Origin: a bacterium
Lineage (GTDB): Bacteria; Verrucomicrobiota; Verrucomicrobiia; Verrucomicrobiales; Akkermansiaceae
Direction of reading: 5' to 3'
NCBI GenBank assembly: GCA_018222765.1
Contig: JAAEZT010000020.1
Coordinates: 23,371 to 69,066, forward strand
Length of the DNA stretch: 45,696 nt
The position numbers and the translations under genes are program-made. A model generated the notes under the pieces. It searched no databases. It was not told the origin of the DNA and saw only the letters and a list, made by a program, of their open reading frames with translations. Shown here in pieces: positions 1 to 45,696 of the stretch. Numbering within the stretch: position 1 is the stretch's first letter; every line of letters begins with the position of its first letter.

Positions 1-1
1 G

Positions 2-676
2 GCCGGAATGCTCTACCGAATGTATACCCGGTGGGCTGAAGGACGAGGCTACAAAGTCAACGTTATCGACTATCAGGAAGGCGAGGAAGCGGGCATTTCC
101 TCAGCCTCTCTCAAAATTGACGGCAACTACGCCTACGGCTATCTCAAGGCCGAACGGGGCGTCCATCGTCTCGTAAGAATTTCTCCATTCGACAGTGCCG
201 GGAAACGTCACACTTCATTTGCCTCGCTCGATGTGACTCCCGAGATCGACGAGAACATCGTCATCGACATTCCCGAATCCGACGTTGAAATCAGCACAGC
301 CCGTTCCGGCGGGAAAGGCGGGCAAAACGTCAACAAGGTCGAAACCGCAGTGATTATGAAACACCTTCCCTCCGGGATCGTGATTCGCTCGACCCAAGAA
401 CGCTCCCAACTTCGCAACCGCGAGCTGGCCTGGGAGACCCTGAAGGCCAAACTTTACCAGATCGAGGAAGACAAACAAAAAGCAGAGGCCGACCGGACCT
501 ACTCCGAAAAAGGCGAAATCGGTTGGGGCAGTCAGATTCGCTCCTACGTCTTCCAGCCCTATCAAATGGTCAAGGACCTCCGCACCGGCGAGGAAACCGG
601 CAACATCCAAAATGTCATGGATGGAGCTATCGATCCTTTCATCGAAGCGATGCTGCGGGGCCAAAAACGCGATTAA
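2..676 (+). CDS. prfB: Peptide chain release factor 2 (partial, 5' end outside window)
   Basis: This is the carboxy-terminal two thirds of RF2, which reads UGA/UAA stop codons and triggers peptidyl-tRNA hydrolysis in the ribosome. The frame is open to the left edge (reading ...[13 protein letters not shown]), so the start, the N-terminal domain and any programmed frameshift site lie outside the window. The catalytic GGQ loop is present as [18 protein letters not shown], and the class-I signature before it ([13 protein letters not shown]) is intact. The downstream [16 protein letters not shown] stretch and the [19 protein letters not shown] motif are typical of RF2. RF1 would be the only other choice; the [17 protein letters not shown] ending fits RF2 better. 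It is followed by 61 bp and then the pqi genes, with no visible functional link. Confidence 0.95.
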
Positions 677-737
677 GGACCGCAATGTTGATCTGGCAGT
701 CTTCCTATTTCGACGCTAGGCTCGGCCCATCCCTACC

Positions 738-1430
738 TTGAAATTCCTTCACCGTCAGACCTGGCCGCGGCTGCGCGACCGGCATCACGAAGTGGCCTGC
801 CACTTTTGTGACTCGCTCCATGATGTCGAATTAATCGAAGAGGGACAAACCGCTTACTGCAACACTTGCGGCAGCACCCTCTACACCAACCGGCCACAAA
901 GCCTGGAGCGAGCCTTTGCCTTCGGCATGACTGGTGTTCTCTTTCTCCTCGGGATGCTCTTCCTGCCCTTCATCACCATGGAGGCTCAAGGAAGCAACCT
1001 TACCACCTCTGCCGGTGAAACTGTGATTCGACTTTGGCTCACCGGAGGTCCCATCATCTCCGTCGCGGTTGCCATCTTTATTTTTATTCTCCCCTTTCTC
1101 CAGCTCGCCAGCCTGATCTATCTCTGCCTCCCCCTCCTCAGCGGACGGGCCTTTCTTGGGATGGTCCCAGTCACCAAACTGATGCAAGGATTGCAATCCT
1201 GGGTCATGGTCGAAGTCTTCTTTCTCGGAACCCTTGTCAGTCTACTCAAGTTGGTCAAACTCGCTGACATCACTCTCGGCCTCGGTTTCTGGTCCATGAT
1301 AGGACTCATGCTCAGCCTCGCCGCCGCGGTGGGTGGAATAGACAAACTTGAACTCTGGGATCGCATCGAAGTCGCCTACCGACGGAGAAAGACCCCCAAT
1401 GTATCCGTGGAAGGAGGCGTGGAATGTTAG
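738..1430 (+). CDS. pqiA: PqiA-family membrane protein, first half
   Basis: A 230-residue inner-membrane protein of the paraquat-inducible protein A family, which works with the MCE protein PqiB in lipid transport between inner and outer membranes. Residues 21-44 carry two CxxC pairs (CHFC and CNTC), the rubredoxin-like zinc ribbon seen ahead of PqiA domains. About four hydrophobic segments follow (roughly 60-80, 105-130, 145-170 and 185-200). The start chosen is TTG at 738; I see no better in-frame ATG upstream and no strong ribosome-binding site. In E. coli one PqiA chain holds two such domains; here they are two genes, and this one overlaps the next by 7 bases, so translation is probably coupled. 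The family call is firm; the start is uncertain. Confidence 0.8.
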   Translation: MKFLHRQTWPRLRDRHHEVACHFCDSLHDVELIEEGQTAYCNTCGSTLYTNRPQSLERAFAFGMTGVLFLLGMLFLPFITMEAQGSNLTTSAGETVIRLWLTGGPIISVAVAIFIFILPFLQLASLIYLCLPLLSGRAFLGMVPVTKLMQGLQSWVMVEVFFLGTLVSLLKLVKLADITLGLGFWSMIGLMLSLAAAVGGIDKLELWDRIEVAYRRRKTPNVSVEGGVEC

Positions 1431-2041
1431 CTAGCGCACGTGAAAAAAATAAAGTTAGCTGCCACACCTGTGGCCGCATTAACCCTCTCGAAGAAGCGTC
1501 TTGCCTTCGTTGCCAAGCCCCGCTGCATTCTCGTAAAAAGAACAGCGTGCAACGCTGTCTCGCTCTCTCCCTGGCCAGCATTATCGCCTACATTCCAGCC
1601 AATGTCTGGCCCATCATGATTGTGACCAATCTTGGCCGAACCGAGGAAAGCACCATTCTCGCAGGAGTCGCCACTTTTTGGCAAATGAAAGCCTACCCGG
1701 TCGCCATCACCATTTTCATCGCCAGCGTCATGATCCCCGCTCTCAAATTACTTGCTCTGGGCTGGCTCTGCGCCCTCTCCGCCGGATGGATTGAAACCAA
1801 TCCACGCCGTGCAAACCGCATCTTTTGGCTCACTGAACTGGTCGGACGATGGTCCATGGTCGATGTTTTCGTTGTGGCAATTTTAGTTGCTCTTGTGCAA
1901 CTCGGCAACATCATGTCCATCGCACCAGGAACCGCTGCGGTGTCATTTGGAATGATGGTCATTCTGACAATGCTTGCCGCTCTCTCTTTCGAACCCAGAA
2001 TCATCTGGGATAACGCCCGTCAATCAGCTACTCATGAATGA
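1424..2041 (+). CDS. pqiA: PqiA-family membrane protein, second half
   Basis: A 205-residue second PqiA domain. Residues 13-30 hold CHTC and CLRC, again a four-cysteine zinc-ribbon pattern, followed by about four membrane segments starting with SLASIIAYIPANVWPIMIV. The motif IPANVWPIM is characteristic of PqiA domains. The start ATG at 1424 sits six bases after a strong Shine-Dalgarno sequence (AAGGAGG, 1411-1417) inside the end of the preceding gene, so this is a separately initiated protein and not a sequencing break in one long gene. It probably pairs with the first half to rebuild the two-domain PqiA seen in proteobacteria. Its 3' end overlaps the start of the PqiB gene by 8 bases. Confidence 0.85.
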   Translation: MLASAREKNKVSCHTCGRINPLEEASCLRCQAPLHSRKKNSVQRCLALSLASIIAYIPANVWPIMIVTNLGRTEESTILAGVATFWQMKAYPVAITIFIASVMIPALKLLALGWLCALSAGWIETNPRRANRIFWLTELVGRWSMVDVFVVAILVALVQLGNIMSIAPGTAAVSFGMMVILTMLAALSFEPRIIWDNARQSATHE

Positions 2042-3731
2042 TTTACCTGAATCCGCCAAACCGGAAATCAAACACAGCCGGCGTATTAGTAAAGTTTGGA
2101 TCATCCCCATCATAGGGCTCTTTTTGGGTCTTTGGCTGGTCAATCGCACCATTGAACAAAAGGGAGAACTCATCACCGTGACCTTCGAAAACGCCGAAGG
2201 AATTGTCATCGACAAAACCGAAGTCCGCTGCCGAAACGTCCGTATCGGAATCGTCGAGTCGATCGACCTCGATCCCGAAGACCTCACCGTCGAAGTCGGC
2301 CTGCGCATAAAGCCGCAACACCTCGGACTCATTCGAAAAGACTCCAAGCTTTGGGTCGTCCGGCCCCGAGTTTCCGGCGGTTCCGTTTCCGGTCTCAGCA
2401 CCTTGCTCAGTGGTTCCTACATCGACCTCGATCCCGGACAAAGCAAGGAGGGACAATCTCACTTTGCGGGCCTTGAGAGCCCGCCGCTCACGCCCAACTC
2501 GGTCCCGGGGTTGCGACTTTTCCTCGACGCCAAGGAACCCGGATCGGTTGACGTTGGCAGCGGCATTTACTTCATGGGAAATCTGGTCGGGAAAGTCGAG
2601 AGCCGCACCTTCCACACCAACACCCGCACCACCGAATTTGGTATCTTCATCGACAAAAAATACTCCTCCCTTGTCAATACCGAAACCCGATTCTGGAGAG
2701 AATCCGGATTTGGACTCAAACTCGACTCCCGCGGTGTCGACTTGGAAGTCCCTACTCTGGACTCACTCATTGCCGGAAGAATCAATTTTGGAGTCCCCGA
2801 AGGAGTCATCGAGGGCGAACCGCTTTCGACTGCACACATCGAGTATTTTGTTCTTCACGGAGATGAAGACGAAGCCAACACCAGCGCCTTCCGCAGTGCC
2901 GCCCAATTCCTTATCCTCCTGGACCAGTCCGTTAGAGGCCTCGAAAAGGGCACACCGGTGGAATTCCGGGGACTTCCGGTGGGACGGGTCGACATCATTT
3001 CCTACCAACTCGTTGTAAGCTCTGAAATCGACAGCATTCCCGTCCTGATCCAACTTGACGAGCACCTCCTCGCCAAACATTTTCCACCTTCGCTCCGGAA
3101 CGAGGGCGAAGATGGCTTAAAGACAGCTCTCAAAAATGGTCTCCGCGCAAGCATCAAACCAAGCAACCTTCTCACCGGACAAGTGTATATCGACCTCGAC
3201 TACTATCCAGACCTCCCCACCAACGATGTTAAGATTGTCAGCGATTACGTGGTCATTCCCACCACCGAAACCGGCCTGGCTCGTATCGAGGCCGTTATCG
3301 ATAAGATCAACAATCTCGATATCGAACCCCTCCTTGCGAAATTCACCGAGGCCGCCGAGGAAGCATCCAAAACCATGCAAGACATACAGGCCAGCATTGG
3401 TGGAGCAGACCAAGTCATCGCCGAGACCAAATTGACAATGGAGCAGACCAAGGAAATGATGACCGCTCTGAACGCCATCATGAACGATCCCGACACCAAG
3501 GCTCTCCCCGCGGAAATCCGCACTTCGCTTACCGAAATTAAAAAAGGAATCCAACCCTTCTCAGAAAATGGCGCGGTCTACGGAGACCTCCTGCGCACAA
3601 TGGACGAACTCCGCAACGTCTCCCGCTCGGTTAAGAGGATGACCACGGAAATTTCCGACAAACCAAACTCACTTCTCTTTGGTAAGGAACCCAACACCAG
3701 CAAGATCCCCCGCTCCCGAAAAACCCGTTGA
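2034..3731 (+). CDS. pqiB: PqiB-like MCE protein with three MlaD domains
   Basis: A 565-residue membrane-anchored protein of the MCE family, whose stacked hexameric rings form a periplasmic tube for lipid movement. One N-terminal membrane segment (VWIIPIIGLFLGLWLV, about residues 21-36) is followed by three MCE/MlaD domains: about 45-145 (ITVTFENAEGI ... GSYIDLDPG), 160-270 (GLRLFLDAKEPGSVDVGSGI) and 285-410 (PVEFRGLPVGRV ... GQVYIDLDYY). The tail from about 420 is helical with likely coiled coil and no PDZ or enzyme motif. E. coli PqiB is 546 residues with the same layout. I chose ATG 2034 rather than an in-frame codon 60 bases upstream because it starts MNDLPESAK just before the membrane segment and gives a short translational-coupling overlap with the PqiA gene. 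Confidence 0.92.
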   Translation: MNDLPESAKPEIKHSRRISKVWIIPIIGLFLGLWLVNRTIEQKGELITVTFENAEGIVIDKTEVRCRNVRIGIVESIDLDPEDLTVEVGLRIKPQHLGLIRKDSKLWVVRPRVSGGSVSGLSTLLSGSYIDLDPGQSKEGQSHFAGLESPPLTPNSVPGLRLFLDAKEPGSVDVGSGIYFMGNLVGKVESRTFHTNTRTTEFGIFIDKKYSSLVNTETRFWRESGFGLKLDSRGVDLEVPTLDSLIAGRINFGVPEGVIEGEPLSTAHIEYFVLHGDEDEANTSAFRSAAQFLILLDQSVRGLEKGTPVEFRGLPVGRVDIISYQLVVSSEIDSIPVLIQLDEHLLAKHFPPSLRNEGEDGLKTALKNGLRASIKPSNLLTGQVYIDLDYYPDLPTNDVKIVSDYVVIPTTETGLARIEAVIDKINNLDIEPLLAKFTEAAEEASKTMQDIQASIGGADQVIAETKLTMEQTKEMMTALNAIMNDPDTKALPAEIRTSLTEIKKGIQPFSENGAVYGDLLRTMDELRNVSRSVKRMTTEISDKPNSLLFGKEPNTSKIPRSRKTR

Positions 3732-3741
3732 TCAATTTTTC

Positions 3742-4302
3742 ATGTTCAAGAAATCCTCTTTCCTTATGCTCGCCTGCTTCGCGCTCTTATCGTGCGGTAG
3801 CGAACGAAACTACTACGTCCTCTCCCCCGCCGGCAAAGCCCCTCCCAAGCAAGGTATTAGCCTCGAAATTGGCCCGGTCAATATGGCTGACTATCTTGTC
3901 GAGCGGCCCTACCTTATTTTCCAGTCCAGTCCCTATAAAATGGAGATGTCCGACCTGCATGAATGGTCGGGTGATCTCAGCGACAACTTTGGACGGGTCC
4001 TCGGAACCAACCTAGGTCGCCGCCTTGGGACCGGAAACATTCACAGCTATCCCTCGAATGCCAAAAGCAAGAACCGATACCAAATTGCAGTGGATCTCAA
4101 CCAATTCCATGGAGATGATCAGGGTGATGCCGTTTTGGAAGCATCTTGGCGGATCTACGCTCTCCCCGGCAGCACCATCGTGAGAAGCCACACTTCCACT
4201 CTCCGCTGCCCGCTCGAAAAAGACGGCTACGAATCACTCGTAGCCGCCCAAAGTATACTGGTCGATATGCTCTCTGCGGAAATTGCCGCTGCAATTCGCT
4301 AG
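3742..4302 (+). CDS. pqiC: PqiC-like outer-membrane lipoprotein (ABC-type transport auxiliary, DUF330)
   Basis: A 186-residue lipoprotein. The signal peptide ends in a lipobox (FALLSC, Cys18), and the next residue, Gly19, does not suggest inner-membrane retention. The start of the mature part, NYYVLSPAG, matches the YYxL opening of the PqiC/DUF330 family, and VDLNQFHGD with WRIYALPGS match its later core. In E. coli PqiC docks at the outer-membrane end of the PqiB tube. ATG 3742 lies 10 bases after the PqiB stop and begins a proper signal peptide; an upstream in-frame start would bury it. The stop shares a CTAG with the stop of the convergent lactonase gene, so the two transcripts must overlap at their 3' ends. 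Confidence 0.85.
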   Translation: MFKKSSFLMLACFALLSCGSERNYYVLSPAGKAPPKQGISLEIGPVNMADYLVERPYLIFQSSPYKMEMSDLHEWSGDLSDNFGRVLGTNLGRRLGTGNIHSYPSNAKSKNRYQIAVDLNQFHGDDQGDAVLEASWRIYALPGSTIVRSHTSTLRCPLEKDGYESLVAAQSILVDMLSAEIAAAIR

Positions 4303-5405
4303 TTTCGTGCGAACTCGATGCACATCGCCCTTGGAATAGCCGTTCGTTGCCCCGAGAACACTAGCTTTCCGGTTTCAGTATCTACCTTGAACGAGGTCAC
4401 CTCATTGGACTTTTGCCCTGCAACCAGAAGCCACTTTCCACTGGGATCTAAATTAATGTTTCGCGGGATGCTCAGGCGACAATTCTCAGTCTGAATCAAC
4501 TTCAACTTTCCACCTTCACCAATTTGAAAAACGGAAACCGAATCTCTCTTTTGGTCAGTGAGATCTCGATTTGCGGCATAAGCGAATTTCCCGTCTTTGG
4601 AGATGCGAATTTCCGAACAGCTCATATTGCTTCCGTCCACACCTTCCTTGAAGACACTCACTGTTTCCTTAATCTTCAACTCCCCGTTCCCTGGGTTGCG
4701 ATCATAAACCGAGACACTGAGTTTGAGCTCGTTCAAGACATAAGCCTGCTTGCCGTTCCTCCCAAACTTCATGTGACGGGGTCCCGCGCCCGGAGGTGAC
4801 TTGGCAAAGCCCACTTCCTTCACCGCGCCCTTATCGGAATCGAGCTTGTAAATCATCACTTTATCGATTCCAAGATCTGGAGCGTAGCCAAACTTGTTAT
4901 CCGGCCCGGAATAGAAAGAATGCGCATGCGGCCCTTTCTGACGTTTTGAATTCACACTCGATCCCTTGTGATCATTCACCGTGACAGCGTCTCCCGGAGC
5001 GCCCTTTCCATTAAGAAGGAAAGAGGCTACTTTCCCACCCCCATAATCCGCCCCCAAAAGAACCTTCCCGGTGGCGTCCAGACTGACATGGCAGAGGCCC
5101 CGGCCCCCATAAGTCCCCTTTCCTCCATGATGAAGGGATCCATCCTTATCGATACGATAGGCTCTGACCCCCGCCTTACCTTTTTCGAATTGCGCCGTGG
5201 AATAAAGCATCTTTCCATCTGGCCTCATCTCAAGAAATCCCGTTCCTTTTTGTTCAAAAGCCCTCTTGGTATCCGTCATTTCTCCCGTCTCAAGATTCAA
5301 CATTGTGGTGTAAATCCCATCGGCACCGGTTCCGATGTAAACACGGGTCGATTCGGCGAAGCCAAGACCCGCAAAGGCAAGAAAAAATAGAGTAGTCAAT
5401 TTCAT
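4299..5405 (-). CDS. Secreted lactonase-family (6-phosphogluconolactonase-like) beta-propeller
   Basis: A 368-residue protein with an N-terminal signal peptide (MKLTTLFFLAFAGLGFA, cut before ESTRVYIG). It has the seven-bladed propeller signatures of the YbhE/Pgl lactonase family: GPHAHSFYSGPDNKFGYAPD, DLGIDKVMIYKLD, GAGPRHMKF and YVLNELKLSVSVYD. Cytoplasmic YbhE hydrolyses 6-phosphogluconolactone; secreted relatives in PVC bacteria have no proven substrate. With a Weimberg-type operon 15 kb away, a sugar-lactone substrate such as xylonolactone is conceivable but only inferred. The gene stands alone, diverging from ppc across an 88-base gap that must hold both promoters. Confidence 0.85.
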   Translation of the reverse strand: MKLTTLFFLAFAGLGFAESTRVYIGTGADGIYTTMLNLETGEMTDTKRAFEQKGTGFLEMRPDGKMLYSTAQFEKGKAGVRAYRIDKDGSLHHGGKGTYGGRGLCHVSLDATGKVLLGADYGGGKVASFLLNGKGAPGDAVTVNDHKGSSVNSKRQKGPHAHSFYSGPDNKFGYAPDLGIDKVMIYKLDSDKGAVKEVGFAKSPPGAGPRHMKFGRNGKQAYVLNELKLSVSVYDRNPGNGELKIKETVSVFKEGVDGSNMSCSEIRISKDGKFAYAANRDLTDQKRDSVSVFQIGEGGKLKLIQTENCRLSIPRNINLDPSGKWLLVAGQKSNEVTSFKVDTETGKLVFSGQRTAIPRAMCIEFARN

Positions 5406-5493
5406 AGCGAATCTTCAATACGAGAGGCTTTCCCCTTCTGTTTCATCAGACCAACTCTTGCGATGTTTCGATTTCGAGACCATTATCCCCCAG

Positions 5494-8202
5494 ATGTCCG
5501 ACGCCATCAAAAACGACCAATATTTTCAGGAGGGATTCCGTGAACTCGAGGAAACCCTCGCCGAAACCACTGGGCTCCTCGCCAAGTCCCTCCCACTCGA
5601 CGACGAACTTCGCGCCCTCATTCCTTGGCAGGAAGGAAAAGGCATCCCCGAAACAGTTCCCGCCGGTCACGAGCGCGAAGGCGCCCAACTCCTCTCGATC
5701 TGCTTCGAATTGCTCAATTTCGTCGAAGAGCGCGTAGCCTGGCAGTTTCGCAGCTCACGTCGGGCCAAACACGGAGCCACCGCCATCAACGGGCTCTGGC
5801 CAGCCGTCATAAACCGTTTTAAAGAGGAGGGCCTGAGCGAGGCCGACGCTATTTCCGCGCTCAGGAAGGTGCGTGTTGATCCCGTTCTCACCGCACATCC
5901 CACCGAAGCCAAACGTCCCTCTGTCCGTCAGCGGCACAAGGCAATCTACGAAGAACTCCGCAGCTTCGAGAGTGCCCGGCGCGACCCGCACCACGGCCGC
6001 CGCATCGCCGATTCACTGCGCGCGGAATTTCAAACCCTCTGGTATACCGGCGAAATTTTCGTTCAGCGCCCCGACGTCCAAGAAGAGCTCCGCAACGCCC
6101 TGCCTTACCTCAGCGAAATCTTCCCCGAAGTCATCATCCGTCTCGACCGCTCTCTGGAGTTAGCATGGGAAGACGCCGGATGGGGTGTCGAAAACCTTCG
6201 TAAAGAGAACGCCTATCCTAAAATCTACTTCGCCAACTGGATCGGCGGCGACCGTGACGGCCATCCTTTCGTGACCCCAGAGGTCACCAAAAACACCCTC
6301 GCCGAACTTCACAAAAATGCGGTAGCCCTCCAAATCCGCCACCTACTTCGAGCTGCCGAAAAGCTTACCCTCGCTCCACCATTCACCAAGGTCCCCCCGC
6401 GCCTTACAGAGGCAATTTCCTCACTAGAAGTAATTCTCGGTGAACCCGGAGAGCAAATCTCCTACCGCTACCGACAAGAACCCTGGCAAACCTACCTCCG
6501 ACTCCTCGCCGAAAAACTCAAGCAAGGACTTTACCCTGACAAGGAAGCCTACGTCGACGATCTGCAACTGGCTCACAACACACTGGAAGAAATCAACGCC
6601 ACGCGTACCGCACACGAGTGGATCTTCCCGCTCATACGACTGGCCAAAATCTTTGGTCTCCATCTTGCCTCTCTCGACATTCGAAACAACTCCGAAGCCC
6701 ATGACGAAGCTGCCGCCCAGCTCTTCCAAAACATCGGCGTACCCGACGGAGAAAACTTCGCCTCCTGGAGCGAGGAAAAGCGCCGCGAACTCCTCGTCAG
6801 CGAACTCAGCAACCCCCGCCCATTTCTATCGCGCTATGAAGTCGCCGGTGACAAAGCCGACGGCATTCTGGACTACCTCCGCCTCCTCGCCACCCACCTT
6901 CGCAAGAGGGGGCCCGACGGACTCGGCCAGCTCATCATCAGTATGACCCGGAGCGTCTCCGACCTCCTCCTCGTGCAAGTTCTCGCCCGCGAGGCCGGCC
7001 TTGCAACCCGCATGTCCAATGGACTCTGGCGATCCAAACTTCCCGTTAGCCCACTTTTCGAAACCGGCGAAGACCTCGCCAACGCCTCCACAATTCTTGA
7101 GGAATATCTCAAGATCATGGGGCCGCATCCATCCGGAATGCAACCAGCCATGGTCGGCTACTCCGATTCAAACAAGGACGCAGGCGTCTTCGCCTCTCAA
7201 TGGGGTATTTTTAAAGGCCAGGAATCCATGACGAAAGTCTGCCACCAAGCCGGAGTGGTCCCGCAATTTTTCCACGGTCGAGGCGGCACCATCGGACGGG
7301 GAGCCGGACCTACCCGCTGGTTCCTCCGCGCGCTTCCCAAAGGATCACTATCCGGCCCCGTGCGCGTCACCGAGCAAGGCGAGGTCCTCCCCCGAAAATA
7401 CGGACACGAAGGCAATGCCCACTTCCACCTCGAACTCCTCACCGCTGGAGTCACCCGCGTCGTCGGTCTTGACTCGCACCAGGAAAATCCCGTCGACGAA
7501 TGCCGAACCTCCCTCGATGCCCTGGCCCGGGAATCAGACAAAGCCTACCGCGCTCTTCTCGAGGCGGACGGTTTCATCAACTTTTACCGTACTGCCACCC
7601 CCATCGACGCCCTTGAAACGGGCGTCTTCGGGTCACGGCCCTCCCGACGAACCGGCAAGGCCGCCTCACTAGCCGACCTTCGCGCCATCCCTTGGGTCTT
7701 CTCATGGACACAAGCACGCTTCTATCTTCCGGGTTGGTTTGGAGTCGGCTCGGGGCTCGAAGCGATTGGACCGGATGCCTATCAGGAGATCAAGGAAGCC
7801 CTCCCGCATTTTGACTTCCTTCGTTACGTCTTCACCAATATTGAGTCCTCCTTGAATTCAGCGAATCCTGAGACGATGAAACTTTACGCTAACCTTTGCC
7901 CCGACAAAGATCTCTCAGACCGTCTTTTGGGACAAATCCTCACCGAATACGAAAAAACCCGGAGTTTGGTCCATGACCTCTTCGGTCGCGACTTCAACGC
8001 ACGCCGCCCCCGCATGGAAAAAACCCTCGCCCTCCGCGAGATTCCGCTGCAAATCCTACACGACCAGCAAATTGCACTCCTAAAAAAATGGCGCACCAAC
8101 AACAGCCCCGTGGAAACGGAAGGCGGACGTTTTCACCGAGACTTCCTTGCTCTCCAGCTAACTATCAACGCAATCTCCTCCGGACTCCGTGAGACCGGTT
8201 AA
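5494..8202 (+). CDS. ppc: Phosphoenolpyruvate carboxylase
   Basis: A 902-residue cytoplasmic enzyme that adds bicarbonate to PEP to make oxaloacetate and so refills the TCA cycle. Family motifs are in order: VLTAHPTEAKRPSVR with the catalytic histidine (about residue 135), GGDRDGHPFVT, GYSDSNKDAG and the mobile loop FFHGRGGTIGRGAGPT. Length matches bacterial PEPCs of about 880-950 residues. ATG 5494 was preferred over a TTG 36 bases upstream because it starts a natural N-terminus; no clear ribosome-binding site decides it. Two allosteric positions look changed: the chain ends SGLRETG where most enzymes end RNTG, and the segment normally MVLAKxD reads SSLNSAN. In E. coli the corresponding Asn881 and Lys773 bind the inhibitor aspartate. 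The stop codon abuts that of the convergent WD40 gene with no space between. Confidence 0.96.
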   Translation: MSDAIKNDQYFQEGFRELEETLAETTGLLAKSLPLDDELRALIPWQEGKGIPETVPAGHEREGAQLLSICFELLNFVEERVAWQFRSSRRAKHGATAINGLWPAVINRFKEEGLSEADAISALRKVRVDPVLTAHPTEAKRPSVRQRHKAIYEELRSFESARRDPHHGRRIADSLRAEFQTLWYTGEIFVQRPDVQEELRNALPYLSEIFPEVIIRLDRSLELAWEDAGWGVENLRKENAYPKIYFANWIGGDRDGHPFVTPEVTKNTLAELHKNAVALQIRHLLRAAEKLTLAPPFTKVPPRLTEAISSLEVILGEPGEQISYRYRQEPWQTYLRLLAEKLKQGLYPDKEAYVDDLQLAHNTLEEINATRTAHEWIFPLIRLAKIFGLHLASLDIRNNSEAHDEAAAQLFQNIGVPDGENFASWSEEKRRELLVSELSNPRPFLSRYEVAGDKADGILDYLRLLATHLRKRGPDGLGQLIISMTRSVSDLLLVQVLAREAGLATRMSNGLWRSKLPVSPLFETGEDLANASTILEEYLKIMGPHPSGMQPAMVGYSDSNKDAGVFASQWGIFKGQESMTKVCHQAGVVPQFFHGRGGTIGRGAGPTRWFLRALPKGSLSGPVRVTEQGEVLPRKYGHEGNAHFHLELLTAGVTRVVGLDSHQENPVDECRTSLDALARESDKAYRALLEADGFINFYRTATPIDALETGVFGSRPSRRTGKAASLADLRAIPWVFSWTQARFYLPGWFGVGSGLEAIGPDAYQEIKEALPHFDFLRYVFTNIESSLNSANPETMKLYANLCPDKDLSDRLLGQILTEYEKTRSLVHDLFGRDFNARRPRMEKTLALREIPLQILHDQQIALLKKWRTNNSPVETEGGRFHRDFLALQLTINAISSGLRETG

Positions 8203-10290
8203 TCACCCTTTCTCTCCAAGAAAGTAGGCTGTCAAGGTGCCGTCCCCATTCGACGACACGAGGGTTTTCCCATCGGCGCTGTATGCCAATTTTTCAGGCG
8301 CCCGATAATTGCCAATTTCCTCGATCACTTTCAGTTCCTCTTCAACAACTTCCCCCAAAACGATCTTGCCTGTTGACCCAGACCCGACGATACCAGCCCA
8401 GTAGCGCCCGGATGGATCACCGGTCACATGCCTGAAGGTATTCTTGAACTTGTATACCACCTTAATGGCATCATCCCCTTCTGGGCAAATGATGGCATCC
8501 CGGACACCGGAAATGCGAATTTTCACCTCGGGATCTTCAGCTTTAATCTTTTCCAGAAAATCCAGCACATCTTCACCCATCGCGATCAACTCGTCCGTCG
8601 CGGCCTTGCGCACCTCAAACTGATCATCAGCCATCTTAAGGACAAGCTCGTTGATTCGCTCTTCATCCACTTCTACCCTCGCCTGCTCTTCTGGGAGAAA
8701 CCGACCCCAAGCGCTCGTCTTGCCGACCGAAGCAATAAGCGAACGCGCACTTCCAACCAAAGCGATCGACGCGGGTTTCTCTTTCGGAATCATCAACATC
8801 GCCAACGGTTGCTTTGTTTTAAGAGACCAGAGCCTCACCGATCCGTCATCCGAGGACGAAGCAAACACCTCTCCCCCGGGAGCCACTGCAATATCGGTAA
8901 TCTTTTTAGAATGCCCTCGGAAAGATTGAATCTTTCCTCCATTCATCAGAGCCCATTGACTGGCAACTCCGTTATTTCCACCAGTAATAATACTGCGACC
9001 TGTCGGAGAAAACGACAGGACATTCACCTGGGAACCAGTTCGAATTTCCCTCTGAATCTGCCCATTTTCAACCTTTCTCAACTTAACCCCTCCATTCTCC
9101 ATCCCGATTGCAAGAAGTTTCCCATCAGGAGAGGCCGCGAGGCTGTAGATCGTCTGATTTTCCTCGATCACCTTGGACTCCTCTTTTCGATCCAAATCCC
9201 AAACATGAAGATCGTCACCAACAGATGAATAGACCTTTCGCCCCTTCGCTCCTGCCGCTACGGTATCAAACCCGTTCGGGGCGATGGGGATACCCAGACT
9301 CGGGATAATCCTTTTGCCTGTTTCCACATCGTGCAGATGCAAATGTTGATCTCCACCTGAAATCAATATTTTCCCATCCGTGGAAAATATCACCGGAGTA
9401 TGACGGGAACCGGCAACGGCAATCTTCCTGACTTCTTTTCCGTCCTTGGCATCAAGGAGGTGGAGGTATTGATCCCCATCCGCAATCGCCACCAATTGAC
9501 CATCGGGTGACCACACCACTACTTCGCCTTCCTTCTCGAGCTTCACCTTCCAAACTTCTTTCCGCGTTTTGGAATTAAACACGCGGACATACTTATCATC
9601 ACTGGCCATCGCAAACTGCTTCCCGTTTGGGGAGAGAGCCAACGTGAAAATATCGTCGTAATCCTTACTCGTCTCGAGACACTTGCCGGTCTCGACATCC
9701 CATACCTTAAACTTGTTGTCGGAGGACCCCGTGATCAAGCGCGTCCCGTCTTCCACAAAGATGGCAGTACAAATACGGCCCTTATGCCCCTCGAATTTAC
9801 GAATCTCTTTTCCATCATGCGGGCCACCCAATTCTCCAGCATCCAAACTCCACAAAATCGCAATCTTATCATCGTCCACACCAACGAAACGTTCTCCATC
9901 CGGATGAAGGGCGACTCGCAAGACATCATCCGAATGCTGGTATGTCATCAACTCTTCTCCCGTCGCCAAATCAAATCGAACCACCATATTACCTCCTGTT
10001 CCCACCAAAAACTCCTTATCTCCGGGAAGCACCCTCATTCCCCACATGGAACCGCTCCCTGCTTTCTCAAACCTCCTGACCAGCTTCCCTGTCTCAATTT
10101 CCCACAGCGCCGCATAGCCATCCCGCGAGGAACTCAGAACGTGTTTCCCATCAGAGAGGCTTATAATCTCCGCAAGACTTCCTGTATGTTGAAATCCGGC
10201 GAGCCCCAACACCTTCTCCTCTCTCAAAATCCCGGCCAAGGACATCCCGACTAACCAACACGAGGTTCCTAGCGTAACCACCAATTTCAT
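8203..10290 (-). CDS. Secreted WD40-repeat beta-propeller protein with HEAT-like insert
   Basis: A 695-residue exported protein with a signal peptide (MKLVVTLGTSCWLVGMSLAG). WD40 repeats fill residues 30-530, shown by recurring closers such as DGYAALWEIETGK, DNKFKVWDVETGK, DQHLHLHDVETGK and DDGSVRLWSLKTK, giving about 11-13 blades and so probably two propellers. Residues about 550-600 (DDQFEVRKAATDELIAMG) match the short HEAT-like segment that PVC WD40 proteins often carry. No catalytic residues are visible; a binding or scaffold role in the periplasm is an inference. ATG 10290 was chosen over a TTG two codons upstream. It lies back to back with the broken sugar-dehydrogenase gene, 41 bases away, and its end touches ppc. 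Confidence 0.85.
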   Translation of the reverse strand: MKLVVTLGTSCWLVGMSLAGILREEKVLGLAGFQHTGSLAEIISLSDGKHVLSSSRDGYAALWEIETGKLVRRFEKAGSGSMWGMRVLPGDKEFLVGTGGNMVVRFDLATGEELMTYQHSDDVLRVALHPDGERFVGVDDDKIAILWSLDAGELGGPHDGKEIRKFEGHKGRICTAIFVEDGTRLITGSSDNKFKVWDVETGKCLETSKDYDDIFTLALSPNGKQFAMASDDKYVRVFNSKTRKEVWKVKLEKEGEVVVWSPDGQLVAIADGDQYLHLLDAKDGKEVRKIAVAGSRHTPVIFSTDGKILISGGDQHLHLHDVETGKRIIPSLGIPIAPNGFDTVAAGAKGRKVYSSVGDDLHVWDLDRKEESKVIEENQTIYSLAASPDGKLLAIGMENGGVKLRKVENGQIQREIRTGSQVNVLSFSPTGRSIITGGNNGVASQWALMNGGKIQSFRGHSKKITDIAVAPGGEVFASSSDDGSVRLWSLKTKQPLAMLMIPKEKPASIALVGSARSLIASVGKTSAWGRFLPEEQARVEVDEERINELVLKMADDQFEVRKAATDELIAMGEDVLDFLEKIKAEDPEVKIRISGVRDAIICPEGDDAIKVVYKFKNTFRHVTGDPSGRYWAGIVGSGSTGKIVLGEVVEEELKVIEEIGNYRAPEKLAYSADGKTLVSSNGDGTLTAYFLGEKG

Positions 10291-10331
10291 AGCCAAAAAC
10301 TACATGGAATCCCAGCCTCCGCGAGCCTTCT

Positions 10332-10901
10332 TTGAATTCCACCCACCTCGCAACTTGCCACGCCGCGCCCTCCCAGCATTCTCCGCTCATAACTCGATTA
10401 CTCTTTTCTCTCTTCGCCACTCCATTCCTGCTTCTTACCGAAAACACCTTCCCATCGGACGAACATTTTAGAGTCCATTCCGTGGCTGACGAATTAGTAG
10501 ATGCCATGGAAATCGCCGTCACATCTGATGGAAATTTCCTCGTCATCGAGAGAACTGGCGCGGTTAAATTGGCCGAGATAAAATCTGGGGAAGTCAAAAC
10601 CATCGTCACCCTCGAAGTCGCCCTAGGAAAAAAGAACACACCCGCGAATGCGGATTACTCGGAATCAGCCTCGACCCCAAATTCGCGCAAAACAATTGAA
10701 TCTATCTCTACTATTCTCTCAAAAAAGAATCCAAGCATCGCCTCGCCCGGTTCACTCTCTCAGACGACAAACTCGTCGATGAAAAAATCCTCAAGAGAGG
10801 CGCTGGTGTGTGGAGCAAACAACCAATGCCACCATCCACAGCACCACATCGAGGATACTCTGCAGATGCTGGAAGCCAGCCTGCAATTCCCAGTCAAATA
10901 G
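10332..10901 (+). pseudogene. Decayed PQQ-type sugar dehydrogenase / cytochrome c gene
   Basis: An open frame covers the stretch, but it is a patchwork. Residues about 45-100 in the first frame read like a glucose/sorbosone dehydrogenase start (DAMEIAVTSDGNFLVIERTG). After the A-run near 10629-10634 the homology moves to another frame, ECGLLGISLDPKFAQNN, where TGA replaces the expected Trp codon (about 10697-10699) before IYLYYSLKKESKHRLARF. The same frame then jumps from DEKILKR straight to GAGVWSKQPMPP, a typical cytochrome c ending, so several hundred codons are missing. A second shift returns to the first frame for HPQHHIEDTLQMLEASLQ and the stop. Two frameshifts, one nonsense codon and a large internal deletion make a functional product very unlikely. 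Intact relatives are secreted PQQ-like propellers fused to cytochrome c. Confidence 0.8.
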
Positions 10902-10942
10902 CCCGCACTTGCTTCTTCCGCAAAAAAAACTATCCTATAGCC

Positions 10943-11119
10943 ATGCGTTTCACATTTCTGACTCTTGCTTCCTTGTTCTTGATCTCCTGCGGCGGCTCCA
11001 ACCAAGTCGCCGAGCGCAGAGCTGTCCCACCTCCGGGATCAGATGGCGATATGCCCTGGAACGTTCCCATCGAAGGCCAAGGTGGTGGACCTCTCAGCGG
11101 AATTTTGGAACGACGGTAG
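10943..11119 (+). CDS. Small conserved-looking lipoprotein
   Basis: A 58-residue predicted lipoprotein: a short signal peptide with lipobox LISC (Cys16) followed by GGSNQVAERR and a polar, glycine- and proline-rich tail with DMPWNVPIEGQGGGPL. I do not recognise a named domain. It lies 24 bases before the kinase gene on the same strand, so the two may be cotranscribed. A TTGCTT ... TATCCT pair just upstream (10909-10936) would place transcription at or very near the ATG, hinting at a leaderless message, but this is weak. The open frame extends upstream only through pseudogene remains, so ATG 10943 is the sensible start. Confidence 0.65.
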   Translation: MRFTFLTLASLFLISCGGSNQVAERRAVPPPGSDGDMPWNVPIEGQGGGPLSGILERR

Positions 11120-11143
11120 CCTTCGCGCCGTATCTACTCCAGC

Positions 11144-13495
11144 GTGAGCTCGTCTGAAGAGGCCATACCCGAGTTCCACTCCTGTTCCGGGTGTGAAGAG
11201 CTGCTCGACGTCTCTACCTTCGGGCCTCTCGAAACGGCGGTCTGCCCCAAATGCAAAGCCGAAACCAAAGTCAAGAGCACATTTGGCAGCTACACACTGA
11301 AGAGCCGCTACGCCATCGGCGGCATGAGTGTCGTCTTCGTAGCTCAAGACAATACTCTCAATCGCGAAGTCGCCATCAAAGTCCTCAACGAAGATTACTC
11401 GGTCAATGAAACCAGAGTGGCCGCTTTCGAAAACGAGGCCCGCCTCACCGCTGCAGTCAACCACCCCAACGTCATCGACGTTTACACCGTAGGCCGTGCC
11501 TACGGGCGCTTCTACCTCGTCATGGAGCTACTCAAAGGCAAAAGCTTTGAGAGGATCATGATCAAACGAGGTGCCCTTCCCGAAAAAGAAGTCATCGACA
11601 TCGCCTTGCAAGTGGCAGCTGGTCTTCAAGCCGCCCAGCAATCCGGCATGATCCACCGGGACGTAAAACCCGGAAATATCCTCGTCGATAAAAACGGTCA
11701 CGCCAAACTCCTCGACTTCGGCCTCGCCCTCATTACTCAGGGTGGCAGCGCACAGGCGGAAGAAATTTGGGCCACCCCTTTCTACACCCCACCAGAAGCC
11801 CTTGAACGGGGTAACGAGGATTTCCGCAGCGATATTTATGCCTTCGGAGCGACACTGTATCATGCCCTTGCGGGTCGCCCTCCCTTCGAGACAACCTCCA
11901 CATCCAACAAGGTTCTGCGCCGTGCAAAACAAACCATTCCGCGCCTCACAAAAGTCGCCGACTGGATAAACCCCGCCACCGGCGAGGCCATCGACCGCAT
12001 GATGGCCTACAAACCGAAAGATCGCTGGGCCAGCTATCCCGAAGTCATCGAAGCTCTCGAGCACGCCCGGCGCAACATTGGACAACATGCCACCGTCCCC
12101 GTCCACGGCGACAATCGCCGCAAACGTCGACGGAAGAAAGGTAAGCTGATGCCTGTATTGGGAATCCTCTCTGGGCTGGCTGCAATTGGAGGCGCTTTCG
12201 CTGTCTGGCAACCGTGGAATTCTACTGAAAAAAAGGATACTTCGGTAACCCCGCCAAGGCCTCCCGTTGCCATTAAAAGTTGGGAGCCCACTACCGTTGG
12301 TGACCAGAACAAAACCGACCGTCTGGTCAAAGCCTTAAAAGAAGCCCGGTCATTGGTTGAAGAAAAAAAATTCTCCGACGCCGAAGCCAGCTTCGACAAA
12401 CTCGCGACTGACACCTCACTCCCCGCCAGCACCCGTGCTTGGGCCGCCCTCGAAGCCGCAGTTTCAGCCTATTTTGACGCCCGGAGCCAAAATGCCAAAA
12501 GCCACGCCACAAAACTCGTCCCCTACCTCAAGTCAGACAAAGACAGTGATGACGTAAAGGGCTCCCTTCTCCAGATTTCCATGGTTCTTCGGCGCCCGGA
12601 GCCCCCCTCCATCGAGCAATTCCCTAAGGACCTCAAAAATATCGTTAATCGCATGGGGGCTCTGGCCCTCACCCTGAAAATGTGGGAACAGGGAAAGTGG
12701 AAGGACGCCGTTCCCTTTTTGCAGAAGATTAAATCCCTCCCACTGGAAGAGAATTTTGAATGGTTCAAAATCTACCAGACCATTGCCGGACTTTATCTGG
12801 AAGACGCCGAGACCTACGCCGAAGTCTTAGATCTCCCCCCGGTCACCTCACCGGGAGTTGCTACAGAACAAGTAAGAGCTCTTAATGCCGCTCAGGAAAA
12901 GCTGCATTTTAAAAGCAGGCTCCGCTACAACATCCGTTCACGACAGGCCTACCTTCTCCGAATCAAAAAGGGCCTGGAGTCCCGACCGTCCGAAAAAGTA
13001 ATTCTGGATTGGTCCGAAACCTTGAAGCAAGTCGCCGAGAAAACCGCCATCAGCCGGTTCGATGAAGCGCTCACTTTGATCAATGAGAATGCCGAAAAAG
13101 CCCCAAAAAACGGCCTCTGGGCCTGGAATTTTCTCACCGAGCAAAGCATCGGCTTCATCGATGACCTCAGGAAGATGGAAAACTGGGAGGTGAAGTCCAA
13201 AGAGGGGATCGCCCTTAAACCCACCGGGGCCAACGTTCTTGGAATCATTTTGGCAAACGACAAGACCTTGGAATACCGTGACCTCGACCCAACAAGCCTT
13301 ATCCGGGCCCATACCATTGCAAGAGAAAGATTGGAACCAGCGGAAAACCGCTCCCGTCTTGTTCACGCTATCGCCTACGCCTGGCAGATCGGCCTCATCG
13401 ACGAGGCCGAATCCCAAGCCGAACAACTTGCCGAAACCGACGAGCAATTCCGCTCCGACTGGAAAAGAGTCATCGTCGGGCTTTCGGAGGAATAA
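11144..13495 (+). CDS. Ser/Thr protein kinase with N-terminal zinc ribbon and extracytoplasmic helical domain
   Basis: A 783-residue transmembrane kinase. Residues 14-37 form a zinc ribbon (CSGC ... CPKC). The kinase domain spans about 50-305: a glycine-loop variant YAIGGMSVVFVA, the ATP-binding Lys79 in VAIKVL, the catalytic loop HRDVKPGN (171-178), DFG (191-193) and an activation segment ending WATPFYTPPEA. A basic stretch (RRKRRRKKGK) precedes one membrane segment at about 335-355, after which some 430 residues lie outside the cytoplasm and look like TPR-type helices. No known sensor fold is evident there. The HRD and DFG motifs are intact, so it should be active. GTG 11144 is the only start that includes the zinc ribbon. 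PVC genomes carry many such kinases with unknown targets; the adjacent small lipoprotein is a candidate partner by proximity only. Confidence 0.9.
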   Translation: MSSSEEAIPEFHSCSGCEELLDVSTFGPLETAVCPKCKAETKVKSTFGSYTLKSRYAIGGMSVVFVAQDNTLNREVAIKVLNEDYSVNETRVAAFENEARLTAAVNHPNVIDVYTVGRAYGRFYLVMELLKGKSFERIMIKRGALPEKEVIDIALQVAAGLQAAQQSGMIHRDVKPGNILVDKNGHAKLLDFGLALITQGGSAQAEEIWATPFYTPPEALERGNEDFRSDIYAFGATLYHALAGRPPFETTSTSNKVLRRAKQTIPRLTKVADWINPATGEAIDRMMAYKPKDRWASYPEVIEALEHARRNIGQHATVPVHGDNRRKRRRKKGKLMPVLGILSGLAAIGGAFAVWQPWNSTEKKDTSVTPPRPPVAIKSWEPTTVGDQNKTDRLVKALKEARSLVEEKKFSDAEASFDKLATDTSLPASTRAWAALEAAVSAYFDARSQNAKSHATKLVPYLKSDKDSDDVKGSLLQISMVLRRPEPPSIEQFPKDLKNIVNRMGALALTLKMWEQGKWKDAVPFLQKIKSLPLEENFEWFKIYQTIAGLYLEDAETYAEVLDLPPVTSPGVATEQVRALNAAQEKLHFKSRLRYNIRSRQAYLLRIKKGLESRPSEKVILDWSETLKQVAEKTAISRFDEALTLINENAEKAPKNGLWAWNFLTEQSIGFIDDLRKMENWEVKSKEGIALKPTGANVLGIILANDKTLEYRDLDPTSLIRAHTIARERLEPAENRSRLVHAIAYAWQIGLIDEAESQAEQLAETDEQFRSDWKRVIVGLSEE

Positions 13496-13653
13496 AAAAT
13501 GCCCTGAAATCCCTCCCGGGTATTTGTAAGTCTTTAGCGACGTCAATTCAGCTCGCTTGGTGAATCGCTGCTTTCGCTCGGGCCGCCGAGTCGGCATTGA
13601 GTTGGGATGCCTTTACCTTGAGAACTTTTTCAGATGATCAAACCAAACCGGTA
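13496..13653. other. Convergent intergenic region, no gene seen
   Basis: This 158-base stretch lies between the stops of the kinase gene (plus) and hflX (minus). I found no convincing open frame, RNA gene or strong hairpin followed by a T-run on either strand. It is the roomiest convergent junction in the window; most others here have no spacer. Confidence 0.4.
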
Positions 13654-14943
13654 TTATATCTGAAACTCCGAGACCCGTCCTGCAAGATCCTTGGGCACCA
13701 CGGCAGTGAGCAGCACGTCGTTTCCCTCGTAATCAGTGGAAATCACTTTTCCTTCGCGATGAATCAGTCCGGAAATATCCCCGCGAGCCTGGGGAATACG
13801 AAAGTTCAAGCGAACAACCCGATCCGAGAGAAATTCGGCAAACTTCGCCACCACCTCCACCAATCCCTCGCCCGTAACAGCCGACACCTCTCGGGCATCG
13901 GGAAATCTGGCTCTTAGGTCCACCAGCAATCCCTCATCCTCCACCCGGTCGATCTTATTGAGAACTACCAGCGATCGCTTTTCATCAGCTCCCAGTTCTC
14001 GGAGAACCTTGCGGGTGGTTTCGTAATGCTCGAACACTTCATTCGAAGTGGCATCAAGCACATGAATCAAAAAGTCTGCCAGAATTGCCTCCTCCAGAGT
14101 CGCTTTAAAAGACTCAACTAAGCGATGCGGAAGATTCCTCACAAATCCCACGGTGTCACTGAGAAGAAGAATCTGTCCGTCTTCCAATTCAATTCGGCGG
14201 GTCGTCGGATCCAACGTGGCGAAGAGCATGTCCGCCTCCATTACATCTGCGCCGGAAATCTTATTAAGCAAAGTCGACTTCCCGGCATTGGTGTAGCCCA
14301 CGATCGCCGCCGTGGCGGTATCAGCTTTTTGCCTCTCCTTGCGTTGGGTTGCCCGTTGCTTACGAACATCCTCCAGCTGTAATTTTAGGCTACTGATACG
14401 CTTCCTCGCCAAGCGGCGGTCAATTTCAATCTGCTGCTCCCCCATTCCCCTGGCGGCGCCTCCACCACCTCCGGAACCACCTCCACCCTCGCGATCCAGG
14501 TGTCCCCACATCCGCGCCATGCGAGGCAAGGCGTATTGCATCCTCGCTAGATCGACTTGTAACCGAGCTTCCTTTGTCCGAGCCCGTTTTGCAAAAATAT
14601 CGAGAATGACCTCCTCGCGGTCAATGATCGTCAAATCGGCCAATGATTCCCAATTTCGCTGTTGCATCGGGCTGAGTTCATTATCGATAACGATACAATC
14701 GCAGTCACGAGCCCGAGCCAACTCGACAAGTTCATCCGCCTTGCCCGTGCCGCAAATGAAGCGCTTGTTCTTGTCACGAATGCGCACCAACTCCATCCCG
14801 ACAACTCCGATCTCAAGGGTATCAACCAACTCCTCCAATTCGATGAGAAGTTTCTGGGTCTCAGGTTCTTCGGATTTGTCGAAACAAAATCCCACCAACA
14901 TCGCGCGTTCAACGAGATCCGGCTTTTCGCGAACTTCAAACAT
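13654..14943 (-). CDS. hflX: Ribosome-associated GTPase HflX
   Basis: A 429-residue GTPase that splits or rescues stalled 70S ribosomes, especially under stress. The N-terminal HflX domain is clear (ICGTGKADELVELA, DNELSPMQQRNWE, DREEVILDIFAKRA). The G domain holds GYTNAGKST (G1), DTVGFVRNLPH (G3) and NKID (G4). The linker usually written GGGxGTRGPGETQLE is expanded and altered here to a run of glycines followed by AARGMGEQQIE. The gene probably sits at the end of an operon with khpB and the thioesterase upstream. Start ATG 14943 is the first methionine of a standard HflX N-terminus. Confidence 0.95.
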   Translation of the reverse strand: MFEVREKPDLVERAMLVGFCFDKSEEPETQKLLIELEELVDTLEIGVVGMELVRIRDKNKRFICGTGKADELVELARARDCDCIVIDNELSPMQQRNWESLADLTIIDREEVILDIFAKRARTKEARLQVDLARMQYALPRMARMWGHLDREGGGGSGGGGGAARGMGEQQIEIDRRLARKRISSLKLQLEDVRKQRATQRKERQKADTATAAIVGYTNAGKSTLLNKISGADVMEADMLFATLDPTTRRIELEDGQILLLSDTVGFVRNLPHRLVESFKATLEEAILADFLIHVLDATSNEVFEHYETTRKVLRELGADEKRSLVVLNKIDRVEDEGLLVDLRARFPDAREVSAVTGEGLVEVVAKFAEFLSDRVVRLNFRIPQARGDISGLIHREGKVISTDYEGNDVLLTAVVPKDLAGRVSEFQI

Positions 14944-14949
14944 GCTCTT

Positions 14950-15075
14950 CTAACGCATTGTGAGCCCAAATAACGCGAACACCATTAACTTCACGAATGT
15001 CGCAGGACCGGAAAACAGCCCCATCAATACGATGATAGCCAACTCCGGTGCTCCTAATGTCCTTAATAATTCCAT
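14950..15075 (-). CDS. Possible 41-residue hydrophobic peptide between thioesterase and hflX
   Basis: The ATG at 15075-15073 overlaps the thioesterase stop as TAATG, and the frame runs 41 codons to a TAG six bases before the hflX start. The product would be one or two short hydrophobic stretches (LAIIVLMGLFSG, KLMVFALFGL). The TAATG overlap and tight fit favour a coupled gene. Against it, another frame of the same 130 bases (minus strand) reads a soluble-looking peptide, GYHRIDGAVFRSC then REVNGVRVIWAHN, ending in a TGA inside the hflX start but with no ATG, GTG or TTG. I cannot tell whether either is real or whether this is a gene remnant. Confidence 0.3.
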   Translation of the reverse strand: MELLRTLGAPELAIIVLMGLFSGPATFVKLMVFALFGLTMR

Positions 15076-15422
15076 TATCTTAGTGTCTTCTTTATGCCTT
15101 CTTCGTCAATATTCACGAAGGTGACTTGGGTTGTAAATAAAGCTTCGCCCTCCTTGGCGCGTCCGCGTCGAACGGTTACAGAATAAGTTGCCGAAGTCGC
15201 GCCTTCTTTTTTCAACCGGGATTCAATGGCTAGGATATTACCTTTTTTCACACTGTGACGAAAAACAACCTCGTTCATCGCCACTGTGACAAATCGAGCC
15301 TCGGGGAAATCAAGACTCGCTGCGATCCAACTCGCTTCATCGATCCACGCCAATAATCGCCCGCCAAATAAATACCCAAATTGGTTCAGGTCCTCCGGCA
15401 AGACGAGGCGATGGGTCTCCAT
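15075..15422 (-). CDS. Hotdog-fold acyl-CoA thioesterase
   Basis: A 115-residue single-hotdog protein of the acyl-CoA hydrolase group (YciA/BFIT-like), which cleaves acyl-CoA to free acid and CoA in the cytoplasm. The signature is NQFGYLFGGRLLAWIDEAS, corresponding to the N-x-x-G-x-L-F-G-G motif whose aspartate and helix shape the active site, and the strand VVFRHSVKKGNILAIESRL is typical of the fold. It is shorter than YciA (about 130 residues), but the ending TTQVTFVNIDEEG looks natural. It follows khpB after 10 bases and probably shares its transcript. Confidence 0.85.
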   Translation of the reverse strand: METHRLVLPEDLNQFGYLFGGRLLAWIDEASWIAASLDFPEARFVTVAMNEVVFRHSVKKGNILAIESRLKKEGATSATYSVTVRRGRAKEGEALFTTQVTFVNIDEEGIKKTLR

Positions 15423-15432
15423 GGAAAATCGA

Positions 15433-15885
15433 TTACTTCAAACGGATGAGAATTTTCTTGTTTCTCGCACCGCTGTTTTCCGACTCTGTTTCGACTTCGG
15501 GATCATCCACCAAAGCATTGTGTACGAGGCGACGATGGTAAGAATTCATGGGATTCATCCAGAGCTCCCGACCGCTTTCCTTCACTTTCTCGGCGAGCGC
15601 GCGGGCCTTATCTGCGACCCGTTCCTCCTGCTGAATACGGTATCCGTCGCAATCCACGCGAAACCGCGGGGCATCGGGATGGGAATTACGCACAATCCGG
15701 TTGACCAGATATTGCATGTCATCAAGACGATCTCCATGTTTTCCGATCAAAAGAGCCTGTTGGCCTGAAACGATGTTCAAAGTCGCGTGCTCAGGTTCTC
15801 CCACGACTTCAATTTCATACTCAAACCCAAGCTTCCCGAGCATCGAATCGAGAGCTTCTTTAGCTGCATCCAGCGCATTTGCCAT
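15433..15885 (-). CDS. khpB: KhpB/Jag RNA-binding protein (KH and R3H domains)
   Basis: A 150-residue RNA-binding protein. Residues about 25-75 are a KhpB-type KH domain with the loop LIGKHGDRLDDMQYLVNRIV. Residues about 85-150 are an R3H domain with the spaced Arg and His in SYHRRLVHNAL. The longer N-terminal Jag domain found in Firmicutes is absent, as is usual outside that phylum. ATG 15885 follows an AAGGTG ribosome-binding site and gives a clean MANALDAAKEAL start; the frame extends 216 bases upstream but reads as non-coding and crosses the divergent lipoprotein region. Here it heads an apparent operon with the thioesterase and hflX; in many bacteria it sits by yidC instead. Confidence 0.9.
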   Translation of the reverse strand: MANALDAAKEALDSMLGKLGFEYEIEVVGEPEHATLNIVSGQQALLIGKHGDRLDDMQYLVNRIVRNSHPDAPRFRVDCDGYRIQQEERVADKARALAEKVKESGRELWMNPMNSYHRRLVHNALVDDPEVETESENSGARNKKILIRLK

Positions 15886-16007
15886 GGCGCACCTTACTGA
15901 TTGATCTGCGCTGGTCAACACCCCGCGACGCCTTTTCCTCTCCACAAATGAGCATGACCATGATATTTTCAGGAATAGGGTGGACAGAGTAGCCCTCTCA
16001 ACCCGAA
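15886..16007. promoter_or_regulatory. Divergent promoter region, khpB operon and envelope cassette
   Basis: These 122 bases separate the starts of khpB (minus) and the DUF4266-like lipoprotein (plus), so promoters for both must lie here. I could not assign -35/-10 boxes with confidence. Confidence 0.4.
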
Positions 16008-16217
16008 ATGGCCCGATATTTTCTTTTGCTGATTCCCCTGCTCGTTCCCGCCTGTCAATCAGTCTCGATTGCCGACCAGGCCCAGCTTTCCAAGCCTGCA
16101 ATGAGCTTCGATAATTCCGGAGCCCGCCTTCAGGAATGCGGGTTAACCTCCCAGGTCGAGAAAGGGCGCACGGTCACCGGAACATCTTCCGGAGGGGGCT
16201 GCGCCTCATGCCACTAA
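16008..16217 (+). CDS. DUF4266-like small lipoprotein ending in CASCH
   Basis: A 69-residue lipoprotein. The lipobox is VPAC (Cys16). The body resembles DUF4266 proteins: a QLSKPAMSF segment, a stretch rich in Glu and Gly, and a GGGC near the end. DUF4266 normally ends in GGGCGCN; this one ends GGGCASCH, residues 65-69, which is an exact CxxCH haem-attachment pattern at the extreme C-terminus. DUF4266 genes commonly precede a DUF3570 outer-membrane barrel and a thioredoxin-like gene, which is the order seen here. Function is unknown. A metal- or thiol-handling role is plausible from the cysteines; haem attachment is possible but the following residues usually packing a haem are absent. Confidence 0.7.
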   Translation: MARYFLLLIPLLVPACQSVSIADQAQLSKPAMSFDNSGARLQECGLTSQVEKGRTVTGTSSGGGCASCH

Positions 16218-16233
16218 TTTTTGTCAGCAGAGC

Positions 16234-17322
16234 ATGAAATCGCACACCATCCTTCTCTCACTTCTCCCAATTTATTCCAGCCTGGCCAAGGGCGATGATA
16301 CTAATTCTCGGAGACATCTATTCACCGGCCTTCAAAACATCGACGTTGAATACGAAGGGCTCTTTTCCTCGAATCTCAATGTCCAACGAGGATCGTTTTC
16401 CTACCAACAAAAGCATGAAAAGTGGACCTTTGCTCTTTCCTATTTCCAGACTGAATACGGATTGGAATACAAACCCTTCGCTCCGCTGGGCGGTTCAGAC
16501 AAACGCCTCGAAGAGTCAAATCACCAAGGCAGTCTCTCCATCGGCTACACATTGCAGAACAATATAGAAACTTCGGTGTCGGTCACGTCCTACGACGGAT
16601 TCAGCGACTACCGGTCGATTTGGATCGGAGAGTACTACCGCCAGGCCTTTGACTTCCCCGGGTCTGGGTATTTCGCCCCCGATCCCAAAGGCTTCAGCAT
16701 TTCCAATAGCTGGGGCTGGGATCCTCAAATCGGAACCAGCCTGAGCATCGATCTCTCTTATTCCGAAGACACCATTGCCCCGGGATGGACTTTTGGTTCA
16801 CCGGCAAATGACCTTCTAAAAAACCGCATAGTCTCAGTTCGTTGGGAACAGGCCATCAATCCAAGCCTCAAAACAGAAACGTCGTTTTACTACAGCGACA
16901 TCACCGACAGGGAACCACGCCTAAACCTCCAATCCTCCTGGAACTATGCTCTCACCAACGAAATCACCCTGGGTGCACAACTCGGCGGGTCACGTGAAGA
17001 ATCAGATTTTGATTCCTTCTACGGCGGTCTCTCTCTGACATACGAAGTCAACGACTACTTGTCTCTCAAGTTCAACGGGCGCCTTTACTCCGACTCAGGT
17101 GAAATCGAGACCTCGGGCTTCAATTCAGCAGCTCCAGGAATTAACACTGCAGAAATCGGAATCTCCGCACTCATCGAACATGGTGACCACGCCTTCCAAT
17201 TGGGGATATCGAGCTTCACCAACAACTACAAAGACACCGACTCCGATAACGAATTTTTCACCAACCTATACGATGACCGGGATTGGATCACGATCCGCGC
17301 CGCTTACACCTTTGAGTTCTAA
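16234..17322 (+). CDS. Outer-membrane beta-barrel protein, DUF3570-like by context
   Basis: A 362-residue exported protein with signal peptide (HTILLSLLPIYSSLAKG). The rest is alternating strand-like segments with aromatic girdles, for example GSLSIGYTLQNNIETSVSVT, RIVSVRWEQAINPSLKTETS and GGLSLTYEVNDYLSLKFNG, and it ends in AAYTFEF with the terminal Phe recognised by the BAM machinery. I estimate 14-16 strands. It starts 17 bases after the lipoprotein stop, so the two are surely cotranscribed. The placement after a DUF4266-like gene suggests DUF3570, but I cannot confirm that from motifs alone. Confidence 0.8.
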   Translation: MKSHTILLSLLPIYSSLAKGDDTNSRRHLFTGLQNIDVEYEGLFSSNLNVQRGSFSYQQKHEKWTFALSYFQTEYGLEYKPFAPLGGSDKRLEESNHQGSLSIGYTLQNNIETSVSVTSYDGFSDYRSIWIGEYYRQAFDFPGSGYFAPDPKGFSISNSWGWDPQIGTSLSIDLSYSEDTIAPGWTFGSPANDLLKNRIVSVRWEQAINPSLKTETSFYYSDITDREPRLNLQSSWNYALTNEITLGAQLGGSREESDFDSFYGGLSLTYEVNDYLSLKFNGRLYSDSGEIETSGFNSAAPGINTAEIGISALIEHGDHAFQLGISSFTNNYKDTDSDNEFFTNLYDDRDWITIRAAYTFEF

Positions 17323-17337
17323 TATAAACCACCCCCA

Positions 17338-18303
17338 ATGCTCAAACCATTCATCGTCGGCCTCGGATTGATCTCAACGCTTTCCGCAACCCCTCCCGTC
17401 GACACTCCCAGCCAAAATGTTCTCTTCGAGACCTTCAGCGGGGCCGCATTGTCGCCCGACTCACTGGAAAACTACGAAGGCAAAATTATTATTATCACTT
17501 ATTACACGCCTTGGTGCCCAACTTGCGCATCAGTAGCTCGGCAAGTTGGCAGGGACGTCAGCAAGCACTTCGTAGACAATGGAGGAGCCAGCAGCAACGG
17601 AATCGAAGTCGTCTCTCTTCTCCTCTCGACAGAAGTTAATGGAGGCTCGAATGACTCGACCACGATGAGCATCGCCAATCTCAATCACTATCATAAGGGT
17701 GGTTTGGACTCCACGAACACGCGCATGGATCCTCGTGAGGGCTTCGGATTTTTCAGAGGTCAAGCCGTCACCTCGTGGCCGGTTGAAGACCGCCGACGTG
17801 TTGTCATCATTAATGGCTCTCAAAACTCGGCCAGCCACGAACCCTGGGAAATTCTTTACAACGAACAATTTCCAAACTCCGATACCATGATCGAAACGGT
17901 GAATTCAGTGATCCAGGCTCCCCCATTGGCGACATTCGAAGAATGGGCCGGCGGTTACACTTTTCCACTTGGTCGGGAGACCCCAAACGCTGACCCCGAT
18001 TCGGATGGAGCTACCAATATCGAGGAATTTTTCGCCGGCACCAATCCTATCAGCGGGCTATCCCGCCCCATCTTGCGTCTCGTAAAAAAGCCATCCGGTG
18101 TCGTTTTTAAATTCCAGACTGCCACCGACCGTGTAGAGATCCCTTTTGCCATCCAAGGAGGCTCCCTTGACAACTTCATCACCCTAAATCCGGACGAAAA
18201 TGACATTTCGACCTCTGCTCTTAGCGAGGATCTGCAGGAAGTTTTGATCGACCTACCTTCGACCTCCGGACCATTTTTCAGGATTTTGCTGACACATCCA
18301 TAG
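17338..18303 (+). CDS. Secreted thioredoxin-fold protein with calcium-loop and C-terminal FFR module
   Basis: A 321-residue exported protein. After a signal peptide (about residues 1-18), a TlpA/thioredoxin-like domain carries the redox motif WCPTC (59-63) in YYTPWCPTCASVARQVG. Residues 150-200 still look like thioredoxin core (RRVVIINGSQ). A loop D-P-D-S-D-G-A-T-N-I-E-E (about 219-230) followed by GTNP is an EF-hand/thrombospondin-type-3-like calcium site, and the chain ends in a short beta domain closing with GPFFRILLTHP. That loop plus FFR tail is a common ending of secreted verrucomicrobial proteins and may act in sorting. The gene follows the barrel gene by 15 bases. A role in thiol exchange with the cysteine-rich lipoprotein is an inference. 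Confidence 0.8.
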   Translation: MLKPFIVGLGLISTLSATPPVDTPSQNVLFETFSGAALSPDSLENYEGKIIIITYYTPWCPTCASVARQVGRDVSKHFVDNGGASSNGIEVVSLLLSTEVNGGSNDSTTMSIANLNHYHKGGLDSTNTRMDPREGFGFFRGQAVTSWPVEDRRRVVIINGSQNSASHEPWEILYNEQFPNSDTMIETVNSVIQAPPLATFEEWAGGYTFPLGRETPNADPDSDGATNIEEFFAGTNPISGLSRPILRLVKKPSGVVFKFQTATDRVEIPFAIQGGSLDNFITLNPDENDISTSALSEDLQEVLIDLPSTSGPFFRILLTHP

Positions 18304-18324
18304 AAGATTGTCAGTAGCTGATTT

Positions 18325-18342
18325 GGGGGTTAAATTACCCCC
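18325..18342 (+). promoter_or_regulatory. Hairpin over the ribosome-binding region of the next gene
   Basis: GGGGGT (18325-18330) and ACCCCC (18337-18342) are perfectly complementary around a TAAATT loop and end four bases before the ATG at 18347. In RNA this would fold into a GC-rich stem exactly where ribosomes should bind, so it could hold down translation or act as an RNA switch. There is no T-run, so it is not a terminator. Confidence 0.4.
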
Positions 18343-18346
18343 GATT

Positions 18347-20050
18347 ATGCGTCTTTTCATAGGTTTTCTTGTTTGCGCTCTCTTAGGCAATGCCTTCGGC
18401 GCACCCAAGTTTATTGCACCTGACGACTCCTACCCCCTCATCCGAAGAGATCGCATTCCCATCGATGTCGATGGAATCAACAACCTTGCCGATCAACTGG
18501 CCCTCACCGCAGATGGCCCATTCTCCAAATCCGGCAAAGATCTCCACACCCGCGCCCGGGCATTGGCTCTCAGCCAGCGCTTATCGCCCGCCCAGCCACG
18601 GGCCCGTGCGATCATCCAAAGCCTGAGCAACAACGAAAGCCGTCCGAGTACGAATAGGAGAGAAGTCGGCGAAGCACAGGGCGCCATTCAGCGAACCGCC
18701 GAATGGCTCGTTAAGCTCCCACCTGGTGAGGAGGGGTATTTGCTGGGCCAACTTCTCATCGATATCATCTCCGCACGACAGAAAGACCACCCCCTGGTTT
18801 CCAGTCACGAAGTTGACAATCAGGAGGCACGTTGGAGAGGCTTGATCGCTCCGCTCGAAAAATTCGAAAATAGGGTTGAGGACGCGAAGCCTCGCGGTCC
18901 TGAGCTTCAATTCAAAGCCGACGCGGTCCTTACGACCGCACCCTTCCTCACTTACCCTAGCGGAAAAAACAGCATTCTACAGAAGGTGAGCCTCATCATC
19001 AACGATGAAAGAAACGACGGGGATGGCAATCGAGGAATCCTTTTCCGCCCCAAACCCAATTACGATGCCCGATCCACTGTCAGCAGCGTCGAGCGCTATT
19101 TTCAAAGCATCAAAAAAATCCTACCCCAAAATAAAAGCCTCACCATTGATACGGGTAAATTTCAATATGCCGCTGACAACGGAAGCAATCTTGCCGCTCC
19201 AGCAGCGATCCTCGTTGACGCAGCCCTCACCGGTCGGCCACTAAGAAGAAACACCTATCTTTTCGCCAAGCTGGAGGATGATGGCTCCCTCAGCCGACCC
19301 CACAAGGCTTGGCCAATCTTTCTCGAACTAGCCAAGACTGCACCCCCAAGGGGAAGCCGCCTCATTGTGCCGCCGGGAGCTGCCGACGACCTAAGATCAC
19401 TTCTCGTTCTAGAAAAAGCTGACTTTTTCGTAAATTACGAAGTCATCGGCGCAAGCCATTTCGACGAGACCCGTTCCCTCTTTTACGAGGATGGCCAGAT
19501 CGATCCACAACTCGCTGCCGCCATAGAGAGCTATCAGGAAATTTGGGAGAAAGCCCTTGAGTCCACCTCATTACAGACATTCGTAAGCCACAAATCGGTC
19601 AAGGAACGACTCGCCACCGTAGTGGGACATTCAAATCTCCACCTTTCGGCTTCCTTTCTTGCCCTGCAAGGAAACAACCGTCCTCCCCACTTCTCCGAAA
19701 AGATGCTCGCCAGGGAACTCAACCGCTGTCTCGAACCGCTCTCGAGTTTTCGCTTTCAATACGGAAAGACCAAAGCCACCGACTTCCGAAAACTACATGA
19801 CCGGATACGCGAACGCTTCGATCCCCTCGAGCGACGAATCGGGAACAAAGAGAAGCCCCTCTATGACGAGACCCTCGAAATCATCAAAAAACTCAAAGGC
19901 CTCGCGCGTGACATCAACAAAAGTTTTCTGAACAAGAAACGCCCAGACATTGTAGCCTTCAGAATCTTCCAGGGCGAAGTCACCGCCTTCCGTGACAGGC
20001 TAATGATTACCTCAGGTGATCTAAAACCCCGGAAACCGAAAAAAGACTGA
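18347..20050 (+). CDS. Secreted protein with possible Lon-protease-like (S16-type) domain
   Basis: A 567-residue exported protein with signal peptide MRLFIGFLVCALLGNAFG. I recognise no named family over the full length. Residues about 205-380 resemble the proteolytic domain of Lon: a stretch aligned with the Ser loop (DNGSNLAAPAAILVDAALTG, compare DGPSAGxxxxxALxSxLTG), then GRPLRRNTYLFAKLEDDGSL (compare GNPVRxDVAMTGEITLRG), then SRPHKAW in place of GGLKEK, and RLIVPPGAADDL in place of TVLIPxENxxDL. A serine and a lysine lie within one to two residues of the catalytic dyad positions, so activity is uncertain. The remainder is helical and charged. ATG 18347 gives a proper signal peptide; a TTG at 18308 would not. 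It ends 2 bases before the convergent hypothetical gene. Confidence 0.6.
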   Translation: MRLFIGFLVCALLGNAFGAPKFIAPDDSYPLIRRDRIPIDVDGINNLADQLALTADGPFSKSGKDLHTRARALALSQRLSPAQPRARAIIQSLSNNESRPSTNRREVGEAQGAIQRTAEWLVKLPPGEEGYLLGQLLIDIISARQKDHPLVSSHEVDNQEARWRGLIAPLEKFENRVEDAKPRGPELQFKADAVLTTAPFLTYPSGKNSILQKVSLIINDERNDGDGNRGILFRPKPNYDARSTVSSVERYFQSIKKILPQNKSLTIDTGKFQYAADNGSNLAAPAAILVDAALTGRPLRRNTYLFAKLEDDGSLSRPHKAWPIFLELAKTAPPRGSRLIVPPGAADDLRSLLVLEKADFFVNYEVIGASHFDETRSLFYEDGQIDPQLAAAIESYQEIWEKALESTSLQTFVSHKSVKERLATVVGHSNLHLSASFLALQGNNRPPHFSEKMLARELNRCLEPLSSFRFQYGKTKATDFRKLHDRIRERFDPLERRIGNKEKPLYDETLEIIKKLKGLARDINKSFLNKKRPDIVAFRIFQGEVTAFRDRLMITSGDLKPRKPKKD

Positions 20051-20052
20051 AC

Positions 20053-20349
20053 CTAAAGACGATACTCCCCGTCTTCATCGGTCCCATACCATCCCAGTTC
20101 ACGAAAAGCAGTGATGATGGGGATCTCAAGCGCGTCGTCTTCACCATCGGCATACTCGATTGTCGCCGACGTCGTCATCCCGCGCATCGACTCGATGCTA
20201 ATAACCGTTTTGTGTGGTGGAAGATTAATCCAATCGCCCCAGTCTTTCTTATCATGCTGTGGATCGAGACCTTGATCATGAAGGGCAGAGACTACCGCTT
20301 TAATTGAAGAAGGCTTTTCAGTTTCCGGAAGGTGAACTTTTGTTTCCAT
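20053..20349 (-). CDS. Small hypothetical protein
   Basis: A 98-residue acidic cytoplasmic protein with no signal peptide or membrane segment. Notable stretches are IKAVVSALHDQGLDP, DWGDWINLPPHKTVISIE and AFRELGWYGTDEDGEYRL. It looks like a compact alpha/beta protein, and codon use resembles its neighbours, but I do not recognise the family. It starts with ATG just before a 94-base gap, downstream of the Weimberg operon on the same strand, and a hairpin in that gap may separate the two. Confidence 0.65.
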   Translation of the reverse strand: METKVHLPETEKPSSIKAVVSALHDQGLDPQHDKKDWGDWINLPPHKTVISIESMRGMTTSATIEYADGEDDALEIPIITAFRELGWYGTDEDGEYRL

Positions 20350-20413
20350 GTGTGTGACGCAAGAATCAACTAATCACGGCGGGTGGCACAAGCGAGAAAG
20401 CACAAAGAATCTC

Positions 20414-20437
20414 AAAAAATGACCGCGCGTATTTTTT
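20414..20437 (-). terminator. Possible bidirectional terminator after the Weimberg operon
   Basis: AAAAAAT (20414-20420) and ATTTTTT (20431-20437) are perfectly complementary around a GC-rich 10-base loop, just past the dehydratase stop on the minus strand. The A/T stem is weak, so the call is tentative. Confidence 0.3.
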
Positions 20438-20443
20438 CCTCGA

Positions 20444-22342
20444 TCAGGACAAACCCCGATTCACCGCATCGGCATCGTAAACACACCCCCCCCAACTTCC
20501 CCCGCTGGTATTCTGCAATGCCGCCCAAAGACGGGTGTCATCGGGAAGGTCGGGATGTACTTTGACCAATGGATTCAGCGTCCGTTTTTGAAAATCCGCC
20601 CAGTCGCCCAAATAGTCGACTGCACCTTCCAGAGAAACTGCATTAATCCTCACTCTCACCGGATCTCCATCGCGCAATTTCCCAATCGGACCACCCGCCA
20701 AGGCCTCCGGACTAACGTGCCCGATACAGGCTCCTGTCGAAACTCCGCTAAAACGACCGTCGGTAACCAAGGCCACTTGCTTTCCAACTTTGCAATACTT
20801 CAACGCAGAGGTCACTTGATAAGTCTCGGGCATCCCCGCGCCCATCGGTCCAATCCCTGCCAGGATCATAACGTCCCCTGCTCGAATCCGATCGTCCCCT
20901 TGCGACTTCACCGCGGTAATCGCCTCAGCTTCACTTCCAAAGACACGCGCCTGTCCCTCCAGTAAAAACAAACCGTCTTTATCAATCATCGAAGGATCAA
21001 TCGCGGTGCTCTTCACAACACTGCCTTCTGGCGCGAGATTCCCCTGCGGGAAAGTCACCGTGCTGGAGAGCCCATCATTCCGACTCCGAATCACTTCGCT
21101 GGGATCAATGTCATCCAAAGCATTGAGACGCTCACGAACCCGCTTCCGACGCTCAGAATTTTCCCACCATTCCAAGTTCTCACCCAAGGTCTGCCCGCTC
21201 ACTGTCATCGCATCCAAATTCAAAACATCGCGCAAGGACAACATCGCCTCAGGCACTCCACCGGCGAGAAAAACCTGCACTGTGGCATAGCCCATTGGAC
21301 CATTGGGCAGAGCATCGACAATCCTCGGCACCAGTTGGTTTGCTTTCTGCCAATCCAACACCGTCGGTCGCGCCAACCCTGCTGCATGCGCAACCGCGGG
21401 AAGATGCAAAATCAAGTTCGTCGATCCACCAAAAGCCGCATGCATGATCATGGCATTGTGCAGCGACTTCTCAGTCAGAATTTGATTCAACGAAATCTCC
21501 TGATCCGCCAAATGCATCGCCGCACGCCCGCTTCGCGTCGCGAGATCACGCCAAATCTGCGAGCCACTTGGACTGAGCGCACTGTGTGGCAAACTCATTC
21601 CCAACGCTTCCCCGATCACCTGACTCGACGCCGCCGTCCCCAAAAACTGACACCCTCCTCCCGGACTGGCGCACGCCCGACACGCCGTCGCGGCTGCCTC
21701 TTCCAAACTCACTTCGCCATGGGCATAGCGCGCACCCAAGGACTGCACTTTCCCGAGGTCCTCGGTCTCCTCGCTCAACAAACTCACCCCACCTGGCACC
21801 AAAACCCCGGGCAGATGTCCACAACCAGCCAAAGCCATCATCATGGCAGGCAATCCTTTGTCACATGTCGCCACGCCCACAACCCCTTTCGCAGTCGGCA
21901 AAGAACGAATCAATCTCCGCAACACCATCGCAGCATCGTTTCGAAACGGCAGAGAATCCATCATCCCTTTCGTTCCCTGAGTGCGTCCGTCGCACGGATC
22001 ACTACAAAATCCGGCGAAAGGAACACCATCCAATCTCGCCACCTCCTGCGCCACTGCTTCCATGAGCAAGCCCACCTCCCAATGACCCGAATGGTAACCG
22101 AGTGCCGTTGGTGTTCCGTCTGGCTGACGAATGCCACCTTGGGTCGAGAGAATCAAAATTTCCCTTTTTCCCCAACCCGCGGCTTTCCAGCCCATGCCGA
22201 CATTTTGCATCCAGCCGAAGAGATCTCCGCTGTTTCCTTGCATTAAATCATCGCCCGAGATCGGAAGTTCGCCATCCGCTCCTTCCGAACGGGTCACGAC
22301 TTCTTCGATCCCTTCTTCGCCCGATTCAAGAATCTCACTCAC
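20444..22342 (-). CDS. yjhG: Pentonate (D-xylonate type) dehydratase, IlvD/Edd family, YjhG/YagF branch
   Basis: A 632-residue iron-sulfur dehydratase that removes water from a sugar acid, in this branch D-xylonate, giving 2-keto-3-deoxy-xylonate. It follows E. coli YjhG closely: [83 protein letters not shown] and [16 protein letters not shown]. The three cluster cysteines (SDPCDG, ATCDKG, GGGCQF) are present, and the end ([20 protein letters not shown]) is standard. I chose GTG 22342, which overlaps the upstream stop as GTGA and gives a length near YjhG's 655 residues; longer starts would run deep into the aldehyde dehydrogenase gene. L-arabonate is an alternative substrate. Confidence 0.93.
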
Positions 22343-23859
22343 AGCGTAAAAACTCCGTCGACCCGGCGGGCAACACCAAGCGGGTTGGCTTCCTGTAAGG
22401 TGGGTGGCAGGAGCGCATCGGGCACTCCCTGATAGCTCATCGCGCGTGCCCAGCGAGTGATCCCGCTCTGACCCACCGAAGTGAAATGTGAATTGGTCGT
22501 CGCGGGGTAAGGACCTCCATGAACCAGTGAATGACAAACCTCCAATCCAGTCGGGAAGGCATTGACCACCACACGGCCGGTGAAGCGCTCCAATTCATCC
22601 AGCAAATTTTTCGCTCCCGCCAACTCGCTTTCGGTTCCGTGCAAGGACGCTCCGAGTTGCCCTTCAAAATTACGGGCCGCTTCCGTGAATTGCGCAACCT
22701 CATCACAAACAACTACCACTGCGGAAGGCCCGAAGACCTCTTCCGAGAGGACGTCCCTCTGAGCGACATAGTCCGCGTAGGAAACTTGCACCACCATCGC
22801 CGGAGCCCCGATAACGGCACCTTCGAGCGTTCCTTTTGCGAGAACCTGAACTCCCTCGAGCGATTCCAAGCGGGACATTCCCGACTCAAACGCCGAACAA
22901 ATTCCCTCATTCAAAACCGGCTGCCCTGTGCTGTCAGCAACCAGAGATGCGAGTTTTTCCAACAAAGCATCCGAGCCCGGTGGCAGGAACAACATTCCGG
23001 GGCAGGTGCAGAACTGTCCATTTCCTAAAGTAATACTTCCAAAGAAACTCTCGGCGAATCCTTCGCCATTCGCCTCGACCAATTCGGGTAAAACAAACTG
23101 CGGATTTACGCTCCCCATTTCAGCATAGAGAGGAATGGGAACCTCTCTTTGGGCAGCGAGATCAAATAAGGCACGTCCACCACATAAGGAACCCGTGAAG
23201 CCAACGGCGGCCACATCGGGATGTGTCACGATGGCTTCACCCACTTCATGTCCTTCGCCCTGCACCAGTTGATAAGTGCCTTCAGGAAAACCAGCCTTCG
23301 CAACGCCCTCTTGAATCGCCATGCCAATCAACTCACACGTTCCAGCATGCGAAGAATGTCCCTTCACTACCACCGGACACCCGGCTGCCAGCGCACTAGT
23401 CACATCGGATCCACCGGCCGAGAGTGCCAAGGGAAAATTACTCGCTCCAAAGATACCCACCGGACCAATCGGAATGAGCATTTTACGAAGATCCGGCTTG
23501 GGCAAAGGCTCGCGATCCGGATCAGCATGGTCGATGGTCGCTTCAACCCAAGAACCATCGCGGGCCACTTCAGCGAAAGCCGCAAAGCCACCCACCATAC
23601 GGCCAAATTCACCCTGCACCCGACCATCGGGATATCCGGTCTCGGCTTGAACCCGCTCTACTATCGCATCGCGCGCCTCGGTTAAACTGGCTCCGATTGT
23701 TTCGAGCAAGCTTGCAAGTTCTTTACCTGATTTCCGGCGGAGGGTCGCCGCAGCAGCGGCACAACTCTCGCAAGCGCGGGAGACCTCCTCGGCGCTCGAT
23801 TTTGCAAAACTTCCGGGAAGGACTTCTCCGGTGATAGGATTCTTTGTTTGGAAACTCAT
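22339..23859 (-). CDS. 2,5-dioxovalerate (alpha-ketoglutarate semialdehyde) dehydrogenase
   Basis: A 506-residue NAD(P)-dependent aldehyde dehydrogenase that oxidises 2-oxoglutarate semialdehyde to 2-oxoglutarate, the last step of Weimberg-type pentose oxidation. The ALDH core shows [19 protein letters not shown] (cofactor strand), [26 protein letters not shown], the catalytic glutamate in YAEMGSVNP and the catalytic cysteine in NGQFCTCPG. The FCTCPG active site and the ending ([17 protein letters not shown] then [11 protein letters not shown]) mark the KGSADH type. It starts at ATG 23859, 6 bases after the FAH-family gene, and overlaps the dehydratase by 4 bases, so the three are one operon. 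Confidence 0.92.
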
Positions 23860-23865
23860 GTGGTT

Positions 23866-24696
23866 TTAAGCTACGGTGTTTTCGAGGACTCCGAGACCCT
23901 CAATTTCGATTTTTACAAGATCCCCCGAGGTTAGAGTGAAGTCGGTTCCTGGAACAACTCCCGTTCCGGTCATAAGCATCGCTCCATTTGGAAAATCCAA
24001 CTCGCAGTATAGGAACCCAACCAACTCCTCGAAACTCCGCTTCAGTTGGCTCAGGTCAGTCGATCCCGAAAAAACCTGCTCCCCGGCCCGTTCGATCTCA
24101 AGCTTGATCTCGGCATCGACAGCCACGGCCTCCCGCCCAATCGTCAAGCACGGCCCAATGGCGCAACTTCCAGTGTAAACTTTTGCCTGCGGTAGATAGA
24201 GCGGATTCTCTCCCTCAATTGATCGCGAGCTCACATCATTCCCGATCGCGAAGCCAAAAATCTCGCCACTCGAATTAATCGCCAGCGTTAGCTCCGGCTC
24301 CGGCACATCCCACATCGAGTCTTCCCTCACCCGGATCAGTCCGCCTGATCCCACCGCCCGGTATCCCATCGCCTTGAAAAACAACTCGGGGCGCTCGGCA
24401 TCATAAACCAAATCATAAAAAACATCGCCACCCGCTTCCTCCGACTCTTCCATCCGCGCCGACTTCGACCGCAAATAAGTTACTCCCGAGGCCCAAACCT
24501 CGGTTTCATCCGGCACGGGAGGAAGGAGTTCCGCCTGATCACACTCACTCACCTTCATACCCTTTTCCCCTTCGAGAAGAGCCTCAATCTCTCCGACCTT
24601 GGATTGGAACAACCTCAAAATCAGATCATCACCCACCGCGTAAAAATCTTCTCCATCTGCCAGCAAGGCGCCCTGCGAAGTCCGGTAAAGTCTCAT
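23866..24696 (-). CDS. FAH-family 2-keto-3-deoxy-pentonate dehydratase
   Basis: A 276-residue member of the fumarylacetoacetate hydrolase superfamily. It matches the branch that dehydrates 2-keto-3-deoxy-D-xylonate or -L-arabinonate to 2-oxoglutarate semialdehyde (XylX/AraD1 type): [27 protein letters not shown], the metal site [13 protein letters not shown] with the E-x-E pair, [20 protein letters not shown] and [16 protein letters not shown]. It is the first gene of the operon and supplies the substrate of the dehydrogenase that follows. ATG 24696 was preferred to a TTG two codons upstream. Other FAH-family reactions are possible, but the neighbours make this one very likely. Confidence 0.88.
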
Positions 24697-24977
24697 GGGC
24701 AAAACTCAACACCCTAATCAACGCTCCGTCGAGCCATGATCGATCTGATTCTATATCATTCTCCGGGCTCTTCCATTTCTTTCAGTATGATCCGCAAGGC
24801 CACACCCGAAAAAGCAAAGCCGGAGTAGGAATCTCCAAAGTCATTATGTCATCTTCTAGCCGCCCATGCCCCAACTCACGGGCGTAAGGTCCCTTTTTCC
24901 GAATGAAATGACGAAAAACACATAAAAAAGAAACTTCCCCTTCTCATCTCCCGTCTCTTTCATTCATCACCTTACCC
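24697..24977. promoter_or_regulatory. Divergent regulatory region, Weimberg operon and PQQ-like gene
   Basis: These 281 bases lie between the starts of the pentonate operon (minus) and the PQQ-like/cytochrome gene (plus). It is the longest non-coding stretch in the window and must hold both promoters. I see an A/T-rich block near 24903-24935 but no clear operator palindrome and no regulator gene next door. Confidence 0.4.
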
Positions 24978-27542
24978 ATGAAACGCCTTATTCCACTTCT
25001 CACCGCCCTCCCTCTCCTCGCCGATCCAGGTGACAAGATCTACCAAGAAGGATTTCTCTCCATCGAGGAGTCCCACAAATCCATCGAACTTCAGGACGGC
25101 TACCGTCTCGAACTCGCCCTCAGCGATCCGCATATTAACGAGCCTGTTGCAATGGCTTGGGATGGAAATGGCGCGCTCTACGTTGTGGAAATGCTCACTT
25201 ATATGCAGGACGCCGATGCCACCGGTGAGCAAGAGCCCAAATCCCGGATTTCCCGTCACGAGGACACAAACGGTGACGGCATTTACGACAAGCACTCGGT
25301 CTTCATCGACAACCTTCTCCTCCCTCGCGCCGTCCTTCCTCTCGATGACCGCATCATGGTCCACATCACCAACACTCTCGATCTCTGGACCTATCGCGAC
25401 ACTGACAACGACGGTGTAGCCGACGAAAAAATCAAAATCCACGAAGGTGGTCCCCGCGGCGGCAACATGGAACACCAGCCTTCCGGTCTCATCTGGAATC
25501 TCGATAACTGGATTTACCTCACCTACGAGAATAAGCGCTACCGTTTCACCGACGGGAAACTCGAAGTTCAAAAGCTCCCCCGTGGTGGCGGACAATGGGG
25601 CATCGGCATGGACAATGCCGGACGTAATTACTACTCCGCCGCTGGTGGCGAAAAGCCCGCCTTCTATTTCCAACAACCCATCACCTACGGCGCCCTCGAC
25701 CTCGGAGGCCAGGAAGCCCCCGGCTTCCGTGAAGTCTTCCCCATCGCCGACGTCCCCGACGTCCAGGGCGGAAAACGCCGGGTTAACAAGCGCGGCGGAC
25801 TCAACAACTTCACCGGATGTGCCGGTCAGGGAATTTACCGTGGCGACCGTCTTCCCGCCGATCTTCAGGGAGACCTCATTATCCCCGAGCCCGTCGGACG
25901 TCTCGTTCGCCGCGCCAAGGTCACCCGCAAAGATGGAAAAACAGTTCTCAGCAACGCCTATCCCGGCACCGAATTTATGCGCACCCGCGACATCAACTTC
26001 CGCCCACTTTGGGCCACCACCTCACCCGATGGCGCCATGATGATGATCGACATGCACCGCGGCATCATTCAGCAAGGAAACTGGACTCGCCCAAAATCCT
26101 ACCTCCGCGGCGTCATCGACAAGTGGGGCATTCACAAAAACATCCAAAAAGGCCGCATCTACCGCCTGGTTCACGACAGCTACAAACCCGACGTCCAGCC
26201 TCGTCTTCTCAACAAGTCAACTGCCGAGCTTCTGCCCTACCTCAGCCACCCGAACGGCTGGTGGCGTGACACCGCACAGAAGCTCATCATCCTTCGCAAA
26301 GACCGCGAATCCGTTGTTCCCGCTCTTGAGAAGATCATTCTCACAACAGTCAACGGTCTTGGACGCCTCCATGCTCTTTGGACGCTCGAAGGGATGGGCA
26401 AGGTCGATCCGAAAATTGTCATTGCCGCGCTCAATGACGAGTCTTCCATCGTCCGCACCAGCGCCGTCCGTGTAGCTGAACCTTTCCTCGCCGATGGAAA
26501 TGCCGAGGTCATCAAAGCCCTCAGCAATTCTGAGTATGTCGCCGAAGATATCGAGATGACTCTTCAGGCAATCAATTCCATCGGCGTCAGCAACCCGGAC
26601 CACCCCGTCCTTGCCGCCCTCGTCGACGGCCTTCTCGACAAATATTCTGACAACGAGGTCGTCAACGCCATCAAGAATCTCCGGGGCTCCGCTATCGCCG
26701 CCCGCGCCGACGCCCGGGCCCAGGAACGCCTCGGCAAGGCCTTCGCTAAATCCATGGAAAATGGCAAGGTCATCTACCAGCAACTCTGCTTCTCCTGCCA
26801 CGGAGGTGACGGAAAAGGCACTCCCATGCCGGGACAAAAAGGACATTTCCTCGCCCCTTCCTTCCTCAATAATCCCCGCCTCGCCGGCAACGATAAGACA
26901 ACTATTCGAACCCTTCTTCACGGACTCACCGGCGACATTGACGGAAAGAAATACGAAGGACTCATGGTCTCCATGGCCACCAACAACGACCAATGGATTG
27001 CCGATATCACCACCTTCGTGCGCAATTCCTTCGGCAACAAATACGGCCTGACCCACCCGAACACCGTAGCCGCTCTTCGCAAGAAGCATTCCTCCCGCAA
27101 AGAGCCGTGGACCCAGAGCGAACTCGAAGCGCTCTCTCCACCCGTTCTCTCCAACCGCAAAGCCTGGAAACTCACCGCCAGCAACAATGGTGGTGACCTG
27201 AATGGATGCGTTGATGGTAACCCAAAATCCCGTTACACCACCGGTTCCTCCATGAAAGCCGGAATGTGGGTTCAGATCGAACTTCCCAAGCTTTCCAAAG
27301 TCAGCACCGTCACCCTCGACGCCCGAGGTTCCAAAGGTGACTACCCGCGGAAGTATGAAGTCCACGTTTCGAAAGACGGGAAAAAATGGGGCCGCCCCCT
27401 CGCCAAAGGCAAAGGCGACAACCCCCTCACCGCGATCGACTTCGATCCCACCGATGCCAAGTTTATCCGCATCACCCAGACCGGCAAACACAACCTCTTC
27501 TGGTCCATCCACGAACTCACCATCAACGGAAAAGAGCTCTAG
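24978..27542 (+). CDS. PVC-type PQQ-like propeller / HEAT / cytochrome c / discoidin protein
   Basis: An 854-residue exported protein with a short signal peptide (MKRLIPLLTALPLLA). Residues about 25-400 form a membrane-bound-dehydrogenase-type propeller (EPVAMAWDGNGALYVVEML, RHEDTNGDGIYDKHSVFIDN, GRLVRRAKV), a fold that can oxidise sugars or alcohols. Residues 405-560 are HEAT-like helices (VIAALNDESSIVRTSAVRV). A cytochrome c domain follows with CFSCH at 604-608. From about 715 there is a discoidin (F5/8 type C) carbohydrate-binding-like domain (DGNPKSRYTTGSSMKAGMWV). It likely acts in the periplasm, feeding electrons to its own haem. It is followed by a strong terminator, so DUF1080 is transcribed separately or by read-through. 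Whether the propeller binds PQQ cannot be told from sequence alone. Confidence 0.9.
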   Translation: MKRLIPLLTALPLLADPGDKIYQEGFLSIEESHKSIELQDGYRLELALSDPHINEPVAMAWDGNGALYVVEMLTYMQDADATGEQEPKSRISRHEDTNGDGIYDKHSVFIDNLLLPRAVLPLDDRIMVHITNTLDLWTYRDTDNDGVADEKIKIHEGGPRGGNMEHQPSGLIWNLDNWIYLTYENKRYRFTDGKLEVQKLPRGGGQWGIGMDNAGRNYYSAAGGEKPAFYFQQPITYGALDLGGQEAPGFREVFPIADVPDVQGGKRRVNKRGGLNNFTGCAGQGIYRGDRLPADLQGDLIIPEPVGRLVRRAKVTRKDGKTVLSNAYPGTEFMRTRDINFRPLWATTSPDGAMMMIDMHRGIIQQGNWTRPKSYLRGVIDKWGIHKNIQKGRIYRLVHDSYKPDVQPRLLNKSTAELLPYLSHPNGWWRDTAQKLIILRKDRESVVPALEKIILTTVNGLGRLHALWTLEGMGKVDPKIVIAALNDESSIVRTSAVRVAEPFLADGNAEVIKALSNSEYVAEDIEMTLQAINSIGVSNPDHPVLAALVDGLLDKYSDNEVVNAIKNLRGSAIAARADARAQERLGKAFAKSMENGKVIYQQLCFSCHGGDGKGTPMPGQKGHFLAPSFLNNPRLAGNDKTTIRTLLHGLTGDIDGKKYEGLMVSMATNNDQWIADITTFVRNSFGNKYGLTHPNTVAALRKKHSSRKEPWTQSELEALSPPVLSNRKAWKLTASNNGGDLNGCVDGNPKSRYTTGSSMKAGMWVQIELPKLSKVSTVTLDARGSKGDYPRKYEVHVSKDGKKWGRPLAKGKGDNPLTAIDFDPTDAKFIRITQTGKHNLFWSIHELTINGKEL

Positions 27543-27564
27543 CCAGACCACCCATTTTCCACTC

Positions 27565-27597
27565 AACACCTTCCTCTTCGAGGGAAGGTGTTTTTTA
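27565..27597 (+). terminator. Intrinsic terminator
   Basis: AACACCTTCC (27565-27574) pairs perfectly with GGAAGGTGTT (27583-27592) around an 8-base loop, and the stem runs into a T-run. It begins 23 bases after the preceding stop codon. Confidence 0.85.
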
Positions 27598-27659
27598 TTG
27601 AAACATTCTAAAGAAGAATGCCCATTGCATTGACGTATTAACCATCCTAGCTTCATCAC

Positions 27660-28394
27660 ATGATCAAAAAACAACTTCTCCTCGCTGCTCTCGCTCTTGG
27701 CATCACCCATGCCCAGGAGAGCAAAAAAGAAAACTGGATTCAGCTCTTCAATGGTAAAGATCTCACCGATTGGACTCCGAAATTCAAAGGCTCGGACTTG
27801 GGTGTAAATTACAAGGACACCTTCAAAGTTCAGGACGGACTGCTCACCATCGACTACTCAAAATGGGAAAAGTTCAGCGGCGAATTCGGCCACCTTTACT
27901 ACAAGACACCCTATTCCCACTACAAGATCCGCTCGACCTACCGCTTCATCGGCAAGCAGGTCGCCGGCGGCCCAGGCTGGGCCAATCGCAACAACGGCTT
28001 CATGCTCCATTGTCAGGATCCCAAGACCATTAAAAAAGATCAGGACTTTCCAAACTCGATTGAAGTGCAGCTCCTCGGCGGCCTCGGCAAAGGTGACCGT
28101 GGCACGCTCAACATCTGCACCCCTGGAACCCACCTCCATTGGAAAGGCAAACTCACCAAGGGCCACGTCATTAACACCGGCGGCCCCACTACCCATGGCG
28201 ACGAATGGGTCACCGTGGAAATCGAAGTCCATGGCGACAAATTCAAACACATCGCCAAAGGACAAGTCGTCTGCGAATACGACAAAACACAACTCAACGA
28301 CGGGACCCCGCTCACCAAAGGCTGGATTTCCATCCAAGCCGAAACCGCACCCATTCAGTTCAAGTCCATCGAACTCCTTCCTCTGAGCAAATAG
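27660..28394 (+). CDS. DUF1080 protein (3-keto-disaccharide/glycoside hydrolase type)
   Basis: A 244-residue exported protein with signal peptide (MIKKQLLLAALALGITHAQ). The family opener LFNGKDLTDW is present, followed by GEFGHLYYKTPYSHYKIRSTY, NNGFMLHCQDP, NSIEVQLLGGLGKGDRGTLN and a typical ending (GWISIQAETAPIQFKSIELLPL). This is the concanavalin-like DUF1080 fold; characterised members cleave 3-keto-glycosides made by 3-dehydrogenation of sugars. Length is normal for a single-domain member. It lies between two cytochrome-bearing proteins, consistent with an oxidative saccharide pathway outside the cytoplasm. The exact substrate is unknown. Confidence 0.9.
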   Translation: MIKKQLLLAALALGITHAQESKKENWIQLFNGKDLTDWTPKFKGSDLGVNYKDTFKVQDGLLTIDYSKWEKFSGEFGHLYYKTPYSHYKIRSTYRFIGKQVAGGPGWANRNNGFMLHCQDPKTIKKDQDFPNSIEVQLLGGLGKGDRGTLNICTPGTHLHWKGKLTKGHVINTGGPTTHGDEWVTVEIEVHGDKFKHIAKGQVVCEYDKTQLNDGTPLTKGWISIQAETAPIQFKSIELLPLSK

Positions 28395-28436
28395 CGAAAG
28401 AAGAAGGGAAGCCTTTCGTATGGATAGCCCCGAGCG

Positions 28437-31400
28437 ATGCCACATTCTCTCATTCCTCTCGCCACGCTTCTTCTTTCGGTCAGCTTAGGTTGCGTTGGGA
28501 GCGTATTTGCTGGTGACGAGCCCAAGGAAATTTCCTTCTCCCGCGACATCCGGCCCATCCTCTCCGCCAATTGCTACAAGTGCCACGGACCAGACGACGG
28601 AAAAGACGACAAAGGAAAGTCTCTCCGCAAAGCCGGTCTTCGCCTGGACCTCGAAGACTCGCAGGACTGGGACGAGGTGATCGATCGCATCACCGCCACC
28701 GATCCCGAGGACATCATGCCTCCGCCCGAGGCCAACAAGACTCTCAAACCCGAAGAAATCGAACTCATCAAACGCTGGATCGAAGAAGGCGCGGAATACG
28801 AAACCCACTGGGCTTTCATTCACCCAAAAGCTTCGAGCATTCCCTCCAACAAGCATTCCATCGATCACTTGTTTGGAAACGACCTCGCCGACAAAGCTGA
28901 TCCCTACACACTCATCCGCCGCCTCCACCTCGATCTCATCGGTCTTCCTCCTACCATTGAAGTTGCCGACAGCTTCGCCGCCAACCCAACTCCGGACGCC
29001 TTTACCAAGATCGTCGACGAACTCCTCGCCTCGCCTCGTTACGGCGAACGCTGGGCCCGACGCTGGCTTGACCTCGCCCGATACGCCGACACCAATGGCT
29101 ACGAAAAAGACCGCGACCGTTCCATCTGGCCCTACCGCGACTACGTCATCAAGTCTCTCAATGCGGACAAGCCCTTCGACCAATTCACCATCGAGCAACT
29201 CGCCGGCGACATGCTACCCAACGCCACGCCCGAGCAAATCATCGCCACCGGCTTTCATCGCAACACCATGCTCAATGAAGAAGGCGGCATCGATCCTCTC
29301 GAGTTCCGCTACCACGCCATGGCCGACCGCGTCGCCACCACCGGCACGGCTTGGCTTGGCCTTACCACCGGCTGCGCGCAATGCCATACCCACAAATACG
29401 ACCCCATCACCCACCACGACTATTTCGGCCTCATGGCCTATCTCGACAATACCGACGAACCCGATTTCCATCTTCCGGACCCGGACCTCAAGGCTCGACA
29501 AAAAACAAACCAAGCGCAGGCTAAAAAACTCCTCGCCGAACTTCCATCAAAGTGGCCCGCCCCTTCATCACGAGGTGACTTCCAGCCTCAAAAAATCAAA
29601 AAAGTCACCACGTCCGGCTCCAAAGCCGAGTTCAAAGATCACACCGTCCTGATCACCGGCCCTATCCCGGATAGGGACACCTATACCATCACTCTCGAGT
29701 CAACTGAGAGCAACTTCTCCGCGCTCCGTCTCGACACGCTGGCTTTCAGTGGCAGAGGCCCCGGCCGAACCAAACACGGCAACTTCGTTCTCAACGAAAT
29801 CGAAGTCCTCGCTTCCCCGCTTCAAGGCAAACCCCAACCAATGAAGGTCGCGCTCACCACCGCAAGATGCGACGCGGAACAGGAAAATTTCCCCGCGTCC
29901 AACGCCATCGATGGTGACCTCAGCACCGGTTGGGCCATTCACCAGCAAGGCAAACAACTCAACAAAAACCGCTACCTCGAAGTCAACTTTTCCCAGCCAA
30001 TCAAATTCGAGGGCGGCACCCGCCTCACCGTCAAACTAATTCAGAACTTCGGCGGAGACCATAACATCGGCAGCTTTACTCTCTCGCTCGCGAAAACCAC
30101 CTCGTCTGGAGAAGGTCCCAAACAACATCTACAAAAATCCTACGAGACTTGGCTCACCAAACAAAAGCCCAACCTCGTCAACTGGCAGCCACTCACCGTA
30201 TCCAAAGCCGAAGCCAATATTCCCTTTCTCACCAAAGAAGAAAACGGGGTCATCTTCGTCGGCGGTGACATCTCGAAGAAGGACATCTTTACGCTCAACT
30301 TCCCGGCTTTAGACAAACCAATCCACTCACTGCGTCTCGACGCCCTCCCCGACGACCGCCTCCCCGCTGGTGGACCGGGCATGACCTACTACGAGGGAAG
30401 GAAGGGCGACTTCTTTCTCTCCGAATTTGAAGTCCACCAAGGCGACCAAAAACTCACCTTCTCTGGTTCATCTCAAACTGGCTTCGGCGCCCAGTATGGC
30501 AAAGGCAACGCCGCTGCCTCGGCAGCCATTGATGGCGACGTGCAATCCGGTTGGTCTCTCAAAGGGCTCGTCGGCACCCACCAGGCCGCTGTCTTTAACT
30601 TGAGCAAACCCATCCCGGCCGGACAATCCTTCACCATCAAAATGAACTTCGGACGCCACTTCGCCTCTACCCTCGGTAAGTTCCGCTTCAGCGCTTCTGA
30701 TGACGCCAAGGTCAAAGCCATTCTGCATCAAGGCACGATGGAAGACTTCCTTCTTCAAGCGCCCGAACTCAAGACGCACTCCGACAAAATCCGCTCCCTC
30801 CTAAAACCCCTCAAAGGCCCTCCAACCCTCGTGATGAAGGAACGTCCCGCCGCACATCCCCGGCCTACCTTCCTTCGGCATCGCGGCGAATACACCCAAC
30901 CCAAAGAACAGGTCCCGCCCCGCCTCCCCGTTGCCATTTATCCCAAAGACAAACCACTTCCCAAAAACCGGCTCGAATTCGCCCGGTGGTTGGTCTCAGC
31001 CGAGAACCCCCTCACCGCCCGTGTCGTCGTCAATCGTCATTGGGCCGCCTTCTTCGGTAGAGGCATCGTTCCCACCCTCGACGACTTCGGGATGCAGGGA
31101 CAACTCCCGACCCAACCAGCACTCCTCGACCACCTCGCAGTTACCTTCATCGAAAACGGCTGGTCTCTCAAAAAACTCCACCGACTCATCGTCACCTCAC
31201 AGGCTTACCAACAAGATTCAAAAATCAAATCGGGCACCTCGAAACAATTCCTCCGTCAACGCCTCGAAGCCGAAATCATCCGTGACTCCGCCCTGAAGGC
31301 CTCCAGCCTTCTCTCCGAAAAGATGTTCGGCTTACCCGTTCGTCCACTTCAACCTCCGGGGATTTCGGAAGTCGCCTACGGCGGCCGTAAATGGAAGGCC

Positions 31401-31781
31401 AGCAATGAAGTCGACCGATATCGTCGCAGCGTCTATATCTACCAGAAGCGCACCGCCCCCTTCGCATTCCTCACCACTTTTGATGGCGGCTCCGGCGAAG
31501 CATGCCTTGCCAAACGCGACCGCTCAAACACCCCGCTTCAGGCCCTCACCCTCATGAACGACCCTATGTTCATCGAAATCGCCGAAAACTTCGGCAAGCT
31601 CCTCAAAAAAAACACCGGGAGCCTCGAAGAAAAAATCACCTTCGCTTTCAGAAGACTCCTCACCCGTCCCCCAACAAAAGACGAATTACGACTCCTCTCC
31701 GAGTTCCATCAAAAACACAAGTCATGGCCCGCCCTCACCCGCGCCCTCCTGTCTTTGGACGAAGCAGTCACCAAGAACTAA
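28437..31781 (+). CDS. PSCyt1-DUF1549-DUF1553 protein with duplicated insert
   Basis: A 1114-residue exported protein. After a signal peptide comes a planctomycete-type cytochrome domain with RDIRPILSANCYKCHGPD; the haem motif is C46-x-x-C49-H50. DUF1549 spans about 140-345 (LIRRLHLDLIGLPPT, RYGERWARRWLDLARYADTNG, CAQCHTHKYDP, a second CxxCH). DUF1553 spans about 840-1095 (NRLEFARWLVSAENPLTARV, RSNTPLQALTLMNDPMF). Between them lie two copies of a module of about 200 residues: RLDTLAFSG with AIDGDLSTGW near 431-499, and RLDALPDD with AIDGDVQSGW near 632-704. Each resembles a discoidin-type beta domain. It pairs with the DUF1501 gene that follows by 34 bases, the usual PVC couple. Biochemical function of the couple is unproven. 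Confidence 0.9.
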   Translation: MPHSLIPLATLLLSVSLGCVGSVFAGDEPKEISFSRDIRPILSANCYKCHGPDDGKDDKGKSLRKAGLRLDLEDSQDWDEVIDRITATDPEDIMPPPEANKTLKPEEIELIKRWIEEGAEYETHWAFIHPKASSIPSNKHSIDHLFGNDLADKADPYTLIRRLHLDLIGLPPTIEVADSFAANPTPDAFTKIVDELLASPRYGERWARRWLDLARYADTNGYEKDRDRSIWPYRDYVIKSLNADKPFDQFTIEQLAGDMLPNATPEQIIATGFHRNTMLNEEGGIDPLEFRYHAMADRVATTGTAWLGLTTGCAQCHTHKYDPITHHDYFGLMAYLDNTDEPDFHLPDPDLKARQKTNQAQAKKLLAELPSKWPAPSSRGDFQPQKIKKVTTSGSKAEFKDHTVLITGPIPDRDTYTITLESTESNFSALRLDTLAFSGRGPGRTKHGNFVLNEIEVLASPLQGKPQPMKVALTTARCDAEQENFPASNAIDGDLSTGWAIHQQGKQLNKNRYLEVNFSQPIKFEGGTRLTVKLIQNFGGDHNIGSFTLSLAKTTSSGEGPKQHLQKSYETWLTKQKPNLVNWQPLTVSKAEANIPFLTKEENGVIFVGGDISKKDIFTLNFPALDKPIHSLRLDALPDDRLPAGGPGMTYYEGRKGDFFLSEFEVHQGDQKLTFSGSSQTGFGAQYGKGNAAASAAIDGDVQSGWSLKGLVGTHQAAVFNLSKPIPAGQSFTIKMNFGRHFASTLGKFRFSASDDAKVKAILHQGTMEDFLLQAPELKTHSDKIRSLLKPLKGPPTLVMKERPAAHPRPTFLRHRGEYTQPKEQVPPRLPVAIYPKDKPLPKNRLEFARWLVSAENPLTARVVVNRHWAAFFGRGIVPTLDDFGMQGQLPTQPALLDHLAVTFIENGWSLKKLHRLIVTSQAYQQDSKIKSGTSKQFLRQRLEAEIIRDSALKASSLLSEKMFGLPVRPLQPPGISEVAYGGRKWKASNEVDRYRRSVYIYQKRTAPFAFLTTFDGGSGEACLAKRDRSNTPLQALTLMNDPMFIEIAENFGKLLKKNTGSLEEKITFAFRRLLTRPPTKDELRLLSEFHQKHKSWPALTRALLSLDEAVTKN

Positions 31782-31815
31782 GAAGCAGCTGCGCCACCTG
31801 CTAAATTCCATCGCT

Positions 31816-33216
31816 ATGATCAACCAACCACCACTTTCACGCCGCTACTTCCTCGGCGAATGCGGCATCGGCCTCGGAAAGATCGCCGCCGCCTCCCTTC
31901 TCACCAACCAACTCTCCGCCCGCTCGCTCTTCCCGAAACCCGCTCCCGACAAACCGAAAGCCAAGGCCGTGATCCACCTCTTCATGGCCGGCGCCCCCTC
32001 CCAGCTCGAACTCTTCGACCCTAAACCCCAACTCTCAAAACTCGAAGGTTCCCCACTCCCAAAATCCATCATCGGCGACCAACGGTACGCCTTCATTCAG
32101 CCCGACGCAGCCGTCCTCGGTCCGCAATTCGAGTTTAAACAATACGGCGAGAGCCAGGCCACCCTCGGGTCGCCACTCGCACCACTAGGCGCCGTCGCCG
32201 ACGAGCTCTGCATCGTCAAGTCCTGCACCACCGACCAATTTAATCACGCTCCGGCCCAACTCTTTCTCAACTCCGGCTTCTCTCAGCCTGGTCGGCCCAG
32301 CCTCGGCTCCTGGACGCTCTATGGACTCGGCTCGGAAACCGACAACCTTCCCGCCTTTGTCGTCATGTCCACCGGCGGCGGCCTCTCCGGTGGCTCCTCG
32401 CTTTGGTCCTCCGGCTTCCTCCCAACCACCTACACTGGGGTCCAATTTCGCAAAGGAAAGGACCCTATTCTCAATGTCTCCACACCCGAAGGCATCTCGC
32501 CCGAGATCCAAAACGACACTTTCAATCTGGTCAAAAAGCTGAACGCTCAACGTCTCACCACCATTAATGACCAGGAAATCGCCACCCGCATGGCCTCCTA
32601 CGAGATGGCGGCGCGCTTACAGAGTTCCGCGCCCGAATTAATGGATCTAAAATCCGAGTCCGACGAAACGATCAATCTTTACGGCTGCGACCGTGACAAG
32701 CACTCCTTTGCCCGCGCCTGCCTCCTCGCCCGACGCATGGTCCAACGCGGCGTCCGGTTCATCAACATCTACCACTCCGGCTGGGACGCCCACTCCAACG
32801 TCAAGGGCTCCACCGAAAATAACTGCAAGCAAACCGCCCAGGCAACTGCGGCCCTCATTCAGGACCTCAAACGCCACGGACTCCTCGACGAAACCCTCGT
32901 CGTCTGGGGCGGAGAATTCGGCCGCACTCCGATGGTCGAAACCAACCCTTCCCTCGGCCGCAAGGCTGGACGTGACCACCACCCGCAGGCCTTCACCACC
33001 CTTATGGCCGGCGGCGGCACCAAACCAGGCACCTACGGCGAGACCGACGACTTCGGCTTCCATATCACCAAGGACAAAGTTCACGTTCACGACCTCCAAG
33101 CGACCATCCTGCATCTTTTGGGCCTCGACCACGAACGTCTCACCTACCACCACGCCGGCCGCGACTTCCGCCTTACCGACGTTCACGGCCACGTCGTTCA
33201 CGACCTCCTCTCCTGA
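31816..33216 (+). CDS. DUF1501 (sulfatase-like fold) protein, partner of the DUF1553 protein
   Basis: A 466-residue exported protein. The N-terminus PPLSRRYFLGECGIGLGKIAA is a twin-arginine-like signal (SRRYFLG). The body matches DUF1501, a family with an alkaline phosphatase/sulfatase-like fold: HLFMAGAPSQLELFDPKP, VKSCTTDQFNHAPAQLFLNS, FINIYHSGWDAHSNVKGS, TLVVWGGEFGRTPMVE and GRDHHPQAFTTLMAGGGTK. The Asp and His residues in SGWDAH, GEFGRTP and GRDHHP look like a metal site. It is almost always encoded next to a DUF1549/DUF1553 cytochrome protein, as here, and its Tat signal suggests it is folded with cofactor before export. Substrate unknown. Confidence 0.92.
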   Translation: MINQPPLSRRYFLGECGIGLGKIAAASLLTNQLSARSLFPKPAPDKPKAKAVIHLFMAGAPSQLELFDPKPQLSKLEGSPLPKSIIGDQRYAFIQPDAAVLGPQFEFKQYGESQATLGSPLAPLGAVADELCIVKSCTTDQFNHAPAQLFLNSGFSQPGRPSLGSWTLYGLGSETDNLPAFVVMSTGGGLSGGSSLWSSGFLPTTYTGVQFRKGKDPILNVSTPEGISPEIQNDTFNLVKKLNAQRLTTINDQEIATRMASYEMAARLQSSAPELMDLKSESDETINLYGCDRDKHSFARACLLARRMVQRGVRFINIYHSGWDAHSNVKGSTENNCKQTAQATAALIQDLKRHGLLDETLVVWGGEFGRTPMVETNPSLGRKAGRDHHPQAFTTLMAGGGTKPGTYGETDDFGFHITKDKVHVHDLQATILHLLGLDHERLTYHHAGRDFRLTDVHGHVVHDLLS

Positions 33217-33361
33217 CGACGAAAACCGCTCTCTTCAGAAAGCTTTCCGAATTTTTATTGCTTCGCTCGCCCATCAGGCGGTATGAGTGCGCCAAGCGAA
33301 CAATGTTGCTTACCCCACGAGCAGAGTTTTCCTGCTATTTCACTTAACGAAAGACAGACCA

Positions 33362-33598
33362 ATGGCATTCACACCTAGTAAAGATCACAGGCGCATTGCG
33401 CGGGAACAGAAGAAGCTCGAAAAACGCATGGCCCGCGAAGAAGCCAAGGCTGCAAAGCTGGAAGCCCAACGTGCTGAAGAGGAAGCGGCCGAAATTGCAG
33501 CCGCCAAGCAAGCCGAACTCGATGAAGAAGCGCGCATCGAGGCGGAATTCGAAGCCGAGTTGAAGGCCGAAGAAGAGGCCAAGAAAAACGCCGAGTAA
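33362..33598 (+). CDS. Small, highly charged helical protein
   Basis: A 78-residue protein made almost entirely of Glu, Ala, Lys and Arg. After MAFTPSKDHRRIAREQ it becomes an uninterrupted E/K/R/A pattern likely to form a single alpha helix or coiled coil. I recognise no family. ATG 33362 gives this compact product; the frame upstream reads as unrelated sequence. It ends 9 bases from the convergent helicase stop. Its role is unknown, and low-complexity composition means similarity searches may give false hits. Confidence 0.6.
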   Translation: MAFTPSKDHRRIAREQKKLEKRMAREEAKAAKLEAQRAEEEAAEIAAAKQAELDEEARIEAEFEAELKAEEEAKKNAE

Positions 33599-33607
33599 TT
33601 TGCCCCC

Positions 33608-34849
33608 CTAAGATTCGAGGTCACGCGATCTCCGGGCAGCGGCCTCGCGTAATTTATCTTTCTTACTCTTACGGCGTCCTTTGACTCCGCCCGTGCCCGA
33701 TGCTTTCGGCACCAGATCCGTCGGCTCAAATCCCGCGATCACCTCCCGAGCGAGAGACAACCCGTTTCGTTTCTCGATCAGATTAAAGTGCGCCGTCGAC
33801 TCGGCAGTCACAAAACTCACCGCCAACCCCTTCTCTCCGGCACGTCCTGTGCGGCCGATTCGATGAATGTAATCCGCCGGGGAACGCGGAAGTTCGTAAT
33901 TCACCACCACGGGCAATTTTACGATGTCCAATCCTCGCGCTGCCAGATCAGTCGCCACCAAGATCTGAATCTCTCCGCTTTTAAAATCACGCAAGACCTC
34001 ACTCCGGGCTCCCTGACTAAGATCTCCATGGAGAGAAAGCGCCTCGATGCCATTGCGATGCAACTTATCCGCCACGTGATCGGCAGTGTATTTCCTCCCC
34101 ACAAAAACCAAGACCCGCTCCCACTTTTCCTCCGCAATCAAGCGACGTAATAAGGGCGTTCGCTTCGCCTTATCCACTCGAATCGCTCGTTGCTCGATGT
34201 CCGGAATCTCTTCTGGCTCCGACTCGATCTCAATCCGTTTGGTATCGCGCAAAAAATCACGCGCGATGGATTCCATCTTTTCCGGAAAGGTCGCGGAGAA
34301 CAACAAGTTCTGCCGCTCATCTGGGAGCATCAAAAGGATCTGCGAAAGCTCATCCGCAAACCCCAAATCAAGTATGCGATCTGCTTCATCCAGCACCAGC
34401 GTGCCCACCTCCTCCAGCGAGACCGCATTGTGATCCACCAAATCCAACAATCGCCCGGGCGTCGCCACAATGACATCCGCGCCACCGCGCAAAGCCATCA
34501 TCTGCGGATTGAGCGACACGCCACCCACCGCGCTCACCACCTTGATCCGCTCCGGAAGCTCCCGGGCATAACCCTGCATTACCTCCCGGACCTGCGCCGC
34601 CAGTTCCCGCGTCGGCACCAGAATCAATGCATGCAGCCGCTTCGGCTTGCTCCGCACCGCTGACAACCAGCTCTCAAGAATCGGCAGCACAAAAGCCGAC
34701 GTCTTCCCCGAGCCAGTCCTAGCCGTCACCAAAAGATCCCTGCCCGCCAAAGCGGCCGGAATCGCAGCCACCTGCACCGGCGTCGCCTCATCGAATTGCG
34801 AGAGCGCGCGAACCAAAGGTTCAGATAATCCAAGATCAGTAATGGGCAC
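33608..34849 (-). CDS. rhlE: DEAD-box RNA helicase, RhlE type
   Basis: A 413-residue ATP-dependent RNA helicase. All core motifs are present: the Q motif (PITDLGLSEPLVRALSQF then EATPVQVAAIPAAL), TARTGSGKT (motif I), VPTRELAAQ (Ia), VATPGRLLDL, DEAD (II), SATFP (III), VLVFVGRKYTADHVA (IV), VATDLAARGLDI (V) and HRIGRTGRAG (VI). The short basic tail (KGRRKSKKDKLREAAARR) is typical of RhlE-like proteins, which act in ribosome assembly and cold adaptation. The start is GTG 34849; no ATG in frame is nearby. It is monocistronic and convergent with the small charged protein. Confidence 0.93.
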   Translation of the reverse strand: MPITDLGLSEPLVRALSQFDEATPVQVAAIPAALAGRDLLVTARTGSGKTSAFVLPILESWLSAVRSKPKRLHALILVPTRELAAQVREVMQGYARELPERIKVVSAVGGVSLNPQMMALRGGADVIVATPGRLLDLVDHNAVSLEEVGTLVLDEADRILDLGFADELSQILLMLPDERQNLLFSATFPEKMESIARDFLRDTKRIEIESEPEEIPDIEQRAIRVDKAKRTPLLRRLIAEEKWERVLVFVGRKYTADHVADKLHRNGIEALSLHGDLSQGARSEVLRDFKSGEIQILVATDLAARGLDIVKLPVVVNYELPRSPADYIHRIGRTGRAGEKGLAVSFVTAESTAHFNLIEKRNGLSLAREVIAGFEPTDLVPKASGTGGVKGRRKSKKDKLREAAARRSRDLES

Positions 34850-34994
34850 AAGCGCTTCTAGACATGATCAAGCGACCAAGCAATCACCAGCACCCCAATA
34901 ATGTAACCATCTTCCAAAATCGCTTCAATTTCCCTGACATCAACCCGCCTCCCGTGTAGCGTTACCTCTAGCGATCACCGCAGATCAGTTCCTC

Positions 34995-37376
34995 ATGCTT
35001 CTTCGCACTCTTTTTACCACCTTCCTTCTTTTCTCAGCTGCCGGAGCTGAAATCTCCTTCAATCAGGACATTCGCCCCATCCTCTCGGCCAAATGCATTA
35101 TGTGTCACGGCCCCGACGACGGGGTCGACGCCAAGGGCAAAGCCAACCGCAAGGCCGGGCTCCGACTCGATACTCCTGAAGGAGCCTACGCAGTCAAAGA
35201 CGGTATTCAGGCGATCAAGCCCGGCTCTCTCGAAGACTCCGAGGCCTGGATCCGGATCACCGACAAGACCGACCCCATGCCACCCGAGGACGGGCATGCC
35301 AAGCCACTCTCTTCCGCTGAAAAAGACCTCATCAGACGCTGGATCAACGAAGGCGGGGAATACGAAGACTTCTGGGCTTTTGTTCCTGCCAAAAAGCAAA
35401 ACCCTCCCGCGAACAAAAACACCACCTGGGCGAAATCCTCCATCGACAGGTTCACTCTCGCCAAAATGGAGTCCAAAGGAAAATCGCCCAAGGCCAGAGC
35501 CAACAAGCGCACTCTCATTCGTCGCCTCTCTCTCGATCTCACCGGCCTTCCGCCCACGCTAAATGAAATTAAAACCTTCCTCGACGACACTTCACCCGAG
35601 GCCTACACCAAGCTCGTTGACCACCTCATGGCCAAGCCCGCCTACGGCGAACACATGGCCAAGTATTGGCTCGACCTCGTCCGCGTTGCCGACACCAACG
35701 GCAACCACCACGACCACTTCCGCGATCACTCCCCCTACCGCGACTGGGTCATCAAGGCCTTCAACGAAAACCTCCGCTACAACGATTTTACCAAATTCCA
35801 AATCGCCGGTGACCTCTACGAGAAACCCACGCAAGACCAACTCATCGCCTCCGGCTTCAACCGGCTCCACCTCATCATCGATCGAGGGACCGCCCTTCCC
35901 GAAGAAAGTCATTTTAAGAACGTCGTTGATCGCGTCTCCGCCGTCGGAACCACCTTTATGGGCCTCACGATGGGTTGCGCCGTCTGCCACGACCACAAAT
36001 ACGACCCCATTACCCAGAAGGATTTTTATCAGATGTATGCCTTCTTCAATAATTTCGACGGCAACCCCGAAACCGGGGGACGTGGTGGACCAGATTTTTA
36101 TCGAGGACTCCAACCACCCTACATCGACCTCCCGAACGACGACCAAAAGGCCAAACTTGCCGGATTTGATGCCCAAATCAAATCCGCCCAAGATCGTGTT
36201 GCTCGAATTAAAACCGTTCTCGGTTTCCCCGTGATCCCTGCGGACGATCCTGAATTCAGCGAGATGACCAAAGAACAAGTCACCGCCAAACTTAAGGAAG
36301 CCGAAAAGAAACCCGGAGAAATTCAAAAGCAACGCTCTAATTTCCTCCGCCAAGTCCGTGGAGCCATGGTCATGCGCGAGCGCAGGGACATCAAACCCGC
36401 CCACATCCGCGTTCGCGGAGACTACGCAACACTAGGTGAGAAAGTCAGCCGCAGCACCCCTGCCTTTCTTCCTCCACTCAAGGCCTCGGGAGAAATTCCA
36501 TCCCGCATGGACCTCGCCAACTGGCTGGTCGACCCAAAAAACCCCCTCACCGCCCGCGTCGCCGTCAATCGCTTCTGGCAGCAGCTCTTCGGCACCGGAA
36601 TCGTCAAAACCTCCGAAGACTTTGGAGCCCAGGGGATGTGGCCCAGCCATCCCAAACTCCTCGACCATCTCACCCTCCAGTTTATGGAATCCGGTTGGGA
36701 TGTGAAAGCCTTCATGAAGTCGCTCGTTCTCTCGGAAACCTACCAGCAATCCTCTTCCGGCAACTCGGTTGATTTTGAAACTGATCCCGAAAACCTCCTC
36801 CTCGCCCGCGGCTCCCGCACCCGACTCGATTCCGAGGTTATCCGCGACCAACTCCTCTCCGTCACCGGCCTCCTAAACCCCGAGATGGGGGGACGCAGCA
36901 TCAAAACTCCTCAGCCTGCCGGACTTTGGAAAATGGTCGCTCTCCCCAGCTCCTTCCCCAACAAGTTTGAACCCGCCACGGGCCCCGATACCCAACGTCG
37001 CAGTATTTACACCTTCTGGAAACGCGGCCTCGCCCCGCCCCAGATGACCATCTTCGATGCTCCAAGCCGCGATGCCTGCGTTGCTCGCCGCGAACGGACG
37101 AACACCCCGCTCCAAGCTCTCCTTCTTATGAACGAGACCGAGTATTTCAATGCCGCCGCCCACAAAGCGAAGGAGGTCATTTCATGGACCGGGTCAGATG
37201 ACGAAAAACTCAAAAAAATCCACGAAACGATCACGGCCCAACAACCCAACGAAGCCACCCTCAAGATCCTCAAAGAGGGCCTCGCTTCATTCAAACAAAA
37301 CAAAGACGAACAATTCGCCTGGACCATGATCGTCCACACGCTCCTCAATCAGGATTCCTTCAAAAACAAAGAATAA
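34995..37376 (+). CDS. PSCyt1-DUF1549-DUF1553 protein without DUF1501 partner
   Basis: A 793-residue exported protein with signal peptide (MLLRTLFTTFLLFSAAGA). The cytochrome domain has QDIRPILSAKCIMCHGPDDG (C34-x-x-C37-H38). DUF1549 spans about 145-350 (LIRRLSLDLTGLPPT, AYGEHMAKYWLDLVRVADTNG, CAVCHDHKYDP). DUF1553 spans about 500-770 (RMDLANWLVDPKNPLTARV, RTNTPLQALLLMNETEYF). It lacks the duplicated modules seen in the 1114-residue paralogue, and the DUF1501 gene that normally follows is replaced by a Gfo/Idh/MocA oxidoreductase 66 bases downstream. That pairing suggests another redox partner, but is only positional evidence. Confidence 0.9.
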   Translation: MLLRTLFTTFLLFSAAGAEISFNQDIRPILSAKCIMCHGPDDGVDAKGKANRKAGLRLDTPEGAYAVKDGIQAIKPGSLEDSEAWIRITDKTDPMPPEDGHAKPLSSAEKDLIRRWINEGGEYEDFWAFVPAKKQNPPANKNTTWAKSSIDRFTLAKMESKGKSPKARANKRTLIRRLSLDLTGLPPTLNEIKTFLDDTSPEAYTKLVDHLMAKPAYGEHMAKYWLDLVRVADTNGNHHDHFRDHSPYRDWVIKAFNENLRYNDFTKFQIAGDLYEKPTQDQLIASGFNRLHLIIDRGTALPEESHFKNVVDRVSAVGTTFMGLTMGCAVCHDHKYDPITQKDFYQMYAFFNNFDGNPETGGRGGPDFYRGLQPPYIDLPNDDQKAKLAGFDAQIKSAQDRVARIKTVLGFPVIPADDPEFSEMTKEQVTAKLKEAEKKPGEIQKQRSNFLRQVRGAMVMRERRDIKPAHIRVRGDYATLGEKVSRSTPAFLPPLKASGEIPSRMDLANWLVDPKNPLTARVAVNRFWQQLFGTGIVKTSEDFGAQGMWPSHPKLLDHLTLQFMESGWDVKAFMKSLVLSETYQQSSSGNSVDFETDPENLLLARGSRTRLDSEVIRDQLLSVTGLLNPEMGGRSIKTPQPAGLWKMVALPSSFPNKFEPATGPDTQRRSIYTFWKRGLAPPQMTIFDAPSRDACVARRERTNTPLQALLLMNETEYFNAAAHKAKEVISWTGSDDEKLKKIHETITAQQPNEATLKILKEGLASFKQNKDEQFAWTMIVHTLLNQDSFKNKE

Positions 37377-37442
37377 GGCGTCGCTACATTGTCCCACATT
37401 CAGTCTTGCTCCCTCGGCTTCCTTTTCTAACCTGTCACACAG

Positions 37443-38594
37443 ATGAGCAAAAAACCTGTCCGTATTGGCGTTGTTGGCTATGGCTTTATGGGCCGCACCC
37501 ATTCAAACGCATACTCCCAACTTGAGCACTTTTTCGACACCGAACACGTCCCCATCCGTCAGGTTATCTGCGGACGCTCCGAGGACAAAGTCAAAGCTTT
37601 CGCCGAGAAGTGGGGCTACGCTGATACCGAAACCGACTGGCGTGAGTTGGTGAAGCGCGACGATGTCGACGCCATCGACATCTGCACGCCGAACAATTCC
37701 CACTACGATATCGCGATGGCCGCCATTGAAAATGGCAAAATGGTCCTTTGCGAAAAGCCCCTCGCCTTGAACGGCGAGCAAGGACTCAAGATGGTCGAGG
37801 CGATCGAAGCTTCCGGACTACCCAACCTCGTTTGGTACAACTATCGGTTCCTTCCTGCCGTCACACTTGCCAAGCAAATCGTCGATCGTGGTGAACTCGG
37901 ACGCATTTACCATTACCGTGCCAACTTCCTGCAGGACTGGACAATGTCCGAAGAACTCCCGCAGGGCGGCGAAGCACTCTGGCGTCTTGATGCCGCGGCC
38001 GCGGGTTCTGGTGTTACCGGAGACCTTCTGGCCCATAACATCGACTGCGCCCGCTGGATCAATGGCGACATCGTTAGCGTCTCGGCCATGACCGAAACCT
38101 TCATCAAAGAACGCGTCCATCAGGAGACCGGTGAGAAGCATCCCGTCACTATCGACGACGCCTGCGCCTTCCTCGCCCGCTTCGAAAACGGCTCCACCGC
38201 CATCTTCGAATCCACCCGCTATGCCCGGGGACACAAAGCCCTGAAAACTTTCGAGATCAACGGCCACGACAAATCCCTCTCCTGGGACCTCCACGACCTG
38301 AATCGCTTATCATACTTTGATCACGAAGTGCCTGGTGAAACACGCGGCTGGTCCAACATTCATGTCTCCGATGGCGATCATCCCTACACCGGGAACTGGT
38401 GGGTTCCCGGACTCTGCCTCGGCTACGAACACTCCTTCGTCCACGGCGCGGTCGAGTTCATGAAGGGCCTCGATGATCCGAGCGCGAAGAAAGCCTATCC
38501 TGACTTCCGTAATGCCCTCGGCACCCAGTATGTCTGTGACGCCGTCCTCGAGTCCGCCAAAACCGGACAGTGGGTTGACGTCAAGAAGGCGTAA
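37443..38594 (+). CDS. Gfo/Idh/MocA-family oxidoreductase
   Basis: A 383-residue NAD(P)-dependent sugar or polyol oxidoreductase. The Rossmann motif is [19 protein letters not shown], followed by [19 protein letters not shown] and the catalytic-lysine motif CEKPLALN. The C-terminal alpha/beta domain shows [17 protein letters not shown] and the family ending. No signal peptide is present, so it acts in the cytoplasm. Some family members are 3-dehydrogenases for glycosides, which would fit the DUF1080 gene 9 kb upstream, but that link is inferred. A strong terminator follows the stop. Confidence 0.92.
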
Positions 38595-38614
38595 TTCTCC
38601 AGAGGATTGATTTA

Positions 38615-38648
38615 GAAAAGACCGGCAGTTTGCTGTCGGTCTTTTTTT
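38615..38648 (+). terminator. Intrinsic terminator
   Basis: AAAGACCGGCAG pairs with CTGTCGGTCTTT (one G-U pair) around a TTTG loop and runs into seven or more T residues. It starts about 20 bases after the oxidoreductase stop. Confidence 0.85.
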
Positions 38649-38699
38649 GGGTGCGATAAACAAGATTGACCTATCTTCCACAAAAACCGAATTTGAGGG

Positions 38700-39593
38700 A
38701 TGGCGAAACTCCCCATTTTTTTTGCAGCCGGAAGCTTGCTTTTCATGAGCATGCTTACTCTCCAGGCCCAGGAACCAGTTAAAGAACTCCTCTGGCCTGA
38801 TGGAGCTCCCGAGAGCAAAGGAAGCGACCCTAAAAAAGACACTCCTTCCCTCCTCACCTACGCTCCCGCTGCGGACAAGGCAAATGGCACCGCCGTCGTG
38901 GTCTGCCCAGGCGGCGGATACCACGGACTCGCGAACGGACACGAAGGCCACGACATTGGTGAATGGTTCGCCTCACTTGGAGTAACCGCAGTCATTCTCG
39001 ATTATCGCCGCGGCAATGGCGGCTACAAGCATCCTGTTCCCTTGATGGATGCCCAACGCGCAATTCGAACCGTCCGCTCCAAGGAAAAATCTCTTAAGAT
39101 CGATCCCGACAAAGTCGGCATCATGGGCTTCTCCGCCGGTGGTCATCTGGCCTCCACCACGGGAACTCATTTCGACCTCGGCAACCCCCAAGCCAAAGAC
39201 CCGATCAACAAACAAAGCTCACGCCCGAATTTCATGATTCTTTGCTATCCGGTCATCACCTTCGGACAGGACTCAACCCACATGGGCTCGCAAAGAAACC
39301 TCATCGGAGAATCTCCTGACAAGGAACTCATCAACCACCTTTCCAACGACAAACAAGTCAACTCGGAGACTCCGCCAACTTTCCTCTTCCACACTGACGA
39401 GGACACCTTGGTACCTCCCGAAAACAGCGTGCAGTTCTACCTCGCCCTCCGAAAGGCCAAAGTCCCGGCGGAACTTCACATCTACCGAAAAGGTCGTCAC
39501 GGCGTCGGCCTTGCTCATAAGATGGCCGCCACGAATGCCTGGTCGTCCGCCTGCGAAGAATGGATGCGCGGCTATGGGTGGCTCGAGAAATAA
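38700..39593 (+). CDS. Secreted alpha/beta-hydrolase esterase (BD-FAE / acetylxylan-esterase-like)
   Basis: A 297-residue exported esterase with signal peptide (residues 1-23, cut near LQAQEP). The oxyanion-hole strand reads VVVCPGGGYHGLA, the nucleophile elbow is GFSAGG, and the acid and histidine lie in FHTDEDTLVPPENS and GRHGVGLAH. This set matches the lipase/esterase group often annotated as acetylxylan or feruloyl esterases. It probably removes acyl groups from plant or algal polysaccharides in the periplasm. The terminator upstream means it has its own promoter. Other ester substrates cannot be excluded. Confidence 0.88.
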   Translation: MAKLPIFFAAGSLLFMSMLTLQAQEPVKELLWPDGAPESKGSDPKKDTPSLLTYAPAADKANGTAVVVCPGGGYHGLANGHEGHDIGEWFASLGVTAVILDYRRGNGGYKHPVPLMDAQRAIRTVRSKEKSLKIDPDKVGIMGFSAGGHLASTTGTHFDLGNPQAKDPINKQSSRPNFMILCYPVITFGQDSTHMGSQRNLIGESPDKELINHLSNDKQVNSETPPTFLFHTDEDTLVPPENSVQFYLALRKAKVPAELHIYRKGRHGVGLAHKMAATNAWSSACEEWMRGYGWLEK

Positions 39594-39664
39594 TTCACGC
39601 AATCGATAATCCCTCACCAATTCTTGATGATGCTCCTACCCGATCTTTCCGCAATCTCTCCGAC

Positions 39665-40432
39665 ATGATCTTCTCCGACTATTACTCCTTCCTAGCGCAA
39701 TTCCAGCTTTTCGGAATCGCTCATCTCCTCGCCATCCTCGTCACCTTTTTGACGGCATTTGCCCTAACCCGCTACGCTCGAAAATCGCCCGATCCAAAAA
39801 TCCTCAAACGAGTTCGCTACACCATGGCGGTTCTTCTTGTCACCGCCGTTTCACTCGATCCCGTCCTCACTCTCGTTCGCTACGGCACCGGTTCCTTCGG
39901 GTGGAAAATGGTCGTCGATTCCACGCTTCCACTCTACCTTTGCGACGTCGCATCCTTTCTTCTCGCCTACGCCCTTGTCACCGGGAGCCAACGTATCACC
40001 GAAATTGGATTTCTCTGGGGCCTCGCGGGAACGACGCAAGGGTTAATCACGCCAATCCTTTTATTTGACTCTTCTAATGTTGAATTTTACGTTTTTTTCT
40101 TACAACATGGCGGAGTTCCCATTACGGCCATTTTCCTAGTCTGGGGGCTGAAAATCGTTCCGGAGAAGGGAGCCCTCCTGCGAATCTTCTTCTGGAGCTG
40201 GGGCTACATGGCCATCGTCATGACGATCAACTGGATCATCGGACGGAACTACGGATTCCTCAATGGACTTCCGAATCCCGGAACCCTCTTCGACCACATG
40301 GGACCGTATCCCTACTACCTAATTACCCTCCAGGGCATCGCCTTCACGCTCTACTTCATCCTCTTGAAAATCGCCCCAAAACCGTCCACTGAAAAGCTTC
40401 CTGGAATTTCAGGAAAGACAAGGGCCTCATAA
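39665..40432 (+). CDS. TIGR02206/YwaF-family integral membrane protein
   Basis: A 255-residue inner-membrane protein with about seven hydrophobic segments. Family marks include STLPLYLCDVASFLLAYAL, GFLWGLAGTTQGLITPIL and FFLQHGGVPITAIFLV, where the conserved histidine follows a polytopic segment. The family (YwaF/TP0381) occurs widely in bacteria with no proven role. ATG 39665 was chosen because an earlier in-frame start would overlap the esterase gene by 34 bases and add a polar, poorly coding tail. It lies 17 bases before the next gene, so the two may be cotranscribed. Confidence 0.82.
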   Translation: MIFSDYYSFLAQFQLFGIAHLLAILVTFLTAFALTRYARKSPDPKILKRVRYTMAVLLVTAVSLDPVLTLVRYGTGSFGWKMVVDSTLPLYLCDVASFLLAYALVTGSQRITEIGFLWGLAGTTQGLITPILLFDSSNVEFYVFFLQHGGVPITAIFLVWGLKIVPEKGALLRIFFWSWGYMAIVMTINWIIGRNYGFLNGLPNPGTLFDHMGPYPYYLITLQGIAFTLYFILLKIAPKPSTEKLPGISGKTRAS

Positions 40433-40449
40433 TCAGCGATGGTTACCAC

Positions 40450-42987
40450 ATGCGATTAATTGCAATTTTGATTTTAAGCTTTGGAGTCATCAGCGCGGCC
40501 CCTATCGACTCGAAACTCGGCGATTTCAGCAAGAGCAAAAATCCCAAAGCGCTCCCGGTAGGGTGGAAGATCAAAGAGGGTAAAAAAGCGGAAATCAAAG
40601 TCTGGGAGCAAGAGGAGCAATCGGGATTCATTTTGCCCACCGGCCTCACGCTGACCCGCACAATCAATTTCCAGGCCCTCACCGAAAAGGAAAGCAAGGC
40701 GGGAGGTGAATGGACCACCTTCCTCGGCTTCGATTCTCTAAAAAGTCCCGGAAAGGCCAAGCTAACTCTCTCTGACGATCAAAACAAAATCGTCGCCAGC
40801 ATCCTCACCACCCCAAGTAAGTCCGGAAGGTTCTGGGCGGAGATTCCTCACGAGAAAACAGCGCAGCTTTTCGGCAAGAAGCTCACCCTTCAACTTACAA
40901 TTTCCGGAGGTGGCGTTCAAAGCCAGGGAGTTCACCTCTGCCGTATCAATAATAAACCGGGCAAACACCTCTTCGGTCGCTCCAATGGTGGGCTTGGGCC
41001 CGACAAGCTCAATGCCGGCTCTCTCGGATTCTCCGCGATGACGGAACACGCCCAGACCATACTCCCTGTCATGGAAGTTCGGAAAGGACTCGCCGCAGAC
41101 AAGGCCGGGCTCAAGCCCGGTGACCGGATTATCGAAGTCAATCGCCAACCTCTCCCTCTCAATGACCTGAAACCCGGTTGGGATTGGTTTCACCACAGCC
41201 ATGAATCCACTCTGGGAAGAGCGGTTCTCGCCGCCGCCTCCCCCAAGAGACGCGAAGACATGCGCAACATCGTCGAACTTGGAGTCTTGAGAGAAGGGAA
41301 ACTCGAGCGACTTCAATTGAAGGTTCCCCGCGCGATGAACTTTTCCAACCTCGATCCCGGAAAAGACAAAACCGCTGACGTTCTTCATCAGGATCTCATT
41401 GCCTATCTCGTTAAAAACCAACGTCCCGACGGATCGTGGAGCCGCGACCCCATTCGCACCACCTTCTCCGCGCTCGCTCTCATGGCCACACGCGATACAC
41501 AGCATACCGAACGCATAAAAAAGGCCGTCGACTTTCTTCTCAACCGCTACCCCGAAGCGGAAAACTTCGGGAACCTCGGCTTCTGGCATTCTGCTTACGC
41601 GGGGATCCTGTACTCGGAATACTACCTCGCCAGCGGAGACGATAGAGTCCTGGGGCGCATGCAAGACATTCGCGACTGGGCCCTTACCGGTACGCACACT
41701 TCGAAGTGGGGCATGCCTGCTCTAGGCCACGGCATTGGCGGACTTCCATACGGCCAAAAAGCACTTATGGCTCCCCTCGCCCACCTCATCGTCTTCGAAG
41801 CCCTCGCCAAGCGATGCGGTATGAAATCCAAAATTTGGGAAGAACTGACTCCTTACATCGAACACAGTTGGTCCGACCCGAAAACAAAAAATGGTCACGG
41901 CGCCATGGGATACAATGCCTCCTACAAAGACCTCGGCGAATTTTGGAGCCGTAGCGGGCTTTGCGCGATGGCTTGCGAACTCCGGGGCGAACGTCCCGAC
42001 ATGCGCGACGCGCTCACCAAGATCATGCATGAACGCCACCCGTGGATCCGTAATTCTCATGCCTATGGCGAGCCTGGTGGAGCGCTCGGATTGCTCGCTC
42101 TCAATCTCACCAACCAAGACACCTACCGCGACGTCATCAAACAATACGCCTGGTGGTTCGCCCTCGCCTGGGAACCCGGATACGGCTTACGATTTTCCAC
42201 GCCGCACATGGGCGCGCCTTACATGGGCGAAGACGATCTCGTCAGTGCAACCTACGCCCTCGTCTTGGCCGCACCCAACAAAACCCTCCACCTCACCGGG
42301 GCCAGGGACAGCAAGTGGATGAACGTCTCCGCTCTCACCACTCCGGTCTCCCCCGTCCGAATCAAGCGCAGCCGTGATGGCCTCGTCTCACTGGAGGGAA
42401 CGATTCCCGGCAACCGGGTTCACTACACCGTGGACGGCTCGCAACCGACAAAGGAATCACCCAAGTTCCAAAAACCCTTCCCATTTGACTCCGGAAAAAT
42501 TTCCGCTCTCGTCATCGATAAGGTAGGAAACTTAGGACCCATCAACTCCAAAACCTTCGGCCCCGCTCCCGCCAAATGGAAAATCATCGCCGCCTCCGGA
42601 CACAGCGACCCGGCCGAAGCCATTCGGCGCGCCTCACGAAGCATTGATGGTGATCGCAACAAATCTTGGCTGACTGACATCGGCGAAGGAACCAAAGGAT
42701 ACCCTCACTATCTCGTCATTGACTTCGGAGAAGCGAGAACGATCAAAGGGGTGAAAATCCATTTCGCTGATCAAAAACGAACCCCCTCGAAATGGAGCCT
42801 CAAAAGCAGTCAATCAACAGATCAATCGCCACTTCTTCTCGGAGAAAAAAGTGCAACATCCTGGGAACCGGAGCAAACATTCAAGTTGGATGAAGAAGCC
42901 AAAGTCCGCTACCTGCGATTCGAAGCGGTGAATGATGGCGAACCCGACAAAAAAAGCCTTTTCGTGCGGGAAATTGAAATCCTTTAG
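40450..42987 (+). CDS. Secreted PDZ / alpha-alpha toroid (DUF6288-like) / CHB-HEX / discoidin protein
   Basis: An 845-residue exported protein with signal peptide (MRLIAILILSFGVISAAP). A beta-rich N-terminal domain is followed by a PDZ domain at about 185-290 (DKAGLKPGDRIIEVNRQPL). Residues about 305-625 are helical repeats with a terpene-cyclase-like toroid look (QRPDGSWSRDPIRTTFSALA, GALGLLALNL); this combination resembles DUF6288. A chitobiase C-terminal-like segment lies near 640-690 (VHYTVDGSQPTKESP) and a discoidin-type domain from about 710 to the end (FGEARTIKGVKIHFAD). No catalytic residues are evident. The carbohydrate-binding modules point to a polysaccharide-related role. The stop overlaps that of the convergent nuclease-fold gene. 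Confidence 0.8.
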   Translation: MRLIAILILSFGVISAAPIDSKLGDFSKSKNPKALPVGWKIKEGKKAEIKVWEQEEQSGFILPTGLTLTRTINFQALTEKESKAGGEWTTFLGFDSLKSPGKAKLTLSDDQNKIVASILTTPSKSGRFWAEIPHEKTAQLFGKKLTLQLTISGGGVQSQGVHLCRINNKPGKHLFGRSNGGLGPDKLNAGSLGFSAMTEHAQTILPVMEVRKGLAADKAGLKPGDRIIEVNRQPLPLNDLKPGWDWFHHSHESTLGRAVLAAASPKRREDMRNIVELGVLREGKLERLQLKVPRAMNFSNLDPGKDKTADVLHQDLIAYLVKNQRPDGSWSRDPIRTTFSALALMATRDTQHTERIKKAVDFLLNRYPEAENFGNLGFWHSAYAGILYSEYYLASGDDRVLGRMQDIRDWALTGTHTSKWGMPALGHGIGGLPYGQKALMAPLAHLIVFEALAKRCGMKSKIWEELTPYIEHSWSDPKTKNGHGAMGYNASYKDLGEFWSRSGLCAMACELRGERPDMRDALTKIMHERHPWIRNSHAYGEPGGALGLLALNLTNQDTYRDVIKQYAWWFALAWEPGYGLRFSTPHMGAPYMGEDDLVSATYALVLAAPNKTLHLTGARDSKWMNVSALTTPVSPVRIKRSRDGLVSLEGTIPGNRVHYTVDGSQPTKESPKFQKPFPFDSGKISALVIDKVGNLGPINSKTFGPAPAKWKIIAASGHSDPAEAIRRASRSIDGDRNKSWLTDIGEGTKGYPHYLVIDFGEARTIKGVKIHFADQKRTPSKWSLKSSQSTDQSPLLLGEKSATSWEPEQTFKLDEEAKVRYLRFEAVNDGEPDKKSLFVREIEIL

Positions 42988-44240
42988 CGCACAACTTTGA
43001 GCCTGAAGAACTTTTTATTCGATATCGGCAAGGTCACCGTTCTCATTTTGAAACCATCGCTCACCGGCCCGTCGCTGACCACTCCACCCGACAACTCAAC
43101 GAAGTCACTGAGATCATCCGAAACTTGAAGTTCATAGGTCAGCGCAGATCCCTCTCTCACCGGGAAACTCACAACATCTTCCCCAGAGACGATTGCCACT
43201 TCCGGAAACTTTTCCCGACTCCCCGCAACCGTCGGATCGGTCCCGAAGGCATACTCGAGTAAATTGACTGAAGCATCACCATCAGGATCAGCTAGTGCAC
43301 CCCAAATTGATTCGCCCTGGGCATACTCTTGTGCCGAAAATCTCTCTACTACCCAGCTTTCATAATCGTCGAGCTCCGGAGGAAAGTCATAGGTTCGCAT
43401 CACTGCCATATGCTGCATTTGAGAAGCCCCGCTGTCTCCAGCTAAAACAGGAGCCACTGCAGAGAGCGGAGTGAAGACCCGGCTATCAAAGACAATCCCA
43501 TTGGCATAACTCCGCCCGCCCAACACTGTCGGCACTTCAAGGCTATTCAACTCAGGTTCCACCATCACCCAGTCGTAGGGCCTTGAACGCCCCGCATTGG
43601 TATCACCATCGCCATTCCGATCCACCGGCCAGGGCGCAGTCACCTTCACGAGATGATCGAGTTCATTTAAAAAAGACTCCGTGCGATTCTGCGCATTAAA
43701 GTCACCTCCAATCACAAGGTAATCATCAACCGGAACATTCGCCTCGATGTATTCCGCCAATTGCCTTGCCTGCCCAACCCTGCGCGAAGCGCCACTCGAA
43801 CTGGCCTTAAAGTGAACACTAATTACCCATAGATTCTTTTCGCCGGGAACATCGATCTGCGCCCAGACAAATTCGCGATTGGACATATCGTCGTCATCCC
43901 AAATCCCCGATTGGAGAATCGGAAATCTACTAATGACCCCATTTTGAATATCTCCCGAGGGCTTTCCTTCTTCGACATACGAAAACTCCGCACCAAAGGC
44001 ATCCGTTACAAAAGCCCGCAATTGCGCATCGGTATTGCTCCCGAAATTGAATTCCTGAATCAGAACAATGTCGGGCTTCAATCCCTTGAAAATCCTCGTC
44101 CCTTCTCCGGGATCATAAGACTGGCCATTTCCACTGCTAATATTCGCCGCCATGATCGTAACCTCCTCCCCGTTCAGCGGAAGTATTCCAAATAACATGT
44201 AGAACAATCGTTTCACTCCGAATCTCTGCGTCAGATCCAT
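42984..44240 (-). CDS. Secreted endonuclease/exonuclease/phosphatase-family protein with FFR tail
   Basis: A 418-residue protein with an N-terminal hydrophobic signal (VKRLFYMLFGILPLNG). The EEP (DNase I-like) domain fills about residues 25-290: ANISSGNG, VLIQEFNF with the metal-binding Glu, WVISVHFKASSSG, VIGGDFNAQN with the Asp-Asn pair, RPYDWVMVEPEL and the final QHMAV with the His. Residues near 318-335 hold D-P-D-G-D-A-S-V-N-L-L-E-Y followed by GTDP, a calcium-type loop, then a short beta domain ending KKFFRLKVVR. The same loop and FFR tail occurs in the thioredoxin-fold protein of this window. Probable activity is hydrolysis of extracellular DNA or of a phosphodiester; substrate unknown. 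Confidence 0.88.
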   Translation of the reverse strand: MDLTQRFGVKRLFYMLFGILPLNGEEVTIMAANISSGNGQSYDPGEGTRIFKGLKPDIVLIQEFNFGSNTDAQLRAFVTDAFGAEFSYVEEGKPSGDIQNGVISRFPILQSGIWDDDDMSNREFVWAQIDVPGEKNLWVISVHFKASSSGASRRVGQARQLAEYIEANVPVDDYLVIGGDFNAQNRTESFLNELDHLVKVTAPWPVDRNGDGDTNAGRSRPYDWVMVEPELNSLEVPTVLGGRSYANGIVFDSRVFTPLSAVAPVLAGDSGASQMQHMAVMRTYDFPPELDDYESWVVERFSAQEYAQGESIWGALADPDGDASVNLLEYAFGTDPTVAGSREKFPEVAIVSGEDVVSFPVREGSALTYELQVSDDLSDFVELSGGVVSDGPVSDGFKMRTVTLPISNKKFFRLKVVR

Positions 44241-44332
44241 CCTCTTCGCAAACGAAAAACCCTCGATTATCTCTCCGCTCGCTGTAAACCCAAGCCATCG
44301 ACATTCTTTTCCAGGATCAATGGATCGTCGCG

Positions 44333-44941
44333 GTGGACAAACCCGCCGGGCAAATGGTCATCCCGTCCGACAAGCCGCAACCCGACGACGAAGTCACAAT
44401 GAAGATCCTCCGCGATCAGATTGGCCAGCAAGTTTATCCTATCCACCGTCTCGACCGACCTACTTCGGGAGTCCTCCTCTTCGCCACCGATCGCGACGTT
44501 GCACGCGAACTGCACTTCGCTTTTGAGCGACACGAAGTCCACAAGGCCTACCTCGCCGTCATCGACGGATTCCCTGATCAAGATCAATGGAATTGTCGGC
44601 AACCTCTCGCAAAAAACGCCACCAGTGAAGCCAAGCCTGCGGAGACTCATTTTCGAGTTCTTCAGAAAATCCCTCCCGAACTCACCCTCATCGAGGCCAG
44701 CCCGAAAAGCGGACGATTCCATCAAATCCGCCGTCACCTCGCTCTCGAAAAGCTTCCCATCGTCGGAGACTACCGCTACGCCAAAATCGAACGGTGCGAC
44801 CAACTTGGTGCAAAATACAGCATCGCCACCCGCATGCTCCTCCAGGCCAAATCTCTCAAGCTCCATCATCCGGTCACCAGAGAAGACCTCACTATCGAAG
44901 CGCCACTTGATCCCCTGATCCAAAAACTTCTCCCGTCCTAA
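44333..44941 (+). CDS. RluA-family (TruC-like) pseudouridine synthase, start uncertain
   Basis: A pseudouridine synthase that converts uridines in tRNA or rRNA. The catalytic motif is HRLDRPTSGVLLFA with its aspartate; other marks are HKAYLAVIDG, ATDRDVARELHFAFE and SGRFHQIRRHLAL. GTG 44333 gives 202 residues, but coding clearly begins earlier: the bases before it read IDILFQDQWIVAV, the usual first strand of the family. The frame is closed by TAA at 44285-44287, and no ATG, GTG or TTG lies between that stop and 44333. A rare ATT or ATC start (44297-44305) or a point mutation is likely. The stop overlaps that of kptA by 4 bases. Confidence 0.88.
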   Translation: MDKPAGQMVIPSDKPQPDDEVTMKILRDQIGQQVYPIHRLDRPTSGVLLFATDRDVARELHFAFERHEVHKAYLAVIDGFPDQDQWNCRQPLAKNATSEAKPAETHFRVLQKIPPELTLIEASPKSGRFHQIRRHLALEKLPIVGDYRYAKIERCDQLGAKYSIATRMLLQAKSLKLHHPVTREDLTIEAPLDPLIQKLLPS

Positions 44942-45486
44942 GTGAACCGCTGGTTGAGATAATCCGGAGGCACTTCATCGACCAACCACACCCCGTTCTC
45001 GGATTGGAAAAATTGATGCCCGTGGCTTACCATCAACTGAGCCGCGACTTCCAGCACAACCGGCTTACCATGCCTTGCTCCGGCTTTTCGAGCAGTGTCT
45101 TTGTCTCCACTGAGCTGCACATGATGACGTGATTGCTTTTGTAGACCTTCGCGTTCGATCGCGTTCATAAAACGACTCGCCGTTCCATGATAGAGCCATT
45201 GCGGAGGATCTTTTTCCTCAAAATTTAGTTCGATCAAAATCGAATGCCCCTGATTCGCCCGCACCCTCTTTCCGTCCTTGGAAATTCGAAAGCGCTGCTT
45301 GTCGCTTTCAGCCACGATCTTCTCGAGTAGATCGCGGTCAACCCGCTTCCCCTTCCGGTTCAGACAATCCAGCAACTCGTCAATCCGGGCCCAGCCATGG
45401 TCATCAAGGATCAATCCGATCACCCCGGGATCATGCCTCAGGATCAGACTCAGCGTGCGACTCAAACGGCTTTGAGATTTGCTCAT
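44938..45486 (-). CDS. kptA: RNA 2'-phosphotransferase (Tpt1/KptA)
   Basis: A 182-residue enzyme that moves a 2'-phosphate from RNA to NAD+, leaving a clean splice or repair junction. Family motifs are SRTLSLILRHDPG with the Arg17-His18 pair, RIDELLDCLNRKGK (winged-helix part), RANQGHS, WLYHGTASRFMNAI and SRHHVQLSGDKDTAR, the last holding the HHVxLS motif. Length is typical (about 180). Bacteria lack the tRNA splicing reaction that makes its substrate in yeast, so its natural target here is unknown. Its ATG overlaps the stop of the GIY-YIG gene as ATGA, implying coupled translation and possibly a shared nucleic-acid repair role. Confidence 0.93.
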   Translation of the reverse strand: MSKSQSRLSRTLSLILRHDPGVIGLILDDHGWARIDELLDCLNRKGKRVDRDLLEKIVAESDKQRFRISKDGKRVRANQGHSILIELNFEEKDPPQWLYHGTASRFMNAIEREGLQKQSRHHVQLSGDKDTARKAGARHGKPVVLEVAAQLMVSHGHQFFQSENGVWLVDEVPPDYLNQRFT

Positions 45487-45696
45487 TTCAGCGCCTTGAT
45501 TAACTTCAATTTCTCTTTCCGACTCAACGACTTGATCCGCAATTCAACTTTGCTGGCCTCCGAGCGACTTCCGATTTCCTGCTGATAGACTAAGGTCAAG
45601 GGAAGTCGCCCCCGAAGATACTTGGCCGCTTTTGCCCCCTGCGATTCATGCTCAGCAAATCGCCGGTCCACATCAGTAGCAATCCCAGTGTAGAGC
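45483..45696 (-). CDS. GIY-YIG nuclease-domain protein (partial, 5' end outside window)
   Basis: This is the C-terminal 70 or so residues of a small GIY-YIG protein (UPF0213/YhbQ type). The frame is open to the right edge, reading LYTGIATDVDRRFAEHESQG, so the GIY-YIG motif itself begins just outside. The remainder, KAAKYLRGRLPLTLVYQQEI followed by SEASKVELRIKSLSRKEK, is typical of the family, with the glutamate of the active site in ASKVELRIK. Such proteins may cut or bind DNA; their cellular task is poorly known. Confidence 0.88.
   Translation of the reverse strand, partial: LYTGIATDVDRRFAEHESQGAKAAKYLRGRLPLTLVYQQEIGSRSEASKVELRIKSLSRKEKLKLIKALK

Follow-up and report, generated by a model that had tools for sequence, protein, structure and literature searches.

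Gene Organization of the Locus

The window analyzed here is a stretch of 45,696 nucleotides from a bacterium of the Akkermansiaceae family in the Verrucomicrobiota phylum (contig JAAEZT010000020.1). At positions 16008 to 20050, four genes follow one another that encode, in this order, a lipoprotein, an outer-membrane barrel, a thioredoxin-like protein, and a Lon-like protein, and all four products are exported. The intergenic gaps are 16, 15, and 43 bases, and the ORF coordinates bear out the close packing reported in a preliminary description of this DNA. The features are as follows.

16008..16217, plus strand: lipoprotein of 69 amino acids (ORF calls, alignment)
16200..16211, plus strand: CASC codons TGC GCC TCA TGC of the lipoprotein gene; the first codon is TGA in nine relatives
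16234..17322, plus strand: 16-stranded outer-membrane beta-barrel of 362 amino acids (ORF, predicted structure)
17338..18303, plus strand: secreted thioredoxin-like protein of 321 amino acids with WCPTC (ORF, predicted fold)
17515..17526, plus strand: CPTC codons TGC CCA ACT TGC of the thioredoxin-like gene; TGA at the first or both Cys codons in relatives
17538..17552, plus strand: place of the SECIS hairpin, which is not formed in the window (TCGGC-AAGTT-GGCAG; comparison with genome G008)
18347..20050, plus strand: secreted Lon (S16)-like protein whose catalytic Ser motif is lost, a neighbor outside the cassette (ORF, synteny)

The lipoprotein has the lipobox LVPAC and the C-terminal tail GGGCASCH. 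Its cysteines are the lipid-bearing Cys16, Cys44, and the tail pair, and C16, C65, and C68 are invariant in 16 of 16 aligned rows when U is read as C. The tail is CxxC or UxxC in 28 of the 29 members and UxU in the remaining one (G643).

The AlphaFold2 model of the barrel has 16 strands (pLDDT 83.4), and the Foldseek matches are OmpG and other barrels (best E 3.6e-10, TM-score 0.53). A helix at residues 126-139 is conserved, with the motif GFxDYRSxW just ahead of and inside it. The window barrel contains no cysteine; this is true of 15 of the 18 barrels, and the other three have Cys only within the first 18 residues. The barrel is present in 27 of the 386 genomes of the order.

The thioredoxin-like protein carries the active-site motif TPWCPTC, and its structure model has a thioredoxin fold with a WCxxC site. 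The closest structural matches include ResA, the best one (E 5.4e-7), and DsbE-type thiol oxidoreductases. The C-terminus has a DPDxDG stretch and a beta domain that are common to many other Verrucomicrobiota proteins. A phylum-wide profile search with this protein matched 219 of 387 genomes, and among the matches listed, nearly all span the C-terminal domain only. No match to SelP_N was found at E 0.1 among 16 thioredoxin-like proteins. Searches of Pfam, NCBIfam, and PDB sequences with the single window proteins returned little.

The order of lipoprotein, barrel, and thioredoxin-like genes was found again in many Verrucomicrobiota genomes, and thus the arrangement is not due to chance. It is strongly supported that the three genes form a conserved cassette. 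When the genes flanking the cassette in different settings were clustered as families, with neighbors not identified individually, no family other than those of the cassette was common to them, and no electron donor was identified among the genes beside the cassette. No earlier description of the cassette was found in a literature search covering article listings and passages of PMC8238504, PMC13188914, PMC9312934, PMC2398784, and PMC1088965, although an earlier report may exist. The suggestion of a candidate undescribed system in the window may stand for the three-gene module. These three genes do encode a conserved set of exported proteins with cysteine pairs, and the fourth gene does not belong to it.

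The Lon-Like Neighbor

The Lon-like gene runs from an ATG at 18347 to 20050, and its frame is already open from a TTG at 18308. The 43-base gap before it holds a GGGGG..CCCCC repeat. The window Lon-like protein matches no Pfam family, and its catalytic Ser motif DGPSAG is replaced by DNGSNLAAP. In relatives, an adjacent paralog keeps DGPSAG and matches Pfam Lon_C, and through this paralog the window domain aligns with the Lon (S16) protease domain, from which it differs by the loss of the catalytic Ser. The resemblance to Lon that had been noted is therefore real.

Does the Lon-like protein work together with the other three, as had been proposed? It shares a contig with the barrel in 14 of the 16 same-genus genomes that have a barrel, which favors a four-gene module. 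However, among the 27 same-genus genomes, 24 have the Lon-like gene, 16 have the barrel, and nine have the former but not the latter, although several of these nine are incomplete and G001, G004, and G010 have the Lon-like gene near a contig end. At four syntenic sites (G006, G014, G016, and G025), the Lon pair directly adjoins an R3H gene with no cassette between them. Furthermore, five of the 14 shared-contig genomes have the Lon-like gene in the opposite orientation, the genomes of the G012 and G050 barrels gave no Lon-like match, and the repeat mentioned above lies inside the gap. These counts largely refute a working role of the Lon-like protein in the module, which I regard as highly improbable.

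Relation to Known Envelope Systems

The preliminary description compared the first three genes with the DUF4266/DUF3570/thioredoxin-like set and remarked on the lack of ApbE. The resemblance and the absence of ApbE were confirmed, while membership of the two DUF families was not. By tblastn at E 1e-3, no ApbE was found in the window or in the cassette loci of 25 relatives, and two control loci matched. The window barrel scored 11.8 bits against DUF3570 (PF12094), below the cut-off of 25. Only two of the 18 barrel members were matched in the Pfam search (best E 0.0048), the hhalign probability between DUF3570 and the barrel was 59%, and a true DUF3570 protein found no cassette barrel by tblastn at E 1e-3. 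The window lipoprotein had no Pfam match to DUF4266 (PF14086). One of 16 lipoprotein members was matched at E 0.0036, which should fall below the cut-off (bits not printed). The profile comparison gave 93% probability, covering only the signal peptide and a Leu..Met stretch, and the C-terminal CxC of DUF4266 does not occur in the lipoprotein family. The link of the cassette to DUF3570 and DUF4266 is thus weak. The candidate identity of the cassette with that set itself was rejected; the members lie below the Pfam cut-offs, and a true DUF3570-ApbE-DUF4266 operon stands elsewhere in the same genome (G000, contig 65).

According to PMC8238504, the flavinylation systems combine ApbE, DUF3570, DUF4266, and a thioredoxin-like protein (DsbD). 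The cassette differs in having no ApbE, in the existence of Sec forms, and in its tail, which is CxxC or UxxC, once UxU, rather than CxC. The [S/T]GA[S/T] flavinylation motif is missing from 17 of the 18 barrels, and one such string occurs in the remaining barrel. The thioredoxin-like protein has the fold and the WCxxC site in common with ResA, TlpA, and DsbE, while it adds a C-terminal domain, Sec forms, and an operon with a barrel. As described in PMC2398784 and PMC13188914, the Prx-like 2 or Prx-like thiol:disulfide oxidoreductase selenoproteins likewise have a thioredoxin-type UxxC or UxxU site, and the thioredoxin-like family may overlap with this group. Nothing like the cassette lipoprotein appears in the tables of the two selenoprotein reviews.

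In-Frame TGA Codons and SECIS-Like Hairpins in Relatives

With the window copy counted, 18 of the 28 thioredoxin-like genes have an in-frame TGA at the first cysteine of the CxxC motif, and 11 of these 18 have TGA at both cysteines. In the lipoprotein genes, nine of 29 have an in-frame TGA at the first tail cysteine; the resulting Sec-type tails (GGGUxxC, once GUxU) occur in one clade and two further genomes. In total, 27 sites have TGA at the first motif Cys. After the site, 20 of 23 Sec genes reach TAA or TAG without meeting a further TGA. The Sec genes of G009 and G003 end at TGA near full length, and that of G022 was read beyond a likely TGA stop. TGA is also an ordinary stop in the same loci, where it terminates 66 of the 224 ORFs of at least 250 amino acids.

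Of the 27 TGA sites, 26 are followed at a constant distance by a hairpin that has the layout of a bacterial SECIS element, and none of the 29 Cys sites tested has one (first set, 25/25 versus 0/22; later loci, 1/2 versus 0/7). The SECIS criterion was a hairpin 16-37 nt downstream of UGA with a small loop and a G in the first two loop places. The sole miss is the G643 lipoprotein gene, which has a hairpin farther downstream matching the general bacterial SECIS layout. The published SECIS rule, with the energy limit left off and a stem of at least 5, picked out 22 of 25 TGA sites versus three of 22 Cys sites. The covariation scores of the hairpins were 0.694 versus 0.225 and 1.077 versus 0.319, and none of 500 shuffles reached either; in the thioredoxin set, two of five covariation measures did not exceed the shuffles (310 and 246 of 500). 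When hairpins were sought in one sequence at a time and compared with shuffles, Sec sites could not be distinguished from Cys sites (median p 0.12 and 0.23); only covariation, the loop rule, and the constant position told the two apart. The hairpins of the lipoprotein genes lie largely or wholly 3′ of the stop codon.

Each of the 18 Sec-form genomes has selA and/or selB above the cut-off. At this cut-off, selA was found in 17 of them (not in G022), and selB in 16 (not in G007 and G015 (a fragment)). In contrast, seven of the ten Cys-only cassette genomes have neither gene above the cut-off, and G000, G017, and G522 have the Sec machinery with Cys-only cassette forms. A search for tRNASec that scored only 60 candidates per genome covered 15 Sec-form genomes and gave a result above the cut-off in 12 (not in G007, G020, and G026). 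ARAGORN called a tRNASec with the anticodon tca in all 10 loci to which it was applied, nine of them from Sec-form genomes. From these sequences I strongly infer that the relatives decode UGA as selenocysteine in the thioredoxin-like protein and in some of the lipoproteins.

The Cysteine Copy in the Window

The window genes carry TGC, not UGA, at the motif in both the lipoprotein gene and the thioredoxin-like gene, and the genome retains the Sec machinery. In this species, the two cassette proteins are not selenoproteins. The CxxC motif of each is the cysteine counterpart of a selenocysteine site, a point that the preliminary description missed. The place of the hairpin in the window differs from that of G008 at the loop G and one stem pair by synonymous changes. 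While G008 (Sec) keeps the hairpin, synonymous differences have broken it in the window and in G017 (both Cys). The locus identities are 94.6% for G008 and G017, 93.4% for the window and G017, and 92.5% for the window and G008. In the tree, G008 and G017 are grouped (support 97/82), and the window stands apart. The history of Sec and Cys in these three may have involved two losses, one loss followed by a regain, or an exchange. Codon differences after the site are 35 synonymous and 27 non-synonymous between the window and G008, and 19 synonymous and 22 non-synonymous between G008 and G017 (no formal test).

Discussion

The cassette is probably an envelope operon of selenoproteins in its cysteine form, a selenium counterpart of the flavin systems. 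By analogy, electron transfer at the outer membrane would be my guess for its role. In the relatives, UGA is most likely translated as Sec at the WUxxC or WUxxU site of the thioredoxin-like protein under the guidance of the hairpin just 3′ of it, and in one clade and two further genomes Sec is most likely inserted into the lipoprotein tail as well. Electrons may pass from a periplasmic donor to the secreted thioredoxin-like protein, and from there to the lipid-anchored tail located at or in the barrel. Lacking any thiol, the barrel would serve as a conduit or platform that enables a selenol or thiol pair to work at the outer membrane. The Sec or Cys pairs would then replace the covalent flavin of the ApbE/DUF3570/DUF4266/thioredoxin systems. 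Who reduces whom along this path, and the final acceptor, are what I infer. The more specific version, a selenium-based trans-envelope redox conduit in which a secreted thioredoxin with one or two Sec would hand electrons to a lipid-anchored Cys/Sec tail docked in the barrel, is put forward tentatively and is less likely than not.

Alternatively, within the same selenoprotein operon, the tail and the thioredoxin pair may bind and handle a soft metal (copper, mercury, or silver) or a metalloid at the outer membrane, with the barrel as its entry or exit. A flexible Gly-rich U/CxxC tail beside a barrel would suit metal capture. Several prokaryotic selenoproteins are tabulated as metal or mercury proteins in PMC13188914, and PMC8238504 reports a ferrous iron transporter in 25 flavin-system clusters. 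However, no neighbor family is common across the cassette settings, although unlabeled neighbors could hide a metal gene, and a thioredoxin fold with UxxU/CxxC points toward electron transfer. I consider metal handling unlikely.

Somewhat less likely still is thiol-disulfide quality control, in which the thioredoxin-like protein would repair or isomerize secreted proteins, with the lipoprotein as its anchor or partner and the barrel as a client or a porin. ResA and DsbE-type enzymes among its closest structural matches, and a C-terminal domain common to many other proteins of the phylum, are consistent with such a function. However, the barrels are Cys-free or have Cys only in the first 18 residues, and therefore the barrel is no thiol client; the linkage to one barrel type also argues for a dedicated partner.

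That the TGA codons do not stand for selenocysteine, and instead mark pseudogenes or errors of assembly or are read in some other way, is hardly credible: the record titles consulted are all of metagenome assemblies and the G008-G017 codon changes beyond the site show no strong bias, but the 27 TGA sites fall at the first motif Cys, 20 of the 23 Sec genes run on to TAA or TAG, synonymous differences outnumber non-synonymous ones between the window and G008, and the hairpins, covariation, Sec machinery, and normal use of TGA as a stop in the same loci all oppose it.

If the selenoprotein reading is correct, the known selenoprotein families would grow by one or two, including a lipoprotein. To my knowledge, this would be the first outer-membrane lipoprotein selenoprotein known, and most or all of its SECIS hairpin would lie beyond the reading frame. 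A text search of two selenoprotein reviews, one being PMC13188914, did not find the Verrucomicrobiota phylum named. If it acts as a redox conduit, the cassette would be a selenocysteine answer to what other bacteria achieve through covalent flavin. Ordinary ORF calling split the Sec-form genes at TGA in this study, and thus such genes are likely to be truncated in database entries. A natural experiment would be provided by the window, G008, and G017, which share the operon and have Sec in one case and Cys in two; by comparing them, one could test directly what Sec costs and what it is used for in the envelope.

In-Frame TGA Codons in the Thioredoxin-like and Lipoprotein Genes

Four exported genes with gaps of 16, 15, and 43 bases, as proposed in the preliminary description, were confirmed from the ORF coordinates of the window:

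16008-16217, + strand, ORF: lipoprotein, 69 residues
16234-17322, + strand, ORF: outer-membrane barrel, 362 residues
17338-18303, + strand, ORF: secreted thioredoxin-like protein, 321 residues
18347-20050, + strand, ORF: secreted Lon-like protein

In relatives, the thioredoxin-like gene comes out as two pieces in ORF calls. On read-through, the split proved to be caused by a TGA codon that falls precisely on the first cysteine of the CxxC motif, and the position of the second cysteine often holds TGA as well. TGA occupies the first Cys position in 18 of the 28 thioredoxin-like genes whose site was read, 11 of the 18 having TGA at both positions (UxxU; U, selenocysteine [Sec] inferred at an in-frame TGA). 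Among the lipoproteins, the first tail Cys is TGA in 9 of 29 and a Cys codon in 20. Since TGA terminates 66 of the 224 ORFs of at least 250 amino acids in the window and the loci of 31 relatives, the codon has not been reassigned. In genome G050, one barrel gene is followed by two tandem thioredoxin-like genes, both with USTU (locus L059, 8744-10797).

Table. Sec (TGA) and Cys forms of the cassette genes (G, genome; L, fetched locus)
Thioredoxin-like, TGA (18): G008, G024, G007, G020, G021, G005, G022, G012, G009, G011, G018, G003, G015, G050 (two copies), L103, L112, G643
Thioredoxin-like, Cys (10): window, G017, G050 second locus, L101, L105, L114, G355, L202, L203, L205
Lipoprotein, TGA (9): G022, G012, G009, G011, G018, G026, G003, G015, G643
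Genomes carrying one or more Sec forms (18): G003, G005, G007, G008, G009, G011, G012, G015, G018, G020, G021, G022, G024, G026, G050, G618 (L103), G486 (L112), G643
Five doubly fetched loci were dropped. The thioredoxin-like counts leave out G026 and L204 (contig ends); L109 (no thioredoxin-like gene seen beside the barrel) and L115 (different layout) are also outside the counts. The lipoprotein count leaves out the second locus of G050 (Cys form visible, missed by the search pattern) and takes G024 as Cys from its last 14 residues only.

A SECIS-Type Hairpin

A stem-loop with the loop AGUU, AGGUU, or similar lies at a fixed distance 3′ of the first TGA. Counted with the T of TGA as 0, the loop of the thioredoxin-like gene starts at base 28 and that of the lipoprotein gene at 26 or 27. 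In UxxU genes, the two UGA codons are separated from a single hairpin by 25 and 16 bases, both of which are allowed distances. The hairpin is largely or wholly 3′ of the stop codon in the lipoprotein gene, whereas it lies within the coding region in the thioredoxin-like gene, and thus coding also constrains its sequence there.

The register was set on the first 23 Sec sites, before later sites were read. All 23 have G as the second loop base, in contrast to 1 of 12 Cys sites. In the stems of these Sec sites, 109 of 115 cells are paired, falling to 36-76% when the register is slid by 1-6, with a loop length of 4 or 5 picked for best pairing identically in every register; at Cys sites, 25/45 and 7/15 cells are paired. 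A fixed-place rule (G as the second loop base and a stem of at least 3) is satisfied by 25/25 Sec sites and 0/22 Cys sites. Among the sites read once the register was fixed, the rule holds for three of three thioredoxin-like Sec sites (L103, L112, and G643), the one lipoprotein Sec site (G643) fails it, and none of 17 Cys sites satisfies it; the stem limit was chosen after the L103 and L112 sequences had been read, and the fully blind sites are those of G643 and the last seven Cys sites. In the G643 lipoprotein gene, a stem of 8 pairs carries the loop GGUC at base 31, which agrees with the bacterial SECIS layout in a published figure legend (loop of 3-9 nt, G in the first two places, spacing of 16-37 nt; PMC13188914, Figure 2). 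Applied with at least five contiguous pairs and the energy limit omitted, this layout accepts 22/25 Sec sites versus 3/22 Cys sites.

None of 500 shuffles equalled the 13 hairpins of the thioredoxin-like gene that have 5-base loops in covariation score, in share of paired cells (81.9%), or in cells altered on both sides; two further measures were reached by 310 and 246 of the 500. Eight hairpins with 4-base loops (six lipoprotein and two thioredoxin-like) have 97.9% of cells paired, and any measure is reached by at most 8 of 500 shuffles. The G022 and G011 lipoprotein hairpins were excluded from these sets because of their loop length.

Selenocysteine Machinery

Among 58 relatives, selA and selB are over the cut-off in 37 each and tRNA-Sec in 40. 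Because 5 of 14 control genomes pass for the tRNA-Sec family as well, some of the 40 are other long tRNAs. ARAGORN found a tRNA-Sec with the anticodon tca at all ten loci tried (G003, G004, G009, G011, G012, G015, G018, G022, G024, and G050). The 18 Sec-form genomes all have selA and/or selB: selA in 17 (not found in G022) and selB over the cut-off in 16 (not G007; a fragment in G015). Of the 15 searched for tRNA-Sec, 12 have a match over the cut-off, the exceptions being G007, G020, and G026. In genomes with a Cys-only cassette, both selA and selB are absent over the cut-off in 7 of 10 (G355, G679 = L101, G528 = L105, G708, G701, G651, and G639) and both are present in three (G000, the window's own genome; G017; G522 = L109). 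The association of selA with the Sec form (Fisher p = 0.0007; outside the window's genus, 4/4 versus 1/8, p = 0.01) is uncorrected for kinship, and the selA and selB counts leave out the genomes of L114 and L115.

The Cys Copy of the Window

Both the thioredoxin-like gene and the lipoprotein gene of the window are Cys forms, and its genome has selA, selB, and tRNA-Sec matches over the cut-off. The barrel tree, with 26 rows, groups the window with G008 (Sec) and G017 (Cys), and the Sec-form G024 is sister to this clade. Thus, the Cys state of the window copy is most simply derived. The minimum number of changes on this tree is four for the thioredoxin state and two for the lipoprotein state. 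G008 has GCC CGC CAG where the window has GCT CGG CAA, both encoding ARQ; compared with G008, the window has lost one stem pair and the loop G. Raw counts of synonymous and non-synonymous codon differences 3′ of the site are 35 and 27 (window and G008), 36 and 26 (window and G017), and 19 and 22 (G008 and G017).

Protein Models and the Lon-like Neighbour

Redox residues are few in the window: the thioredoxin-like protein has two, and the Cys residues of the lipoprotein are the lipid-bearing one, Cys44, and the two of the tail. The window barrel has none; 15 of 18 barrels lack Cys, and the other three have it only in the first 18 residues. The predicted barrel is 16-stranded, with a single conserved helix, and matches OmpG and other barrels generally (best TM-score 0.53), and the thioredoxin-like model matches ResA-type proteins. 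A C-terminal DPDxDG stretch with a beta domain (17980-18303 and 42984-44240 in the window) is common to many proteins of the phylum. The profile of the thioredoxin-like protein matches in 219 of 387 genomes, nearly all of the matches listed falling in this C-terminal part, which is perhaps a sorting or surface domain.

The preliminary description had included the Lon-like protein in the envelope module, but its presence and layout in relatives do not track the cassette. The gap before it (18304-18346) contains GGGGGTTAAATTACCCCC, a possible hairpin. In many relatives, the Lon-like gene is one member of a tandem pair. In four aligned pairs (L049:4919-8464, L062:2218-5763, L047:4069-7624, and L066:5112-8683), the S16 motif DGPSAG is intact in one copy and missing from its partner, so that by motif the pair is perhaps one of enzyme and pseudoenzyme. 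All three intact copies scanned match Lon_C. The window protein has DNGSNLAAP, like the motif-less copies, and a homologue of the intact copy is on another contig of its genome.

Distribution and Proposed Function

The barrel was found in 27 of 386 genomes of the order (E of 1e-10 or better). The record titles of 21 named barrel loci give Verrucomicrobia at differing ranks, often Akkermansiaceae or Verrucomicrobiales, with one each of Roseibacillus, Akkermansia muciniphila, and Kiritimatiellales. The A. muciniphila locus with the cassette (L101, CAMAYN010000012.1) has the same sequence as G679, and its title looks doubtful.

No word starting with "selen" occurs in the available text of the eLife 2021 paper on DUF3570 flavinylation systems (PMC8238504), nor "lipoprotein" or "verrucomicrob" in that of two reviews on prokaryotic selenoproteins, and the rows shown of selenoprotein review tables have no DUF3570 or DUF4266 entry. 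With NCBIfam release 20, 16 members of each family (thioredoxin-like and lipoprotein) gave no selenoprotein-model match at E up to 0.1. The GOS selenoprotein family Prx-like 2, as described in PMC2398784, has UxxU and, compared by description only, could overlap with the thioredoxin-like family.

In the flavinylated DUF3570 systems, DUF4266 is described as likewise having a Cys pair at its end (PMC8238504), which parallels the tail pair of the cassette lipoprotein. The G643 lipoprotein has an additional second TGA, one residue after the first (tail GAGUTUSSN in L198), and this UxU has the same spacing as CxC in DUF4266, a hint that the two families are connected. A canonical DUF3570-ApbE-DUF4266 operon is present in the window's genome (L146, contig 65, 219000-236000, genes 8731-11048; Pfam E of 3.3e-59, 1.8e-58, and 1.1e-17, respectively), and therefore both kinds of system coexist. 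By analogy with the flavinylated systems, I infer an electron relay in which the secreted thioredoxin-like protein would pass electrons to the tail of the lipid-anchored lipoprotein at the barrel.
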